In this document: positions 1-64,000 of the stretch, one piece after another
Layout of the letters: the number at the start of each line of letters is the position of its first letter
Numbering within the stretch: position 1 is the stretch's first letter
Assembly: GCF_963920485.1 (NCBI RefSeq)
Contig: NZ_OY986431.1
Coordinates: 744,001 to 808,000, forward strand
Direction of reading: 5' to 3'
Length of the DNA stretch: 64,000 nt
From: Cyanobium usitatum str. Tous
GTDB taxonomy: Bacteria > Cyanobacteriota > Cyanobacteriia > PCC-6307 > Cyanobiaceae
Translations under genes and position numbers: made by a program
Notes under the pieces: generated by a model
The model's input: only the letters and a program-made list of their open reading frames with translations
The model's database searches: none
Told to the model about the DNA's origin: nothing

Positions 1-28
1 TCTGGCGCCGAAGCCGCTGGAGCCATGA
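1..28 (+). CDS. C-terminal tail of an upstream gene (partial)
   Basis: An open frame enters from the left edge and encodes about eight residues ending LAPKPLEP before a TGA at 26-28. This TGA overlaps the ATG of the next gene in an ATGA arrangement, which is very common in this window and suggests an upstream co-transcribed gene. Too little is visible to name it, and it could be chance. Confidence 0.35.
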
Positions 29-372
29 GGGTGGAGCTGCGCCAAATCGGCAGCGATCGCCTGCTCGATTGGCTTGAGGTGCCTGAGCTGGCTGAGGTGC
101 CCCATCCGGGCCGCTGGCTTGAGGCTGGCGGCCGCAGTTTTCTGGTGCTGCAGCGGCGCCACCGCTATCAATTGCGCAATGGCTGCTACGAACTAGCCAG
201 CGTCGCTCTGCAGGTGAAGCCCCAGCGCCAGCCCACCGATGCCCGCTGGTGGCAAAACCAGTGGGTGATCGGCAATCCCGATTGCCGTTTCAACGCCCGC
301 AGCCCGCTGCTGCGCTGTGCCGTGCTTCCCGATGGCCCATGCGAGTGCTGCAGCCACTTCGCCTGTCCCTAG
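25..372 (+). CDS. DUF6464 family conserved cyanobacterial protein
   Basis: This 115-residue protein has no known function. The C-terminal third carries the conserved block [20 protein letters not shown] followed by CECCSHF, whose clustered cysteines are typical of DUF6464 proteins; a metal site is possible but is inference. No signal peptide or membrane helix is visible. The ATG overlaps the stop of an upstream reading frame by 4 nt. The gene ends just before, or overlaps, the start of the DEAD-box helicase, so the two are probably co-transcribed. Family recognition is from memory of the motif. Confidence 0.8.
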
Positions 373-373
373 G

Positions 374-1768
374 GTGGGGGATCACGCAACACTTGCAATC
401 CGTCAGCCCTCTCCACGATCCGGCACCGCGATTGCCGATTCCAGTCCGGCGGCGGTGGACCCTGCCGCGCTCAGCAGCGATGCTCCTGAGCTGCTCGACT
501 TTGCATCGTTTGGGCTGGGTGAGCCGATCTTGAAGGCGGTAGCCGAAAAGGGTTACACCAAGCCCTCACCGATCCAGGGCCAGTGCATCCCGGCGGTGCT
601 AGCGGGTCATGACGTGATGGCGGCGGCCCAGACCGGCACGGGCAAGACCGCCGGTTTCACCCTGCCGATGCTGGAGCGGCTGCGCCATGGCCCCCACGCC
701 CGCGCCGGCATTGTGCGCTCCCTGGTGCTCACCCCCACCCGGGAGCTGGCTGCCCAGGTGGGCGAAAGCGTGCGGGACTACGGCCGCTACCTCGATCTGC
801 GCAGCGACGTGGTGTTCGGCGGGGTCAAGGTGAATCCCCAGATTTCCAGGCTGCAGCGCGGCACTGACGTGCTGGTGGCCACCCCGGGCCGGCTGATGGA
901 CCTCTACCAGCAGAAAGCCCTGCGGCTCGACCGGGTCGAGATCCTGGTGCTCGATGAGGCCGACCGGATGCTGGATATGGGCTTCATCCGCGATATCCAG
1001 AAAATCCTGGCCCTGCTGCCGCCCAAGCGTCAAAACCTGCTGTTCTCAGCCACCTTCTCTGGGGATATTCGCCGCCTCGCCACCGGTCTGCTGCACAATC
1101 CCGTGCAGCTCCAGGCCACGCCCGAAAACCGCACCGCTCCCACGGTGGAGCACCTGTTGCATCCCTGCGACATGGATCGCAAGGCTGATCTGCTCAGCCA
1201 CCTAATCAGCAGCAACAACTGGCAGCAGGTGCTGGTGTTTTCTCGCACCAAGCACGGCGCCAACCGCATGGCCGAGCGACTCACCCGCGAGGGGATGTCG
1301 GCTTCGGCTATCCATGGCAACAAGAGCCAGGGAGCTCGCACCCGAGCCCTAGCCGACTTCAAGGCTGGTTCTTTGCGGGTGCTGGTGGCAACCGACCTGG
1401 CGGCCCGGGGCATTGATATTCACCAGCTGCCCCACGTGGTCAACCTGGACCTGCCGAACCAGGCCGAGGACTATGTACACCGGATCGGCCGCACCGGCCG
1501 GGCCGGCCACAACGGCCATGCCATTTCCCTGGTGGCAGCAGAGGAAAGTGAGCTGCTGCGGGCCATTGAGCGCATGATCGGCACCCGTCTGCCGCGGCAG
1601 GAGGTGCCCGGCTTTGAGCCCAAGGTGCTCTCAGCTCCACCCCTGGATCTCAGTGGTGGTCGGGGTAAGGGCAGGGGCGGTGGTGCTCGCCGGGGTGGAC
1701 CGCCAGCAGGACCCTCCCGCGGCGGCAGCGATGGGGGCCGCCGGGGTCGTTACAGCTCTGGGCGCTGA
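374..1768 (+). CDS. DEAD-box ATP-dependent RNA helicase
   Basis: Cytoplasmic RNA helicase of the DeaD/RhlE group, which unwinds structured RNA using ATP. From the GTG at 374 it has about 464 residues. Visible motifs in order are the Q motif near FASFG/PSPIQ, motif I AQTGTGKT (about 85-92), PTRELA, VATPGR, motif II DEAD (about 194-197), SAT (about 225) and the C-terminal ARGID and HRIGRTGR motifs. The tail is Gly/Arg-rich, as in RNA-binding RGG extensions. The start is uncertain: an ATG at 317 would overlap DUF6464, GTG 374 follows its stop by 1 nt, and GTG 455 is also possible. In cyanobacteria such helicases often respond to cold or redox state; nothing here shows that directly. Confidence 0.92.
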
Positions 1769-1821
1769 TCTAGCCCTAACGGCAGCAATCGACACACCGG
1801 CTAAGGGTTGTCTCCGCTCGG

Positions 1822-2049
1822 ATGGAGCCGTTGAAGTCTCTCCCTATGCCCTACGAGCCCGGATCCCCTGAATGCCGCGTCCTGATCGACTGCAAGGTTC
1901 AGATTGAGTCGATGCTGCTGGCCCTGGGGCGCATTGACAACAGCCAGCACATCCGCGACCAGCTGCTATCTGTGCACAACCAACTTGAGGGGCTGCACGC
2001 CATCCACCGCAAGGCAGTGGCCGCTCCCCTGTCTGCGGGCGAGCCTTAA
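1822..2049 (+). CDS. Small conserved-looking hypothetical protein
   Basis: An open frame of 75 residues (67 if the ATG at 1846 is used) between the helicase and the convergent fmt gene. The product is predicted to be mostly helical, with an N-terminal Cys in SPECRVLIDCKVQ and a middle section rich in Leu, Gln and His. It resembles short metal-sensor-like or coiled-coil proteins only loosely and I do not recognise a family. Composition looks coding and no better frame exists here. It lies 53 nt downstream of the helicase stop on the same strand. Confidence 0.5.
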   Translation: MEPLKSLPMPYEPGSPECRVLIDCKVQIESMLLALGRIDNSQHIRDQLLSVHNQLEGLHAIHRKAVAAPLSAGEP

Positions 2050-2101
2050 GGATCAACCAGTCGCCTGGGCAGCTAGGAGCCCGCTGTTCTGCCGCCCCAT
2101 T

Positions 2102-3151
2102 TCAAACCCGTGACAGGTGGCATAGGCGATCTCCTGGTTTGCATACCAGTTGTTGCAGCAGGCTCTGGCCTTGGGCAGGGGACTTGCCCTCCAGTTGGGC
2201 TGCTCGTACCAGTAGTGGGCAGCCAGCAGTGCTAACCACCAAGCCCGCATCGGCAGCAAGGGCCAGCACGGTTCCGGGTGCATCTGCTGCTGCCAACACT
2301 TCTTTCGACAACACTCCTGGCTCTGCCAGTAAGCAGCGGGCTTCTGGGCTCAGTTGAGAAGCGAGCCTGGCGACCAGAGGTTCGCTGGCTAGAAGTTTCA
2401 GCCGCTTGCCCTGCCACTGGGTGACGGCTCCGGGGTACAGGCCCATCACCCGACGATGAATTTCCAGAGCCGACTGGTTCCAGTCGACTACCAAGTCGTC
2501 TTTGCTGAGCATGCGGGCGTAGCTGAGGCCCACTTCTCCCTGGACACGAACCCCGAGCCGGGCAAGCCGCTCGGCTTCTGGTCCCGTTCCGGCGGCTTCG
2601 ATGCGCGGCAGGGCCTCTACCAGCAGCTCGGCGCTGAGCTGGGCCAGCCGCTGGCCCAGTTGATGGGCGTTCTCCAGCAGGCCAATGGAGATGGAGCGCT
2701 CCAGCAGCACCGGCCCAGTATCGAGGCCCTCCTCCATGGCCATGATCCCTACGCCCGTGCTGCTGTCGCCCTGCAGCAGGCACCACTGGATCGGTCCAGC
2801 GCCACGCCAGCGGGGCAGTAGGGAGCCGTGGGCGTTCCAGCAGCCCAGGGGGGGCTGGGCCAGCACCTCTGGCGGCAGGATCTGGCCAAATGCCACCACC
2901 ACGAATACATTGGCGCCGAGGGCGCCAAGCCGGGCCTGGAGCTCGGGCTCGCGCCGGATACGCTCCGGCGTAAATACCGGCAGGCCTAGCTCCAGGGCCC
3001 GAGCCTTAACAGGACTTGGCAGTAAATCCTTGCCCCGCCCCCGCCGGCGATCTGGCTGGGTGACCACCCCCACCAGCTCGTGCCCTGCCGCCACCAGGGC
3101 ATCAAGGCTGGGCACCGCGTAGGCGGGGGTGCCCCAAAACAGGATCTTCAA
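2102..3151 (-). CDS. fmt: Methionyl-tRNA formyltransferase
   Basis: Formylates initiator Met-tRNA using 10-formyltetrahydrofolate, allowing translation initiation. The N-terminus KILFWGTPAYAVPSLDALV and the folate-site signature GSLLPRWRGAGPIQW are diagnostic, followed by the C-terminal OB-like domain with YARMLSKDD. The best start is a TTG at 3151 (349 residues, the usual family length), only 10 nt after the pmbA stop. The open frame extends 31 codons further upstream into pmbA, but that part is unrelated to the family. It is the last gene of the tldD-pmbA-fmt run. Confidence 0.95.
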   Translation of the reverse strand: MKILFWGTPAYAVPSLDALVAAGHELVGVVTQPDRRRGRGKDLLPSPVKARALELGLPVFTPERIRREPELQARLGALGANVFVVVAFGQILPPEVLAQPPLGCWNAHGSLLPRWRGAGPIQWCLLQGDSSTGVGIMAMEEGLDTGPVLLERSISIGLLENAHQLGQRLAQLSAELLVEALPRIEAAGTGPEAERLARLGVRVQGEVGLSYARMLSKDDLVVDWNQSALEIHRRVMGLYPGAVTQWQGKRLKLLASEPLVARLASQLSPEARCLLAEPGVLSKEVLAAADAPGTVLALAADAGLVVSTAGCPLLVRAAQLEGKSPAQGQSLLQQLVCKPGDRLCHLSRV

Positions 3152-3161
3152 GGCCAGATGA

Positions 3162-4538
3162 TCAGGCCTCGCCGGTGATCGAGAGCCCTTCCACCCAGAC
3201 GTAAGGGCAGAGGCCATCTGGGGTGATCTTGGCCAGGCCTTCAAAGCCGACGATCGCCTTCATCACGGTGCGGATGTCGCCGGCGACGGTGGCGGCCTCG
3301 ATCGAGCGGCTGACCCCACCCTCAACTAACCAGCCGTCAAAGGGCAAGGAGAAGGAGCCCTGGCTGGCTTTAACTCCAGCATGCAGGGCCGATAGGGAGT
3401 CGATCACCACAACGGGCCCAGAATGGTTTAGGCGATCTAGACCCTGCTGGCCGCCGCCGCTGCCAGGGGTAACGCCAATCTCGAACCAATCGGCCCCTAC
3501 CGACACCTTTGCTCCCATGCCGGCATGGCCGGTGGGCGCCACCCCAAAAGCTCGGGCCGTGGCCTCCGAGTGCAGGAAGTTTTTCAGCACGCCGCCAGCC
3601 ACTAGATCTAGGGGCGCGGTGGGGGTGCCCTCGCCATCAAAGGCAGAGGCGCCCACATTGCCGGGGTGCAGGCCGTTATCGCGGATGCTCAGGAAGGGCA
3701 CGGCCACGCTGTCGCCGAGGGAGTCGCGGTGGCTGAGGCTCACCCCATCGAGCACGGCCCGGGCATTGAACAAGCTGCTGAAGGCCCCGATTAGGTCGAG
3801 GAAGGCTTCCGGGCTGAAAACACAGGTGTAGTAGCCGGTTTCGATCGGTGCGTAGTCAAGGTGGGCGATCGTGCGCTCGGCGGCCTCTTCGATGCAGCCG
3901 GCGATGTCGAGCTCGGCGGTGCCGTAGGCCAAGCGCACGGCACCGGAACTGCGTGGTTTGCGACCGGCTTCCTCGGCCCTGGCGTAGAGGTAGAGGCTGG
4001 CGGTGGTCAGGGTCTGGTGGCGGCAGGCCCCTTCGCTATTGAGATAGAGGCGCTCGCTGCTGCGCTGGGCCAGGCCGTTGTAGGGAACTGTGCCGATGGC
4101 TATGTGGCGATCGAGCAGTTGCCGTTCGGCCTGTTTGAGGGTGTCCAGCAGGCTGAGGATCGGCTGGGGTTGGTGCAGCGGTTGATCTAGTGGGGCCAGG
4201 GGTGCGGTGGCCAGGGGCGAGAACGCCGGGGTTTCCTCCGCATTGCCAAAGGCGCTGGCGTCGCGGGCGCCGCTCAGGGCCCGGGCCAGGCCGGAATCGC
4301 TGAGGTCTGAAGTGCTGGTAATGCCTACTAGGCCGTCGCCGTTCCACACCCGCAAGGTGATGGCGCTGCGTTGGGCACCTTTCATCTGTTTGGCTTCGCC
4401 GCGATCCACCTGCACGGAGGTGTCGGTGCTGCAGGAGGCGCCGAGATCCCATTGCTGGATGCCGGCGCCTTGGGCGAGTTGCTGGAGCCGGCCGCTGAGG
4501 GCCTCGGCGTTCAGGGTTTGGATGGTGGGCTGGGTCAT
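3162..4538 (-). CDS. pmbA: TldD/PmbA family metalloprotease-type protein, PmbA (TldE) subunit
   Basis: Partner of TldD; in other bacteria the TldD/TldE heterodimer is a peptidase that trims modified peptides and helps remove damaged proteins. The 458-residue product has the PmbA layout, with VWNGDGLVGITSTSDLSD near residue 65 and the C-terminal block GMGAKVSVGADWFEIG. It lacks the HExxxH zinc motif, as expected for the non-catalytic subunit. The ATG at 4538 is preceded by a good GGAGGA ribosome site and begins 2 nt after the tldD stop. It is translationally linked to tldD upstream and fmt downstream. Confidence 0.92.
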   Translation of the reverse strand: MTQPTIQTLNAEALSGRLQQLAQGAGIQQWDLGASCSTDTSVQVDRGEAKQMKGAQRSAITLRVWNGDGLVGITSTSDLSDSGLARALSGARDASAFGNAEETPAFSPLATAPLAPLDQPLHQPQPILSLLDTLKQAERQLLDRHIAIGTVPYNGLAQRSSERLYLNSEGACRHQTLTTASLYLYARAEEAGRKPRSSGAVRLAYGTAELDIAGCIEEAAERTIAHLDYAPIETGYYTCVFSPEAFLDLIGAFSSLFNARAVLDGVSLSHRDSLGDSVAVPFLSIRDNGLHPGNVGASAFDGEGTPTAPLDLVAGGVLKNFLHSEATARAFGVAPTGHAGMGAKVSVGADWFEIGVTPGSGGGQQGLDRLNHSGPVVVIDSLSALHAGVKASQGSFSLPFDGWLVEGGVSRSIEAATVAGDIRTVMKAIVGFEGLAKITPDGLCPYVWVEGLSITGEA

Positions 4539-4540
4539 GG

Positions 4541-6004
4541 TCAGCGTCCTCCCACGGTGATCGAATCCACCTTGATGTGGGGCTGGCCAACGGTCACAAA
4601 GATGCTGCCGCTCACGGAGCCACAGAAGCCCGCTGCTAGTTCCAGGTCGTTGGCGCACATCGAAATGCGCGGCATCACCTCCTTGGCTTCGCCAATCAGG
4701 GTTGCCCCCTTCACCGGTTTGGTGAGCTGGCCGTTTTCAATCAAGTAGCCCTCCTCCACGGCGAAGTTGAACTGGCCGGTGGGGCCGACGCTGCCGCCGC
4801 CCATCGATTTGCAATAGAGCCCCTTATCGACGGAGCCGATCAGCTGCTCGGGGGTGTGGGGGCCGGCGGCGATGAAGGTGTTGCGCATGCGGCTGGCGGC
4901 CGCAAAGGTATGGCCCTGGCGCCGGCCGCTGCCCGTGCGGCTGTGGCCGGTGCGCAGCTCGCCGGCTCGATCGCTGAGGAAGCGCTTGAGAACGCCGTTT
5001 TCGATCAGCACGGTGCGCTGGGGTTCCATGCCTTCGTCGTCCATGGAAAGGGAGCCGAAGGCGCCATCGCTGAGCCCTTCATCGATGGCCGTGACGGCTT
5101 CGTGGGCAATGGATTGGCCGACCATTTCGGCAAAGGGGGTGGTGCCCCGCTCCACCTGGGTGGTTTCCAGCAGGTGGCCGCAGGCCTCATGAAAAATCAC
5201 GCCGCCAAAGCGGTTGGCCAGCACCGCTGGCATCTGACCCGCCTCTACGTAATCGGCGTAGAGCATGGTGCCCACACTGGAGCACACGTCCTGGGCGGCG
5301 GCGTCCGCGTCCCATTGGCGCAGGTCATCGGGGCGATCGGAGGTGCCGTAGCGGCGGCCGAGGCCGGCGCGGTGGTCGCCGTCGGCCGCAAGCACGTTTA
5401 AGCCGAGGGACTGGTGCAGGCGGATGTCGCGGGCAAAGGTGCCATCACTGGCAGCCACTAGCACCGACTGCCAGTCGCGGGAGTAGCTGCCGCGCCTGGC
5501 CTGTAGGTGGCGGCCGTGGTGCTCGAGGCGGCAGGTGCCCTCCAGCAGCTTCAAGGTGGCTTCTGCCAGAGAGGGGCAGCTATCAAGCCAGTCCAGCTTG
5601 GCGGCGGCGAAATCGCGCATCAGCTGCAGACCTTCGAAAGGGCTGGTGTTGCTGCTGCTGTGGCTCAGCCCGAGCATGCCGAGGGCTTGCTCAAGGGCCT
5701 GCATCAGGCCGCGATCACTCAGGTCGTTGGTGCTCACAAAGCCATCGCGGTCTCCCAGGAACACCCGGATACCAGCGCCCATGCCGAAGGCGGGGCTGAC
5801 GCTGGTGATGGTGTCCTGCTCAGCCAAGACGCCGAGGTGGTCGGTGCGCTCCAGGAAAATCTCAACTAAATCGGCACCAGCTGCCCTGCCGCTCGCCAGC
5901 AAGCCCTCCAGCCGCAGCATCCAGCTTTGATCAAATGCATCTGCCACTACCCCTGCCGACTGGGCTGCAGCCGACTGGAGAACAACCGGTTTGGAGGCAA
6001 CCAA
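4541..6004 (-). CDS. tldD: TldD family zinc metalloprotease
   Basis: Catalytic subunit of the TldD/TldE peptidase. The motif FHEACGHLLE gives the family HExxxH zinc site with the expected following glutamate, and the C-terminus MCANDLELAAGFCGSVSG is typical. At 487 residues from a TTG at 6004 it is slightly long; alternative starts are GTG 5947 and ATG 5920, and no strong ribosome site favours any of them. It is the first gene of the tldD-pmbA-fmt run and follows acsF on the same strand across about 100 nt containing a small hairpin. Confidence 0.93.
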   Translation of the reverse strand: MVASKPVVLQSAAAQSAGVVADAFDQSWMLRLEGLLASGRAAGADLVEIFLERTDHLGVLAEQDTITSVSPAFGMGAGIRVFLGDRDGFVSTNDLSDRGLMQALEQALGMLGLSHSSSNTSPFEGLQLMRDFAAAKLDWLDSCPSLAEATLKLLEGTCRLEHHGRHLQARRGSYSRDWQSVLVAASDGTFARDIRLHQSLGLNVLAADGDHRAGLGRRYGTSDRPDDLRQWDADAAAQDVCSSVGTMLYADYVEAGQMPAVLANRFGGVIFHEACGHLLETTQVERGTTPFAEMVGQSIAHEAVTAIDEGLSDGAFGSLSMDDEGMEPQRTVLIENGVLKRFLSDRAGELRTGHSRTGSGRRQGHTFAAASRMRNTFIAAGPHTPEQLIGSVDKGLYCKSMGGGSVGPTGQFNFAVEEGYLIENGQLTKPVKGATLIGEAKEVMPRISMCANDLELAAGFCGSVSGSIFVTVGQPHIKVDSITVGGR

Positions 6005-6081
6005 AAGAACTCAGCGAAGGAATGATGTAACTGCGGGCCAGGCAAAGGCAGGCCAGATCTAACAAAATGCTCAGCGAATAG

Positions 6082-6098
6082 AAATGCTCAGAGCATTT
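6082..6098. terminator. Hairpin between acsF and tldD, possible weak terminator
   Basis: AAATGCTC and GAGCATTT form a perfect 17-nt palindrome around one central base (a 7-bp stem if folded with a 3-nt loop). It lies just after the acsF stop when read on the minus strand. The T run is on the wrong side for a classical minus-strand terminator, and GAGCATTT occurs a second time 20 nt away. It may be a processing or attenuation site rather than a full stop. Confidence 0.35.
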
Positions 6099-6104
6099 AA
6101 AAAA

Positions 6105-7211
6105 TCAGCGCACTGAGGGCTGGAATTGCTCGCTGCGGATCGCGGGGGTGAAATAAAGCTTGGCCATTTCTGCGCCGTTGGCGAGCCAATAGGGCAGTTT
6201 GCGCAAAACTTTTATTGCTCCCGGAGCACTGCTTGCGTCGGCCTCGCTGAGTTTGGCGTTGTTGCTAACCAGGCGCTCAAGGCGGGTGTAAAACTTGGGA
6301 TGGTCAACATTCAGCACCACGGGGAACACTCTGGCGGAGGTCTCGTTGGTTTTAGCAATCACGACCTTGTCGTATTCGCGAGCATCAAGACCTAGGGCTT
6401 CGTAGAACTCTTTGCGAGCAACGTCTCGGACGTACATGGTGGCAAACACTGCCAGCAGGAAGAAGCGGCACCAAAGCCGGGCGGTGAAGCCGCGCACGGT
6501 GTCTGGCTGAGCCTTCATCAAGGCATCAAAGAAATCGCCGTGGCGGTTCTCGTCTTGGCACCAATTCTCGAAGAAGTTAAAGATTGGGAAGATTTTGCTC
6601 TCTGGGTGTTGCTCCAAGTGGCGATAAATGGCGATGTAGCGCCAGTAGCCAATCTTCTCGCTCAAGTAGGTGGCGTAGAAGATGAATTTAGGCTTGAAGA
6701 AGGTATAGGACTTGCTGGCGGTCAAGAAGCCCAAGTCCAGTTGCAGCCCAAAATCTCCCATGGCTTTATTGAGGAAGCCGGCATGGCGGGCCTCATCGCG
6801 GGCCATGTGGGCAAAGCACTCGGCAAGCAGCGGGTTTTTGGTTTTGATGCGGCGGCTGAGCTCCTTGTAGAGCAGGAAGCCAGAAAATTCAGAGGTGCAG
6901 CTCTGCTCAAGAAACTCAACGAAAACCTTGCGGGTATCAGGATCTAGCTTCTCCGCTGCCCCCTCAAACTCACCGTTGCGCACGAAGTGGTGGCGGTTGT
7001 AGTCCTTACGGAACTCCTCGCATATGGCCTCAAGCTCCACCTCATTTGGCCGCAGATCCATCGCCGCCATGGCGTCGAAATCCGTGGTGTAGAAGCGCGG
7101 CGTCAGGATCGTGTCCTTGGCCGGATCTTTGACGGCTGGTGCACCGGGCGAGCCCACAGAGGCTTGACTGGGGCTGGTGGTAGGGCTGGCAGTTGCGGCG
7201 GGAGGCACCAT
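6105..7211 (-). CDS. acsF: Magnesium-protoporphyrin IX monomethyl ester oxidative cyclase (aerobic)
   Basis: Di-iron membrane-associated enzyme that makes the isocyclic ring of chlorophyll from Mg-protoporphyrin monomethyl ester using O2. The 368-residue product contains the di-iron ligand motifs FARDE-type [10 protein letters not shown] and [10 protein letters not shown], and the N-terminal [12 protein letters not shown] typical of AcsF/ChlE. The N-terminal Pro/Ala/Ser-rich stretch (about 30 residues) is a lineage-specific extension. It lies 48 nt downstream of the DUF2996 gene, which is itself linked to ubiX and an RNase homologue, so it may be read from their promoter as well as its own. 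Confidence 0.95.
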
Positions 7212-7259
7212 CGAGGCTTGCGGCTTACGGCAGTGCCTGCATCGTAGAGGGCATGGCCG

Positions 7260-7739
7260 TCAGTTCGGGCCGAGCCATTTCTGACCGTTGAGCCGCGACA
7301 CCAGCCGCGACACCAGCAGCGCCAGGCTCATCTTCTTCTCGTCGATCAGAAACGACTCCAGCAGGCTTGGCTGGCCGCCTGCCTCTGCCAATGCCACCGT
7401 TTTGGCTGAACTGATGTCTGGTTGGGTGAAGCACAGCCAGAAGCGACGCCGACCCGGCAGCTCCCCTTGAACCATCCAGCACTCCGACCCCACCACGGGC
7501 ATCGCTCCTTGCACAAAGGCCAGTTCGGCAGCAGCTCCTCCGTAGCCCTGGATCTCCTTGGCCAGGGCCGGGATCAGGAGCTGGGGCACAAAGATCTCAA
7601 ATGGCTGGTCTTCCACTGCAGGCGGTTTGGCCTTTGCGGGCTGATCTTTGGCAGCTGGCTGGGCGGATTCGCTCACCGGTGCAGGCCCCTTTCGGCATCG
7701 TCCTTGGACTTTACGCAGGTTGCCCGGCAGCTCGCTCAC
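7260..7739 (-). CDS. DUF2996 family conserved cyanobacterial protein
   Basis: A 159-residue protein of unknown function found in cyanobacteria and plastids. The family pattern is clear: Lys/Pro/Ala-rich N-terminus, KPPAVEDQPFEIF, a central beta-rich part with ECWMVQGEL and FWLCFTQPDIS, and the C-terminal FLIDEKK followed by LVSRLNGQKWL. No signal or membrane segment is visible. The GTG start overlaps the upstream stop in a GTGA arrangement. Position directly upstream of acsF is suggestive of a link to chlorophyll or thylakoid biogenesis, but that is inference. Confidence 0.85.
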   Translation of the reverse strand: MSELPGNLRKVQGRCRKGPAPVSESAQPAAKDQPAKAKPPAVEDQPFEIFVPQLLIPALAKEIQGYGGAAAELAFVQGAMPVVGSECWMVQGELPGRRRFWLCFTQPDISSAKTVALAEAGGQPSLLESFLIDEKKMSLALLVSRLVSRLNGQKWLGPN

Positions 7740-8224
7740 CAGTCGTCGCTGCTGGGGTTGTCCCAGCCATCTCCCACGGCAGCGGCCTGGGCCACCACCG
7801 GTTCGCCTGCTGGAGCTGGGTTGCTGCCTTTGCGAATCACCCGGAACGGCACGGCAACGGTTGGGGCTGGTTCGCCAGGGGGTCTCGGCGGCCCGGCGGC
7901 GGCTCGAGCTGCGGGCCTTGCTGGTTCGCTTTGGTTTTGCTGCTGCGGCTGCCTCCAGTTCGCCTCGGGTTCACTGGCGCCGCGGCGCACTTGACGGCGC
8001 AGGTTGATCGGGCCAGTGCGCAGGGCTAGGGCGGCTCCGGCGGCGCTCAGCCCGGCTCCCGCGCTGGCGGCCAGGGCTATCCAGGCTCCGATTGGCAGGG
8101 CCGGGCTGGTCCAAACCAGCAGGCGCAGGGCCGCATTGGGTCGGGGGTTGAGGGCGCCTACCAGCAGCACCAGCAGCAGGGGAGCCAGCAGGGGGAGCAG
8201 CAGCAGGCGTTGCAGCAGGGCCAA
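7736..8224 (-). CDS. Two-helix membrane protein of unknown function
   Basis: This 162-residue protein begins with two strongly hydrophobic stretches (about residues 4-24 and 34-66). A charged segment RRQVRRGAS and a disordered Gln/Pro/Ala-rich tail, ending in GDGWDNPSSDDW, follow. A small cyanobacterial thylakoid or plasma-membrane protein with a cytoplasmic tail is likely; I cannot name the family. The first usable start is TTG 8224. Its stop overlaps the start of the DUF2996 gene, and it lies 27 nt after ubiX, so all are probably one transcript. Confidence 0.7.
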   Translation of the reverse strand: MALLQRLLLLPLLAPLLLVLLVGALNPRPNAALRLLVWTSPALPIGAWIALAASAGAGLSAAGAALALRTGPINLRRQVRRGASEPEANWRQPQQQNQSEPARPAARAAAGPPRPPGEPAPTVAVPFRVIRKGSNPAPAGEPVVAQAAAVGDGWDNPSSDDW

Positions 8225-8251
8225 TGGATCGACTGGGGTGAGGAGGGCGGC

Positions 8252-8935
8252 CTAGGGGGAAGTAGCCCCGGTGGCTGGTGCCCCAGGGGATCCTGGCTGG
8301 TGCGGTGGCCCCTGCCAACGGCGCAGGTTGCCGAGCTCGTAGCCGAGCACGTCAAAGACGCGGATCACCAGAAAATCCACCATGTCTTCGATCGATTGGG
8401 GTTGGTGATACCAGGCAGGCACCGGCGGGGCGATGCGGGCACCAGCCTCGGCCAAGGCCGTGAGGTTGCGCAGGTGCACCAGGCTCCAGGGGGTTTCCCT
8501 TGGGCAGATCACCAGGGGGCGCCCCTCCTTGAGGTGAACGTCGGCGGCCCGCTCCACCAGATCCAGGGCCACCCCCGAAGCGATGCGCCCCACGGTGCCC
8601 ATGGAGGCCGGCAGAATCACCATGCCGCGGGTTTTAAAGCTGCCACTGGCAATGCCAGCGGCCTGATCGTTCCAGCGGTGGCAGCGCAGCTGCCCGGTGC
8701 TAACAGCGGTGCGTTCCCGCCAAAAGGCTTCCTGGGCATCGGGTTCTGAGGGCACCCTCAGTCCTAGTTCGGCCTGCCAGACGCCAATGGCTCCGCGCGA
8801 GGTGACCAGCTCCACGGCTTCTCCCGCCTCCAGCAGCAATTGCAGGGCCCGCTGGGCGAGGGGCTGGGCCGAGGCGCCAGAAACGGCGAGCACCACCGGC
8901 CCGGTTCCGGAGCTGGTTCCGGATGGCCGAACCAT
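8252..8935 (-). CDS. ubiX: Flavin prenyltransferase, UbiX family
   Basis: Makes prenylated FMN, the cofactor of UbiD-type decarboxylases used in quinone synthesis. The 227-residue product shows the family features: [16 protein letters not shown] at the N-terminus, LVTSRGA, the central [15 protein letters not shown] and the C-terminal [23 protein letters not shown]-type region with [10 protein letters not shown]. It begins 3 nt after the stop of the RNase II homologue. In cyanobacteria the pathway is plastoquinone synthesis, which uses a UbiD partner not present in this window. Confidence 0.92.
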
Positions 8936-8938
8936 GGC

Positions 8939-11275
8939 TCAGACCTCGCTCAGCACCGCGATGGGCGCGAAGGGGTCGATGTCGTCCTGGTCCTGGTCCT
9001 GGTCCTGGGTTTGGGGATAGGAGTCGGCCGGCTCGCCCTCGTAGCCCTCGGGCAGCACCACGGCCAGATCGATCTGGTGGCGTAGGGCATCCACCTTCTG
9101 GATCTCCACCTCCACCTGGTCACCCAGCATGTAGGTGCGGCGGTTTTTGCGCCCCACGAGGCGGTTTTGGCGGGAGCGGTATTCGTACCAGTCGTCCTTG
9201 AGGGAGCTGACGTGCACCAGGCCTTCCACCTGGGAAGGGGGCACCTCCACGAAGAAGCCGTAGCTCTGCACGCCGCTGATTACCCCAGGAAGCACCTGCC
9301 CCACCAAGGGCTCGGCCTGGCGGGCCTGGAGCATGGCCAGCAGGTCGGCCTGCAGTTCAGATAAAAAGCGGCGCCGGCCATTGAGACGCTGCACCAGCCC
9401 GTGCTCCTGAACTTCCAGGTAGGGAGTTAGCTGGCTGGGGGCCAGCAGCGGCCAGTCGATGGCGCCGTGGCAGGCATCGGAGGCCAGGTCGACGGTGGTT
9501 TTGTGGCGCACGCTGGGGCGGTCCTTGCCCTCGGTGAGCAGCAGCACCAGCAGCTGCTGGTTCCACAGATCTGAGTAGTGCAGGGTTGGGCAGCACCAGG
9601 GAGCAAGGGCTGCCCCCTCTTCCAGCAGGCCCGCCAGGGCATGGGGGCCGGGGCTGGTGCTGAGCTGGATCGGTTTGAGGATGGCCTGCAGTTGCTGCTG
9701 CAGGGCCCGGCTGCGGTCGGTGCCAGCGAAGGCGGCGGCCAATTCGGCCGCACTGGCATTGCCCTCTTCGCTCAGCTCCAGCGGGATGTCGAGGGCCAGA
9801 GCAGCCCGGGCAACGTCGTTGAGGTCGCTGGGGTCCGCCAGGGCATTGGTGGCATAGATCGCCGGCAGTTCCAAGGTTGCCAGGTGCTGGCCTAGGGCCT
9901 GATCGGCCAGCAGCACCGCTTCGCGCAGCAGGGCCAGGGGATGGTGGGGTTCCAGGCTCACGAGCCAGCCAGCCAGGGCGCTGTCGGGGCCGGGCACCGC
10001 CAGATCTCCCAGGCTGTCGATGGCGGGCAGGGGCAGGTTGAGGTCGAGGGAACCCGCCGCTTGCCGCCGTTGGCGCAGCAGGCCAGTGACAGCGATGAGC
10101 TGCTCCAGCGGGCCCAGCTGCTCCTTCAGCCCCTTGAGCGCCGCTGGCACGGTGCGGCTCTTGGGTTTGCGCTCCGCCAGGGCATTCAGTGCTTCCAACC
10201 CGACTGCCGCCACGGGATTGATCTGGCTGCGGCTGAAGCGGTAGTGCTCAAGGCTGCCGTCAGCGCCCAGCTCCAGGGCCACCGACAGGGCTGCCTGCAC
10301 CTCGCCCACCTTGAAGGCACTGGCCTTGGCCAGGGCTGGACTCAGCAGCGGTAGCCACTGGTTTCCGGTGCAGTAAGCGTCAGCCTGGTTGCGAAGCCAG
10401 GTGTCCAGGGTGCTGCCGGCGCTGAAGCGCTCAGCGATGGCTGGGGTGTGCACCCACAGGGTCCAGCCGCCGTCGCGCTCCTCAATGGCCAGGGCTGGCA
10501 GAGCGGGGGCTTCCTTGCCGCTCCATGGTTCCAGCAGCAGGGCGGCCTGGGCGGTGAGGTCGGTGCGCTCCTTGGCGGCCAGCGCTTTAAGGGTTGCCCG
10601 CGGTGGTTGGGGGCGGCTGTGGAGCCGGTGCTTGGTCAGCAGCAGGTCGAGGTCGGCTGCTTCCCCCCCGTTAACAGGCAGGCTGCGAGCTACGTGGCCC
10701 TGGGGGGCGAACTGCCCCACCGGGTAGCGGTCCACCAACACTTCCACCACCGAGGCCTGTTCGGCATTGAGATGGGCGGCGTCACCAGCTGGCAGCTCAA
10801 CCGCCGTAAGCAGGCGGTCGTCAAGGGGGGTGGCCACCAGACGCTCATCCTGTTGCTCGACTTGGGCCAGCAGGGAGGTGGTGTGGCGCTCAAGAACGCA
10901 CTGCACCCCGCCCTCAGGAGAGCGACGGCGTCCGCCCTCGCGGGTCACCTTCACCAGCACCCGATCGCCGTTCCAGGCGTGGTTGAGCTGGTGATCGCGG
11001 ATGTAGATGTCTTCGCCACCGTCTTCGCGCAGGGCAAAGCAGAAGCCTTTGCTGGAGCAACGCAGCCGTGCGGCGATCAGTTCAGGGTCTTCGCGGCGGG
11101 CGACGCCGGCCTCACTGACCTCCAGCAGGCCAAGGCGGCTGAGGCCGTCGAGGCCGATCTGAAGCTGCTGCTTTTCAGCTTTTTGGCTAATGCCCAGGGC
11201 TTTTTCCAGCTTTGTCAGCGGCAGGGCTTCCTGGGCGGGCAGCTGGTCGAGCAGGTCGGCGACCGTGAACTTCAT
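8939..11275 (-). CDS. RNase II/R (RNB) family protein lacking the catalytic motif
   Basis: This 778-residue protein has the RNase R/II architecture: an N-terminal cold-shock-like part (KGFCFALREDGGEDIYIRD), an RNB-like domain from about residue 237 (RTDLT), and a C-terminal S1 RNA-binding domain (GVISGVQSYGFFVEVPPSQV). Where active enzymes have the catalytic Asp cluster (IDS-STEDMDDA), this protein has LEPWSGKEAPALPA. The later SPIRRYADL motif is replaced by PTLHYSDLWNQ. It is therefore probably not a canonical 3'-5' exonuclease. It resembles the cyanobacterial Zam-type homologues. The acidic tail contains a (Gln-Asp) repeat from a TCCTGG tandem repeat. It heads the run with ubiX, the membrane protein, DUF2996 and acsF. 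Confidence 0.88.
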   Translation of the reverse strand: MKFTVADLLDQLPAQEALPLTKLEKALGISQKAEKQQLQIGLDGLSRLGLLEVSEAGVARREDPELIAARLRCSSKGFCFALREDGGEDIYIRDHQLNHAWNGDRVLVKVTREGGRRRSPEGGVQCVLERHTTSLLAQVEQQDERLVATPLDDRLLTAVELPAGDAAHLNAEQASVVEVLVDRYPVGQFAPQGHVARSLPVNGGEAADLDLLLTKHRLHSRPQPPRATLKALAAKERTDLTAQAALLLEPWSGKEAPALPALAIEERDGGWTLWVHTPAIAERFSAGSTLDTWLRNQADAYCTGNQWLPLLSPALAKASAFKVGEVQAALSVALELGADGSLEHYRFSRSQINPVAAVGLEALNALAERKPKSRTVPAALKGLKEQLGPLEQLIAVTGLLRQRRQAAGSLDLNLPLPAIDSLGDLAVPGPDSALAGWLVSLEPHHPLALLREAVLLADQALGQHLATLELPAIYATNALADPSDLNDVARAALALDIPLELSEEGNASAAELAAAFAGTDRSRALQQQLQAILKPIQLSTSPGPHALAGLLEEGAALAPWCCPTLHYSDLWNQQLLVLLLTEGKDRPSVRHKTTVDLASDACHGAIDWPLLAPSQLTPYLEVQEHGLVQRLNGRRRFLSELQADLLAMLQARQAEPLVGQVLPGVISGVQSYGFFVEVPPSQVEGLVHVSSLKDDWYEYRSRQNRLVGRKNRRTYMLGDQVEVEIQKVDALRHQIDLAVVLPEGYEGEPADSYPQTQDQDQDQDDIDPFAPIAVLSEV
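8983..9008. repeat. TCCTGG hexamer tandem repeat inside the RNB-family gene
   Basis: About four copies of TCCTGG in direct tandem, on the plus strand, encode a Gln-Asp dipeptide repeat near the C-terminus of the RNase-like protein. Because the unit is 6 nt, copy-number change would lengthen or shorten the acidic tail without shifting the frame. Confidence 0.8.
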
Positions 11276-11365
11276 CTATGGGAGGGCTGGCTGGACTGAA
11301 GCCGGTTGATGGCGGACTGGACTCGGAGCGATGCCCACGGCCGCCAAGGCCTTCATGTAGTGATA

Positions 11366-11668
11366 TTAGTCAGCTGACGCTTCTTCGGCTTCCGGGCTGC
11401 TCGATCGCTGGATCAGGCGTACTCCGATCACCAGAAAGCCAACGGAGGCTGCCAGCTGCAGGGCATTGGTGGGGATTACGGCGGATAGGGAGCCGCCGGC
11501 GGCTGCGCCCAGCAGGCTGGCCAGCACCAGGGCAGCGGAACTGCCGGCAAATACGGCTCCTGGGCGGGTTGAGGTGCCACTGATAGTCACGATGGCCAGC
11601 TGGGTTTTGTCTCCCAGCTCAGCCAAAAACACAGTGGCGAAGGTGGAAGCGAGCAGGGCGAAGGGCAT
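11366..11668 (-). CDS. Half-size UPF0016 (Gdt1/Mnx-type) cation transporter subunit
   Basis: A 100-residue membrane protein with the UPF0016 signature ELGDKTQLAIVTIS near the N-terminus and three hydrophobic helices. Full-length family members have two such repeats in about 200 residues and export Mn2+ (or Ca2+) in exchange for protons. Here each repeat is a separate gene, so a heterodimer with the next gene is expected. It lies 15 nt after that partner on the same strand, with a charged tail SSSPEAEEASAD. In cyanobacteria such exporters protect against Mn excess in the cytoplasm. Confidence 0.85.
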   Translation of the reverse strand: MPFALLASTFATVFLAELGDKTQLAIVTISGTSTRPGAVFAGSSAALVLASLLGAAAGGSLSAVIPTNALQLAASVGFLVIGVRLIQRSSSPEAEEASAD

Positions 11669-11683
11669 GGCGTAGCGCTGCGG

Positions 11684-12034
11684 TTAGGAGAGGGGAAGGT
11701 CGGAGGGGCTGGGCACTAGGCCCAGTACGGCTTGCCGGCCCAGCCACAGGCCCAGGGCCACCATCAGGATTCCCGCCAGGCGCTCCAACTGCTGTGGCGG
11801 CATCACCTTGGCCAGCCAGCGGCCCAGTAACACCCCCACCAGGCTGGAGCTGATCAGGGCCAGGGAGGCACCAACAAACACGACAACTGGCCTGCCTGAT
11901 TGGGCAGAGAGCAGGAGGGCGGCGAGCTGGGTCTTGTCCCCAAGCTCAGCCAGGAAGACCGTGGTGAAGGTGGTTAGGAAGACGGCACCCCAACTGCCTG
12001 CCCGGCTGGTGCTGGGATCGGGTTCGCTGCTCAT
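11684..12034 (-). CDS. Half-size UPF0016 (Gdt1/Mnx-type) cation transporter subunit
   Basis: The second half-transporter, 116 residues, with the motif FLAELGDKTQLAALLLSAQ and three hydrophobic helices, preceded by a short Ser/Pro-rich head. The pair probably forms one Mn2+/Ca2+ exporter, with each gene supplying one ELGDKT half. Its ATG overlaps the stop of the YkgJ-family gene by 4 nt, so the three genes are one unit. The sequence differs considerably from the sister gene, which argues for old duplication and not recent copying. Confidence 0.85.
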   Translation of the reverse strand: MSSEPDPSTSRAGSWGAVFLTTFTTVFLAELGDKTQLAALLLSAQSGRPVVVFVGASLALISSSLVGVLLGRWLAKVMPPQQLERLAGILMVALGLWLGRQAVLGLVPSPSDLPLS

Positions 12035-12402
12035 AAACGTTTCCGTATGGCACGCCTAAAGCGCTTCATTACCCTGCCACGGCCCCCGTATTCGCTGCGA
12101 ATTTGCTGCAGGCAGCAGCCGATAGCCAGGCGGTCGCCGGCACCTGGATCATCAACCGTGCCAAACAGCTGCACCAGGTTGGCCACGTTGCAGAAGTCAG
12201 GCCGGTCCGCATAGATGCGGCAACTACGGGAGCCGGTGTTGAAGTTGATGCACCAGCCATCGGGGCCCACCATGGCCAGATACTGCTCCTGCTGCTCTGG
12301 GCTGAGCGCCTCGATTGCTTCCTGACGCAGACTGGGATCCAGCCGGCAGCAGGCTCCGCAGCCGCTGATACATCCCCAATGGGCCCGATCGTCCCTTGCC
12401 AT
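12031..12402 (-). CDS. YkgJ-family cysteine-cluster protein
   Basis: This 123-residue protein has the CxxxCxxCC-type cluster [14 protein letters not shown] at the N-terminus and further conserved cysteines in [14 protein letters not shown] and IGCC. That is the YkgJ/UPF0153 pattern, thought to bind zinc or iron; the biochemical role is unsettled. The basic tail [11 protein letters not shown] may contact nucleic acid or membrane, which is inference. It is the first gene of a unit with the two UPF0016 halves, hinting at a metal-handling context, and is divergent from psb30. Confidence 0.85.
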
Positions 12403-12453
12403 CCCCCTGCAGCGATTAACTCCATTCAGCCACAGGCCAAGGCGCTACTGCTG

Positions 12454-12472
12454 CTGTGACAAGCCGTCACAG
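12454..12472. promoter_or_regulatory. Inverted repeat between ykgJ and psb30
   Basis: CTGTGAC and GTCACAG form perfect 7-bp arms around 5 nt. It resembles a CRP-type site (TGTGA-N6-TCACA), but the gap here is 7 nt, which is not the standard spacing. It sits in the 151-nt divergent region between the ykgJ unit and psb30 and so could control either one. No binding protein can be assigned. Confidence 0.35.
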
Positions 12473-12553
12473 AGCCCGCCGGCAGGCATGGGCCGCTGGG
12501 ATCGACCCCTAACCTGTGCCCACAGCGACTACTGCTCTGCGGCAGCAACCTCC

Positions 12554-12661
12554 ATGGGTATCGACTTCCACCTGATCGCCAATTTTGCCGCCCTGGCGCT
12601 GATCACCCTGGCCGGTCCTGCCGTGATCTTCGTGCTCTTCTACCGCCGCGGCGCCCTCTGA
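12554..12661 (+). CDS. psb30: Photosystem II protein Psb30 (Ycf12)
   Basis: A 35-residue single-helix photosystem II subunit that stabilises the reaction centre near PsbJ/cytochrome b559. The translation begins [17 protein letters not shown] and ends VLFYRRGAL, which matches Psb30/Ycf12 over its full length. The helix spans about residues 8-29 and the basic RR tail faces the stroma. It overlaps the 3' end of the convergent ClC gene by 22 nt, an unusual antiparallel overlap. Confidence 0.93.
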
Positions 12662-13965
12662 TCGCCACTTCTGCCGAGGTTCCAGAGGGCGTGATAAATC
12701 GGCTCAGGCTGGATCTGGCGGCCCACATAGGCACCCACCACGGCGCTCAGCAGGATGCCGAAGAGCCACTGCTGATCCCCTGCCATGCGCAGGGCAAACA
12801 GCACCGTCATCAGGGGCAACTGGGTAGCCCCGGCTAGGGCTGCCGCCATGCCTAGGGCCAGGCCAAGCTGGCTGCTGCCCCCCAGGAGCTCCAGGCTGCC
12901 GCTGCCAAACAGGGCACCAATGGCGAAGGCTGGATCAATCAGGCCGCCCGGTATTCCCGCTGCCAAGGCCAAAATTGGCGCCACCAGTCGGGCTGCCACC
13001 AGCAGTAGCCAGCCGATGACGCTGAGGGGCGAGCCGGGCACCGGCAAGCTGCCGCGGCCTTCAGGCAGCTGAGCCATCAGCGCTTCACCATCGCCACCGC
13101 TCCAGCCACCGCTGGCCACGGCGATTAGGCCAAGGGCTAGGCCCAGCCCCAGCCCCCAGGCCAGGGGCCGTTGCCGCACTCGCTGGCGCAGCAGGGCTGA
13201 GCTCCGCCAGAGGATGCGGCTGAACAGGCCGCCCAGCAGGCCGCCACCCACCCCTACGGGCAGGGCCCAGAGCAGTTGCTGCCATTCCGGCTGGGTGCTT
13301 TGAACCATGCCCAGGGTGAAAAGTGGTGTGCCTGCGAGGTTGCTCACCAGGGCTGCCGCTGAGCAGACCACTACTGCCGGCCACAGCACGGCTGTTTGGA
13401 AGCGTCCTGTGAGTTCCTCCACCACAAACACAGCTCCCATCAGCGGGCTGTTAAAGCCCCCCGCCAGGCCAGCGCCAGCGCCGATTGCCATCAGGCTCTG
13501 GGTGCTGAGTTTGGTCAGCAAGCGGGGGAAGCGTTGCCGCAGGCCGTGGGCCACTGCCGCACCCAACTGCACTACGGGCCCCTCGCGGCCGAGGGGCAGC
13601 AGGGCCAGGCTGGCCGCCGACCAGAGGCAGAGCCTTGCCACGGTGGCGAAGGGTGCCATCAAAGCGGCGGCCTGGTCGGGATCCTCGAGGCTCTCGATCG
13701 TTTGGGGTATGCCCGAGCCCGCACCCCGGGCCCAGGGGCCTGCCTGAAGCCAAAGTAGGGCTGGCATCACCAGCACCGGCGCCAGGGCGATCGCCAGGCC
13801 CTGCAGCGTCCAAGCCCCGCCGGCAAAGTTCGGCAGCTGCTGCAGCAGCAGATCCTGGACGTGGTCCACCAGATTCAGGGGCCAGCAAGCCAAGCCCACC
13901 AGCAGCCCCAACAGCAGGAGCTGCAACAGGAAGTAGAGCTGGCCGCGGTTTAGGGGCAAGGCCAT
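12640..13965 (-). CDS. ClC-family chloride channel/transporter
   Basis: A 441-residue membrane protein of the ClC family. The selectivity-filter motifs are all present: [17 protein letters not shown] with the gating Glu, and [11 protein letters not shown]. The conserved [19 protein letters not shown] segment follows the gating motif. Presence of the gating Glu fits either H+/Cl- exchange or gated channel activity. Multiple Leu/Ala/Gly-rich helices run throughout. The ATG at 13965 starts 1 nt after the recJ stop (an upstream GTG-type extension would overlap recJ), so it is co-transcribed with recJ. Confidence 0.93.
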
Positions 13966-13966
13966 C

Positions 13967-15877
13967 TCAGGCCACCAGTCCCAGGGCCAGTGCCGCATCT
14001 TGCATTAGGGCGCGCACGTAGGGGTGGTCGTGGCTGGCGCCCTCGGCGCTGGTGAGTTCGTCGCCGGCCGCATTGCGCACCACCAGCCCCGCCCCCTTGC
14101 GGCGACACCAGTAGGTGCGGTTGTGGTGTTGCAACACCACCTCACCACCATCAAAGGCTCCACCAGCGCTGGCTCGCAAGCCCACCAGCTCCAGCTGGAG
14201 CCGCTCCTCCCCCTGCCAGGAGTCGAGCCGCAGGCGGTAGGCCACATCCACCAGGCCGGGCAGGTTGGTTTCACCCTGCCAGCGCCAGCCCATGGCCCGC
14301 AGGCTCGCCTCGCCCTGGCGCAGCTCCAGTTGCAGGTGGCCTCCGCGCAGCAGCTTCTGGGCCGCCACCTGGCAGCCCTGGCTCCAGAACACGGGCTGGG
14401 GGTGGCCGATGCCGAAGGGCTCGAGCCGTTGCAGCTGGCGGTAGAAGCTGCGGTTGATCTGCTCAAAGCTGAGCAGGGCTTCCGGCTCTACCGGGGTGCC
14501 ATGGCCTGCCTGCTGCAGCCAGGTTTGGGCCAGTTGGTTGAGCTGCTCGTGCAGGGCGGCCACCTGCTCGGCGCGCACGGTGAAGCCCCCGGCGGCGGGG
14601 TGGCCGCCGAAGCGCTCCAGCAGGGGCGCGCACTGCTGCAGGGCCCCATCCACCGCAAAGCCCCGGGGCGCCCGCACCGAGGCCCGCAGGCGGCCGTTGC
14701 CCTCGCCAGCGAGCAGGGCGGCGGGCAGGCCGAAGCGCTCCACCAGCCGGGCGGCCACGATGCCGATCACGCCGTGGTGCCAGTGGTTCTGGGCCAGCAG
14801 CAGGAAGGCCGGGCGCTGGGGACCATCGGCCTCGAGCAGGGCCAGGGCCTCGGCTTCGATGGCGGTGCAGAGGTCGCGGCGCTGGCGGTTGAGCGCTTCG
14901 CAATCGCGGGCCAGGGCCAGGGCCCGGCTTGGATCTTCGGTGGTGAGCAACTCCACCACCAGCTGGGGATCACCAAGCCGGCCGACGGCGTTGATGCGCG
15001 GCGCGATCTGGAAGCCCACCGCCTGGGCATCGAGGGGTGTCTCGTCGAGGCCAGCTAGCTGTTGCAGGGCCTGGAGCCCCACCAGGGGGCTGCGGCCCAG
15101 CTCGGGCAGGCCGTCGATGAGCCAGCGCCGGTTCACCCCCACCAGCGGGGCCATGTCGGCGATCGTGCCGATACAAAACAGATTGAGGGCAATCTGCTGG
15201 CCGTCGGTGTGCCGCAGGCTTTGGCAGAGCGCCGCCGCCAGCACGTAGGCCAGCCCCACCCCCGCCAGGCCCCGATAGGGGGATCCGGGTGGGGTGCGCT
15301 GGGGATGCAGCAGGGCCAGGTGCGGCGGCAGCGGATCGGGAATCGTGTGGTGGTCCGTGAGGATCGCCTCGACGCCAAGGGCTTCGGCCCGCTCCAGGGC
15401 CTCCAGGGCAGACACGCCGTTGTCGACGGTCACCAGCAGGGCGACCCCCTGCTCCGCCAGCTTCTCCACCATGGCGGCGTTGAGGCCGTAGCCGTCATCC
15501 ATGCGGCTGGGGATCGCCGCGATCGGCCTGGCGCCAAGGCGCTGCAGCACCCCCACCAGCAAGGCCGTGCTGGTCATGCCGTCGGCGTCGTAGTCGCCGC
15601 AGATCGCCACTGCTTCCCCCTGGCTGCAGGCGCGCTTCAGCCGCGCTACCGCCTTGGCCAGGTCGGGGAAGTGGCGCCCGGCCGCCGGTGCCGCCTCCGG
15701 ATCCAGCAGGGCGGCGATGGCCTCAGGGCTGGTGAAGCCGCGGCGGCTCAGCAGCGCCAGCAGCGGTTCGGGCAGGGGATCGGTGGACGGCGCTGCCTGC
15801 AGGGCGCCAGGCGCCAAGGGAGCGGGCAGGTGCCAGCGTTGCTCATGGAGGGCTGGCAGCAACGACACAACAACCAA
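13967..15877 (-). CDS. recJ: Single-stranded-DNA-specific exonuclease RecJ
   Basis: 5'-3' ssDNA exonuclease for recombination and mismatch repair. DHH-family motifs are visible in order: ICGDYDADGMTSTALL, VTVDNGVSALE, ILTDHHTIPDPLP, GVGLAYVLA and the C-terminal FGGHPAAGGFTV. The 636-residue length is close to that of cyanobacterial homologues. The first start is TTG 15877, giving MVVVSLLPALHEQRWHLP; the family part begins a little later, so the true start may be internal. It is divergent from the CbbY-like gene across 88 nt. Confidence 0.93.
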   Translation of the reverse strand: MVVVSLLPALHEQRWHLPAPLAPGALQAAPSTDPLPEPLLALLSRRGFTSPEAIAALLDPEAAPAAGRHFPDLAKAVARLKRACSQGEAVAICGDYDADGMTSTALLVGVLQRLGARPIAAIPSRMDDGYGLNAAMVEKLAEQGVALLVTVDNGVSALEALERAEALGVEAILTDHHTIPDPLPPHLALLHPQRTPPGSPYRGLAGVGLAYVLAAALCQSLRHTDGQQIALNLFCIGTIADMAPLVGVNRRWLIDGLPELGRSPLVGLQALQQLAGLDETPLDAQAVGFQIAPRINAVGRLGDPQLVVELLTTEDPSRALALARDCEALNRQRRDLCTAIEAEALALLEADGPQRPAFLLLAQNHWHHGVIGIVAARLVERFGLPAALLAGEGNGRLRASVRAPRGFAVDGALQQCAPLLERFGGHPAAGGFTVRAEQVAALHEQLNQLAQTWLQQAGHGTPVEPEALLSFEQINRSFYRQLQRLEPFGIGHPQPVFWSQGCQVAAQKLLRGGHLQLELRQGEASLRAMGWRWQGETNLPGLVDVAYRLRLDSWQGEERLQLELVGLRASAGGAFDGGEVVLQHHNRTYWCRRKGAGLVVRNAAGDELTSAEGASHDHPYVRALMQDAALALGLVA

Positions 15878-15965
15878 TACCTGGTCATTGTGCGGGACCT
15901 GCTGCTAGGCCGCATCCCCCAGAAGCGATGAGCCCTAGCCTGATAAGCCCTGGTGCGAGCAGCTG

Positions 15966-16718
15966 ATGGCCCTGCAAGCCCTGCTCTGGGATGTGGATGG
16001 CACCCTGGCGGAGACCGAGCGGGATGGCCATCGCTTGGCCTTCAACCGGGCCTTTGCCGACGTTGGAGTGCCCCTGCATTGGGATGCCGCCCGCTATGGC
16101 GAGCTGCTGGCCATCAGCGGTGGCCGGGAGCGGATCACTGCTGCCCTGGCGGAGCTGCTGGGCGAGCCGCCGCCGCCAGAGTTGGTCGCTGAGCTGCAGG
16201 CCCGCAAGCAAGACCATTACGGAGCTCTGGTGGCCGCCGGCGAGTTGCGGCTGCGCCCCGGGGTGGCCGAGCTGATCGCTGCGGCTGGCTCGGCTGGCCT
16301 GAGCCAGGTGATCGTGACCACCAGCGGTCGCGCCGCGGTGGCGGCCCTGGTGGAGCACCTGCTGGGGGGGCTCTGCCAGCACTTCGCCTTCTGGGTGTGC
16401 GGCGAAGATGTGGCCCGCAAGAAGCCTGATCCGGAGGCCTATCAGCTGGCCCTGCAGCAGCTGGGCTGCCCCGCCTGCACCGCGCTGGCCCTGGAAGATT
16501 CCGGCAATGGTCTTGCGGCCGCCGCCAGCGCCGGACTGGCCTGCCTGCTCACCCTTAGCCACTACGGCAGTGCCGAACCACCGCAGCGCTTTGGGCGGGC
16601 GCGGGCGGTGGTCGATCAGTTGGGCGCTGGGGCGGCCGTGCTGCGGGGGCCCGCTTGTCAGGGCGGGCAGATCACGCTCTCCTATGTCCAGGCCTTGCTG
16701 GAGGATTCGCCACCGTGA
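15966..16718 (+). CDS. HAD-superfamily phosphatase, CbbY-like
   Basis: A 250-residue HAD hydrolase with the nucleophile motif WDVDGTLAETE, the TTSGR motif II, a Lys in ARKKPDPEAY, and the acidic ALEDSGNG motif IV. This resembles CbbY, which removes xylulose-1,5-bisphosphate, a misfire product that inhibits Rubisco; other sugar-phosphate phosphatases remain possible. It overlaps the Ycf20 gene by 4 nt (GTGA) and is followed by glycerate kinase, an association consistent with carbon-fixation side reactions. Confidence 0.88.
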   Translation: MALQALLWDVDGTLAETERDGHRLAFNRAFADVGVPLHWDAARYGELLAISGGRERITAALAELLGEPPPPELVAELQARKQDHYGALVAAGELRLRPGVAELIAAAGSAGLSQVIVTTSGRAAVAALVEHLLGGLCQHFAFWVCGEDVARKKPDPEAYQLALQQLGCPACTALALEDSGNGLAAAASAGLACLLTLSHYGSAEPPQRFGRARAVVDQLGAGAAVLRGPACQGGQITLSYVQALLEDSPP

Positions 16719-17062
16719 CGCGTTCGAACCTGCAGCCCACCCGCTTCAATCGGGCTATCGAGCGGCTAGGAGCCCAGCTGCTGGGCAATCTGCGTGGCAA
16801 TTGGCGCCACCGCAGCAGCGTGGTTTTGGCCCTGCTGCTGGGTTTCTACGCCGGCAGCAATATCACGGCCTACGTGCTGATGTCGATCCCTGGTGGGCGC
16901 CCGATGGCGGTGCTGGCAACTGTGCTGCTGGTGGAGCTGGTCGTGCGCGTGCGCGGCCGAGTGGTTCGAGCCACGCCCGGACTCGGCTGGGTGCTGGTCG
17001 ACAACCTGCGCATCGGGGTGGTGTACGCGGTGGTGCTCGAGGCCTTCAAGCTCGGCACCTGA
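16715..17062 (+). CDS. ycf20: Ycf20/DUF565 membrane protein
   Basis: A 115-residue membrane protein of the Ycf20 family, conserved in cyanobacteria and plastids. Three hydrophobic segments are visible: VVLALLLGFYAGS, AVLATVLLVELVV and LRIGVVYAVVLEAFKLG. In algae Ycf20 mutants are affected in non-photochemical quenching; the molecular role is unknown. The GTG start overlaps the upstream TGA, and the stop TGA overlaps the ATG of glycerate kinase by 1 nt, so the three genes are translationally coupled. Confidence 0.88.
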   Translation: MTRSNLQPTRFNRAIERLGAQLLGNLRGNWRHRSSVVLALLLGFYAGSNITAYVLMSIPGGRPMAVLATVLLVELVVRVRGRVVRATPGLGWVLVDNLRIGVVYAVVLEAFKLGT

Positions 17063-17877
17063 TGGATTCCCAGCTAGAGAGCAGGTTTGTGGAACCCCTG
17101 CAGGCCCAGTTGCAGTTGCTGGGCCGCAGCGGCCAGCGCGCGGTGCTGGCACTCAATGGGCCGGTGGGCGCTGGTAAATCCACCATGGCTCGAGTGCTGC
17201 AGCAACGGGCCGCTGGCCTTGGGCTGGGGCTGGCGGTGGCCTCAATCGACGACTTTTACCTGCCCTGGGAGCAGCGGCAACGGGCGCTTGAGGGCAACCC
17301 TTTTGGCGTATCCCGGGTGCCGCCGGGCAGTCATGACGTGGCCCTAGCGCTGGACTGTCTCGACGTCTGGCAGGCCGGCGGCGCCCTGCGTCTGCCTCGC
17401 TTTGACAAGACCCTGCGGGGGGGCCTGGGTGATCGCTCTGCTGAGGAGCTGGTGGAAGCGGAGGTGTTGCTGCTGGAGGGCTGGCTGCTCGGTTGCCGCT
17501 CCCTGGGCAGGCAAGCCCTGGCCACTATTCAGCCTCCGGCCGGGCTCAACGCCGAGGAGCTGGCCTGGCTGCCCCACTGGGACCAAGCCCTGGAGGCCTA
17601 TCAGCCGCTTTGGCAGCGCTGCGCCCAGCTATGGCTGCTGCGTCCCCAAAGCTGGCAATCACCGCGCCGTTGGCGCCTGCAGGCGGAAGCTAAACAGCGC
17701 CGCCACGGCGCTGCCTGGTTGCCAGCGATAGAGCTGGATCGCGTGGTGCGCGCCAGCCTTTGTTCCCTGCCCCCATCCCTCTATCAGGATCCCCTGCTTG
17801 ATCTAGCCAGTGGCTATGCGGTGCTGGACAGCCGCCGTCGCTGGATTGGCGGCAGCGGCGTTAGCTCAGAGCAGTAA
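17062..17877 (+). CDS. Glycerate 3-kinase, plant-type P-loop kinase
   Basis: Predicted to phosphorylate D-glycerate to 3-phosphoglycerate, the last step of photorespiration. The 271-residue product has the P-loop GPVGAGKST at residues 33-41, the SIDDFYLPW motif of the uridine-kinase-like fold and the LLLEGW Walker-B region. The ATG at 17062 gives the correct N-terminus; the frame stays open much further upstream, but that part runs through the CbbY-like and Ycf20 genes. Uridine/pantothenate kinase-like proteins share the fold, so the exact substrate is inferred from plant-type glycerate kinases. Confidence 0.82.
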   Translation: MDSQLESRFVEPLQAQLQLLGRSGQRAVLALNGPVGAGKSTMARVLQQRAAGLGLGLAVASIDDFYLPWEQRQRALEGNPFGVSRVPPGSHDVALALDCLDVWQAGGALRLPRFDKTLRGGLGDRSAEELVEAEVLLLEGWLLGCRSLGRQALATIQPPAGLNAEELAWLPHWDQALEAYQPLWQRCAQLWLLRPQSWQSPRRWRLQAEAKQRRHGAAWLPAIELDRVVRASLCSLPPSLYQDPLLDLASGYAVLDSRRRWIGGSGVSSEQ

Positions 17878-17894
17878 TTGAGAGTTTGGGACGA

Positions 17895-18074
17895 TCAGCT
17901 TTCGCTGTCGTCACCCTCCTCATCCACGGGATAGATGAAGCCCTGGGCCTTGCCGCTCAGCACTGCCTTGCCGATGGAGAGAGCTTTCTTAGCTGCCACA
18001 GCAGCCTTGCCCTTCCAGGTGGCATGACGCTGATTGCGCTTGCCCTGGGAAGTTTTCTTCTTAGGAACAGCCAT
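17895..18074 (-). CDS. rpmF: 50S ribosomal protein L32
   Basis: A 59-residue ribosomal protein, found by reading the gap between glycerate kinase and ftsH. It begins [20 protein letters not shown] and continues with alternating Lys/Ala, then ends in the acidic tail [10 protein letters not shown]. The MAVPKKKTS start and the R-HATW motif are diagnostic of bacterial/plastid L32. The zinc cysteines of some L32 proteins are absent, as in other cyanobacteria. It is divergent from ftsH. Confidence 0.95.
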
Positions 18075-18192
18075 CCTGGCCCACTACATCAAACAAAGAT
18101 CTTCCATTGTCGCCTCGCCTTTCGTCAAATCGCTAAGCTCGGTGCAAAGAAAGAACCTAGTGAGCGACAGCATTCCTCCGATTGGGCAATCC

Positions 18193-20025
18193 ATGCGGTT
18201 GAACGGACTATCGACTCGCGACCCCGCTCCCTCCTACAGCCAGTTGCTGAAGGATCTGCGGGCGGGCAAGGTTAAGGATCTGGAGTTGTCGTTGCAGCAG
18301 CGGGAGGTGCGGGTGCGCTTCGACGACGGACGCCAGGCCACGGTGCCCGTATTCAGTAACGACCAGCTGCTGCTGCGCACCGCCGAGCAGGCGAAGGTGC
18401 CCCTCACCGTGCGCGATGACCGGGCTGATGGCGCTACGGCTGGTCTGGTGGCTAACGGGCTGTTGGTGCTGTTGCTACTGGGTGGACTTGCCCTCCTGAT
18501 CCGTCGCTCGGCCCAGGTGGCCAACCGGGCCATGGGCTTCGGCAGCAGTAAGCCGCGGTTGCAGGAGGAGGGCGGCGTGGTGGTGCGCTTTGAGGATGTA
18601 GCCGGTATCGGTGAGGCCAAGGAGGAGCTGCAGGAGGTGGTCACCTTCTTGAAGGAGCCGGAACGCTTCACAGCCGTTGGCGCCAAGATCCCCAAGGGGG
18701 TGCTGCTGGTGGGCCCACCAGGCACTGGCAAAACCCTTTTGGCCCGCGCCATTGCCGGCGAGGCGGGCGTGCCGTTTTTCTCGATGGCGGCCTCCGAATT
18801 CGTTGAGATGTTCGTGGGGGTGGGTGCCAGTCGGGTGCGGGACCTATTTCGCAAGGCCAAAGCCAAAGCGCCCTGCATCATTTTCATCGACGAAGTAGAT
18901 GCGGTCGGTCGCCAGCGAGGGGCAGGTATTGGTGGCGGCAACGATGAGCGGGAGCAGACCCTCAACCAGTTGCTCACCGAGATGGACGGTTTTGCAGACA
19001 ACTCCGGCGTAATTCTGCTCGCGGCTACAAACCGACCTGATGTGCTCGATAGCGCCTTGATGCGGCCCGGTCGCTTTGACCGCCGCATCACCATCGACTT
19101 GCCGGATCGCCGCGGCCGTGAGGCGATCCTGGCGGTGCATGCCCGTAGCCGCCCCCTGGCTGGGGCGGTGTCGCTGTCGGCCTGGGCCAGCCGCACCCCG
19201 GGCTTTTCTGGGGCCGATCTGGCCAACCTGCTCAACGAGGCAGCCATCCTCACGGCGCGCCATCACCAGAGCGAGATCGACGACGGCGCCCTAGGCGGTG
19301 CCCTCGAACGCATCACCATGGGCCTGACGGCGGCACCGCTGCAGGACAGTGCCAAAAAGCGGTTGATTGGATATCACGAGGTGGGCCATGCCCTACTCAC
19401 CACCTTGGTGCCAAAGGCCGATCCCCTCGACAAGGTGACCCTGCTGCCGCGCTCAGGCGGAGTTGGCGGCTTTGCCCGAATGATGCCGGACGAGGAGATC
19501 CTCGACTCCGGGTTGATTAGTAAGGCCTACCTGCAAGCCAGGCTTGTGGTTGCTTTGGGTGGCCGCGCGGCTGAGCTGGTTGTTTTTGGTCCAGCTGAGG
19601 TGACCCAAGGTGCCAGTGGTGATCTGGATATGGTCACCCGCATCTGCAGGGAGATGGTGACCCGCTACGGCTTCTCCAGTCTTGGCCCGGTGGCCTTGGA
19701 GGGGGATGGGGCTGAGGTTTTCCTCGGCCGCGACTGGTTGCGCTCCGAGCCGCCCTATTCGCGTGAAACCGGCAATCGCATCGATGCCCTGGTGCGCGAA
19801 CTGGCTAGCTCAGCCCTCGATCAGGCCGTGGCCTTGCTGCAGCCACGCCGCGCCCTAATGGATGAGCTGGTCGAAATGCTGATCCGAGATGAAACCATCG
19901 AAGGTGAGGCTTTTAGAGCGGTGGTGACAAGCCATGAGGCGGCCCATCCGCAGCCGACTGGCTCAGCTGTTGCTCTGCAGTCCACCGGAAAAGCGGATGT
20001 CGAGGCTGCGCAAGTAGGTGTGTAG
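18193..20025 (+). CDS. ftsH: ATP-dependent zinc metalloprotease FtsH family
   Basis: Membrane AAA+ protease, in cyanobacteria one of four FtsH types that degrade damaged D1 and other membrane proteins. From the ATG at 18193 it has 610 residues: one membrane helix at about 84-103, Walker A GPPGTGKT (174-181), Walker B FIDEVD, the arginine-finger RPGRFDRR, and the zinc site HEVGH (395-399). The usual N-terminal helix is not present; the upstream extension reads across rpmF on the other strand and is not hydrophobic. It overlaps the convergent cupin gene by 63 nt. Nearby start GTGs at 18142 and 18160 are possible. Confidence 0.92.
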
Positions 20026-20931
20026 GCCCGCATCTTGAATCGGCAGCAACCGGGACATCCGCTCGCTGCTGTTGACATGGGCGTGCCAGTAGCCAGGCGG
20101 TGTGATGAAGGCCCCTCCGGGCTGCCAGTCGATGCGGCGGGGGTTGGCGATGGCACCGCTGGCGTCGAGCTCCGTGCCCACCAGGGAGTAGCAGCCCGGA
20201 TCGCAATCGATGATTAGATCAAGGGCCACCGACTGGTGCCGGTGTGGTGGCTGGATGGCGCCAGCAGGCACCACCCCGAGCATGGCCCAAAGGGTGTGGG
20301 TCACGGTGCGGCTTTGGGGCAGATCGCTGTTAGCCAGCAGCAGGCTCAGCCGGTTGCTGCGAGCGGCGCTGGGATCGGCGAGAAGCAGGTCTAGTTCGCG
20401 CTGCAGCAGGGCCGCGGGGTAGTGGGTTGGCTCGAAGCGGGCGGTGCTGGCCTCGACGCCGAGGTGGCTGAGCAGGGGGCCGTCGTGCACCCAGTAGAGA
20501 ACGCTGGTGGCCTCTGCAGTTAGCAGGGGGGGCTCGCCAGCTGGCAATACAAATAGATCTCCAGCGCTCCAGCCAAGCTGCGGCGTGCCAGCACGCTTGA
20601 GGCTGCCCGATCCTTGCAATACATAAAACAGCAAGCTGGTGGCGTTCGCCGCTGCCTTGAGGCCCTCACCAGCTTCGATGCGCAAAAAGTTGGCCGCCAG
20701 GCCAGGGCTGGTGGCCGGGGCCCTACAGCCGAGCTCGCTGCTGAGATCGAGGGGCAGCACCGCCGTGGCACCTGACTGGTGCAGGGCTGGGTCCCATTGG
20801 CGCAGGGGTATGGGTTCGGTTAGCCCAGCTCGCACCGGATTGGCAGCCTGGCGGTAGTCGAACAACTCGGTCTTGGCTTGCCACTGGGCGGAGCCGGTAG
20901 TGGAGATCAACTGGATTGGGGCCTGGGTCAT
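19963..20931 (-). CDS. Cupin-domain protein, two-domain type
   Basis: A 322-residue cytoplasmic protein with two cupin-like halves. The N-terminal half has LLFYVLQGSGSLK and FVLPAGEPP; the C-terminal half has PPHRHQSVALDLII, a metal-ligand His cluster, and FITPPGYWHAHVN. Bicupins of this type include gentisate-type dioxygenases and sugar isomerases, but the substrate cannot be assigned. It overlaps the 3' end of ftsH by 63 nt on the opposite strand and lies upstream of the ThiS/MoaD-thrC pair on a separate reading unit. Confidence 0.8.
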   Translation of the reverse strand: MTQAPIQLISTTGSAQWQAKTELFDYRQAANPVRAGLTEPIPLRQWDPALHQSGATAVLPLDLSSELGCRAPATSPGLAANFLRIEAGEGLKAAANATSLLFYVLQGSGSLKRAGTPQLGWSAGDLFVLPAGEPPLLTAEATSVLYWVHDGPLLSHLGVEASTARFEPTHYPAALLQRELDLLLADPSAARSNRLSLLLANSDLPQSRTVTHTLWAMLGVVPAGAIQPPHRHQSVALDLIIDCDPGCYSLVGTELDASGAIANPRRIDWQPGGAFITPPGYWHAHVNSSERMSRLLPIQDAGLHTYLRSLDIRFSGGLQSNS

Positions 20932-20993
20932 TGCTCTGGCTCCTCGCGGGATCTGAACACTATTGGGATTCGGCTCGCGCCTGGAGGCTTCGG

Positions 20994-21269
20994 TCAGCCA
21001 CCGGCCACGGCGGGAACAATCGAAACCTCATCGCCGTCGCTGAGGCTGGTGGTCTGGTTGTCGAGGAAGCGGATGTCCTCACTGTTTACGTAGACGTTGA
21101 GGAAGCGCCGCAATTTGCCGCCTTCATCGCACAACCGACCCTTGATCCCCGGATAGCGGCCCTCGAGGGCCTCGATCAGGCCATCCACATTGGAGGCATC
21201 GAGATCCACGCTGGCCTCCTCATTGGTGAACTTCTGCAGGGGAGTGGGGATAAGAACCTGAACTGCCAT
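20994..21269 (-). CDS. ThiS/MoaD-type sulfur-carrier protein
   Basis: A 91-residue ubiquitin-like protein ending VPAVAGG; the C-terminal Gly-Gly is the site of thiocarboxylation. The VNSEDIRFL loop and DGDEVSIV are family features. It may be MoaD or ThiS, or a specialised carrier for cysteine or methionine synthesis. It lies 38 nt downstream of threonine synthase, an association that suggests a role near amino-acid sulfur transfer, which is inference. Confidence 0.85.
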
Positions 21270-21307
21270 GGCGGGGATTGGAGGGGCGTGGGGAATGGGT
21301 GGGGTAA

Positions 21308-22579
21308 TCAGCGCTGCTGGGCGGCTTGCGCTTTTGCCCAGGCCGCTTTGAAGCTGTCGAGCTGGGCCTCAATCAGGTAGGGCTCGCCGATGGAGGAGGC
21401 GATCGCCTCTGTCGTCTTCAGACCGTTGCCGGTGATGTAAGCCACGGTGGTTTCGTCAGGATTGATCTTGCCCTGCTCCACCAGCTTCTTCAGCACGGCG
21501 ATGGTGGTACCGCCTGCGGTTTCGGTGAAAACGCCCTCGGTTTCAGCCAGCAGCTTGATGCCCTCGATGATCTCGGGGTCGCTGACGGCGGCGATGGTGC
21601 CGTTGGTCTTGTTGGCGATGTCGATTGCGTAGGGACCATCTGCCGGGTTGCCGATGGCAATCGACTTGGCGATCGTGTTGGGCTTCACCGGAGTAATGAA
21701 GTCCCGGCCTGCCGCGAAGGCCTGGGCGATTGGTGAGCAGCCCTCGGCCTGGGCGCCGCTGAAGCGCACGTGCTTCTCCTCAACCAGCCCCACCTTGATG
21801 AACTCGTCAAAACCCTTGCGAATCTTGGTGAATAGGGAGCCGGAGGCTAGGGGCGCCACGATGTGGTCTGGCAGTTGCCAGCCCAGCTGCTCGATCACCT
21901 CATAGCCAAGGGTTTTTGAGCCCTCGGAGTAATAGGGGCGCAGGTTGATGTTGACGAAGCCCCAGCCGAAGGTGTTGGCCACCTCGGAGCAGAGGCGATT
22001 GACCTGGTCGTAATTGCCATGCACCGCCATCAAGGTGGGGTTGTAGATCAAGGTGCCCAGCACCTTGCCCAATTCCAGATCGCTGGGGATGAACACGCAG
22101 CAGTCGAGGCCGGCGTGGGCGGCGATGGCGGCGGTGGAGTTGGCCAGGTTGCCGGTGGAGGCGCAACTCACCGTGGTGAAGCCCAGCTCTCGGGCGCGGG
22201 TGAGGGCCACACTCACCACCCGGTCCTTAAACGAAAGCGTCGGCATGTTGACGCCGTCGTTCTTGATGTAGAGGCTCTTGAGGCCGAGCCGCTTGGCCAG
22301 GTTGCCGGCCTTGAGCAGCGGCGTAAAGCCCGTGCCTACATCGATGGGATCGCCTTCAATCGGCAGGAATTCGCGGTAGCGCCAGATGGAGGCGGGGCCC
22401 GCCTCAATCGTGGCCCGGCTCACCCGATTTTTGATCGCCTCGTAGTCGTAGACAACTTCGAGCGGTCCGAAGCAGACGTCTTCGCAGACGTGGCGAGCGC
22501 TCGCTTCGTAGGGATGGCCGCATTCCTTGCAGCGCAATCCGGTGAAGGTGGAGCGGGAGAGGGTGGCAGTCACAGTCAC
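21308..22579 (-). CDS. thrC: Threonine synthase
   Basis: Converts O-phosphohomoserine to threonine with PLP. The 423-residue product has an N-terminal zinc-like CKECGHPY segment, the PLP-lysine motif [15 protein letters not shown], the phosphate-binding [11 protein letters not shown] loop, and the C-terminal [12 protein letters not shown]. This is the cyanobacterial-type long enzyme. The start is a GTG at 22579 (a second GTG lies two codons on). It is divergent from the UPF0182 gene and is followed by the sulfur-carrier gene. Confidence 0.95.
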
Positions 22580-22717
22580 GCCCAGCGGTGGCCTGAGGCT
22601 AACAGCGTTGGCCGAGGTGCTGATTTAATGCCGACTAGAGAGATCGGGTATTTATTTGAGCCTTGGGCTTGCTGATGGGCCAGGGCTTCCTAGCCTCGGT
22701 TTCTGCACCTACCTCTG

Positions 22718-25561
22718 ATGCCAAGGCGCCCCTTGTCTGCCTCCCTGCGTGCGGCGGTCAGCGTGACCCTGGGCCTGGCTCTTCTGTTGGGACTCGGCGT
22801 GCTGCTAGCCCGCCTCTGGGTGGAGTGGAGCTGGTTTGAGCAATTTGCCAAAGGCCCGGTACTGCTGCGCCGCTGGCTGCTGCAGGTTGGCCTGATGGGC
22901 CTGGGGTTGGGTCTGGGTCTGGGACTGCAGGGCTGGCTGAGCCGGTTTTGGCGTTCAGGCTCGGCCGACTCCGGCGAGCGACGCTTTGGCCTGGCCCCAG
23001 CTGGCTATGCCGCCGCCCTGGGGCTGCTCGCCCTGGCCCAGCTGGTGCCTCTGGCCCTGCTAATGCGCCTGGCCCAGCGCCTGGTGCTGACCCCCTTCGA
23101 TCCCCGGCGGCTGCATGGCTTAACCCTGCTCAGTGGCCTGCCGTTTTCCCTGCTGTTGCTGCTGGCCGGGCTGCTGGCGGCCCTGCTGGCCTGGCCGCGG
23201 CGGGCACCCCGGCTGGTGGCGGCGCTGGCTTCTTTGGCTACGGCCACGGTGCTGGGCCGGGCTTGGGGGGTGTGGTCGCTGGCCTTGCTGGCTCCTGACA
23301 GTGGCGTGCGGGAGCCGATGCTCTGGGCCGATATCAGCTTCGGCCTGGTGCGTTTCCCCGCCCTGGCCCTGGGGCTAACCCTGCTGCTTGCCCTTGGTAC
23401 CTGCCACCTGGCCGCGGGGCTCTGGGGCCTGCTGGCCCGCCCCCCTCAGCTAAGCGATGGCCGTTTCCACGGTTTTACCCCAGCCCAGTTGGTGCAGTTG
23501 CGCTGGCCGCTCGGCTCGCTGGCCCTGCTGGTAGCCGGCAGTTTTTGGCTTGGCCGTCACCAGCTGCTGCTCAGCACCGCCGGCAGCGTGCCAGGTGCCG
23601 GCTGGCTCGACGTCCATCTGGTGTTGCCCCTGCGCACTCTGGCTGCATTGGTGGCCTTACTCACGGCTGTCGCCCTGCTGCTGCCCCTGCCGCGCCGGGG
23701 CATTCGGGGACCCCTGCTTGGGGCTGTCTCGTTGGCGCTGCTGCTGGTGCCCTTGCTTGAGGTCGCGCTCACCCCGGTGCTGCAGCTGCTGCTGGTTAAA
23801 CCGCGGGAGCTGCAGCTGGAAACCACCTATCTGGCGCGCTCAATTCGGGCTACCCGGGCCGCCTTCCAACTTGATGACATCAGCACTCGTTTCGTTAAGC
23901 CAAGGCGGCGCCTTACCCGCGCTGATGTGCAGGCAAGCCAGGCCACCCTGCGCAACATTCGCCTTTGGGATAGTCAGCCCCTGCTCTCCACCAACCGCCA
24001 GCTGCAGCAGCTGCGGGTCTATTACCGCTTCTCAACTGCTGCGGTGGACCGCTACAACCTGGCGGCAAACCAGGGGTTGGGCCGCCAGCTGGTGATCATC
24101 ACGGCGCGGGAGCTAGATCAGGCCTCCCTGCCTCCGGCAGCGCGCACCTGGCTCAACACCCATTTGGTGTTTACCCATGGCTACGGCTTCACGGTTTCGC
24201 CCGTAAACACCAGCAGCCCCGACGGCCTGCCCGATTACTTCATTAGCGACCTAGGCGCATCAACCAGGGTGCAGGGCAATGCCCAGCTGGGCATCACCAC
24301 CGCCCAGGTGCGTGCCGGCATCCCCATCGGCAAGCCCAGCCTCTATTTCGGGGCCCTGGTGTCGCCCTATGCCCTCGCACCCACCAAGGTGCAGGAGTTT
24401 GACTACCCCCAGGGTGACGAAAATCTTTACACCCACTACGGCGGCTCAGCTGGTGTGCCGATCGGCTCTGCTTGGGGCCGGCTGGCCGCGGCCACATATC
24501 TGCGAGAGCCGAAGTTGCTGATGCAGGGGGCGATTACCCCCCAGACGCGCCTGCTACTGCGCCGGGAGGTTCGCCAGCGCCTGAGCAGCCTTGCCCCGTT
24601 TGTGCGCTTCGAAGGCGATCCCTATTTGGTGTCGGTGCAACTCGATAAGCCGGGTCCCTTTGCCCGCGATCAGCACCAGTTTTGGATTGTGGAGGGCTTC
24701 ACCACCAGCCGCAGCTATCCATACAGCGCTGCCGTGCCTGGCGACGCCGATATCCGCTATCTACGCAATTCGGTGAAGGCGGTAGTAGATGCTTACAACG
24801 GCAAGGCCGTGCTCTACGTGGCCGAACCGGAAGATCCCATCATTGCCGGCTGGCAGCGCTTGTTTCCGGATCTTTTTCAGCCGCTAGCGGCGATGCCTAA
24901 GCCGCTGCAGGCCCATATTCGCTATCCCCAGCGCCAGTTCGAGCTGCAGACCTCCCAGCTACTGCGCTATCACGTCACCGATCCGCGCATTTTCTACAGC
25001 GGTGATGACGTTTGGCAGGTGCCCAAGGAGCTCTACGGGCGCAGTCAGATTCCGGTGAAGCCGTATCACATCAGCGCCCAGCTCACCCCAGAGTTGCCGC
25101 CTGAATTCCTGCTGCTGCAGCCGCTCACCCCCTTGGCCCGCCCCAACCTGGCCGCCTGGTTGGCTGCCCGCAGCGATGCCCCCAACTACGGCGAATTGGT
25201 GTTGCTGCGCTTCCCAACCCAGACGCCAATCTTCGGTCCGGAGCAGGTTCAGGCCCTGATTAACCAGAACCCGCGCATCAGCCAGCAGTTTGGTCTCTGG
25301 GATCGGGCCGGATCGGAGGTGATTCAGGGCAATCTGCTGGTGGTACCAGTGGGCGAGGCGCTGCTTTATGTGGAGCCCGTTTATCTCAAGGCCCGCAACG
25401 GTGGGTTACCTACCCTCACCCGCGTGGTGGTAAGCGATGGCACCAGGGTGGCGATGGAAACCAGCTTGGAGAAGGCCATCGAAGCCCTGCTGATTCCGCG
25501 CCGCCCCCTAGCCACCATCACCGAATCCGTCGACACTAATTCGGATCTCACCCCCCCCTGA
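22718..25561 (+). CDS. UPF0182 family large membrane protein
   Basis: A 947-residue protein of the UPF0182 family. The first about 330 residues contain seven or so hydrophobic helices, separated by Arg-rich loops; the rest is a large soluble, probably extracytoplasmic, domain. The family pattern is seen in FEQFAKGPVLLRRW, DVHLVLPLRT, QNPRISQQFGLWDRAGSEVI-like segments and FPTQTPIFGPEQVQ. The function is unknown in any organism. It is divergent from thrC. Confidence 0.9.
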   Translation: MPRRPLSASLRAAVSVTLGLALLLGLGVLLARLWVEWSWFEQFAKGPVLLRRWLLQVGLMGLGLGLGLGLQGWLSRFWRSGSADSGERRFGLAPAGYAAALGLLALAQLVPLALLMRLAQRLVLTPFDPRRLHGLTLLSGLPFSLLLLLAGLLAALLAWPRRAPRLVAALASLATATVLGRAWGVWSLALLAPDSGVREPMLWADISFGLVRFPALALGLTLLLALGTCHLAAGLWGLLARPPQLSDGRFHGFTPAQLVQLRWPLGSLALLVAGSFWLGRHQLLLSTAGSVPGAGWLDVHLVLPLRTLAALVALLTAVALLLPLPRRGIRGPLLGAVSLALLLVPLLEVALTPVLQLLLVKPRELQLETTYLARSIRATRAAFQLDDISTRFVKPRRRLTRADVQASQATLRNIRLWDSQPLLSTNRQLQQLRVYYRFSTAAVDRYNLAANQGLGRQLVIITARELDQASLPPAARTWLNTHLVFTHGYGFTVSPVNTSSPDGLPDYFISDLGASTRVQGNAQLGITTAQVRAGIPIGKPSLYFGALVSPYALAPTKVQEFDYPQGDENLYTHYGGSAGVPIGSAWGRLAAATYLREPKLLMQGAITPQTRLLLRREVRQRLSSLAPFVRFEGDPYLVSVQLDKPGPFARDQHQFWIVEGFTTSRSYPYSAAVPGDADIRYLRNSVKAVVDAYNGKAVLYVAEPEDPIIAGWQRLFPDLFQPLAAMPKPLQAHIRYPQRQFELQTSQLLRYHVTDPRIFYSGDDVWQVPKELYGRSQIPVKPYHISAQLTPELPPEFLLLQPLTPLARPNLAAWLAARSDAPNYGELVLLRFPTQTPIFGPEQVQALINQNPRISQQFGLWDRAGSEVIQGNLLVVPVGEALLYVEPVYLKARNGGLPTLTRVVVSDGTRVAMETSLEKAIEALLIPRRPLATITESVDTNSDLTPP

Positions 25562-25747
25562 GCTGGAGCAAATAGGACCTCCTCCGGCTCTCTTCGTGAA
25601 TCCCACGGCGTGCCAGTCGAAGAGATCCAGTCGGCCGGGCATTAGTCAGATTCTGCAATAGACGGGTTTGAAATTATGGACGCTGCAGTAGGAGATGATT
25701 TGGAGGGCATAGTGCTTATCTGAAATCATTGTGGCCTTTCTCGGATC

Positions 25748-26606
25748 ATGAACCTCAGTCACTTCAGCCTTACTGGCATAGCACCCAACAGTCTTGCTCT
25801 TACGGTCTGCACAAGCCTTGCCCTGCCCCAGCCAGCTTTGTCTCAGTCAAGGGGCGTGCCTACGGTGTCCGTACCGGAGTTCAAGAAAAATGTCACCGGT
25901 ACCTGATGGTGGCAGGGGCCAGTGGCCCAGGATCTTTCCAGTGCCCTGGCTAATGAGCTGGCAGCAACGGGAGAGCTAAAGGTTGTGGAACGTCGCCAAC
26001 TTGACAAAGTTCTGTCGGAGCAAGAACTGGCCGAGCTCGGTCTTGTGCGCAAGGCAAGCCCCACGGCAGCCGCGAAGGGCCAGATGACTGGAGCTCGTTA
26101 TATCGTGCTGGGCACTTTGACTTCCTACGATTCAGCAACTGATGTTGAAAGTAAGGGAAGTGGCATGGGCTTTCTTGGTTTCGGTGGTGCGAAGCAAAAC
26201 ACTGTGACCAAAGATTACGTTGCTATCGACATCCGGGTAGTGGATAGTACCACCGGCGAGATCGTTGGCTCACGCACGGTCGAGGGTCGGGCGACAAACA
26301 CCATCGAGCAGAAGTCCAGCGGAGGCAGCCTGTTGCCGGCAGCAGTTATTCTTGGCGCCACGGTGCCGATGAGCTCCGGCGGTTATGCAGCTACTAGCTA
26401 CTGCAGCTGCTGGTACATTTAATTTCTCAAACAATTCCACCACGGCAAGCCGCACGCCTGCTGCTAAGGCAATTCGTGCAGCCCTGATCGAGGCTTCTGG
26501 ATATGTGAGCTGTCTGCTGGTCCCGACTGGGGATTGCATGTCCTCATATAGGGCCAAGGATCAACAGCGTCGTCAGAACACACTGGGAACTCTTGAGTTG
26601 GAGTGA
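25748..26606 (+). pseudogene. CsgG/LpoB-like gene, disrupted by a stop codon and a frameshift
   Basis: Three pieces match one CsgG-like protein. Reading from the ATG at 25748 gives VPTVSVPEFKKNVTGT, then an in-frame TGA at 25904-25906 where the pattern calls for a Trp before WWQGPVAQDLSSALANELAAT. The same frame continues through KVVERRQLDKVLSEQELAELG and RYIVLGTLTSYDS. Near 26400 the frame shifts by +1 inside a GCTACTAGCTACT repeat, after which FNFSNNSTTASRTPAAKAIR and a TGDCMSSYR tail follow in the new frame. Both lesions preserve the family pattern on each side, so decay is recent, or sequencing errors must be excluded. Such proteins are outer-membrane or envelope associated. Confidence 0.82.
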
Positions 26607-26660
26607 TGCACTGGATCAGGATCAATTGCCTTTGCATATTGATCGCACCATCACCATAAA

Positions 26661-26686
26661 AAAAGGGGGGTTTGAGCCCCCCTTTT
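26661..26686. terminator. Strong bidirectional terminator
   Basis: AAAAGGGGGG (26661-26670) and CCCCCCTTTT (26677-26686) form a perfect 10-bp stem with the 6-nt loop TTTGAG, flanked by A and T runs. It can stop transcription from the CsgG-like gene on the plus strand and from the aldolase gene on the minus strand, whose 3' ends face each other here. Confidence 0.92.
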
Positions 26687-26730
26687 GGGTATCACGTCAA
26701 CTGTTTCGATCAGTCCTGTAGCCAGGATAA

Positions 26731-27804
26731 TCAGGCTGCGACAGCTGCCTTGGGGTCGAGGGCGCCCTTGGCGTAGAGGCCGGCGTAGTAGTTGATGTCG
26801 CGCTGTTTGATCTTGCTGGCGTTGCCGGCACACCAGAACTGCTGATAGCGATCCAGGCACACCTGCTTCATGTACTGGCGGGCAGGCTTGTTGAAGTGGC
26901 GGGGATCGAAGTTGGCGGGATCCTTGAAGGCCGCTTCCCGAACAGCGGCGGTAAAGGCCAGGCGGTTATCGGTGTCGATGTTCACCTTGCGCACGCCGTT
27001 GCGGATGCCCTCCTGGATTTCTTCCACGGGCACGCCGTAGGTCTCGGGGATGGCGCCGCCAAACTTGTTGATCATGTCCAGCCACTCCTGGGGAACCGAG
27101 GAGGAGCCGTGCATCACCAGGTGGGTGTTGGGGATGGCTTTGTGGATCTCAGCGATGCGGCTGATGGCCAGCACTTCACCGGTGGGCTTGCGGGTGAACT
27201 TGTAGGCGCCGTGGCTGGTGCCGATGGCGATCGCCAGGGCATCCACTTTGGTTTTGGCGACGAAATCGGCTGCTTCGGCGGGATCGGTGAGCAGCTGGCT
27301 GTGGTCGAGCTTGCCCTCAAAGCCGTGGCCGTCTTCGGCCTCACCCATGCCGGTTTCGAGGGAACCCAGGCAGCCCAGTTCGCCTTCCACGCTCACGCCG
27401 ATGGCGTGGGCCACGTCCACCACCTCTTTGGTGACAGCCACGTTGTACTCGTAGCTGGCGGGGCTCTTGGCGTCAGCCATCAGCGAGCCATCCATCATCA
27501 CCGAGGTGAAACCGTTGGCGGCAGCACCAAAACAGGTGGCAGGGCTGTTGCCGTGGTCCTGGTGCATCACCACCGGGATGTCGGGATAGGTTTCGACTGC
27601 GGCCAGGATCAGGTGGCGCAGGAAATTTTCACCGGCGTACTGGCGGGCACCGCGGGAGGCCTGCAGAATCACCGGAGAGTCGGTCTCACTGGCCGCCTCC
27701 ATGATCGACTGCACCTGCTCCAGGTTGTTTACGTTGAAGGCAGGGATGCCATAGCCGTTCTCAGCGGCATGGTCGAGCAGCAGCCGAAGGGGAACGAGCG
27801 CCAT
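26731..27804 (-). CDS. fba: Fructose-bisphosphate aldolase, class II
   Basis: Zinc-dependent aldolase of the Calvin cycle and glycolysis, acting on fructose-1,6- and sedoheptulose-1,7-bisphosphate. The 357-residue product has [17 protein letters not shown], the zinc-ligand region [18 protein letters not shown] and [11 protein letters not shown], all class II signatures (CbbA-type). The ATG at 27804 is clear. It has its own promoter region of about 40 nt beyond a Gfo/Idh-type gene and ends at the strong terminator at 26661-26686. Confidence 0.96.
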
Positions 27805-27845
27805 GGGAAAACCTCTCGGGGGCGGGAGTTGAACTGGCGGTGACT

Positions 27846-28943
27846 CTAGGTGATGCCCCTTGGGGTGCCCTGGCCTGCTCCCAGACGGGCCCAGTCGCAG
27901 CAGCGCTGACTCAGCACTGCCTCCCCCAAGCCAGGCAGCATCGGCCGGCCCTCGCGCACCGCCTCACTCCACCAGCTGTGGATGCGCTGCACCGGCGCAA
28001 TCCGGCCATCGGCCCAGGTGCGAGCAAAGCTCAAGCGCTCATCAGCCTCCACCGGCCGCAAGGGCTCCCCCGCCTGGGAGTGCCACAGCCCAAAGCCATG
28101 CACGTAGTCGGCCTGGTTGTCGGAGCCGAGCACGGCGGTGCCGTCGCGGCCGTACAGCTCCAGCCAGCAGCCCCGGCCCCTGCGGGCCACGGAGGCCAGG
28201 TTGAGCTGGGCCGGCACCGTCTGCCCCAGCGGTGTTTCCAGCTCTAGCTGCACCAAGGCGATGTCTTCGGCATCCACCTTGGCCAGGCGACCACTGCCAT
28301 CGGCCAGGGGCCGCTGGGTAATGGCCGTGCTCAATTGGGACTTAAGGGAGCGGCTTGGACCCACCAGCCAGTGCAGCGTGTCAAAGGCATGGGTGCCCAG
28401 CGCTCCCAGCACCCCGCCACCTTCGGCTGCCTGGGAATACCAGCTCCAGGGGCGCGAGGCGTCGGCCCGGCTGCCCATCAGCCAGTCGTATTTCACCAGC
28501 ACCAATTCGCCGAGGACGCCGCTGGCCAGCAGGTCGGCGAGCTGCTGGAACAGGGGAACGGCCCGGTATTCAAAGTCGACGGCCACGGTTAGCCCCCGCT
28601 GCAGGGCCAGCCGTTGCAGGCTCTCAATCCGCTCGGCATTGAGGGCCACGGGCTTCTCCAGCAGCAGGTGTTTGCCCGCTTCCAGGGCGCGCCTGGCTAG
28701 ATCAAAACGGGGCCCCGGCGGGGTGGCGATCACAATCGCCTCGACGGCCGGATTGGCCAGCAGCCCATCGAAGTCGCTGTGGCCAGGCAGTTCGGCGCTG
28801 CGGCAGGCGGCTTCCAGGCGCTCGGGGCGCGGGTGCCAGAGGGCCACCGGCTCGGTGCCGGGGCAGGCGCGCAATGCGGGTAGGTGCACGGCCTCGCCAA
28901 AGCCCAGGCCAGCAATGGCCACCTTCAGCGGGGGAGCGCTCAT
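27846..28943 (-). CDS. Gfo/Idh/MocA family oxidoreductase
   Basis: An NAD(P)-dependent oxidoreductase of 365 residues. The N-terminal Rossmann motif [19 protein letters not shown], the [12 protein letters not shown] stretch and the signature LEKPVALN are characteristic; the C-terminal domain has [13 protein letters not shown] and the [19 protein letters not shown] motif. Substrates for this family are sugars and inositols or their derivatives; none can be assigned here. The ATG at 28943 overlaps the upstream stop (ATGA), linking it to the secreted-protein gene and accD. Confidence 0.9.
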
Positions 28944-29344
28944 GAGAGGCCCTCGGCTGCGGTGGCACAAACTTCGCCGATCACGCTGCTGATCAGGTTG
29001 TCTCCCGATGCCGGCTGCCATTCAGCTCTGAACTGGGGCAGGCCGTTGATCGAGGTGTCGCGGAACAGCTCCTGGCCGCAGTCAATTTCCATCACGTAGA
29101 GATCGGATAGGGGCCTGGGTTGCTCCTCGCTGACGGTTTTTTGGAAGCGTGTCAGCACCGAAATGTTGCCGCCGCGGCTGGTGCGCAGGCTGCCGCCATC
29201 CCACCACTGGCGTCCCTCGCTGGTGCTGGCCACCTCATGCCAGTCGACCGGGCCAGCTAGGGCCCTTCCAGGCGTGGCGGCCACGATCCCCACGACCAGC
29301 AACAGCAGCAGCAGGGAGCGGGCTGCCCGGCGCAGGCCGCTCAT
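28940..29344 (-). CDS. Exported hypothetical protein
   Basis: A 134-residue protein with a clear Sec signal ([19 protein letters not shown], cleavage near ALA-GP). The mature part begins [20 protein letters not shown] and contains [14 protein letters not shown] and VCATAAEG, so it has two cysteines that could pair. The beta-rich pattern resembles small cyanobacterial lumenal proteins that I cannot name. It overlaps accD upstream and the oxidoreductase downstream by 4 nt each. Confidence 0.75.
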
Positions 29345-30216
29345 GCCGGCACCGTTTCACGGCAGCCGTGCATGGTCAGCAGGCTGGCCAGGGTTGCCTT
29401 GAATTCAGTGCGATCCACGATCGCGTCAACGAAGCCGTGGTCGCGCAGGTATTCGGCGGTTTGGAAGCCCTCGGGCAGCTTTTCGCGCAGGGTCTGCTCG
29501 ATCACCCGGCGGCCGGCGAAGCCGATCAGGGCCTTGGGCTCGGCCAGGATTAAGTCGCCCAACATGGCGAAGCTGGCGGTTACACCCCCTGTGGTGGGGT
29601 AGGTGAGCAGGGGCAGGTAGAGCAGCTCTGCCTGGCGGTGCCGCTCCAGGGCGCCGGAGATCTTGGCCATTTGCATCAAGCTCAGCATCCCCTCCTGCAT
29701 GCGGGCACCACCGGAGGCGCAGACAATCAGCACCGGTATGCGCCGGGCTGTGGCGGTTTCGATCAGGCGGGTGAGCTTCTCGCCCACCACCGAACCCATC
29801 GAGCCGCCCATGAAGCGGAAATCCATCACCCCTAGGGCCAGGGGTAGGCCACTGGTGCGGCAGATACCGGTAACCACGGCGTCGAGTAGGCCCGTGCTCT
29901 GCTGGCTGTCGCGGATGCGATCGGCGTAGCTGCGGCGGTCCTTGAAGGCGAGGGGGTCGGTGGGTGAGAGGCCGGTATCCATGGGCTCGAAGCTGCCCGG
30001 GTCGGCGATCAGGGCGATGCGCTCGGGGCTGTCGATGCGGTTGTGGTGGCCACATCCCTTGCAAACGCTGGCGTTAGCCACCAGGTCTTTGCGATAAACC
30101 ACCAAACTGCATTCCGGGCACTTGCTCCAGAGACCATCGCCCTCCTCCAGCTCCTGGGTGACCCGCACGGTTGGGGCATTTTTCTGGCGATCCGCAAACC
30201 AGTCGAACAGCGACAT
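29341..30216 (-). CDS. accD: Acetyl-CoA carboxylase carboxyltransferase subunit beta
   Basis: Part of the acetyl-CoA carboxylase carboxyltransferase that makes malonyl-CoA for fatty-acid synthesis. The 291-residue product has the N-terminal zinc finger (Cys33, Cys36, Cys52, Cys55), then [29 protein letters not shown] and [15 protein letters not shown]. These are full family motifs. It overlaps the exported-protein gene by 4 nt, giving an accD-hyp-oxidoreductase run. Confidence 0.96.
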
Positions 30217-30253
30217 GCGGCCCTTACCAACAGCTCAGCCTATTTAAGGCGCT

Positions 30254-31159
30254 TCACCACACCAGGCCCAGCACGGCCAGCCATAGGTCGTTGCCGAGGA
30301 GCCACACGGCGGCTCCGCCAGCTGCAAGAAAGGGGCCAAAGGGAAAGGGCTGGTGCTTGCCCAGCAGGCCGCTGAGCCGGCCGATGCTGCCCAGCACCGC
30401 ACCGGCAAAAACCGCCAGGATCACGGTGATGCCAAGCCCGGTGAGACCAAGCCAAGCCCCCAGCAGGGCAGCCAGTTTGGCGTCTCCAAGGCCTAGGGCT
30501 GGCCGTCCGATTGCCTTGTGGGCCAGGGCACTGACCGTTTCAAAGCCAACCAGGCCAACCCCGGCGGCCACTAGATGGTGAAACAGCAGCTCTCGGCCCG
30601 TTTCGGAGCCCTGCTGGAAGCCGATCACTGCGGTCACCGCTAGGCCTAATAAGAGGCCAACTCGGCACAGGGGTTCGGGCAACCAGAGGCGATCGATATC
30701 GATCAACACCAGCGGCAGCAGCCAGCTCAACAGCAGCCAGCCTGCGGCTACCAGCAGCCAGGGCTGGGGATTCGGGCCCATGGCGCTCGGTTGGGCCAGT
30801 AGGGCCGCTACCCAGAGCCCGGCGCTAAGCAGCTCCACCAGGGGGTAGCGGCAGGAGACCGGAGCACCGCAGTGGCCACAGCGGCCCCGCAACAGCAACC
30901 AGCCCAGCAGGGGCACATTTTCAAACCAGCGCAGCCGGCTGCCGCAACGGGGGCAGTGGCTGGGTGGCAGCACGACCGATTCCTCCCTCGGCAGGCGCCA
31001 GGCCACCACATTGAGAAAGCTGCCCACGCAGGCCCCAAGTAGCGCCACCACAAAGGGCACGGCTGGGGAGCTGGCAAGCAGCGGAGCAAGGGCGCTCAAA
31101 CGGGCCTCAGGCGAGAGGGGGAGAGGATGGTTTGCGGGGTAGACGCAGCCGGGCTGCAC
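30254..31159 (-). CDS. pilD: Prepilin peptidase / N-methyltransferase
   Basis: Inner-membrane aspartyl peptidase that cleaves and methylates type IV pilins. The product has the GSFLNVVAWRLPREES motif, two CxxC pairs (CPRCGSRL and RCGHCG) and the catalytic Asp sites LIDIDRLWLPE and GLGDAKLAALLGAWLG. Eight hydrophobic helices are visible. The start is a GTG at 31159, so a short extension may be wrong. Pilin targets are not in this window. Confidence 0.93.
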   Translation of the reverse strand: MQPGCVYPANHPLPLSPEARLSALAPLLASSPAVPFVVALLGACVGSFLNVVAWRLPREESVVLPPSHCPRCGSRLRWFENVPLLGWLLLRGRCGHCGAPVSCRYPLVELLSAGLWVAALLAQPSAMGPNPQPWLLVAAGWLLLSWLLPLVLIDIDRLWLPEPLCRVGLLLGLAVTAVIGFQQGSETGRELLFHHLVAAGVGLVGFETVSALAHKAIGRPALGLGDAKLAALLGAWLGLTGLGITVILAVFAGAVLGSIGRLSGLLGKHQPFPFGPFLAAGGAAVWLLGNDLWLAVLGLVW

Positions 31160-31505
31160 CGCTCCGTGCCAGGCGGCCCCGGATCAAATTAATTGGCACA
31201 AATTGCTCATCTGGCAGCAGCACCGGCTGGTCGAAAACAATCCTGCCCTGCAATATTTGCTTGCGATTGAACACGACGCCGGAAGGTTCGTGGCCGGTGT
31301 TGCCTAGCTCCAAAGACTGAAACAAGATGCGGCGAGCTGCCTGAATCACAAGGCTGCTGTTGATCTGGTCGAGACGCAAGGAGTCTGCGGCCTTGGTTTT
31401 GGCAGCCCCCGGAATCAAAAACGACGGGGAAGGATTCTTCGTGGGTGTGGCGAAGGAGATCGGCCTCACCAAAACGAATGGCAACCCCAGAATAGGGGTT
31501 GCCAT
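31107..31505 (-). CDS. Hypothetical protein between prk and pilD
   Basis: An open frame of 132 residues from the ATG at 31505. The central part, LRLDQINSSLVIQAARRIL then FQSLELGNTGHEPSGVVFNR and LPDEQFVPINLIRGRL, looks protein-like. The N-terminus is Pro/Thr-rich and the C-terminus is basic. The start lies inside a 12-bp hairpin, its 3' end overlaps the pilD start by 53 nt, and I do not recognise a family. The true start may be further downstream. Confidence 0.45.
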   Translation of the reverse strand: MATPILGLPFVLVRPISFATPTKNPSPSFLIPGAAKTKAADSLRLDQINSSLVIQAARRILFQSLELGNTGHEPSGVVFNRKQILQGRIVFDQPVLLPDEQFVPINLIRGRLARSGAARLRLPRKPSSPPLA

Positions 31506-31506
31506 T
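31477..31506 (-). terminator. Hairpin just downstream of prk, probable terminator
   Basis: AATGGCAACCCC (31477-31488) and GGGGTTGCCATT (31495-31506) form a perfect 12-bp stem with the 6-nt loop AGAATA. Read on the minus strand it begins 4 nt after the prk stop and is followed by CGTTTTGG. A rho-independent terminator with a weak T run, or a transcript-stabilising hairpin, is the likely role. Confidence 0.65.
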
Positions 31507-31510
31507 GCAA

Positions 31511-32413
31511 TCAGGACAGCTTCTTCTTCTCTTCGATCATGCGATGGATGATCGGCGTAAGGATCAGCTCCATGGCGAAGCCCATTTTGCCGCCGTTCAC
31601 CACGATCGAGGTGGGGCTCGACATGAACGAGTCGTGGATCATGTCGAGTAGGTAGGCGAAGTCGATACCCCACTTTTCGCGGGCCCCCTTGCGGAAGTGG
31701 ATGATCACGAAGGATTCATCCGGCGTGGGGATCTCCCGGATCATGAAGGGGTTGGAGGTGTCCACCGTCGAAACCCGCTGGAAGTTGATATCCGTGAGGC
31801 TGAACTGGGGGCAGATGTGGTTGATGTAATCCGGCATGCGGCGCAGGATCGTGTCCACCGTGGCCTCAGCCGAATAGCCGCGCTCCTTGTTGTCACGAGC
31901 GATCTTCTGGATCCACTCCAGGTTCACGACCGGCACCACGCCCACGAGTAGATCGGCCAAGCCGGCTACGTCGTAACTCTCGCCCCTTACCCCACCGTGC
32001 AGGCCTTCGTAGAAGAGCAGGTCGGTGCCGGTCGGGATGGCTTCCCAGGGAGTGAACTGGCCAGGATCCAGGTTGGTGCCGAGACGGGCGTTGTGCTCGG
32101 CGGCCTCTTCAACGGAGTGCAGGTAGTAGCGCTTCTGGCCACTGCCGGTTTCGCCGTAGGCCTTGAACAGCTCCTCAAGCTTGTCAAACAGGTTTGCTTC
32201 TGGGCCGAAGTGGGAGAAGTTTTCACCATTGGCCAAGGCGGTGGCCATGGCTTCTTTCATCGGGCCACGCTCGTAGCGGTGGTAGCTATCCCCTTCCACC
32301 ACTGCAGGTGTGATTCCTTCGCGCTTGAAGATGTGCTCGAAGGCGCGCTTGACAGTGCTGGTGCCTGCGCCGGAGGAACCGGTGACAGATACAACCGGGT
32401 GCCGCTTCGACAT
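31511..32413 (-). CDS. prk: Phosphoribulokinase, class I (proteobacterial type)
   Basis: Makes ribulose-1,5-bisphosphate from ribulose-5-phosphate and ATP for Rubisco. The 300-residue product begins MSKRHPVVSVTGSSGAGTST, the class I P-loop, and carries the EGDSYHRYERGPMKEAM, FYEGLHGGV and MRRMPDYIN-like motifs. The class II enzyme of plants and most beta-cyanobacteria lacks these and is longer. This fits alpha-cyanobacteria having some Calvin-cycle genes of proteobacterial type. The ATG at 32413 is chosen because the upstream 23 codons are non-homologous. Confidence 0.95.
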   Translation of the reverse strand: MSKRHPVVSVTGSSGAGTSTVKRAFEHIFKREGITPAVVEGDSYHRYERGPMKEAMATALANGENFSHFGPEANLFDKLEELFKAYGETGSGQKRYYLHSVEEAAEHNARLGTNLDPGQFTPWEAIPTGTDLLFYEGLHGGVRGESYDVAGLADLLVGVVPVVNLEWIQKIARDNKERGYSAEATVDTILRRMPDYINHICPQFSLTDINFQRVSTVDTSNPFMIREIPTPDESFVIIHFRKGAREKWGIDFAYLLDMIHDSFMSSPTSIVVNGGKMGFAMELILTPIIHRMIEEKKKLS

Positions 32414-32493
32414 GCGCAAGGATCCAAAAACCGATCGTGAGTTTGGCAGGTCGCCGGACCGATTCCCCATCCCCGTGGGCAACCGTTGCAGGA

Positions 32494-33576
32494 TCAGGCT
32501 TCCAAGGCCGCTAGCAGCTGCTCGCCCATGGCCTGGCAGCCCAGCTGGGTGCAGCCCTCGCTCATCAGGTCACCGGTGCGGTAGCCAGCGGCCAGCACCC
32601 GGTCGACGGCGGTTTCTAGGGCGGTGGCAGCGGCGTCTTGCTGCAGGCCGACCCGCAGCATCATGGCGGCGCTGAGCACCATCGCCATAGGGTTTGCCTT
32701 GTCCTGGCCAGCGATGTCGGGAGCGGAGCCGTGGATCGGCTCAAACAGGCCTGGCCCGCTGGAGCCCAGGGAGGCTGAGGGCAGCATGCCGATCGAGCCG
32801 CTGAGCATGGCGGCCTCGTCGCTGAGGATGTCGCCGAAGAGGTTGCTGGTCAGCAGCACGTCGAACTGACGGGGATTGCGCACCAGCTGCATGGCGGCGT
32901 TATCAACGTACATATGGCTGAGCTCCACCGTCGGGTAGTCGGCTGCCATGGCGGTGACCTGGTCGCGCCAGAGCTGGCTCACATCCAGCACGTTGGCCTT
33001 GTCCACGCTGCAAAGCCGCCCGCTCCGGGTCACGGCTAACTCGAACGCTACCTTGGCGATGCGGTCGATCTCGTCGTCGAAGTAGGCCATGGTGTTGAAG
33101 GCCCGCACCCGGCCCTCAGCCTCCACCCGCCCCTTAGGGGTGCCGAAGTAAACGCCGCCGGTAAGCTCACGCACCACCAGCAGGTCAACCGCTTCGATCA
33201 CCTCCCGTTTGAGGGTGGAGGCGTCGATCAGGGCTGGGATGATCTTCACCGGCCGCAGGTTGGCGAACAGGCCCAGCGCTGATCTCAGCCCCAGCAGACC
33301 CGATTCAGGGCGCTGCTCCCGGGGCAAGCTGTCGTATTGGGGCGAGCCGATGGCGGCGAGCAGCACCGCATCGGCGGCCTTGCAGGCCTCGAGGGTGCTG
33401 TTGGGCAGGGGTTCCCCGGTGGCATCAATGGCAACGCCGCCCATGGGCTGCACGTCGTAGACGAGGCTGAAGCCATGGCTGCTGCTGACCGCATCGAGCA
33501 GCTGGCGGGCTACCGCCATGATTTCCGGGCCGATGCCGTCGCCGGGAAGCAGGGTGATCCGGTAGCTCGACGTCAT
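32494..33576 (-). CDS. leuB: 3-isopropylmalate dehydrogenase
   Basis: Oxidative decarboxylation step of leucine synthesis. The 360-residue product has the [13 protein letters not shown] start, [15 protein letters not shown], the YFGTPKGR motif, and the NAD/Mg site ending [16 protein letters not shown]. Family length and ends fit well. It is followed by prk after an 80-nt gap and preceded by lpxD after 25 nt. Confidence 0.96.
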
Positions 33577-33601
33577 GGGCCTTGAAGTGCTGGGCGCGAG
33601 G

Positions 33602-34654
33602 CTAGGGCTTGGCCTGCTTCTCCAGCTGCCGCAGGGCTTTAACGAGCTCTGGCAGCTTGTTGAATACGGCCGAGCTGCGCAGCCAGAGGCGGTTGGAGAT
33701 GGCCGGATAGCCGCTCACCACCTCGCCGGCGGCCACCTCGCCATGCACCCCGGATTTGGAGCTGGCGATGGCTCGGTCGCCCATCACCGCCTTGTTTGCC
33801 AGACCCACCTGGCCCGCCAAAATCACGCCATTGCCGAGGCGGGCCCCGCCGGCGATGCCCACCTGGGCCGCCAGGGCGCAGCCCTTGCCGGTGCTGACGC
33901 CATGGCCGATATGCACCAGGTTGTCGATCTTGGTGCCGGCGCCGATGCGGGTTTCACCTACTGAAGGTCGGTCGATGGTGCTGCCGCAACCCACCTCAAC
34001 CCCCTCCTCAAGAACTACCTGGCCGGTCTGGGGCATCTTGCGCCAGCCATTGGCGGTGGGCACGAAGCCGAAGCCCTCGCTGCCCACCACGGCATTGGAG
34101 TGCACGACGCAGCCCCGGCCCAGGCGGCTGCCGGGGTGCAGAACGGCACCGGCGTGCAGCTCGCAGTCGTCACCGATCTGCACGTCTTCGTAGAGCACCA
34201 CCTGGGGGTGGAGTACGCAGCTGGCGCCGATCTGCACGTTGGCGCCGATCACGACCAGGGGGCCTAGGTGGGATCCCATGCCGACTACGGCGCTTGGATC
34301 GACCACGGCACTGGGGTGGATGCCAGCGGCGGGTTGGCGGCGGGGGTGGAGCGCAGCGAGGGCCTCGGCAAAAGCCAGGCGCGGATCAGCCAGGGCGATC
34401 CAGGCCAGGCCCCGCTCCAGGGCCAGCTGCTGCAGGGCTGCGGCCTCATCGCCCCGCGCTGGCAGCAGGATGGCTCCGGCGCTGCTGCCGGCCAGGGCGG
34501 CAGCCAGGGCGTTGCCGGGTTCCAGAAAAGTGAGCTGATCGGCCTGGGCCTGATCTAGGGCGGCCGCCCCGTTTAGCTCCGGGTCCTCAGCGAGATGCCG
34601 CGGGCTGGCATCCGTAACTTCGCTGAGCTGGCAGAGCAGTTCGCTGAAGCGCAT
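33602..34654 (-). CDS. lpxD: UDP-3-O-acylglucosamine N-acyltransferase
   Basis: Adds the N-linked acyl chain in lipid A synthesis for the outer membrane. The 350-residue product has the N-terminal LpxD domain followed by hexapeptide repeats of the left-handed beta-helix ([45 protein letters not shown]). The catalytic His lies in the GHGV region. It is read with leuB downstream and proB upstream. Confidence 0.95.
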
Positions 34655-34692
34655 GCCAGGGAAGAGGAGCGGGCCGAATCGTAGGTCCGGCC

Positions 34693-35781
34693 TTAACGGC
34701 TGGTGAGCACCAGCTGGTCGCGGTGCACCACCTCAACGCCGGAGCTGCCCATCAGCTCTCGTAGCTCCGTGCTGCTAAGGCTGGCCAGACCCCGGCCCAG
34801 CTCGCGCCCATCACTGGCCAGCAGGCGCACCGCCTCGCGGCGCTCGAAATCGCCTATCACCGCTTGCACTCCCACGGCCAGCAGCGAGGCTCCCTTTTGG
34901 GTTAGGGCCCTCTCGGCGCCGGCGTCTAGCTGCAGGCTGCCCTTGGGCAGGAGCGCATGGGCCAGCCAGCCCTTGCGGTCGGGAAGGGGGGTGGGGCTGG
35001 GTTGGAACAGGGTGCCGACGCGCTCGCCGGCCAGCAGGGCATCGAGCACGGCGGGGTCGCGGCCGTCAGCCAGGAGCACCCGGATGCCGCTGGAGGTGGC
35101 GATGCGTGCTGCGGTGAGTTTGGTGGTCATGCCGCCAGTGCCCCACTGACCTCCGCCGGTGGCCACCGATTGCAGGCTGTCGAGCTCGGCCAGGCTGGCC
35201 ACCTCCTCGATCGGCCGGGCCTCGGCATCGCTGCGGGGGTCGCCTGAATAAAGGCTGTCCACGTCGGTGAGCAGCACCAGCTCATCGGCGCCGATCGCCA
35301 CCGCCACCAGGGCGGAGAGGGTGTCGTTGTCGCCGAAGCGCAGTTCGTCGGTGGCCAGGGTGTCGTTTTCGTTGACCACCGGCACCACTCCCCAGTCCAG
35401 CAGCTGCTCGAGGGTGCGGCAGGCGTTCTGGTAGCGGCGGCGGGAGGCCAGATCGCCGCGGGTCAGCAGTACCTGAGCTACCGCCAGACCACGAACGGCG
35501 AAGGCGTCTTGGTAGAGGGCCATCAGCCGGCCCTGGCCCACGGCGGCGGCGGCCTGGAGCGCCACCACTTCGCTGGGGCGCTGCCCCAGGCCAAGGGCTT
35601 CGCAGCCCAGCCCCACGGCCCCACTGGTAACCAGGGCGATGGTCTCGCCCTGGCGCCGTTGTCGGCTGAGACTGGCAGCAAGATCGGCGATCACCGCTGC
35701 GGTGGGGCGCTCGGCGCTACCCCGCAGCAGGCTTGTGCCCACCTTGATCACTCGGCGCATGGAGTGGGATGGGGTTGTCAT
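34693..35781 (-). CDS. proB: Glutamate 5-kinase
   Basis: First step of proline synthesis, phosphorylating glutamate. From the ATG at 35781 it has 362 residues, with [41 protein letters not shown] and [10 protein letters not shown], plus a C-terminal PUA-like part. Its start overlaps the YqeG stop by 1 nt (TGATG). The frame stays open upstream, but that part is inside yqeG and non-homologous. Confidence 0.95.
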
Positions 35782-36290
35782 CAGCCCAGGCTGGTGCCCA
35801 ACCAGTTGGCCAGGCGCAGCTCCAGTTTTTGGAGCCGATCCTGCTTGCAAGGGTGGCCTTGGGGATCGATCGGTTTCACCAGCACGGTGAATAAGCCAAG
35901 CCGGTTGCCGGCGATCACATCCGTAAACAGGCGGTCACCGATCAGGGCGACCTCCTGGTGGGGCAGGTTGAGCTGGGCTAGCACCCGACGCAGGGCGCTG
36001 CGGCGTGGTTTGCCGGCGGAAACTGTGTAGGGCAGGTCGAGCTGGGCCGCCACCGCTCCGATCCGCTGGCGGGAGGGATTGTTGCTGAATAGGTGGATCG
36101 GCACCTGCTGCCGCGCCTGCTGCAGCCAGCGCAAAGCGCTGGCGGGCAGCTCCGCCTGGCGGCGGGGTAGCAAGGTGCGATCGACATCGAGCACCAGGGC
36201 CCGGATCGGTTGGTCGAGCAGCTCCTGCAGGGGAAGCTCGGCCAGGGTGCACCCCCGCAGCCAGTTAGGGCGCAGCAGCTGGCGCAGCAT
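35781..36290 (-). CDS. yqeG: YqeG family HAD-type phosphatase
   Basis: A 169-residue HAD IIIA phosphatase with the nucleophile motif LDVDRTLLP (Asp-x-Asp), the FSNNPS motif and the ALIGDRLFTDVIAGNR acidic motif. The plant and bacterial relatives act on phosphatidylglycerophosphate or similar phosphates, so a role in phosphatidylglycerol synthesis is possible but unproven. The gene overlaps proB downstream and the DUF3727 gene upstream by 1 nt each. Confidence 0.88.
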   Translation of the reverse strand: MLRQLLRPNWLRGCTLAELPLQELLDQPIRALVLDVDRTLLPRRQAELPASALRWLQQARQQVPIHLFSNNPSRQRIGAVAAQLDLPYTVSAGKPRRSALRRVLAQLNLPHQEVALIGDRLFTDVIAGNRLGLFTVLVKPIDPQGHPCKQDRLQKLELRLANWLGTSLG

Positions 36291-36850
36291 CAGTCGTCGC
36301 CCTCGCGCTCTTCCAATTCAGCCTCGATCCGGGGTTGTACCCGTTCAAACTCCTCGCCTTCCACCAGCAAGGCGCCGTCGCCATTCATGCGGGCTACCAC
36401 GAAGAAGGGATCTAGGGGGATGTACAACCCATATTCCAGATCGTCTACGAGGAAGCTCACCAGCAATTCGTAGGTCTCGGAGTCGTCATCGGCGTCTTCG
36501 TCGTCATCGAGCTCATCGGGTTCGGGCTCGTCCAGTTCGCCGCTGACGGTGAGGGTGACGGCAGAGCGCACCAGCGTGAGGTCGTGCTCCTGCAGCACCA
36601 CATCGGCAACCGACAGGATCGGCTCGGTGGCATCGATGGTGTCGATCAGTTCTGGGTCTTCGTCGCCATCGAGGCGGAACAGGCAGACAGGGGTGTCGAC
36701 CGGGGTGAGCAGCACGTAGTCGTGGCCGTCGAGGGGGATCAGCTGCTCGAGGAAGCAGAGCAGCTGGCGGCCGCGGCTGTCGTGCACGAGCACGGTGGGC
36801 ACATCGGCGGGGATCTCCGAGCTGGACTGGGACGGGGATTCGGAACTCAT
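36290..36850 (-). CDS. DUF3727 family cyanobacterial protein
   Basis: A 186-residue acidic protein. The order is a disordered Ser-rich start, VLVHDSRGRQLLCFLEQLIPLDG, VLLTPVDTPVCLFRLDGDED and, near the middle, a run of Asp/Glu. A second beta unit, LVSFLVDDLEYGLYIPLDPFF, follows. It is the DUF3727 layout, common in cyanobacteria and plastids, with no known activity. The ATG at 36850 is used because the long upstream extension is Pro/Ser-rich and lies in ruvX. Confidence 0.82.
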   Translation of the reverse strand: MSSESPSQSSSEIPADVPTVLVHDSRGRQLLCFLEQLIPLDGHDYVLLTPVDTPVCLFRLDGDEDPELIDTIDATEPILSVADVVLQEHDLTLVRSAVTLTVSGELDEPEPDELDDDEDADDDSETYELLVSFLVDDLEYGLYIPLDPFFVVARMNGDGALLVEGEEFERVQPRIEAELEEREGDD

Positions 36851-36869
36851 GGGCTGGAATTGGATCTCT

Positions 36870-37361
36870 TCAGGATGCTGCAGCGTCGGCCGTCTGGCAG
36901 CGCTCGATGGTCGCCGGGAGCACCGGATCGGGGCCGTCTTGAAGCCATTGTTCGAGCAGCAGGGCCGCAGCGGCGCTGTCGAGGGCACCGCTGCGGTCGC
37001 CGTGAAGCCCGTGGCGCTCGCCGGCGGCCCAGGTGCTGGCGTGCTCATTTACCCAGGCCAGGGGTAGCTGCAGCCGGCGAGCCAGGCGCTCGCCGTAGCG
37101 CTGGCAGTGCAGGGCCTGGGCGGTGGGCTGTCCAGCCGCATCAAGCGGCAGGCCCACCACCAGGGCCAGCACCCGCCGCTGCTGCACCAGGGAGTTCAGG
37201 TGCTCTAGGTCGCTGGCGAAGGAGCCTCGGGCCAGGGCCCGCAGGGGGGTAACGGTGAGGCCGAGGGGGTCACAGCCCGCCAGGCCGATGCGGCGTCGCC
37301 CAACGTCGAGGGCTAGCGCTGAGCGGGGCTGTGGGGCGCCTCTTGATCGGGTTGGGCTCAC
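36870..37361 (-). CDS. ruvX: Putative pre-16S rRNA nuclease / Holliday-junction resolvase, YqgF (RuvX) family
   Basis: RNase H-like nuclease of 163 residues; family members process the 5' end of 16S rRNA. The acidic residues are visible in ALDVGRRRIGLA, VNEHAST and LDSAAAALLL, together with VVGLPLDAAGQPTAQA. The GTG at 37361 overlaps the stop of the preceding gene by 4 nt (GTGA). The N-terminal part of the longer frame is Pro-rich and not homologous. Confidence 0.85.
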   Translation of the reverse strand: MSPTRSRGAPQPRSALALDVGRRRIGLAGCDPLGLTVTPLRALARGSFASDLEHLNSLVQQRRVLALVVGLPLDAAGQPTAQALHCQRYGERLARRLQLPLAWVNEHASTWAAGERHGLHGDRSGALDSAAAALLLEQWLQDGPDPVLPATIERCQTADAAAS

Positions 37362-38446
37362 GACGGCGGGGCCAGGGGGGTTGGGGTGGGTAGGGGCCGG
37401 CGGCGGGGGTGCCACTGCTCCAGCAAGGCATCGATGCGCTGGGCGGCCCGTGCTGGGGCTTGCAGCCCCTGACGCCGCCAAACGCTGCGCGCCATCAGCA
37501 CTCGCTCGCCCCGCTCCTGAGCTCCCAGGTCAGCGAGCCAGCGCTGGCGAGCTTCGTCGCGCAGGTCACAGCGCAGCCAGAGGGGTTCGCCGGCGCCGAG
37601 GCCGGCTTGGGCCTGGTGCAGCAGCAACTCGGTGGCGCTGCCCACCAGGTGTTCCCAGCCGGGATGGACACTCAGCTCCACATCGTGCCCGCCGCCGGGG
37701 TGCTCGCCGATCCAGCGCACGGCTGCCACCGCCTGCTCCCGGCTGGGATCCACCAGCATCCAGCCGCGGCCGTGGCTCTGGTCGAGCAGATCTTCGACGC
37801 GGCGATCGAGCAGCTGACGCAATTGGGCCGGGCAGGCGGCCTGCTCCAGGTGCCAAAGCAGGGCGGCGCTGCGGCGGTTGAGGGGTGTGAGCTGAAGCTC
37901 TGCCGGTGCGGGGCTGCTGGCTGAAATAGGGCTGCCGCCGGCAGGGGCGCCAGGCCAGCACCACAGCCGGTCGCTGCGCAAGGGCTGAAAGCCCTGCTCT
38001 CGCAGCATCGCCAGGCGGGTGTCATCCAGGCTGGAGGCTGCAGCAATCCAGCTGGCCGCTCCCCGGGCCCGCTGGATTGCCGCTCGCAGCAAGGTGCTGG
38101 CCAGTTCATGGCGGGCGGCGCTCGGGGCTAGGCGCAGGTGCTGCATCTGCCAGCAAGTGCCGCTGCGGTTGAGCCGGCGGCAAACTATTAGCCCGAGCGG
38201 CTTCTGGCCGCTGAGAGCCACCAGCACTTGGGGAGCGAGCGAGGGCCTAGCCAGTAGCGCCTGCATCAGCCGCTCGGGCAGGCCCAGCAACACAGCCCTC
38301 TGCAGCACCGGTTGCAGGGGCAGAAAGGCGGGATCGGTGAGTAGGGGTAGGTGCCAGCCAGCCAGGGTTTCGAGCCGCCAGCTATCTGGTCCCGAAGGCT
38401 CGGGTGGTGCCGGAAGGGCAGAGGGCGGCTGCAGGATCCCGAGCAT
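37358..38446 (-). CDS. GNAT-like acetyltransferase, conserved cyanobacterial
   Basis: A 362-residue protein with a likely GNAT-type fold: an N-terminal acceptor part (LQRAVLLGLPERLMQALLA), a central QMQHLRLAPSAARHELASTLLRAA region resembling the acetyl-CoA loop, and a C-terminal part with ELSVHPGWEHLVGSATELLL. The match is by layout only; a clear Q/RxxGxG/A motif is weak. Specificity is unknown. Overlap with ruvX suggests co-transcription. Confidence 0.6.
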   Translation of the reverse strand: MLGILQPPSALPAPPEPSGPDSWRLETLAGWHLPLLTDPAFLPLQPVLQRAVLLGLPERLMQALLARPSLAPQVLVALSGQKPLGLIVCRRLNRSGTCWQMQHLRLAPSAARHELASTLLRAAIQRARGAASWIAAASSLDDTRLAMLREQGFQPLRSDRLWCWPGAPAGGSPISASSPAPAELQLTPLNRRSAALLWHLEQAACPAQLRQLLDRRVEDLLDQSHGRGWMLVDPSREQAVAAVRWIGEHPGGGHDVELSVHPGWEHLVGSATELLLHQAQAGLGAGEPLWLRCDLRDEARQRWLADLGAQERGERVLMARSVWRRQGLQAPARAAQRIDALLEQWHPRRRPLPTPTPLAPPS

Positions 38447-38521
38447 GGGGGCGTAACCAGTCAGCCGGGTAAGCCAACTGTATCGGCGCCAGAGTTGGCT
38501 GCGGCTTAGCTGGGTTGGAGC

Positions 38522-39691
38522 TCAGGCGGGCCGCACCAGCACCAAGGGGGTGCGCTCGTTGGCATTACCAGCTGGGTTGGGACGCAGGGCCCGCTCCAGC
38601 AGGGCTTCATCGCAGCCTGGGCTGGAGGCCAGCACCTTCACCCGGCCCAGATCGTTGACGTCTACCACCGCCACGGCCACTCCCAAGGAGCGGGACATGG
38701 CGGCGCAGAAGGCGGTGGGCTGTTGGGGCCCGAGCACAATCGTTTGGTCGTAGGGGGGTGTGGTGCCGGTGATGTCGTCGATCAGGCGGGCCTGGTCACC
38801 GGCAAGGCGATAAAACCAGCCCTTGCTGCCCACCAGTTTCAGGGCCAGGCCAATTAGCCAGGCACCCAGCACCTGGGCGGGACCGACCACATCGATCAAG
38901 GACTGCAGGCCGCAGGCTGTGGCCAGGGAGCTGGTGGGGTGGAAGCCACGACAGAGCAGCCTGGCCAGGGCGCTGGGTTGAACGGTGGCCGGGTGGTGAT
39001 AGCGACCCTGCATCACCGCCAGGGGGGTTTCGCCGATGGTGAGCACATCGCCGGGCTGGATCAGCTCGCCGGCGTAGCGGCGCAGCACGGTTTCGGGATC
39101 GTCGAGCACGCCGAGCAGGTGGGTGCCAACCGGCAGCACACGGCAGCGATCGCCCTCCCGCCAGCGGGCCGATTGGGGCGCTATGGGCGTGGGTTGCTGA
39201 AGTGGCACCAAAACGCCATCGCGGCGATGGAGGCGCCCGAAGGGGCCGTAGTTGACCCAGAGAATTTCCAGCCAGAGGGTGTCGAGCAGCTGGTTTAGGG
39301 ACTGGCCCGGTGCGCCGCTCAGGCTGATCTGGATGCGGGCGCTGGTGCTCTTGCGCCCCTTGACTATGTAGGCGGCCCAGTAGCCATCCGGGCGGGCTTC
39401 CTCATCCGGATGCAGCGCCTCGATCCGGCTCGACATTTTTACGTCCGCCAGGTCGCCCCGACCCAGCAAGGTGGGCCTCAGCTCGATCTCCGGCACCATC
39501 ACCTCCATGCGGTGGTGGGGGTTGTGGATCGTCACCATGCCGGAGACGCTGAGGCCATCGCTGCCAGCTTCGACGCGGAAGTCTTCAGCGCGCAGCCGCA
39601 ATGGCGAGGCGGGGCGCAGGCGATGGCGAAGCTCCAGCACTACCAGGGTGAGGCCCAGCAGAAGAAAGAGTGCGGCAAGCGATGAGGCCAT
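38522..39691 (-). CDS. Conserved cyanobacterial membrane protein, F420-ligase-like
   Basis: From the ATG at 39691 the product has 389 residues: one N-terminal helix (SSLAALFLLLGLTLVVLEL), a beta-rich VTIHNPHHRMEVMVPEIEL part, and a C-terminal half like coenzyme F420-0 gamma-glutamyl ligase (GDVLTIGETPLAVMQGR, QPTAFCAAMSRSLGVAVAVV). Cyanobacteria are not known to use F420 synthesis with this gene, so the catalytic role is uncertain. It is divergent from the PhoH-type gene across about 95 nt. Confidence 0.65.
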   Translation of the reverse strand: MASSLAALFLLLGLTLVVLELRHRLRPASPLRLRAEDFRVEAGSDGLSVSGMVTIHNPHHRMEVMVPEIELRPTLLGRGDLADVKMSSRIEALHPDEEARPDGYWAAYIVKGRKSTSARIQISLSGAPGQSLNQLLDTLWLEILWVNYGPFGRLHRRDGVLVPLQQPTPIAPQSARWREGDRCRVLPVGTHLLGVLDDPETVLRRYAGELIQPGDVLTIGETPLAVMQGRYHHPATVQPSALARLLCRGFHPTSSLATACGLQSLIDVVGPAQVLGAWLIGLALKLVGSKGWFYRLAGDQARLIDDITGTTPPYDQTIVLGPQQPTAFCAAMSRSLGVAVAVVDVNDLGRVKVLASSPGCDEALLERALRPNPAGNANERTPLVLVRPA

Positions 39692-39785
39692 GGGCGAAGG
39701 CGCCAATTGCGACGAGGCACGAATCGACGGAGCGTAAATGGCCTAGTGGTCTTAATTTCTCGCCAGCACGGAATCGGTGATCGGC

Positions 39786-41168
39786 ATGCGCAAGACCTTC
39801 GTGCTCGACACCAACGTGCTGCTGCACGATCCGGCAGCCCTGACCCGCTTTGAAGACAACAACATCTTGATCCCGATCGAGGTGGTCGAGGAGATCGACC
39901 GCTTTAAGCGGGATCCAGCTGAAAAGGGACGCAATGCCCGCCAGGTATCGCGGCTGCTGGACGCTCTGCGTGCCCATGGCAACTTGGCCGATGGTGTGCC
40001 CAATGGTGAACAGGGCGGCACGCTCAAGGTGGTGTTCTGCCGGGCCGAAACCCTTAGCCAGCTGCCGCCGGAGCTCAAGGGCGGCAGCGGCGACAACAAC
40101 ATCCTGGCGGTGGCCCTAGAGGAGCAGCGCCTGCAGTCGGTGCTGGGTGGCCAGCCGCCGGTGGTGCTCGTTACCAAGGACACCAACCTGCGCATCAAGG
40201 CTGATGCGGTGGGCTTGATCGCCCAGGACTACACCAGCGATCGGGTTGACATCGGCGGCCTATACCCCGGCTTCTGTGAGGTGTGGGTGGATGCGGAGCA
40301 GATGGATCGGGTCAAGCTGCCGCCAGGATTGGCGGTGGAGGGCCTGGTGCTGGAGGCGCCGCTGCAGGCCAACGAGGGCGTGACCCTGATCGATCGGGCC
40401 CAGCCGGCCCACACCCTGCTGGCTCGCTACAACGGCGCCACCGCCAGCCTGCAACCGCTGCAGCGGGCGCCCAAGGCCAAGCTCGGCCGCATCCAGTCCC
40501 GCAACCGGGAGCAGACATTTGCCCTTGATCTGCTGCTGGATCCCAGCATCCAGCTGATAACCCTGGTGGGCAAGGCCGGCACCGGTAAAACCCTGCTCGC
40601 CCTGGCCGCTGGGCTGCACCAGGTGGCCGATGAGCGGATCTACGAGCGTCTGCTGGTGACCCGCCCGGTGATTTCCCTCGGCAAGGAGATCGGCTTTCTG
40701 CCTGGGGATCTGGATGAAAAAATGGGTCCCTGGATGCAACCAATCATCGACAACCTCGACTTTCTGCTCGGCGGCAGTGAGGAGGAGGGGCGGGGTGCTG
40801 CGCGGGCTGGTGGCAGTCACCGCGGGCCGCGCAGCAATTGGACCGACCTCAAGGGCATGGGCCTGCTCGAGGTGGAGGCGATTAGCTACATCCGCGGTCG
40901 TTCGATTCCGCGCCAATTCATGGTGGTGGACGAGGCCCAGAACCTCACCCCCCATGAGGTGAAGACGATCGTGACTCGGGTGGGCGAGGGCACCAAAATT
41001 GTGCTCACCGGGGATCCATACCAGATCGACAATCCCTATGTGGATGCCGAAAGCAATGGCCTCACCTGGCTGGTGGAGCGCTTCAAGGGCCAGCGGCTCG
41101 CCGGCCACGTGACCCTGCTGCGGGGTGAGCGCAGTGAACTGGCCGAGCTGGCCGCCAATTTGCTCTAG
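39786..41168 (+). CDS. PIN-PhoH fusion protein (PhoH-like ATPase with PIN nuclease domain)
   Basis: A 460-residue two-domain protein: the N-terminal PIN nuclease domain (KTFVLDTNVLLHDP, VVEEIDRFKR, VTKDTNLRIKAD) and a C-terminal PhoH ATPase with Walker [50 protein letters not shown] and LTGDPYQID. Such PhoH2-type proteins are RNA helicase/nucleases. The ATG at 39786 is preferred over a GTG at 39777. It is the first gene after the divergent region. Confidence 0.93.
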   Translation: MRKTFVLDTNVLLHDPAALTRFEDNNILIPIEVVEEIDRFKRDPAEKGRNARQVSRLLDALRAHGNLADGVPNGEQGGTLKVVFCRAETLSQLPPELKGGSGDNNILAVALEEQRLQSVLGGQPPVVLVTKDTNLRIKADAVGLIAQDYTSDRVDIGGLYPGFCEVWVDAEQMDRVKLPPGLAVEGLVLEAPLQANEGVTLIDRAQPAHTLLARYNGATASLQPLQRAPKAKLGRIQSRNREQTFALDLLLDPSIQLITLVGKAGTGKTLLALAAGLHQVADERIYERLLVTRPVISLGKEIGFLPGDLDEKMGPWMQPIIDNLDFLLGGSEEEGRGAARAGGSHRGPRSNWTDLKGMGLLEVEAISYIRGRSIPRQFMVVDEAQNLTPHEVKTIVTRVGEGTKIVLTGDPYQIDNPYVDAESNGLTWLVERFKGQRLAGHVTLLRGERSELAELAANLL

Positions 41169-41183
41169 GGCGGCCAGTCCCCT

Positions 41184-42740
41184 TTACTGGGGCTGGAAGA
41201 CGACGTTCCAATCCCGCTTCATATCCACAACTAGCCAGCCCTGCTGGGGAGCCTCTTTTAGGGCTTCTACAAGCTTGCCGGTGCTGGTCGTCTTGGCGTC
41301 GTAGGCGTACTCGCGTTCAGCGTCGGTGTGATGGACGATCAGCCCTAAACTGGGGCGAGGATTATCGATCGTGGTGTACTGCAACATGGCGTGATCGCCA
41401 TCACTGTTGCCACAGCAAATTATAGGTCTGCGGCCGATAAACTGATGGATGCCAACTGGCTTGCCGGCCTTATCGTTTACGAACAAGTAATCAAGGGTTT
41501 TGGTGATTACTGGTTTGCCGTGCCGTAGTTCGAATACGCACCGCGATGTCGATCCAACAACTTGCTCTGGTGGTATGCCGTAAACCTGTTCCACCCAGGC
41601 CCGCATAAAGTCGGCGCCGCCACCTGAAACAATGAAGTTCTTAAAGCCGTTATCGCTTAGGTAGCGAAGGAGCTCCTGCATGGGTTGGTAGGTGAGCTCG
41701 CCATAGGCCTTGCCATAGCGCGGATGACTGGCCGATCTAAACCATGCCTGCACGGCATCTCGAAATTCTTCTACCGTCATGCCTGCATGGGTGATCGCCA
41801 GGATCTGCATCAGACCATCGAAGTGTTCACCTTCCAGGAGTTTTGCAAGATCGCCGTCCAAGGCAGCTTGCACCATGGGTTCTGAGGTAAGGCTCGGCTC
41901 GGTGAGGATGCGCAGCTTCAGTTCGTCGATGGCAAAAGCTGCCTGAAAAGGCAGCGGATTTTCCGGCCAGAGTGTGCCGTCATTGTCATGCACAGCAATG
42001 CGTTCGGCTGGAGGCAGGTATGCGGGTGAGCTTTTATTTGTGACTTTAGCGATGAATGCAAATAAAGCTTGTTTGACCTGCCCTTCATTCCAGGAGGGCA
42101 GCGGATCAGCTTGGCGAGAGAAGTCGTATAGTTTTGTTTGGGCGACACCATAATCACCTATTTGGTAAAGGCTAATGGAGGCTGTTTGGAAGCTAAAGGC
42201 CTCAAATGGCTCTGCTACCAAAGCTTCAACAAAATCACTTGTGCCAATGCCCAGGGTCAGATGGGGCTGATAGTTCGGGCCCGTCTGCGTATCGCCAAAG
42301 TTGGTCACGTAGTCAATAGTCGCCTGGCTGATTGGCTCGGCGTCAAGGCGGGGTGCGAAGGCATCACCTGTGCCGTATTTCACGGCAAATGGTGCGGTGG
42401 CGGCGATAATTTTTTGCTGAAGTTCATGCTGATAGGGAGTCGCCTCGATATGGAATCCCACCAATTTGAGATTCTCGCTGGCTAATTCAAGGTAGCCAGT
42501 GGCTTTGCCTTCAATATTGATCTGCGGCTCACCACGCAGCACGTTGGACACGGCAGCTGCTACTTGGCCCAGGTCTACAGTGTTTATAAATAACTGGAGA
42601 ATGGTGATGTGGGGCGCGTGGTTGGCATCTAGGGGGAAGCTGGCTGGGTAGTTTTCTCGCAGCCGAGCGTTTATCGCCTTTGCCTTCTCAACCGTGGCAG
42701 CATCTGGTTCCAGCAGGACGTTGATTGCAATCAGGGTCAT
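41184..42740 (-). CDS. Fusion of a 2H phosphoesterase domain and a HAD-type phosphatase
   Basis: A 518-residue protein joining two catalytic units. The N-terminal part has the two HxT motifs of the 2H (LigT-like) family, HAPHITILQ (H44, T46) and QPHLTLGIG (H160, T162). The C-terminal part is a HAD hydrolase, with nucleophile DNDGTLWPEN (D252, D254), motif II VSGGGADF (S372) and acidic motif GNSDGDHAML (D447). Each half appears to have its active-site residues. The substrate is unknown; cyclic nucleotide or RNA-end chemistry plus dephosphorylation is one idea. The ATG at 42740 is preceded by AGGA. The gene is less GC-rich than its neighbours, which hints at transfer. Confidence 0.85.
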   Translation of the reverse strand: MTLIAINVLLEPDAATVEKAKAINARLRENYPASFPLDANHAPHITILQLFINTVDLGQVAAAVSNVLRGEPQINIEGKATGYLELASENLKLVGFHIEATPYQHELQQKIIAATAPFAVKYGTGDAFAPRLDAEPISQATIDYVTNFGDTQTGPNYQPHLTLGIGTSDFVEALVAEPFEAFSFQTASISLYQIGDYGVAQTKLYDFSRQADPLPSWNEGQVKQALFAFIAKVTNKSSPAYLPPAERIAVHDNDGTLWPENPLPFQAAFAIDELKLRILTEPSLTSEPMVQAALDGDLAKLLEGEHFDGLMQILAITHAGMTVEEFRDAVQAWFRSASHPRYGKAYGELTYQPMQELLRYLSDNGFKNFIVSGGGADFMRAWVEQVYGIPPEQVVGSTSRCVFELRHGKPVITKTLDYLFVNDKAGKPVGIHQFIGRRPIICCGNSDGDHAMLQYTTIDNPRPSLGLIVHHTDAEREYAYDAKTTSTGKLVEALKEAPQQGWLVVDMKRDWNVVFQPQ

Positions 42741-42786
42741 CGGCGCAGTCCTGGGGGTAATAGTCACAACTTATGGGTTGTCTGGA

Positions 42787-44103
42787 TTAACAATCCAGGC
42801 AAGCGCGGCGCTCAGTGTCGCTGATGTCGCCGCGTTCGCGCTGCCATTGGCGCCGGCGCAGGTTTTCGTAGGCGCGGCAGAAGTCTTCGCCCAGGGCCTG
42901 GCGCAGGGCCAAGTCGGCGTTGAATGCATCGAGGGCCTCGCCGAGGTTGACCGGCAGCCTGCCGCAGCTGCCGGGATCCAGGGGCTTGGCGTAGTTGTCG
43001 TTGTCGCTGCGGGGGCCAGGAGCGAGCTGGCGCTCAATGCCATCGAGCCCAGCCGCCAGGATTGCAGCCTGCAGCAGGTATGGATGGGCGGCGCCATCGG
43101 GGAGGCGCAGCTCTAAGCGCTGGTCGTCGGGGATGCGCACCATGTGGGTGCGGTTGTTACCGGTGTAGCTGATGCCGCCCGGACTCCAGGTGGCACCTGA
43201 GGTGGTGGGCGGGGCAGCGAGGCGCCGGTAGCTGTTCACCGTGGGGTTGCTCAGGCAGCTCAGGGCCGGGGCATGGGCCAGCAGGCCAGCCAGGAAGTGG
43301 TAAGCAAGCGTCGATAGACCGAGCTCGCCGCTGGGATCGTGGAACAGGTTGCGGCCTGCTTGCGAGCTGTCAGCTGTGCCCCACAGGGAGAGGTGGGTGT
43401 GGCAGCCATTGCCTGTGAGGGCGGCGAAGGGTTTGGGCATGAAGCTGGCCCTCAGCCCCTGCTGCTCCGCCAGGGATTTCACCATCACCTTGAAAAAGGC
43501 GTGGCGATCGGCGGTGGTGAGGGCGTTGGCATAGGTCCAGTTGACCTCAAATTGGCCGTTGGCGTCCTCGTGATCGGCCTGATAGGGCCCCCAGCCCAGC
43601 TGCTCCATCGCCTCCAGCAGGGGGCCGATCAGGGGGTAGCGGCGCATTAAGGCCAGTTGGTCGTAACACGGCTTTTCCTGGCTGTCGGCGCTGTCGCCGA
43701 TCCGCTCGCCGCTGGGATCGAGCAGGAAAAACTCAGCTTCCACGCCGCTGCGCAACTCAAATCCCCGCTCAGCTGCCTGCTCCAGTTGGCGCCGCAGCAG
43801 GCGTCGGGGGCACTGCTCCATCGGCTGGCCATTGAGCTGGAGCTCGGCCGCCACCCAGCCCACCTCCGGCTGCCAGGGCAGGGGGGTGAGACTGGCCGCC
43901 GCCGGGATCGCCATCACGTCGCCATCGGCGGGGGAGAGATCCAGCCAGGCCGCAAAGCCAGCGAAGCCCGCCCCATCGCGGGCCATCCCAGCCACCGCCG
44001 AGGCTGGCACGAGTTTGGCCCGCTGGATGCCAAACAGATCGGTGAAGGAGATCAGCAGGAAGCGGAGCTGCAGCTCCTGCATTCGCTGGGCGAGATCAGA
44101 CAT
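42787..44103 (-). CDS. Glutamine synthetase family protein (type III/GlnT-like)
   Basis: A 438-residue enzyme of the glutamine synthetase superfamily. Motifs seen are GVEAEFFLLDP, the nucleotide/metal GNGCHTHLSLW, SNPTVNSYRRL and NNRTHMVRIPDD. It lacks the tail typical of type I GlnA, so it may make gamma-glutamyl amides rather than glutamine. It overlaps the MetX-like gene by 8 nt and is the last gene of the run with the desaturase. Confidence 0.82.
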   Translation of the reverse strand: MSDLAQRMQELQLRFLLISFTDLFGIQRAKLVPASAVAGMARDGAGFAGFAAWLDLSPADGDVMAIPAAASLTPLPWQPEVGWVAAELQLNGQPMEQCPRRLLRRQLEQAAERGFELRSGVEAEFFLLDPSGERIGDSADSQEKPCYDQLALMRRYPLIGPLLEAMEQLGWGPYQADHEDANGQFEVNWTYANALTTADRHAFFKVMVKSLAEQQGLRASFMPKPFAALTGNGCHTHLSLWGTADSSQAGRNLFHDPSGELGLSTLAYHFLAGLLAHAPALSCLSNPTVNSYRRLAAPPTTSGATWSPGGISYTGNNRTHMVRIPDDQRLELRLPDGAAHPYLLQAAILAAGLDGIERQLAPGPRSDNDNYAKPLDPGSCGRLPVNLGEALDAFNADLALRQALGEDFCRAYENLRRRQWQRERGDISDTERRACLDC

Positions 44104-45079
44104 GGGAGGGCTGCAGGAGGAGGGTTTCAACGATGCGGCTCAGCTGCCGCTGCTCGGCAGGGCTGCTGTGGGGGTTGCCCGCCCGGTGGCCGAGCTCCGA
44201 GGGGATCACGTGCAGCTCCGCCCCGGGGATGGCGTCGGCGTCGGCGGCCAGGTCTTCGAGCGGGAAGTAGAGGTCGTGGCTGCCGGCCACCACGGCGGTG
44301 CGGGCGGTGATGCGGCCCAGGCCTGCGGCCAAATCCCCACCGGCGGCCACGTCGTGGGCAAGCCAGGTGTCGAGCATGGCGATCAGATCGCGGGGGTCAT
44401 GGCGTTGGTAGTGGGGCAGCCAGTGCTGCTCCACGTGCTCCTCCACCGGCTCGGCGATGCTGCGGAAAAAGGGCTGGCTGGCGGCCCAGCTGGCGTAGAT
44501 CAGGGAGTAGGTGCGCAGTCCCTGCTCTGGCGGCGCGTTGAAGCCGCTGCCATTCCAGTGGCGATCGGCGGTGAGGGCCTGGCGCAGGCTGAGGCAGAAC
44601 AGGCGGTTGTGGGGCGAGGTGCGGGTGGTGGCGCAGACGCAGCAGATCCGCTCCACGGCCTCCGGGTGATCGACGGCCCACTGGTAGGCCTGCTGGGCCC
44701 CCATCGACCAGCCGTAGATCAGGGGGAGCCGTTCGATGCCGAACACCTCTGCCAGCAATCGGCGCTGGGCGGCGACATTGTCGCGGTGGCTCACCACCCA
44801 GCCTTGTTCGGCCAGGCCCATGGCGCCGTGGCTGGGGCTGCTGGAGGCGCCGTTGCCGAACATGCCAGCAATCACGATGCACCAGCGCTCCGGATCCAGC
44901 ACCGGGCCGGCCAGCCAGGCCAGATCCTCGGGCCGGGCCCCGTAGGAGGTGGGCACCAGGATCAGGTTGGAGTGCTGGGCGTTGAGCTTGCCTATCTGGA
45001 GGTAGGTGAGCTGGGCCTCCGGCAGGGTGTGGCCGCAGGCCAGGGGAAAGTCGCCAAGGCAGTGCTGGCTGGCGCTCAT
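44096..45079 (-). CDS. Alpha/beta-hydrolase of the homoserine O-acetyltransferase (MetX-like) family
   Basis: A 327-residue hydrolase-fold protein. The nucleophile elbow is YGWSMGAQQAYQWAVDHP; classical MetX has GGSMGGMQ, so this is a divergent member. The conserved NLILVPTSYGARPED start, AGSHDLYFPLED and the C-terminal SELGHRAGN supply the acid and His. Activity may be homoserine acetyl transfer or a related ester reaction. Its start overlaps the desaturase stop (ATGA) and its 3' end overlaps the GS-like gene. Confidence 0.8.
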   Translation of the reverse strand: MSASQHCLGDFPLACGHTLPEAQLTYLQIGKLNAQHSNLILVPTSYGARPEDLAWLAGPVLDPERWCIVIAGMFGNGASSSPSHGAMGLAEQGWVVSHRDNVAAQRRLLAEVFGIERLPLIYGWSMGAQQAYQWAVDHPEAVERICCVCATTRTSPHNRLFCLSLRQALTADRHWNGSGFNAPPEQGLRTYSLIYASWAASQPFFRSIAEPVEEHVEQHWLPHYQRHDPRDLIAMLDTWLAHDVAAGGDLAAGLGRITARTAVVAGSHDLYFPLEDLAADADAIPGAELHVIPSELGHRAGNPHSSPAEQRQLSRIVETLLLQPSHV

Positions 45080-45993
45080 GCTGGCAGGCCCAGGAGTGGC
45101 AGGTTGCGCAGCAGCCGGCGGTGCACTGCCAGGTAGCCCCGGTCGCAGTGGCGCAGGTGCGGTGCGATGGGGCCGTGGGCGGCGGGCAGGGCGTGGAAGG
45201 GGAGGGAAGGGTAGAGGTGGTGCTCGGCGTGGAACGGCATGTTCCACATCAGCCAGCGCACCGCAGGGTTGGTGAGGGTGGTGCGGGTGTTCTCGGTGCC
45301 GTCGCTGCTGAAGCTGCAGCCGCTGTGCTCTGCCAGCAGCACAAAGCGCAGCAGGGGCTGGCCCACCGCCAGGGGCAGCAGCCAGAACCACAGCAGAAAG
45401 CCGGAGCCGCTCAGCAGGGAGGCCAGGGCCAGGGCTGCATAAACGGCGATCTGCAGCCGCACCGAGCGGCGCACCTGGGGAATGGCCTCAGGGCTCAGGT
45501 AGCTCAGGTTGCTGAGGTCTCCCCAGAGCAGCCGCGCGTAGCCGGCCCACTTGCCGCTCCACCAGTTCCAGCCGCTTAGTTCGCGCAGGTAGGCCCAGGA
45601 GTTGGTGGGCACCGGATCGTCCAGTTCAGGATCTAGCCCCGGTTGGTGGGTGTAGCGGTGGTGCCACTGGTGGTAGCGCCGGTAGTAGGTGGAGTTGTAG
45701 AAGCTAAGCAGCCCCGCGAACCAGGCCACCGTGTCGTTGACGCGGCGGCCGTGGAAGGCCGTGCGATGGCAGCATTCGTGCAGCGGAGCGAAGCAGGTGG
45801 CCAGGCCAATGCCGCACACCAGCAGCCCCAGCAGTCTCAGGGCCAGGGGCCAGGGCTGCTGGGCCCACACCAGTCCGCCCGCAACGGTGATCAGTAGGTG
45901 GCTGGCCAGATGCACGGCTGCGGGGCCATTACGAAGCTGGTTGAGACTGGCAAGCGCATCGCGCTCCAGCAGGGGTGAGTTGGGTTGGGCCAT
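45076..45993 (-). CDS. Fatty-acid desaturase-family membrane protein
   Basis: A 305-residue di-iron membrane enzyme with the three histidine boxes PLHECCHRTAFHGR, YHQWHHRYTH and FHAEHHLYP, and about four hydrophobic helices. Acyl-lipid desaturases and carotene ketolases/hydroxylases share these boxes; the substrate is not clear. It begins 5 nt after the His-rich protein gene, so the two share a promoter. It overlaps the MetX-like gene. Confidence 0.88.
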   Translation of the reverse strand: MAQPNSPLLERDALASLNQLRNGPAAVHLASHLLITVAGGLVWAQQPWPLALRLLGLLVCGIGLATCFAPLHECCHRTAFHGRRVNDTVAWFAGLLSFYNSTYYRRYHQWHHRYTHQPGLDPELDDPVPTNSWAYLRELSGWNWWSGKWAGYARLLWGDLSNLSYLSPEAIPQVRRSVRLQIAVYAALALASLLSGSGFLLWFWLLPLAVGQPLLRFVLLAEHSGCSFSSDGTENTRTTLTNPAVRWLMWNMPFHAEHHLYPSLPFHALPAAHGPIAPHLRHCDRGYLAVHRRLLRNLPLLGLPA

Positions 45994-45998
45994 GGGCC

Positions 45999-46223
45999 CT
46001 ATCCCACCAGCCCGGTGGCTCCGGCTTCGGTAGGGGATGTGACCGTCTGAGGGTATAGATCTGCGCCTGCCGGGCCGACGTCATGGCTGTGGCTGTGGGG
46101 AGCGGCAGCAGGGGCGGCTTGATGGTGATTCTGGTGTTGATGGTGCTGGTGGGGATTGCCCTGGGCTAGGGCAGGGGCGGCCCAGATGGCTGTCAGCAAG
46201 AGAGATGCAGCGGGCAAAAACAT
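45999..46223 (-). CDS. Small His-rich exported protein
   Basis: A 74-residue protein with a signal peptide (LPAASLLLTAIWAAPALA) and a mature part starting QGNPHQHHQHQNHHQ, with nine histidines within about 33 residues. Metal capture in the periplasm is likely but is inference. It is the first gene of a run with desaturase, MetX-like and glutamine synthetase-like genes. Its promoter has a 19-bp spacer and faces a MerR-type regulator gene. Confidence 0.75.
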   Translation of the reverse strand: MFLPAASLLLTAIWAAPALAQGNPHQHHQHQNHHQAAPAAAPHSHSHDVGPAGADLYPQTVTSPTEAGATGLVG

Positions 46224-46247
46224 ACGGAGTAACTCGGCACAACACCT

Positions 46248-46278
46248 AGGATGGGGTCTCCCCCTGCTGGAGAGTCAA
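46248..46278 (-). promoter_or_regulatory. MerR-type promoter with 19-bp spacer and dyad
   Basis: On the minus strand TTGACT (46273-46278) and CATCCT (46248-46253) are separated by 19 bp. Within the spacer is the dyad TCTCC-N7-GGAGA. MerR-family activators work on promoters with 19-20 bp spacers and a dyad between the two elements, so this drives the His-rich operon. The -10 match is weak (CATCCT). The -35 region touches the GTG of the regulator gene. Confidence 0.65.
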
Positions 46279-46701
46279 GTGGTTGCGCTACAGCTGCCAG
46301 AGGAGCCGGCCAAAGAGCTGCAAAAGATCGGTGCGGTGGCTACTCGTTCAGGCGTTTCAGTGAAGACGATTCGCTTCTACTGCGACCAGGGTCTGCTGCA
46401 GCCAGCAGGCCGCAGTGAGGGACGCTACCGGCTCTTTGATGAGTCGGTTGATAGCGATCTAGCGCTGATCCGCACCCTGAGGGGTCTCGATATCCCTCTG
46501 CCCACAGTCACCGCGGTGCTCGAGGCCCGACGCTCCGGAGTGTGCACCTGCAATAACCTGCAGGCAACGATCCGTTCTAAGGCAGGCGAAATCCAGCAGC
46601 GGATCGCTGATTTGCAATCCCTCCACGCCGAGCTCAACGGACTGCTCAGCACCTGGCAGCGCTGCGGCGGCAGGCCAGCTCAAGTGAGTGCTGGCAACTG
46701 A
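46279..46701 (+). CDS. MerR-family transcriptional regulator, probable metal sensor
   Basis: A 140-residue regulator with the winged-helix motif KIGAVATRSGVSVKTIRFYC at the N-terminus, a coiled-coil dimer helix (RSKAGEIQQRIADLQSLHAELNGLL) and cysteines in SGVCTCN and WQRCGG placed as in Zn/Cu/Cd sensors. The GTG at 46279 is supported by GGAGAG 8 nt upstream. The C-terminal about 10 residues are encoded by sequence that matches a histidine-kinase 3' end on the other strand (see the repeat). It is divergent from the His-rich protein. Confidence 0.82.
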   Translation: MVALQLPEEPAKELQKIGAVATRSGVSVKTIRFYCDQGLLQPAGRSEGRYRLFDESVDSDLALIRTLRGLDIPLPTVTAVLEARRSGVCTCNNLQATIRSKAGEIQQRIADLQSLHAELNGLLSTWQRCGGRPAQVSAGN

Positions 46702-46731
46702 AGGACAAACGTGCTCCCGATGCCAGGGGGG
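46674..46731 (-). pseudogene. Fragment matching the 3' end of the histidine-kinase gene at 53.5 kb
   Basis: Read on the minus strand this stretch encodes PPGIGSTFVLQLPALT followed by a TGA. The histidine kinase starting at 54872 ends TPGAGSTFLLQMPALT and TGA. The DNA matches at roughly 83 percent over 57 nt (compare 53508-53565), including several bases past the stop. It is therefore the decayed end of a related kinase gene, not an independent gene. Confidence 0.8.
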
Positions 46732-46782
46732 ATCTGGCGTAAGCCCTGATTTACAGCGTGTGCAACAACCCCCAGCCAATAA

Positions 46783-46810
46783 AAAAGCCCCCTTATTACA
46801 GGGAGCTTTT
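46783..46810 (-). terminator. Terminator downstream of psbA
   Basis: AAAAGCCCCC (46783-46792) pairs with GGGAGCTTTT (46801-46810), with one G-T pair, around an 8-nt loop. On the minus strand it ends in TTTTTT and lies 43 nt after the psbA stop. It is a rho-independent terminator for psbA. Confidence 0.88.
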
Positions 46811-46852
46811 GGGGATTCCGTTGTTTCCCAGCCGTAGCTGGGCTGTTGACTA

Positions 46853-47932
46853 TCAACCGATTGCAGGTGCGGTCAGTGCCACGGGTGTGGCAGTAGCAGC
46901 AGCCAGGTCAAGCGGGAAGTTGTGAGCATTGCGCTCGTGCATCACTTCCATACCGAGACCAGCGCGGTTCAGAACGTCGGCCCAGGTGTTCACCACACGG
47001 CCTTGGCCGTCGAGGATCGACTGGTTGAAGTTGAAACCGTTCAGGTTGAAGGCCATCGTGCTCACGCCAAGGGCGGTGAACCAGATGCCAACCACGGGCC
47101 AGGCAGCCAGGAAGAAGTGGAGGCTGCGGCTGTTGTTGAAGGAGGCGTATTGGAAGATCAGGCGACCGAAGTAGCCGTGAGCAGCCACGATGTTGTAGGT
47201 CTCCTCTTCTTGGCCAAACTTGTAGCCGTAGTTCTGGCTCTCGCTCTCGGTGGTCTCACGAACCAGGCTGCTGGTAACGAGTGAACCGTGCATGGCGGAG
47301 AACAGGCTGCCACCGAAGACACCAGCCACTCCCAGCATGTGGAAGGGGTGCATCAAGATGTTGTGCTCAGCCTGGAACACCAACATGTAGTTGAAGGTGC
47401 CGGAGATGCCCAGGGGCATGGCGTCCGAGAAGGAGCCTTGACCGAAGGGATAGACAAGGAACACGGCAGATGCTGCGGCCACAGGAGCGCTGTAGGCAAC
47501 GCAGATCCAGGGGCGCATGCCCAAGCGGTAGGAAAGCTCCCACTCGCGGCCCATGTAGGCGTAGATGCCGATCAGGAAGTGGAAGACCACCAGCTGGAAA
47601 GGACCACCGTTGTACAGCCACTCATCGAGGCTGGCGGCTTCCCAGATGGGGTAGAAGTGCAGGCCGATGGCGTTGCTGGAAGGAACAACAGCACCGGAGA
47701 TGATGTTGTTGCCGTACATCAGGGAGCCAGCTACGGGCTCACGGATGCCGTCGATGTCGACAGGGGGCGCGGCGATGAAGGCCACGATGAAGCAGATGGT
47801 GGCAGCCAGAAGGCAGGGGATCATCAGCACACCGAACCAGCCCACATAGAGACGGTTGTTGGTGGAGGTGACCCAGTCGCAAAACTGGTTCCACGCAGAA
47901 GCGCCTTGGCGCTGCTGAATAGTGGTTGTCAT
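46853..47932 (-). CDS. psbA: Photosystem II D1 protein
   Basis: The D1 core subunit of photosystem II. From the ATG at 47932 it has 359 residues with [14 protein letters not shown], the [10 protein letters not shown] and [11 protein letters not shown] end, and a processed tail [14 protein letters not shown]. Residue 130 is Glu ([10 protein letters not shown]), the form found in high-light D1 (D1:2); low-light D1 has Gln. The upstream in-frame part is not D1 and is ignored. It has a promoter at 48029-48058 and a terminator at 46783-46810, so it is monocistronic. Confidence 0.98.
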
Positions 47933-48028
47933 GAGAACGGTTTGGGGAAGGGCTTGCCTGACACAGCCGAGAGGCTTGGCAGGAAAGCAGTAAGTAGATG
48001 CGGGGCGGGGAACCGCTCGCTCATCTGA

Positions 48029-48058
48029 ACTTAACACCTATTCACACTTGTCAGGCAA
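48029..48058 (-). promoter_or_regulatory. Probable psbA promoter
   Basis: On the minus strand TTGCCT (48053-48058) and TTAAGT (48029-48034) are 18 bp apart, about 97 nt upstream of the ATG. The distance fits a 5' leader of about 90 nt. The match to consensus is moderate, and light regulation is known for psbA but no clear HLR1 direct repeat is seen. Confidence 0.5.
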
Positions 48059-48060
48059 CC

Positions 48061-48492
48061 TGGCGGTGCAATTGGTCAGCAGCAGAGCTGATGGCACTGA
48101 TAAGCCGCACCGGTTCAAGCAACCACTGCTCCCCCTAACGCAGCAGCGGCCCCATGTAGAAGGTGCAGACCGGGTTGGGAATCAGGGCGGCCTGGAGGTC
48201 CAAGCCCTCACCCAATGAACTCGAGCAGAAGGGCACAGGCTCACCAATAGGCAGCGTCATATCCGCTGCCGTCTCGTCCGCTCTTGGTGACGACCAGAAC
48301 CGGTGCACCAGGCCAGCCTTTGTGGAGGAGAAGGTCTGCCGCCAGGGAGCCGCCTCGGTGAGGATGGCGGATCAGCGTTTAGCAGTGAACGGTGCTTGGG
48401 CAGCGAGAGTGGTTGGGGTCATGGCAGCAGAGCAGTCCTTTGTTGTTGCCGCCTGCATGGACTTCAGACGCCGCCGTGCGAGCAGCGACTGA
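48061..48492. other. 432-nt stretch between the psbA promoter and phoX without an accepted gene
   Basis: No frame here gives a convincing complete protein. The best is a 41-codon minus-strand frame at 48135-48260, listed separately. Other minus-strand frames have a protein-like look over short distances (for example HRGGSLAADLLLHKG), separated by stops, which suggests old gene remains. No terminator for phoX is obvious. Confidence 0.5.
48135..48260 (-). pseudogene. Short open frame, possible UmuD/S24-peptidase remnant
   Basis: A 41-residue frame starting MTLPIGEPVPFCSSSLGEG and containing LDLQAALIPNPVCTFYM. This resembles the UmuD region with the pattern Leu-Asp-Leu, an Ile-x-x-Pro and Thr-Phe/Tyr before the catalytic Ser, but the protein stops where the active-site part should follow. 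The resemblance is weak and may be chance; a truncated umuD is the best guess. Confidence 0.3.
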
Positions 48493-50679
48493 TCAGCTCA
48501 GCAGGGGTTTGCCGTCAAGTCGACGGATCGCAACAACCCCGGGCCTGGGCGGCCGGGCGGGTACCCCGGACGGCCAGTTAGAGCCGAGCGGTACCCAGCG
48601 CAACTGCTCAAAGCGTTGACCGTTGCGGTCCACCAGGCTGTGGGCTTGGGCTTCCACCTCCTTGCCTTGGCGCACTCCCTGAGCCTCGCCAGGGTGCTGC
48701 ACCGCCAGAAACAGCGTGCGGCCCTCGCTATCGAAGCAAGGCCCGCACAGCTCACACCCCACCGGACCGATCGCAAAGCAGAGGGCCTGACCCGCCATTG
48801 CGCCAGTGCGCGGCAGCAGCCAGCAGCTGTTGTTGCCGAATACATCGAGGTCGGCACCCCCAGAGCGATCGGTCACCAGCCAGAGGTTGCCGGATGGGTC
48901 GAAGGCCAAATTGTCGGGATGGCTAAAACCGAGCCCCCCCTGCCAGGGCAGGCCGCCAGCCGCCACCATCCGCCAGCGGAAGCTGGCGCCTCGGCCAGCG
49001 CCACCATCGCTCAGTCGCATCACCCAACCGTGGGGCCAGAGGGATTCGCCTTTGGGGCCGCGGAAGACCGCCGGATCACTGCAGCCGCCGTCATCACGGC
49101 CCGCCGCCGTGAAAGCGATCAGCAGGTCTCCGTTGATCGGGTCGATGTCGGTGTCTTCTGGCCTGGGGCAGGCGGTGGCGCCAGCGGCGTTGGCGGCCAG
49201 ATGGGCATCGATCAGGATCGCTCCTTGCTGCCGCAGCTGCGCCTCCAAGTCATCGCCGCCCAATGGGTAGAGATCGCCAAGGTTTTTGTAGTGGCTGCAG
49301 TAGGCCTGCAGTTCGGCATCGCTGCTGAGCGCTTCACTACCGCTGCGCTGGCGGTCGCTGTGGGGCAACACGGCTGGTTGCTGCCAGCCAAAGCGCTCGT
49401 AATGACTGGGGGGTTGCGGCTGCACCGCCGTGGTGACCTCCAAAGCGATCCAGGTGCCGCTGCCTTCCGCGTTGAAACGGGCCACCTCCAGGCGACCCGC
49501 TGCAAACAGCCGTGAATTGGTGCGATCGAGCGGGTCTTGCACGAGCCCTTCACTGACAAAGCGGTACAAGTGCCCGCCATGGCGATCGCAACCCGAATAC
49601 ACCACCAGCGGCTCTCCAGGCCGGGCCACAACGGCAACGGCTTCATGGCGAAAGCGGCCCAGCAGGCTGTGCTTAACCGCGGGTTGGCTTGGCTCACGGG
49701 GGTCAAATTCCACCATCCAGCCGTACTTGTTGCCGGCTAGCCCAAAGGGATTGCCGAGCCCGTCGAGGCGTGAACCATCCCAGCGGAACGGCTGCGCTTC
49801 TGGGGAAGCCGCCGAGCCATCGGCATAGACGGCCTCGCTCACCTGCGACTGGAAGTTTTCCTCAGCGCTCAGCACGGTGCCCCAGGGGGTGGTGCCGCCG
49901 GTGCAGTTGGCAAAGGTGCCGATGATCCGATCACCTAGGCCATCGCGGTAGCCAAGCGGCTGGCTGTGGCGAAACACCGCCGCCGCCGGACCGCTGCAGC
50001 GCAGGGCATGCTCCGGCTGACTGAATCCGCTGAGGCCATCGATGCGCCGCTCGTAGCGACTGCCGCGGCTGCGGTGCCAGCCTGAGCTGCCCTGCTCAAG
50101 CTCGAGTACGCCGATGCCGAGATCGGCCATGGCGGCGCGGGCCACGGCCTCGATCAGCGGCCGCAGCGGGTCGCTTGCCGTAAGGCTGGCCACATCCACA
50201 CTGCCGCCGCGGCTGGCCAATGCCTGCTGCAAAGTCTTCAGTGGCAGGAGGGTGCCCACGGCTTCTGAAAAACCTGCCGACCAGGTCTGGGCACTGATGT
50301 ATTCGAAGTTGATGCTCAACAAGGCCCTGCCGCCAGGCAGGGGCTGGAACGCCAGGTAGTCGTTGTTGAAGCCAAAGCGACCCGTGGCGAGACGATCGCC
50401 CCAGACAGCGAGCAGCTCGGCGCGATAGCCCTCGGGAACCAGCAGTTTGTCGTCGACGTTGAACGTCCGATAGATGCGCCGTTGCTCTGCCGCACTCAGA
50501 CCGTCAGCAGGCAAGGGCAGAGGTGCACGCACGGGCACAAAGGGCAGGGCAGCATTTCCTGCCGCCGTGCTGCTGCTGCGGACCTCATGCTGCGGCAGCA
50601 ACATGGCAGCGGCGCTGCTGCCAGCACCGATGCCCAGCAATTCGAGCAGCTGGCGGCGCTTGATCGCAGAGCGATTCAT
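48493..50679 (-). CDS. phoX: PhoX-family (DUF839) alkaline phosphatase-like protein
   Basis: A 728-residue protein with a twin-arginine-like signal (KRRQLLELLGIGAGSSAAAM) and the PhoX motifs NCTGGTTPWGTVLSAEENFQ, FDPREPSQPAVKHSLLGRF and DTDIDPINGDLLIAF. PhoX enzymes are exported Ca/Fe-dependent phosphatases that release phosphate from organic esters. A possible Pho-box half (CCTTAAACC) is in the upstream region, but no full repeat is seen. It is divergent from the broken ATP-grasp gene. Confidence 0.88.
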   Translation of the reverse strand: MNRSAIKRRQLLELLGIGAGSSAAAMLLPQHEVRSSSTAAGNAALPFVPVRAPLPLPADGLSAAEQRRIYRTFNVDDKLLVPEGYRAELLAVWGDRLATGRFGFNNDYLAFQPLPGGRALLSINFEYISAQTWSAGFSEAVGTLLPLKTLQQALASRGGSVDVASLTASDPLRPLIEAVARAAMADLGIGVLELEQGSSGWHRSRGSRYERRIDGLSGFSQPEHALRCSGPAAAVFRHSQPLGYRDGLGDRIIGTFANCTGGTTPWGTVLSAEENFQSQVSEAVYADGSAASPEAQPFRWDGSRLDGLGNPFGLAGNKYGWMVEFDPREPSQPAVKHSLLGRFRHEAVAVVARPGEPLVVYSGCDRHGGHLYRFVSEGLVQDPLDRTNSRLFAAGRLEVARFNAEGSGTWIALEVTTAVQPQPPSHYERFGWQQPAVLPHSDRQRSGSEALSSDAELQAYCSHYKNLGDLYPLGGDDLEAQLRQQGAILIDAHLAANAAGATACPRPEDTDIDPINGDLLIAFTAAGRDDGGCSDPAVFRGPKGESLWPHGWVMRLSDGGAGRGASFRWRMVAAGGLPWQGGLGFSHPDNLAFDPSGNLWLVTDRSGGADLDVFGNNSCWLLPRTGAMAGQALCFAIGPVGCELCGPCFDSEGRTLFLAVQHPGEAQGVRQGKEVEAQAHSLVDRNGQRFEQLRWVPLGSNWPSGVPARPPRPGVVAIRRLDGKPLLS

Positions 50680-50871
50680 TGCTGTTTCATTGCTGGGGTG
50701 GTGCTGAACTGGAACGACTCCAGGTTCACCGCCCGGATTGGTTTAAGGGTGGTTCAGCTCTAGCAGAGCTACTGCTCTTTTGCATGTTGCGCCTGCAGCG
50801 TGACCCTGTGCTGCAGAGGCTTGGAACCACGGCCACGCCGCGGGAAAAGTGAGTTCGTGACTGGGGCTGAC

Positions 50872-51698
50872 ATGAACCTCTGGGTACTTCACAAGCGACC
50901 GAGCGGGATGGTCGAGCCCTATGAGCTGACGCGGTTGAGGGAGGAGGCGCGTGCTCTTGACATCCGCTTTGAAGCCGTCGCACCAGAAGAAATCGATCTA
51001 ATCGTTAGCCGCGGTGGTCGGCGATCCATTCGGCGCTGCGGCGCCGAGGTTGAACTCCCCGATGTCTTGCTGCCCCGTACTGGAAGTGGCACGGATTACT
51101 TCTCATTGGCAATCCTGCGCCAGCTGGAGCACCTGGGCGTGGCTGTGGTCAATCCCACGCACCATGTTGGTGCGTTTTCCAGTCGATCCCCATCTGGTCG
51201 CCCAACAGATTGGCGTTCCCTGTGTCATCAAGCTGCTGGTTGGCTCCTATGGCGACGGTGTTGTGCTCAGCCGTGACCCAGCTGGTCTCCGGGCTGGATC
51301 GCTCTCAAAGCCTGATCTTGCAGCAGTACATCGGCACAAGACCCGGAAAGGACCTGCGGGTCTGGGTAATTGGCAGCCAGGTGATTGGCGCCATGTTGCG
51401 CAGCAGCACCGACGGCAGTTTCAAGGCAAACATCAGTAGGGGTGGTGATGGGCAGGCATTTCCCCTTAACCCAGAGCTGGAGCGACTAGCGCGTGATTCA
51501 GCAGCCGCCTTGAACCTCGACATCGCCGGTGTCGACCTGCTGTTTGATGGCGATGGTTACAGCATCTGTGAGGTCAATAGCGCCCCAGGCTTTCAGGGCT
51601 TTGAGACAGCTACGGGCTTGAACGTCGCCCGCCTGGTTCTTGAGCACTGCAAGTCAACAATGCATTTATCACCGCCAAAGCTTGCTTGTGTGTTTTGA
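50872..51698 (+). pseudogene. RimK-like ATP-grasp ligase, two deletions with frameshifts
   Basis: Three frames carry one ATP-grasp protein. Frame one (from ATG 50872) gives MNLWVLHKRPSGMVEPYELT to LGVAVVNPTH near 51163. Then about 25 expected residues are missing and the frame shifts: MLVRFPVDPHLVAQQIGVPC to VVLSRDP near 51274. A second short deletion shifts again: QLVSGLDRSQSLILQQYIG to CEVNSAPGFQGFE at the end. Each shift is +1. The remaining parts are well conserved, so the loss is recent. The intact family adds glutamate to a protein or peptide tail. Confidence 0.85.
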
Positions 51699-51705
51699 GC
51701 AAGGG

Positions 51706-51729
51706 CTTGAGCATCAAGCTGTGCTCAAG
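51706..51729 (+). terminator. Hairpin after the ATP-grasp gene
   Basis: CTTGAGCA (51706-51713) and TGCTCAAG (51722-51729) form a perfect 8-bp stem with an 8-nt loop, followed by ACGTTTTC. A moderate rho-independent terminator for the plus strand is likely, 8 nt beyond the stop of the broken gene. Confidence 0.55.
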
Positions 51730-51815
51730 ACGTTTTCAGAGGGCGAAGCGCTCGCCCAGCTGCCTGGCAGCGCAAGTTGCCCGCTCGAGCCACGGAGCGA
51801 GGCCGGGCGCGACAG

Positions 51816-51837
51816 CATGTAACGAAGTTGTTACATG
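51816..51837. promoter_or_regulatory. Perfect palindrome over the start codon of the small + gene
   Basis: CATGTAAC and GTTACATG are perfect 8-bp arms around GAAGTT, overlapping the ATG at 51835. It resembles a TGTA-N10-TACA site, but NtcA sites have N8. It may be an operator or an RNA hairpin that covers the start. The same GTTACA core occurs upstream of the first hli gene. Confidence 0.5.
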
Positions 51838-52104
51838 GCTCTCATGACAGTCGGGGAAGTCTTTCTGGAGTCGATCTCTAGCGGTGTGATCACGGAGCAT
51901 GAGATCTCCTGGGTTGCCTCCCACCAAGGCGCCTTTGCCCGCCACGAGGAAGCCCTGGCGCTTCGGTTGGGGCGCTTGGTAGACGAGGGGCAGATCAACC
52001 TTGGCTGCCGCCTGCCGAGTCGTCTTGTCCAGCACAAGCTTGTGCTCAACGAATGGATTGAACCGCTCGGCCGGCGCCGCGGCAGAGCGGCCGCTTGCGC
52101 CTGA
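51835..52104 (+). CDS. Small conserved picocyanobacterial protein
   Basis: An 89-residue protein starting MALMTVGEVFLESISSGVIT and containing HEISWVASHQGAFARHEEAL and LGRLVDEGQINLGCRLPSR. The helix-rich pattern with Arg/His and a final WIEPLGRRRG looks like a family of unknown function that I recall from marine Synechococcus. A second possible start is ATG 51844. A minus-strand frame on the same DNA is rejected. Confidence 0.7.
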   Translation: MALMTVGEVFLESISSGVITEHEISWVASHQGAFARHEEALALRLGRLVDEGQINLGCRLPSRLVQHKLVLNEWIEPLGRRRGRAAACA

Positions 52105-52120
52105 CACCGCAGTAGCTCCT

Positions 52121-52273
52121 ATGACGCAAGACAAAACATTGCACTACTGGCAGAACATGCGGATCGCCATGGAGGCGGCAGGGGCAACCTCAAGTGCGAT
52201 CTACAAACGAGCCCTGGCGATCACCCAGGGGCTTCCAGATCCCCTTGCCCCTCAGGATTCGGCTCAGTTGTAA
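52121..52273 (+). CDS. Small hypothetical protein, picocyanobacterial
   Basis: A 50-residue protein beginning MTQDKTLHYWQNMRIAMEAA and ending with QGLPDPLAPQDSAQL; it is predicted to be helical with several aromatic and basic residues. It lies 16 nt after the preceding small gene, so the two are probably co-transcribed. The sequence has a conserved, gene-like look but I cannot name a family. Confidence 0.65.
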   Translation: MTQDKTLHYWQNMRIAMEAAGATSSAIYKRALAITQGLPDPLAPQDSAQL

Positions 52274-52332
52274 CGGCTAGTCCCCTTTCTGATTCAGGGG
52301 GAGCACCTGGGATGGTGACGCTTCCAAGATTT

Positions 52333-52575
52333 TTATGCCACCTGATCTGCATTGCCCATGGAAGCTGGATGGCCGACCAACTCAGAAGATTCGCAAGCGG
52401 TGATCCAGTTACGCAGCAGCGGGTAGCGCTGCACCATCGCTGCGTATTCAGCTGATTGACGGTATGAGGATTCCAAAAGCCGGTAGTCAGGGTTCTGCTG
52501 CATGGACTGCTGCTCTCCGGAAACCAGCTCTGCTGCTAGCGCTAAGTGCCTGGTACCTGAATGATCAGTTGTCAT
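52333..52575 (-). CDS. Small hypothetical protein
   Basis: An 80-residue frame starting MTTDHSGTRHLALAAELVSG and including YRLLESSYRQSAEYAAMV and LRNWITACESSE. No family recognised; composition is gene-like and the helix pattern regular. It is divergent from the hli cluster across about 195 nt. Confidence 0.45.
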   Translation of the reverse strand: MTTDHSGTRHLALAAELVSGEQQSMQQNPDYRLLESSYRQSAEYAAMVQRYPLLRNWITACESSELVGHPASMGNADQVA

Positions 52576-52746
52576 GGAGATCAAGCGGGCGCTAAGGGTT
52601 GCGGCAAAGCGCTTTGCAGAAACGCTGCTGGAGCCCGCTAGCGATTGTTGCTTCTGTCAGTGGGAGCAGACAGAAGGCGTCGGCTGTAATTGGGCAAGCG
52701 ACGGCAGGACAGCCCCTTGCCACAACCGTTCACAACCTGTTACATT

Positions 52747-52768
52747 GCCCATAACATTCCGTTACAGA
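52747..52768 (+). promoter_or_regulatory. HLR1-like half-site region upstream of hli
   Basis: Upstream of the first hli gene is GTTACATT-like sequence (starting near 52738) and a second GTTACA close to the ATG. HLR1 sites bound by the light regulator RpaB are direct repeats of such units 2 nt apart; here the second unit is not adjacent, so this is only a candidate. Confidence 0.3.
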
Positions 52769-52769
52769 C

Positions 52770-52913
52770 ATGGTTGAATCTGCTTCCCGTTTTGGTTTCG
52801 TTGCTTTCGCTGAAACCTGGAATGGCCGTCTGGCAATGCTTGGTTTTGTGATCGGTCTTGGCACCGAGCTCCTGACAGGTCAGGGCATCCTTTCCCAAAT
52901 CGGTCTCGGTTGA
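52770..52913 (+). CDS. hli: High-light-inducible protein
   Basis: A 47-residue one-helix chlorophyll-binding protein. The sequence has the Hlip core ETWNGRLAMLGFVIGLGTEL followed by LTGQGILSQIGLG. These proteins protect photosystems under excess light and during assembly. It is the first of four short genes with 5 nt or overlapping junctions. Confidence 0.93.
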   Translation: MVESASRFGFVAFAETWNGRLAMLGFVIGLGTELLTGQGILSQIGLG

Positions 52914-52918
52914 GCGTC

Positions 52919-53035
52919 ATGGAAACCGATTACACCGCTGCAATTTCAGTCGTTGCTCTGATCACCGCTGCGCTCTCGGCAATGACGATCTACGTGCTGA
53001 GCCGTCCTACGGACCTAGCCAAGAGGGTTGGATGA
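52919..53035 (+). CDS. Tiny single-helix membrane protein in the hli cluster
   Basis: A 38-residue protein: METDYTAAISVVALITAALS then AMTIYVLSRPTDLAKRVG. One membrane helix is evident. It starts 5 nt after the hli stop and overlaps the next small gene by 4 nt (ATGA). I do not recognise a family; position points to a thylakoid function together with the Hlip. Confidence 0.7.
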   Translation: METDYTAAISVVALITAALSAMTIYVLSRPTDLAKRVG

Positions 53036-53109
53036 TTTCCGCTATCACCATCCTTCTTATCGGTGCCTGGATTGTTGGTGCTCTCAACCAGCCTGATCTT
53101 GCCGACTGA
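53032..53109 (+). CDS. Tiny 25-residue membrane protein in the hli cluster
   Basis: The product is MISAITILLIGAWIVGALNQ then PDLAD, one hydrophobic helix with a short acidic tail. The ATG overlaps the preceding stop (ATGA) and the stop is 15 nt before the next hli-like gene. It is far below usual size cut-offs; overlap, helix and operon position support it. Confidence 0.6.
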   Translation: MISAITILLIGAWIVGALNQPDLAD

Positions 53110-53124
53110 GCTTTTAGCTCTGAA

Positions 53125-53361
53125 ATGACCAACACTGTTTCTGACGATCAAATGCTTGATAACAGCTCGGACCAGTTGACACTCGTTCAGCAATTGCAGC
53201 GTGTTGAGCGCTTCAATGGCCGCGCCGCCATGCTTGGCATCGTCATCGGCATCGTGGTGGAGGGCCTCACAGGTTTTGGTATTGCTCATCAAATCGGCCT
53301 CGGCGCCTTGGTTGATGGCTATGCCGCCTGCCGCACCCAGTTTTTGCCGTTCTGCTTTTAA
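53125..53361 (+). CDS. High-light-inducible-type protein with extended tail
   Basis: A 78-residue protein with the Hlip motif ERFNGRAAMLGIVIGIVVEG and GIAHQIGLGAL, preceded by an acidic, Gln-rich head of about 25 residues. After the helix it has an extra Cys-containing tail (YAACRTQFLPFCF) not seen in short Hlips. Last gene of the cluster. Confidence 0.85.
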   Translation: MTNTVSDDQMLDNSSDQLTLVQQLQRVERFNGRAAMLGIVIGIVVEGLTGFGIAHQIGLGALVDGYAACRTQFLPFCF

Positions 53362-53513
53362 TCTTGACCTCTATTGCGTAGGCTACATTCGATAGTCTAG
53401 TGCTTGGCTGAATATTTATAGATTATGGTGTGATGCCGAGGGGAGGAAGTTTATTGTTATAGATAGCAGTAAATTATAAATATTCGCATTGTGCAACCGA
53501 ACTGCATGCCAGC
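53362..53513. other. AT-rich island with an 11-bp inverted repeat between the hli cluster and the kinase
   Basis: This 152-nt gap is strikingly AT-rich for this genome. GAATATTTATA (53410-53420) and TATAAATATTC (53475-53485) are perfect 11-bp inverted repeats 54 nt apart. Immediately after it, ATGCCAGC and GCTGGCAT (53506-53531) make a hairpin over the kinase stop codon. No gene is seen. Confidence 0.6.
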
Positions 53514-54872
53514 TCAAGTAAGTGCTGGCATTTGAAGCAGAAACGTGCTGCCGGCGCCAGGGGTGCTCTGCACGGAGAGCCAGCCACGATGACGGCCGGC
53601 GATGGCTCGAGCAATGGCCAAGCCCAACCCCGTGCCGCCGGATTGGCGCGATCGACTGGCATCACTTCGATAGAAGCGCTCGAAGATGCGCTCCTGCTCG
53701 CAGGCAGCAATTCCTGGCCCTTGGTCGCTCACCGCGACACGCAGGTTTGATCCCTGCTGGTCTAGTTCGACGAGCACCACGCCACCGGCCGGGCTGTGCT
53801 GGATGGCGTTGCTGAGCAGGTTGGACAACAGCCGAACCAGTTCACGCTTCTGGCCGCGCACCATCCGATCAGGATCAGGGACCTGCAGCTGCAGAGTCAC
53901 CCCCCTGGCATGAGCTGTTTCACTGAAATCTTCGATCAGATCTTCCAGGCACTCGGCGAGCCGGCAGTACTCCTGAGTCTCTAGGTAGGCGGGTTGCTCC
54001 AGGCTGGCTAGCAGGAGCAGATCGGCGATCAGCCGTTGCAATCGCTGCCCCTGGGCCAGCACCCGATTGAGGCTGGCCGTCACCAGCTGATTGGTCTGAG
54101 CCATAGCGCCGTGCTCGGCTTCCACCACCGCCAGCAGGTTGGCCAGCGGCGCACGCAGCTCATGGGCCACATCGGAGCTGAACTGCTCCTGCCTGCGGTA
54201 AGCCTCAAGCAGAGGCGCTATGGCCAGGCCCGCCAGCCACCAGCTAGCGACGGCCATCGCCAGCATCGCCAGGAGAAAAACTGCATGCCCAAACCACCAC
54301 AACCGCGCAGCCTCCGCATCAAGATCCGCCAGGTTGCGGGAGATCTGCAGATAGCCCCAGTTGGGCTCACCTGGACCATGGGCGTGGTGCAAGTGGATGG
54401 TGTACGCGCCCCAGCGCCCCGTACTGCGATCCCCTGACAGCGACCAGCCCAGCTGCCCAGGCCTTGGGTCTTGCTGCAGAGCCCCGGGGGACCTGGCGAT
54501 CAAGGTTCCGCTCTGATCGAGCACCCTCAACTGGAAGCGATCGGAGTCGCTGGCACTGATCGCGTGGCGCTGGATCAGATCGGCCGGGGGCCGGCACGGC
54601 TCACCGGCTAGGCAGAGCCCGGGCAGCACAGAGGCAAGGGAAGCGGAGGGCCGGGCATCGTGGGGCAGGGCGGGCTTGAGGCTGTCGTGCAGGGTGCCGG
54701 CAAGGGTCTCCAGCTCTCTTTTGACTGCCGCTTCTTGGCTTTGCAGCAGCAGCTGGCCCATGCAAAAACCAGCGCCGTAGAGAACGGTGCCCATCACCAA
54801 CAGCGATTGGCCGGCCAGCCGCAAGCGGGCACGCCACAGCAACTGCGGCACGGGAGAGAGGCGTTTACTCAC
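53514..54872 (-). CDS. Sensor histidine kinase, probable metal sensor
   Basis: A 452-residue membrane kinase with helices at about 20-42 and 194-218, a periplasmic domain between them with HLHHAHG (His160, 162, 163, 165), and the transmitter DVAHELRAP (His237), NLLSNAIQHSP, SDQGPGI and GGTGLGLAIA. The sensor His cluster fits metal binding. Its GTG overlaps the response-regulator stop. By context with the divergent efflux genes it resembles Synechocystis NrsS/RppB type kinases. Confidence 0.9.
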   Translation of the reverse strand: MSKRLSPVPQLLWRARLRLAGQSLLVMGTVLYGAGFCMGQLLLQSQEAAVKRELETLAGTLHDSLKPALPHDARPSASLASVLPGLCLAGEPCRPPADLIQRHAISASDSDRFQLRVLDQSGTLIARSPGALQQDPRPGQLGWSLSGDRSTGRWGAYTIHLHHAHGPGEPNWGYLQISRNLADLDAEAARLWWFGHAVFLLAMLAMAVASWWLAGLAIAPLLEAYRRQEQFSSDVAHELRAPLANLLAVVEAEHGAMAQTNQLVTASLNRVLAQGQRLQRLIADLLLLASLEQPAYLETQEYCRLAECLEDLIEDFSETAHARGVTLQLQVPDPDRMVRGQKRELVRLLSNLLSNAIQHSPAGGVVLVELDQQGSNLRVAVSDQGPGIAACEQERIFERFYRSDASRSRQSGGTGLGLAIARAIAGRHRGWLSVQSTPGAGSTFLLQMPALT

Positions 54873-55579
54873 GGCTGCAGTCCCGCCTGCGGATCAAACC
54901 GATATCCCTTGCTGGGCACCGTTTCGATCGGGGAGGCCAGGTCATAGCTCGCCAGCTTGCGCCGCAGCAGCCTCACCTGGGCCGCCACCACGTTGCTCAC
55001 CGGGTCCTGATGCAGGTCCCACAATTGATTTCGCAGTCGCGATCCGGGAATGATCTGGCTGGGGTGTTCCAGGAAGTAGCCCATCAGCTGCTGCTCCTTG
55101 GCCGAAAGCTCCACGCTCACTTGCCCGCTTGCTGTGGTCACCAGCAGCTGTCCTGTGGCGTAATCCAGGCAGTAGCAGCCCGCCTCCAGCAGCGGCTCCC
55201 GGTATGAGGGGTGGCGGCGCTGCAAAGCCCGGATCCGAGCTAGTAGCTCCTCCATCGCCAAGGGCTTGCTCAGGTAATCGTCGGCGCCGGCATCGAGTCC
55301 CTCCACCCGATCCGCCGTGTCGCTGCGGGCGGTGAGCAACAGCAGCGGCAGGCCCAGGCCTGCGGCCCTGGCACGGCGGCAGAGCTCGAGGCCGCTCAGA
55401 TCCGGCAGCATCCAATCGAAGATCGCCAGCTCGTAGCGCGCCAGCTCAGCGCTGAGCAGGTTCCAACCTTCCAGGCCACCCGGGCAGTGATCCACCACAT
55501 GGCCCTGGCGCTGCAGCACGGTCTGGATGGAGGAGGCCAGATCCGCCTCGTCTTCCACCAGCAGGATCCGCAGCGGCAT
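54869..55579 (-). CDS. OmpR-family response regulator
   Basis: A 236-residue regulator with the receiver domain (Asp10/Asp55 region, IFDWMLPDLSG, LTARSD, GADDYLSKPLAMEEL) and an OmpR-type winged-helix C-terminal domain (QLMGYFLEHPSQIIPGSRL, VRLLRRKL). It forms a pair with the kinase downstream, and is divergent from the efflux genes, which it probably controls. Confidence 0.93.
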   Translation of the reverse strand: MPLRILLVEDEADLASSIQTVLQRQGHVVDHCPGGLEGWNLLSAELARYELAIFDWMLPDLSGLELCRRARAAGLGLPLLLLTARSDTADRVEGLDAGADDYLSKPLAMEELLARIRALQRRHPSYREPLLEAGCYCLDYATGQLLVTTASGQVSVELSAKEQQLMGYFLEHPSQIIPGSRLRNQLWDLHQDPVSNVVAAQVRLLRRKLASYDLASPIETVPSKGYRFDPQAGLQP

Positions 55580-55649
55580 GGAATTTCACCTGGTTTTCAT
55601 CCCGGTTCGGCCATCCTGCGTCCATTCGTTGCTCCTGTGGGTCTTGCCC

Positions 55650-56213
55650 GTGCGAATTTTGCGACTTGCAGTCCGTGCCAGCCTCACGGCAACCCTGCTG
55701 GCCCTGGCGGCACCGGCGGCCATGGCCCATGTGGGCCACGGCGATGAGTTCCAGCAGCAGGGGGATGCGCGCCAGGTGAAGCGCAACGCCGAGAGCGATG
55801 GGCTGCTGGGGGTGGCCACGGCTAGGCCGGAGTCCGGCCCCGATGGTCTGACGGTGCCCTCCACAGCGCTGGTGGATGCGAAGGGCCAACCGTTGCTGTT
55901 CGTGCAGACCGAAACGACCTACGACCCGGTGATCGTCGAGACCGGCGCTAGCCAGGGAGACCGCGTGGTGGTGACGGAGGGAATCGATCCCACCGACGAC
56001 GTGGTGATCTCCGGTGCGCTCTCGCTCTATGCCGAGTCGATGAAGACCCAGCAGGTCGAGCCCGCAATGGCGAATAACAAGCCAGTCGCACAAGCAGCCA
56101 ACAAAACGGCCACCAATGCCGCCCTGCCCGTGTCAGTCCTTGCCGCCGGTGGCGTTGTAGTGCTGGCCGCTGGGGCTATTTGGCTGGGCCGCCGCAAGCA
56201 GACGGATGCTTGA
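55650..56213 (+). CDS. Exported adaptor-like protein (C-terminal domain of a membrane fusion protein) with membrane anchor
   Basis: A 187-residue protein from the GTG at 55650 with a signal peptide (LTATLLALAAPAAMA) then HVGHGDEF. The middle TVPSTALVDAKGQPLLFVQ and VVVTEGIDPTDDVVISG match the last domain of CusB/CzcB-type adaptors, without the barrel-sandwich part. A second helix (LAAGGVVVLAAGAIWLG) ends the chain. It overlaps the RND gene by 8 nt. Confidence 0.75.
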   Translation: MRILRLAVRASLTATLLALAAPAAMAHVGHGDEFQQQGDARQVKRNAESDGLLGVATARPESGPDGLTVPSTALVDAKGQPLLFVQTETTYDPVIVETGASQGDRVVVTEGIDPTDDVVISGALSLYAESMKTQQVEPAMANNKPVAQAANKTATNAALPVSVLAAGGVVVLAAGAIWLGRRKQTDA

Positions 56214-59200
56214 GCGGCTGCTCAACGCCACCCTGCGTTTTTCGATCGCCCGCCGCTGGTTGATCGTTGCCGCTGCGGTCGTCATCAGCCTCTGGGGTGT
56301 GCTGGCCGTGGCTCAGATGCCGCTGGATGTGTTCCCGCCGTTTGCCCCGCCCCAGGTGGATGTGCAGACCAGCGCCGACGGGCTCTCCCCGGAGGAGGTG
56401 GAGATGCGGATCACCTTGCCGATCGAATCGGCCGTGAACGGTATCGCCGGGGTGGAGACGGTGCGCTCCTCCTCCAAGGCGGGTCTGTCGATGGTGCAGG
56501 TGGTGTTTAACCAGAGCGCCGACATCTATCGCGCCCGTCAATCGGTGGCGGAGCGGGTGCAGCAGGTGAGCGCCCAGCTGCCGGTGAATGCCAGCCCGCC
56601 CGAACTGTCGCCGCTGGTTTCCCCGCTGGGCACAATCCTGCAGGTGGCCTTCACGCTGAAAGGCGATGGCGCTACCTCGCTGCTGGATTTGCAGCAGCTG
56701 GTGTTGCGCTCCTACCGCCAATCGATCCTGGCGGTGCCGGGCGTGGCCCAGGTCACGATCTACGGCGGCGATGAACAGCAGTTTCAGGTGCTGCTGGATC
56801 CGCAGGAGCTGCAGGTGCAGAACGTTTCGCTGCAAGCGGTGATGGATGGTGTGGGCGCCGCCATGGCCACCAGCCCCGGTGGTTTTCTGATCGGTGGGGG
56901 GCAGGAGCGCCTGATTCGCCCCCTGGCCCAGATCACCCAGGTGAGCGATCTGGCCGACACCGCGGTGCATAACGAGCAGGGGCAACCGGTGCTGCTCTCC
57001 ACCCTGGCCGAGGTGAAGCGCGGCGCGGCGCTCAAGCGCGGTGACGCCAGCTTCAACGGCAAGCGGGCGCTGGTGCTGATGGTGACTAAGCAGCCCGATG
57101 TCGACACCCCCACGGTGACGGGAGCGGTGGAGCAGCGCTTGGGCGACCTCAACCGCACCCTGCCGGCGGATGTGCAGATCCAGACCACATTCCGCCAGAG
57201 CAACTTCATCGATAGCGCCATCCGCAATGTGAGCGAGTCGCTGCTGCAGGGGGTGGTGATCGTTTCGGTGGTGATCGTGCTGTTTTTGATGAACTGGCGC
57301 GCCGCCGTGATCAGCCTCAGCGCCATTCCGCTCTCGCTGCTGATCGGTCTGATGCTGATGAAGGCCCTGGGCCTCGGTATCAACACCATGACCCTGGGGG
57401 GGCTGGTGGTGGCGATCGGCTCCGTGGTTGACGACTCGATCGTTGATATGGAGAACTGCTACCGGGGCCTGCGCAGCAACCAGGCCAGCCGTACCCCCAA
57501 ATCGCCGCTGCAGGTTGTGTTTGACACTTCGGTAGAGGTGCGCCAACCGGTGCTGTTTTCCACCGTGATCATCGCGGTGGTGTTTGCGCCGATCTTCTCG
57601 CTCACCGGCGTGGAAGGGCGCATCTTTGCGCCCATGGGGTTGGCCTATTTGTTGTCGATCGGCGCCTCGACGCTGGTGGCGGTGACCCTCTCGCCGGCGC
57701 TGTGCGCGATCCTGCTGGCGCCCGTGCAGCTGCCGGCAGAAAACACCTGGCTGGCCAACCAGGCCGAGCGGCTCTACCGCCCGATGCTCGATCAGGCGCT
57801 GAACTCCCCCCGGCGGGTGCTGGCCATCGCCCTGGCCCTGTTGGTGGCCAGCGCCTTAGTGCTCCCGGCTCTAGGGCGGGTGTTCCTGCCGGAATTCCGC
57901 GAGAAATCACTGGTGAATTCCATGGTTCTCTATCCGGGGGTCTCATTGGACATGACCAACCGGGCTGGCCTGGCCCTCACCCGTTCGCTGCAGAACAATC
58001 CCCTCTTTGAGTGGGTGCAGGTGCGCACGGGCCGGGCTCCCGGCGATGCCGATGGGGCTGGCGTGAACCTGGCCCACGTGGATGTGGAACTGAGCGACCA
58101 GGCGATGGCTAATCGGCCCGCTGCCCTTGCTGCGCTGCGTCAGGCCTTTCTGCGGCTGCCCGGCGTGGCCCCCAACATCGGCGGCTTCATCTCGCACCGC
58201 ATGGATGAGGTGCTCTCCGGGGTGCGCAGCGCCATCGCCATCAAGATCTATGGCACCGACTTGGCCGAGCTGCGCCGCATCGGCGAAGCGGTGGAAAATG
58301 CGATCAAGCCAGTCGCAGGAGTGGTGGATTTGCAGCTGGAGCCCCAGCTGCCCATCCCCCAGGTGCAGATCCACTACGACCGTCCGCTGGCGGCAGCCCT
58401 GGGCCTGACGGTGGAGGAGCTTTCCCAGGCGGTGGAGGTTGCTCTCAACGGCAAGGTGGTCGGCCACGTGGTGGAAGGCGGGGTGCGCAGCGATGTGCTG
58501 GTGCAGCTCAAGGAGGACTCCCGCCAGAACCTCGACGCGATCCGCTCGGTGCCAGTGGCCTTCAGCAATGGCATGACCGTGCCGCTGGGGAGCGTCGCCT
58601 GGATCGAGGAAGGGCTGGGCTCCAACGTCGTTAACCGGGAAGACGTCTCCCGCTTGATCGTGGTGTCAGCCAACGTCAGCGGCAGGCCCCTCGGCACCGT
58701 CGTGAAGGACGTCCAGCGCAAGGTCGCCCTGGACGTGCGTTTGCCCCAGGGATACACGATTCGCTACGGCGGCCAGTTCGAATCGGAGCAACGGGCTACC
58801 GCCAGCCTGCTCTCATACAGCCTGGTGGCCGCCGTGGTCATCACTGTGCTGATGGTGGTCTCGGTGAAATCGCTGCCGGCCACCGCAGCGATCATGCTCA
58901 ACCTGCCCCTGGCCCTGATCGGCGGGGTGGTGGCGGTGTTGCTCACAGGAGGCGTGCTCTCAATCGCCTCGCTGATCGGCTTCATCACCCTGTTTGGTAT
59001 CGCCGTGCGCAACGGCCTACTGCTGGTGGACAACTACAACCGCCGCCACGGCGCAGGCCAGCCCCTTGGCGAGGTGATCCGGGAAGGCAGCCTCGAGCGC
59101 CTCAACGCGATCCTGATGACCGCCCTTTCTTCCGCCCTGGGTGCCCTACCGCTGGCATTGGCCTTTGGCGCTGGCAACGAAATCCTGCAGCCCCTGGCGG

Positions 59201-59337
59201 TGGTGGTGCTCGGCGGCCTGATCACCTCCACCGCACTGACTCTGCTGGTGATTCCGGCGCTCTATGCCCGCTTTGGCCACTGGCTATTGCCCCCCGCCAT
59301 TGCCCCGTCTCCTGCTCTCGCTTCGTTCCAGCCATGA
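56206..59337 (+). CDS. Heavy-metal efflux RND transporter, CzcA/CusA family
   Basis: A 1043-residue inner-membrane RND pump with 12 helices in the usual two sets and large periplasmic loops (DVFPPFAPPQVDVQTSADG, PLGTILQVAF, GGFISHRMDEVLSG). In helix 4 it has VVDDSIVDMENCYRGLR, with acidic residues different from those of classical CzcA or CusA. It probably exports a divalent metal such as Ni or Co; this is not resolved. It overlaps both neighbours (8 and 4 nt). Confidence 0.92.
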   Translation: MLERLLNATLRFSIARRWLIVAAAVVISLWGVLAVAQMPLDVFPPFAPPQVDVQTSADGLSPEEVEMRITLPIESAVNGIAGVETVRSSSKAGLSMVQVVFNQSADIYRARQSVAERVQQVSAQLPVNASPPELSPLVSPLGTILQVAFTLKGDGATSLLDLQQLVLRSYRQSILAVPGVAQVTIYGGDEQQFQVLLDPQELQVQNVSLQAVMDGVGAAMATSPGGFLIGGGQERLIRPLAQITQVSDLADTAVHNEQGQPVLLSTLAEVKRGAALKRGDASFNGKRALVLMVTKQPDVDTPTVTGAVEQRLGDLNRTLPADVQIQTTFRQSNFIDSAIRNVSESLLQGVVIVSVVIVLFLMNWRAAVISLSAIPLSLLIGLMLMKALGLGINTMTLGGLVVAIGSVVDDSIVDMENCYRGLRSNQASRTPKSPLQVVFDTSVEVRQPVLFSTVIIAVVFAPIFSLTGVEGRIFAPMGLAYLLSIGASTLVAVTLSPALCAILLAPVQLPAENTWLANQAERLYRPMLDQALNSPRRVLAIALALLVASALVLPALGRVFLPEFREKSLVNSMVLYPGVSLDMTNRAGLALTRSLQNNPLFEWVQVRTGRAPGDADGAGVNLAHVDVELSDQAMANRPAALAALRQAFLRLPGVAPNIGGFISHRMDEVLSGVRSAIAIKIYGTDLAELRRIGEAVENAIKPVAGVVDLQLEPQLPIPQVQIHYDRPLAAALGLTVEELSQAVEVALNGKVVGHVVEGGVRSDVLVQLKEDSRQNLDAIRSVPVAFSNGMTVPLGSVAWIEEGLGSNVVNREDVSRLIVVSANVSGRPLGTVVKDVQRKVALDVRLPQGYTIRYGGQFESEQRATASLLSYSLVAAVVITVLMVVSVKSLPATAAIMLNLPLALIGGVVAVLLTGGVLSIASLIGFITLFGIAVRNGLLLVDNYNRRHGAGQPLGEVIREGSLERLNAILMTALSSALGALPLALAFGAGNEILQPLAVVVLGGLITSTALTLLVIPALYARFGHWLLPPAIAPSPALASFQP

Positions 59338-60443
59338 AAGTGCTTTTGCCCCTGGCGATCGCCGCCTCGCTGCTGCTGGGGATCGGCTTGGGTCGCTACA
59401 GCGGCCGGCCAGCCGCCTCTCCCTCAGAAGCGGCATCAGAGCGGCTCAAAGCAAACGGCAGCATCGCCCTCAGCGAGGAACAACTGGGGCGTTTTGGCCT
59501 CCGCATTGTTCGTCCGGAGCTGAGCACGGGCACGGAACGCCCGATCTCCGGCTTTGTGGAAGCGGCTGTTGGTTCACGCTCCAGCGTGGGCATGTCCGTG
59601 GCGGGCCGCGTTGTGCGCCTGTTGGTGGCACCAGGCAGCGCCGTTCAGGCGGGCGAGCCGATCGCCGAAGTGCAGAGCGCCGATGCTGCTGTGGTGCGAG
59701 CCGATGCGGAAGCGGCCCTGGCCACGGCCCAATCGCTGGCATACCAATACCGGCTGGCCCTGCCGATGGCACGCCAAGGTGCCCTCTCGGCCCAGGAGCT
59801 GGAGAGCCGGCGTATCGCCAGCTTCACGGCAGCAGCCAATGCCCGGGCAGCGACTGCCAAGGCCTCGGCGATGGGAGACCCCGATCGGATCGGACGCCTG
59901 CTGATCCGTAGCCCCATCAGCGGCCAGGTCGTTGCTGTTAAGACCTCACCTGGAGAGGTGCTCCAACTAGGGGCAGAGGTGGCGCAGATTAGTGATGCCC
60001 GGGGCAGCGAACTGCGCTTCCTGGTTTCCCCGGTGCTGGCCGCCAACCTGGCGAGCGGTCAGCTGCTGCGGGTGAAAGCGGGAGCACAGCACCTACGCGC
60101 CCGCGTTCTAGCCGTGGCTCCCAACAGTGGCTCCGCAAATCGAGTCACCTTGGTGCGCGCCCAGACGGTGGATGAGCCGCTGCCACCCACGGGCACAGCG
60201 GTGACTGCCTTCATCCAGGTGCCGTCCTCTCAGCAGCGTTACTCCCTGCCGGCCGATGCCATTGCGCTGGTCAATGGCTCAGCGGTGGTGTTCCGGTATC
60301 AGCGGGGCGCCGTGCAGGCCGTGCCAGTGGTGGTGGGCCAAAAGTCAGCCAACCGCGCCGAGATCCTGCAAGGGGTGCGCAGCGGCGATCGGCTGCTGAG
60401 CGGCAACACAGCCAAGCTGCACGATGCCCTGATTGGCAAATAG
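59334..60443 (+). CDS. RND periplasmic adaptor (membrane fusion protein)
   Basis: A 369-residue adaptor with an N-terminal helix/signal (LLPLAIAASLLLGIGLGRY), barrel-sandwich halves (GRVVRLLVAPGSAVQAGEP and IRSPISGQVVAVKTSPGEV), a short helical hairpin and a C-terminal domain. It links the RND pump with an outer-membrane channel not present here. It is the third gene of the efflux run and overlaps the pump gene by 4 nt. Confidence 0.9.
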   Translation: MKVLLPLAIAASLLLGIGLGRYSGRPAASPSEAASERLKANGSIALSEEQLGRFGLRIVRPELSTGTERPISGFVEAAVGSRSSVGMSVAGRVVRLLVAPGSAVQAGEPIAEVQSADAAVVRADAEAALATAQSLAYQYRLALPMARQGALSAQELESRRIASFTAAANARAATAKASAMGDPDRIGRLLIRSPISGQVVAVKTSPGEVLQLGAEVAQISDARGSELRFLVSPVLAANLASGQLLRVKAGAQHLRARVLAVAPNSGSANRVTLVRAQTVDEPLPPTGTAVTAFIQVPSSQQRYSLPADAIALVNGSAVVFRYQRGAVQAVPVVVGQKSANRAEILQGVRSGDRLLSGNTAKLHDALIGK

Positions 60444-60531
60444 GGAGCTGGCCGACGTGCAGTTGTCGCTCAAAAGTTGGGGCATGGCCCTATCTCTTCG
60501 CTTAACCCAATAAGCCAATCAGACAAGGCAA

Positions 60532-61904
<1,373 letters not shown>

Positions 61905-61905
<1 letters not shown>

Positions 61906-62519
61906 CAGCGGCTCACCACCTCGGAATTGAGTTCGTTGAAGCTCTCGGTGGTGCTGGTGGTGCCCCCCTCGGGGAGGGGGATGCCGGTGGCCTGGCTGAC
62001 GGCGGCATTAATTGCATCGACGCTCACGGCGCCTTGCTCATCGAAAACCAGCTTCCCCTCGCTGTTGAACACCACCACCTGGGGAATCAGGCCTGACCAG
62101 TAGTGGGCCGGATCGCTGGGGCCGGTGTCGGCCCGGTTTTGGAGCGGATCGGTAACCAACGGAATCAGCTCGATGTTGTTGAGCCATACCCGCTGCAGCT
62201 CCGAGACCACCGCTGAGAATTGCTTGCTGGCTGCGTCGTCGTCGAGGTAGTAGACGACCACGGTGGTGCGGTGGTCGGCGAAGGCCTGGGCGAGGCTGCT
62301 GCGCGGCGGTACCAGGGAGCCGTTGCCGGCGTAGAGGGCGTAGATGTTGCCGTCGTAGCTGTTGTTGGTGAGCGAGGCCTGGGCTGGGCGGCTACCTAGG
62401 CCCACCAGGCCCGCCGCCAGCAGCAGCCCCAGGGCGGAACTGAGCAGGAGTCGCAGGATGTGCTCAAGGGTTGAGGCCCGTGCCCCGATCCCCTGTTGCC
62501 CGTTCTTATTTCGCCCCAT
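61905..62519 (-). CDS. Thioredoxin-like thylakoid photosystem I accumulation factor-type protein
   Basis: A 204-residue protein with one N-terminal helix ([19 protein letters not shown]), a processed-looking [20 protein letters not shown] motif and a thioredoxin-like part ([18 protein letters not shown]) without the CxxC. Cyanobacterial relatives are annotated as a photosystem I accumulation factor. The start codon is uncertain (ATG 62519 or TTG 62531). Confidence 0.78.
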
Positions 62520-62559
62520 GCCGGCTTGCAAGCTCGATTAAAGCCATTGTGGCGGGGCG

Positions 62560-64000
62560 TCAGCTGCGGCCTACCCCTTTGGCGATGCCCCGGCCCATGC
62601 CCTGGGCAATACCCCGGCCCACCAGGCCAATGGCCCGGCCCAGCACCCTGGTGAGCAGCACCACCACCAGATCGCCGAGGCCTCGCAGCAGGCCCTGCAC
62701 CTGGGGCGCCAGGGCATCGCGGCTTTCCAGCGCCAGGGTCACCAGTTGCTGCAGCCAGCCCAGTTGGCGCAGTTCAGCGTCGCGGGGTTCGGTGAGCTCC
62801 TGGCAGCGGATGGCGCCATCGCGCAGGCAGTAGAGCCGGCGGCGGCTTTCGTAGAGGCTGATTGGCCGCTCCACCCAGCTGCTCCAACGCAGTTGGGCGT
62901 TGAGTTGGTTGCGCAGCCGCTCCAGGTTGCGGGTGGCGAGCAGCTCGGGCTGGAGCAGGTAGCGACGCAACTCGGGCCAGCCGGCGCAGCTGGCCAGTAG
63001 CTCGGCGCTGACCAGTTCGGCGCTGCGCACCAGCCAGTTGCTCACTAGTAGTTCGAGATAGAGCACGGCCCGTGGTTCGTCGGCGGCCAGCAGCTGGCCA
63101 TCCACCAGCAGGGGCTGGGCCCGCACCAGGGAGGCCAGCATCGGCTGGGCCTCCGGCAGCTCCGGGTCGCGGCCGGTCAGATCGCTGCTGCGAAGCAGGC
63201 TGTCGGCTACCGGCAGCAGGCTGCCTTCGCAGGGCAGCTGCACGTAGGAATTCACCAGGCTGCGCATGGCCTGCTGGCGCAGCTCGGGCTGCCACTGCTC
63301 CCAGCGCTCCTGCAGGGGAGCGGGGTCGGCAAGTAGCCGCTGGCGCAGGCTGTCCAGTTGGCATAGCAGGGCCAGCAGCAGGTCGCGCCGCCGCTCGGGG
63401 CTGAGGCCCTCCAAGGCCAGCAGCTGGCCGCTTTGGTTGCTGAGTTCGGCACCACTGCCGGCCTCGAGCCGCTGACGAATGGCGCGCCAGATGCCATCGG
63501 CACTACGCTGCTGCAGGGTAATCGCCAGCACGGGCTGCGGGTTGCTGGGGCAGGGATCGGGCGCGCCCCAGGCCACACTCAGCGGCCCCCAAAGCAGCAG
63601 CAGCAGCTCCCGGGCTGCCGAGAGTTCGCGCAGGCGCCCCTGCAGCACGAGCAGCTGCACCAGGTTGGTCGGCGGCGGCGTCAGCAGGCGCTTGATGGCA
63701 GCTAGGTCTGCGTCGATCTGCTGCAGGCCGCTGATCAGCAGCCACTGGCCCAGGCCCAGGGCGGGGCTGGCGGCTGGGCGGGGAGAGGCGCTGCCAGCCG
63801 CCGCTGCCAGCACGCGCCCGCCCGCCAGCAGGGTGGCGAGGGCCGCCAGCAACTCCTGGGGTTCGGGCGATTCGAGGATTCCAGCCGCCGGCAGCTGCAG
63901 CAGGGCATCACCGCCCAGACCATGGGCCGCCGGCAGCAGCAGCAGCACAGGCGCTGGCTGCCAGCGCTCCTGCAGGCGCAGCAATTCTTCGGCTAGGCGC
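62560..64000 (-). CDS. DUF3685 family protein, N-terminus beyond the window
   Basis: At least 474 residues are visible and the open frame runs off the right edge. DUF3685 features are the LNAQLRWSSWVERPISLYES and ELTEPRDAELRQLGWLQQLV blocks, and the C-terminal glycine-rich VGRGIAQGMGRGIAKG tail after a hydrophobic helix (LGDLVVVLLTRVLGRAIG). Its function is unknown; some members have a response-regulator-like N-terminus. It is 40 nt upstream of the photosystem I factor gene. Confidence 0.82.
   Translation of the reverse strand, partial: RLAEELLRLQERWQPAPVLLLLPAAHGLGGDALLQLPAAGILESPEPQELLAALATLLAGGRVLAAAAGSASPRPAASPALGLGQWLLISGLQQIDADLAAIKRLLTPPPTNLVQLLVLQGRLRELSAARELLLLLWGPLSVAWGAPDPCPSNPQPVLAITLQQRSADGIWRAIRQRLEAGSGAELSNQSGQLLALEGLSPERRRDLLLALLCQLDSLRQRLLADPAPLQERWEQWQPELRQQAMRSLVNSYVQLPCEGSLLPVADSLLRSSDLTGRDPELPEAQPMLASLVRAQPLLVDGQLLAADEPRAVLYLELLVSNWLVRSAELVSAELLASCAGWPELRRYLLQPELLATRNLERLRNQLNAQLRWSSWVERPISLYESRRRLYCLRDGAIRCQELTEPRDAELRQLGWLQQLVTLALESRDALAPQVQGLLRGLGDLVVVLLTRVLGRAIGLVGRGIAQGMGRGIAKGVGRS

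Follow-up and report, generated by a model that had tools for sequence, protein, structure and literature searches.

A 2H phosphoesterase and a phosphatase joined in one chain are already known from the TULA/STS (UBASH3) proteins of animals, whose phosphatase is of the histidine phosphatase family, has protein tyrosine phosphatase activity and is accompanied by UBA and SH3 domains. Two-step chemistry on 2',3'-cyclic nucleotides, the same overall chemistry as that proposed below, is carried out by the CpdB-type periplasmic 2',3'-cyclic phosphodiesterase/3'-nucleotidases, whose metallophosphoesterase fold is unrelated to the domains considered here. According to an excerpt of its description, the 2H domain of TULA-2, which shares its chain with the histidine phosphatase, acts on 2',3'-cyclic NADP and on one cyclic-phosphate RNA (PMC10253181). 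A bacterial 2H enzyme, XanP of Xanthomonas, hydrolyses the cyclic sugar phosphodiester xanthosan to a phosphomonoester for nutrition, and the excerpted account of it describes no fused phosphatase (PMC12807533). It is likened to the present protein by its description, as a 2H enzyme of a small cyclic phosphodiester. Among HAD enzymes, PchP works in the periplasm on phosphorylcholine, again according to part of the source (PMC3170909).

The gene described here lies in a window of 64,000 nucleotides, the whole stretch of DNA analysed, and occurs as a single copy in the single-contig 2.66-Mb genome of a picocyanobacterium, of whose contig the window covers positions 744001-808000. Read from its ATG (41184..42740, minus strand), it encodes 518 residues followed by a stop and contains no internal stop; an alternative in-frame GTG start upstream would add nine residues. 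A psbA-like ORF, recognised by eye, is located nearby. The nearest named proteins are those of Synechococcus sp. CS-1330 and Cyanobium usitatum (90-94%). The initial annotation had read the gene as a 2H phosphoesterase and a HAD phosphatase in one protein, and the intact frame, the Pfam matches and the motifs bear this out. UBA, SH3 and histidine phosphatase domains are all absent from a Pfam search at E<=10, which returns 2H and HAD families only. A literature search for papers joining 2H or LigT with haloacid dehalogenase by fusion found none, in a body of literature sparse in subscription papers.

The two halves of the protein

The N-terminal half (residues 1-209, 42114..42740, minus strand) belongs to the 2H phosphoesterase superfamily, on its LigT/CPDase side. 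Both HxT motifs noted in the initial annotation are present, H44-I-T46 (42603..42611) and H160-L-T162 (42255..42263): H44, T46 and H160 are invariant among 13 aligned 2H sequences, down to 30% identity, and T162 is conserved in at least 90% of them, being replaced by Ser in L006. The whole protein scores 23.6 bits against PF02834 (LigT_PEase, cut-off 23.3) and 26.9 bits against PF13563, just below the cut-off of 27, and the 2H half alone reaches 30.6 bits with the latter. An AF2 model of this half alone, made with 10 alignment rows (pTM 0.68, mean pLDDT 68), has as its best fold match the Arabidopsis Appr>p cyclic phosphodiesterase 1jh6 (Z 11.2 over 154 residues, rmsd 3.2), with E. coli LigT and related proteins within one Z unit of it and Usb1 lower. 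This domain differs from the LigT/CPDase side in being fused to a phosphatase. It also has no credible solved relative in a sequence profile search (best E 0.045), and neither the whole protein nor its halves match any NCBIfam model at E<=10, the LigT/ThpR RNA 2',3'-cyclic phosphodiesterase equivalog included.

Some 2H proteins, those of the AKAP18 type, are ligand binders, and proteins of this type are among the fold matches. A 2H half that merely binds or regulates, with catalysis by the HAD half only, would agree with this likeness and with dN/dS values against three congeners of 0.27-0.35 for the 2H half, slightly above the 0.23 of the HAD half. We regard it as very unlikely: the catalytic histidine pair is unchanged in all 13 aligned sequences, and the 2H domain also occurs as a stand-alone protein with a signal-peptide-like start (L132, L133). 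Purifying selection acts on the two halves alike.

The C-terminal half (residues 210-518, 41187..42113, minus strand) belongs to the HAD superfamily, as indicated by its motifs, profile score (PF12710, 35.7 bits on the whole protein against a cut-off of 27) and fold. All four motifs announced by the initial annotation can be recognised: motif I, D252-N-D254-G-T256 (41973..41987); motif II, S372 (41625..41627); motif III, which we take to be the near-invariant K427 (41460..41462); and motif IV, N445-S-D-G-D449 (41394..41408), which begins with Asn and not Asp. The motif names are likewise our assignment, whereas conservation was computed: D252, D254, S372, K427, N445 and D449 are each at least 90% conserved in an alignment of 30 sequences, which misplaced the 2H portions of L008 and L030 and served for HAD conservation only. 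Cys takes the place of T256 in L004, L006 and L008.

The closest described structure is PDB 4ovy from Planctomyces limnophilus, which matches the HAD half over nearly its full length by phmmer (E 7.8e-98), has the same form of motif IV and is also the best Foldseek match of this half in the full model (E 2e-29). It is followed by 4gxt, phosphorylcholine phosphatase and phosphoserine phosphatases. PchP itself (4as2) is matched by Foldseek at E 3e-7 with 17% identity and gives no phmmer match at E<=1. The 518-residue full-chain model is poor in its 2H half, and the placement of one site relative to the other in it is unreliable. Unlike the present protein, the 4ovy chain and most of its relatives carry no 2H domain, and many of them adjoin sulfatases. 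Searches of the literature collection described above found no paper on 4ovy or on the Planctomyces limnophilus haloacid dehalogenase.

Two Rhodopirellula members of the 4ovy-type family, L012 (a stop-to-stop ORF of 468 residues) and L011 (559 residues), are extended at the C-terminus by about 120 residues. The idea that these extensions are decayed 2H domains was discarded, as they give no 2H blastp match and look unlike 2H by eye.

Fused and split forms and the insertion site

The in-frame fusion is found in six distinct genomes. Besides the present one, these are two congeners (G001/L002, in which the copies are identical, and G005/L031), both 94% identical to the fusion, and three metagenome-assembled genomes (L004, L005 and L006; 71-73% identity), labelled Chloroflexi, Deltaproteobacteria and Synechococcaceae; taxonomic labels of such assemblies may be wrong. 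In C. usitatum Tous, another congener (L003, the same genome as G012; L003:6001-7554), an in-frame stop interrupts the fusion gene early in the HAD half, and because of it the gene may be dispensable there. The parts on either side of that stop are otherwise still conserved.

In three other metagenome-assembled genomes, labelled archaeal (L007), Synechococcus (L008) and Aestuariivirga (L009), the halves are separate genes with a short overlap, 2H first and HAD second, and the 2H gene of L009 is itself frameshifted. The overlap falls at the domain junction of the present protein (residues 205-215, 42096..42128, minus strand). Between matching anchors, the junction stretch measures 30 bases in the present gene, against 28 in L007 and 31 in L008, so the fused form differs very little from the split one. 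The initial annotation had allowed that the halves might be separate genes in close relatives, joined here by a frame error. Separate genes do exist, and the small difference at the junction could suggest an artefact of frame or assembly made from two overlapping genes. Such an artefact is nevertheless scarcely credible: the fused frame recurs in six distinct genomes, one of them a single-contig assembly, and is conserved over 71-94% identity. Its independent recurrence, together with dN/dS values of 0.23-0.35, argues against an assembly error and, as far as assemblies show, rules it out for the present genome, in which the fused form is natural.

The fusion gene lies between a glutamine-synthetase-like (glnA-like) gene upstream (42787..44130, minus strand, PF00120), which is on the same strand and ends 46 bases before it, and a convergent PIN-PhoH gene downstream (39777..41168, plus strand, PF02562 and PF13638). 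The neighbouring PhoH was used to query 16 genomes of the genus, of which 11 matched at E<=1e-100 and five gave no match at this cut-off. The fusion adjoins phoH in four of the 11 (the present genome, G001, G005 and G012). In six (G004, G006, G007, G010, G014 and G015) the glnA-like gene is directly next to phoH, and no 2H-HAD gene was found in the flanks of about 1.5 kb around these empty sites; the remaining one (G011) has neither the fusion nor the glnA-like gene within the stretch examined around phoH. The fusion gene is thus a clean insertion between the glnA-like gene and phoH, absent from six congeners. Two of these (G004 and G015) possess a stand-alone HAD, at 74%, elsewhere in the genome.

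The gene is less GC-rich than its surroundings, as the initial annotation had remarked: 53.2% GC and 58% GC3, against 59-71% and 76-89% in seven neighbouring genes. Relatives outside the genus, at 65-78% in their best segment, are of cyanobacterial label (L006, L008, L010) or carry labels of other phyla (L004, L005, L007, L009, L030). Such a spread fits horizontal acquisition of the fusion gene and names no donor. A phage origin was considered and rejected: seven pattern matches in viral contigs could not be confirmed, and no 2H relative was found in phage records.

Recurrent pairing of the 2H family with phosphatases

In all, 23 distinct loci carry this 2H family, many of which were obtained with a query containing HAD. 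In 11 of them the domain is fused to a phosphatase: the present gene, L031, L002, L003 (with its stop), L004, L005 and L006, together with L030 from Roseiconus (HAD-2H order), two from Pirellulaceae, L131 (2H-HAD; recorded with L135) and L134 (HAD-2H; recorded with L138), and L124 from a plasmid of Ensifer sp. PDNC004 (L124:6119-7630), in which the partner is a PAP2-family phosphatase. Six loci have adjacent separate genes: L007, L008 and L009, and, with HAD then 2H as neighbours on plasmids, L047 and L128 of Streptomyces (the HAD of L128 being truncated) and L048 of Rhodococcus. The pairing is looser in two loci. In R. jaguaris (L125) the order is sulfatase, HAD, two other genes and 2H, with HAD and 2H about 1.9 kb apart; in L139 a 2H remnant of 71 residues, 74.6% identical to the present 2H, lies about 4 kb from HAD on the opposite strand. 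The remaining four, from Rhodococcus (L126, L127) and Pirellulaceae (L132, L133), have neither a HAD nor a PAP2 match (blastp at E<=1e-4) closer than about 7 kb, in a screen that covered these two families only and in which L133 is bounded on one side by a contig end 2.9 kb away.

Queries containing 2H only give a fairer count. They produced 13 loci, of which four are fused to a phosphatase, four adjacent to one, one near and four without. These came from seven plasmid records (the same seven with a second query), one of 289 alphaproteobacterial genomes and five of 119 Pirellulaceae genomes, the last set being centred on Roseiconus and so including L030 by construction; a 2H-only profile found none in 296 Actinomycetota genomes, a result that lacks a positive control and is uninformative. 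Matches to the HAD itself came from 17 of 149 genomes of planctomycetes, 7 of 289 of Alphaproteobacteria, 9 of 296 of actinobacteria and 11 of 291 of cyanobacteria, counts that include the centre genome and a few short or weak matches. Since HAD is present in so few genomes, it is unlikely to lie beside a rare 2H gene by chance.

On a quick tree of the HAD domains, from which four long-branch sequences had been removed before labels were counted, possession of a 2H partner requires six changes, at least four of them forced by the starred branches, compared with a mean of 13.2 when labels are shuffled (none of 500 shuffles was as low as six). A 2H neighbour was not detected for 68 of the 82 labelled HADs, many of which were examined over only about 1.5 kb of flank, and L038 was scored as lacking 2H though the L139 remnant is about 4 kb away; the HADs of L131 and L134, 49-51% identical to the present one, are not in this tree. 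This preponderance of HADs without a partner indicates that the HAD family has a function of its own. In a quick tree of 21 2H domains, the three C-terminal ones, two behind HAD and one behind PAP2, group together with a support of 94, which may be read as exchange of the phosphatase in front.

The 2H family is therefore repeatedly joined to, or placed beside, phosphatases, which are of two unrelated folds. The occurrence of both orders and of two phosphatase folds makes a good comparative case for a functional link. What is new compared with TULA/STS is that this 2H family pairs recurrently with a phosphatase, in apparently cytosolic and apparently exported forms, in both orders, as plasmid neighbours and with PAP2.

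Two further observations concern individual loci. The PAP2-2H gene of L124 is flanked by two sulfatases, in a stretch without annotated features. L139 (G097), from another cyanobacterial family, is a decayed-looking island with HAD, sulfatase fragments, a fragment of a formylglycine-generating enzyme (FGE) and the 2H remnant.

Genomic surroundings, export and possible function

Members of the 4ovy-type HAD family (L011-L029, L036, L039 and others) often have a sulfatase neighbour and, in several loci, FGE-like genes too. Of the 19 stand-alone HAD loci (L011-L029), 15 have a sulfatase-like ORF no more than about 6 kb away, and several also have FGE-like genes nearby. Among the 2H loci, sulfatases occur within about 6 kb of L005, L006, L007, L124, L125, L131 and L134, and none was found in the stretches examined around the present gene or L002, L003, L004, L008, L009, L030, L047 and L048. 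Such proximity means less in planctomycetes, given that at least 76 sulfatase matches were scored in Roseiconus, against 1-13 in the 16 further genomes examined. Proximity was recorded for seven of 16 genomes against 0.19 expected, a comparison whose probability was set aside: it relied on hand-entered observed values, and four of the 16 genomes were chosen after their sulfatase neighbours were already known. In addition, DUF1254/DUF1214-type proteins follow the 2H/HAD module in three unrelated genomes (L005:3568-5043, L006:8324-9868 and L048:9621-11150); no paper was found on DUF1254 together with DUF1214.

Signal-like starts were judged from the hydropathy of the first 45 residues, with start codons picked by eye and no signal-peptide predictor. 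The copies tested from the present clade and from actinobacteria have values of 0.35-1.76 and no signal-like pattern, and the present protein is probably cytosolic. L030, L131, L134, L132, L133 and L125 have values of 2.1-2.3 and a hydrophobic stretch preceded by basic residues, and L124 shows the same pattern at 1.78; these seven proteins are apparently exported. By score L124 overlaps L008 (1.76, no basic residue ahead), so the division rests on the pattern.

The recurrent partnership of 2H and phosphatase in unrelated bacteria suggests that the halves act consecutively on one phosphate compound. The present protein would then be a bifunctional cytosolic salvage hydrolase, a reading that we consider fairly probable. 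In a first step the 2H domain, via H44/T46 and H160/T162, would act on a cyclic phosphodiester, opening it, or on a small diester, cleaving it, to yield a phosphomonoester; in a second, the HAD domain, with D252 as nucleophile, would remove the phosphate, so that inorganic phosphate and an alcohol or a nucleoside are released. This order of events had been proposed in the initial annotation and gains support from pairing in both orders, from overlapping or adjacent genes, from occurrence in two apparent compartments and from PAP2 taking the place of HAD. The substrate class is most likely a small cyclic organophosphate; candidates are 2',3'-cyclic nucleotides in the lead, and cyclic sugar, glycerol or inositol phosphate next.

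The resemblance in fold to CPDase, LigT and Usb1, and the lack of a signal-peptide-like start (by hydropathy) in the present clade, would also agree with a role in RNA-end or tRNA repair or decay, with the 2H half opening 2',3'-cyclic phosphate RNA ends and the HAD half removing the 2'- or 3'-phosphate. Such a role seems improbable given the signal-peptide-like starts of L030, L131, L134, L124, L125, L132 and L133, the sulfatase neighbours and the absence of an NCBIfam match. Because apparently exported versions have sulfatase neighbours, small organophosphate salvage is at least as likely as RNA-end metabolism.

As a counterpoint to the two-step reading, the fusion may be opportunistic. Promiscuity is possible in 2H enzymes as well as in HAD enzymes, and their co-occurrence is consequently no proof of a common substrate. 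The halves might instead be two independent salvage activities on different organophosphates, part of a broad ester-scavenging set with sulfatases and joined for co-regulation. The sulfatase-like ORFs near 15 of the 19 stand-alone HAD loci and near some 2H loci, the FGE-like genes near several of the former and the usual lack of a detected 2H neighbour beside HAD all point in this direction. This explanation is rather unlikely, as the fusion partner of 2H is a phosphatase in all 11 fused loci, even where PAP2 replaces HAD, and no 2H-sulfatase fusion occurs among the 23 2H loci.

Returning to consecutive action on one compound, a broader proposal, possible if doubtful, is that the pairs represent a repeatedly reinvented two-enzyme pathway. 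The orphan 2H family would be dedicated to one small cyclic organophosphate, not RNA, usually together with HAD or PAP2, and would be exported, together with sulfatases, in planctomycetes and rhizobia, and cytosolic, in one chain, in picocyanobacteria. If true, such a dedicated pathway points to an unrecognised environmental phosphorus compound. The fusion gives a testable function to both families, the orphan 2H and the 4ovy-type HAD, and indicates which product the HAD phosphatase should receive. Should the substrate be a common cyclic organophosphate, the gene would represent a horizontally spreading phosphorus-salvage trait in picocyanobacteria.
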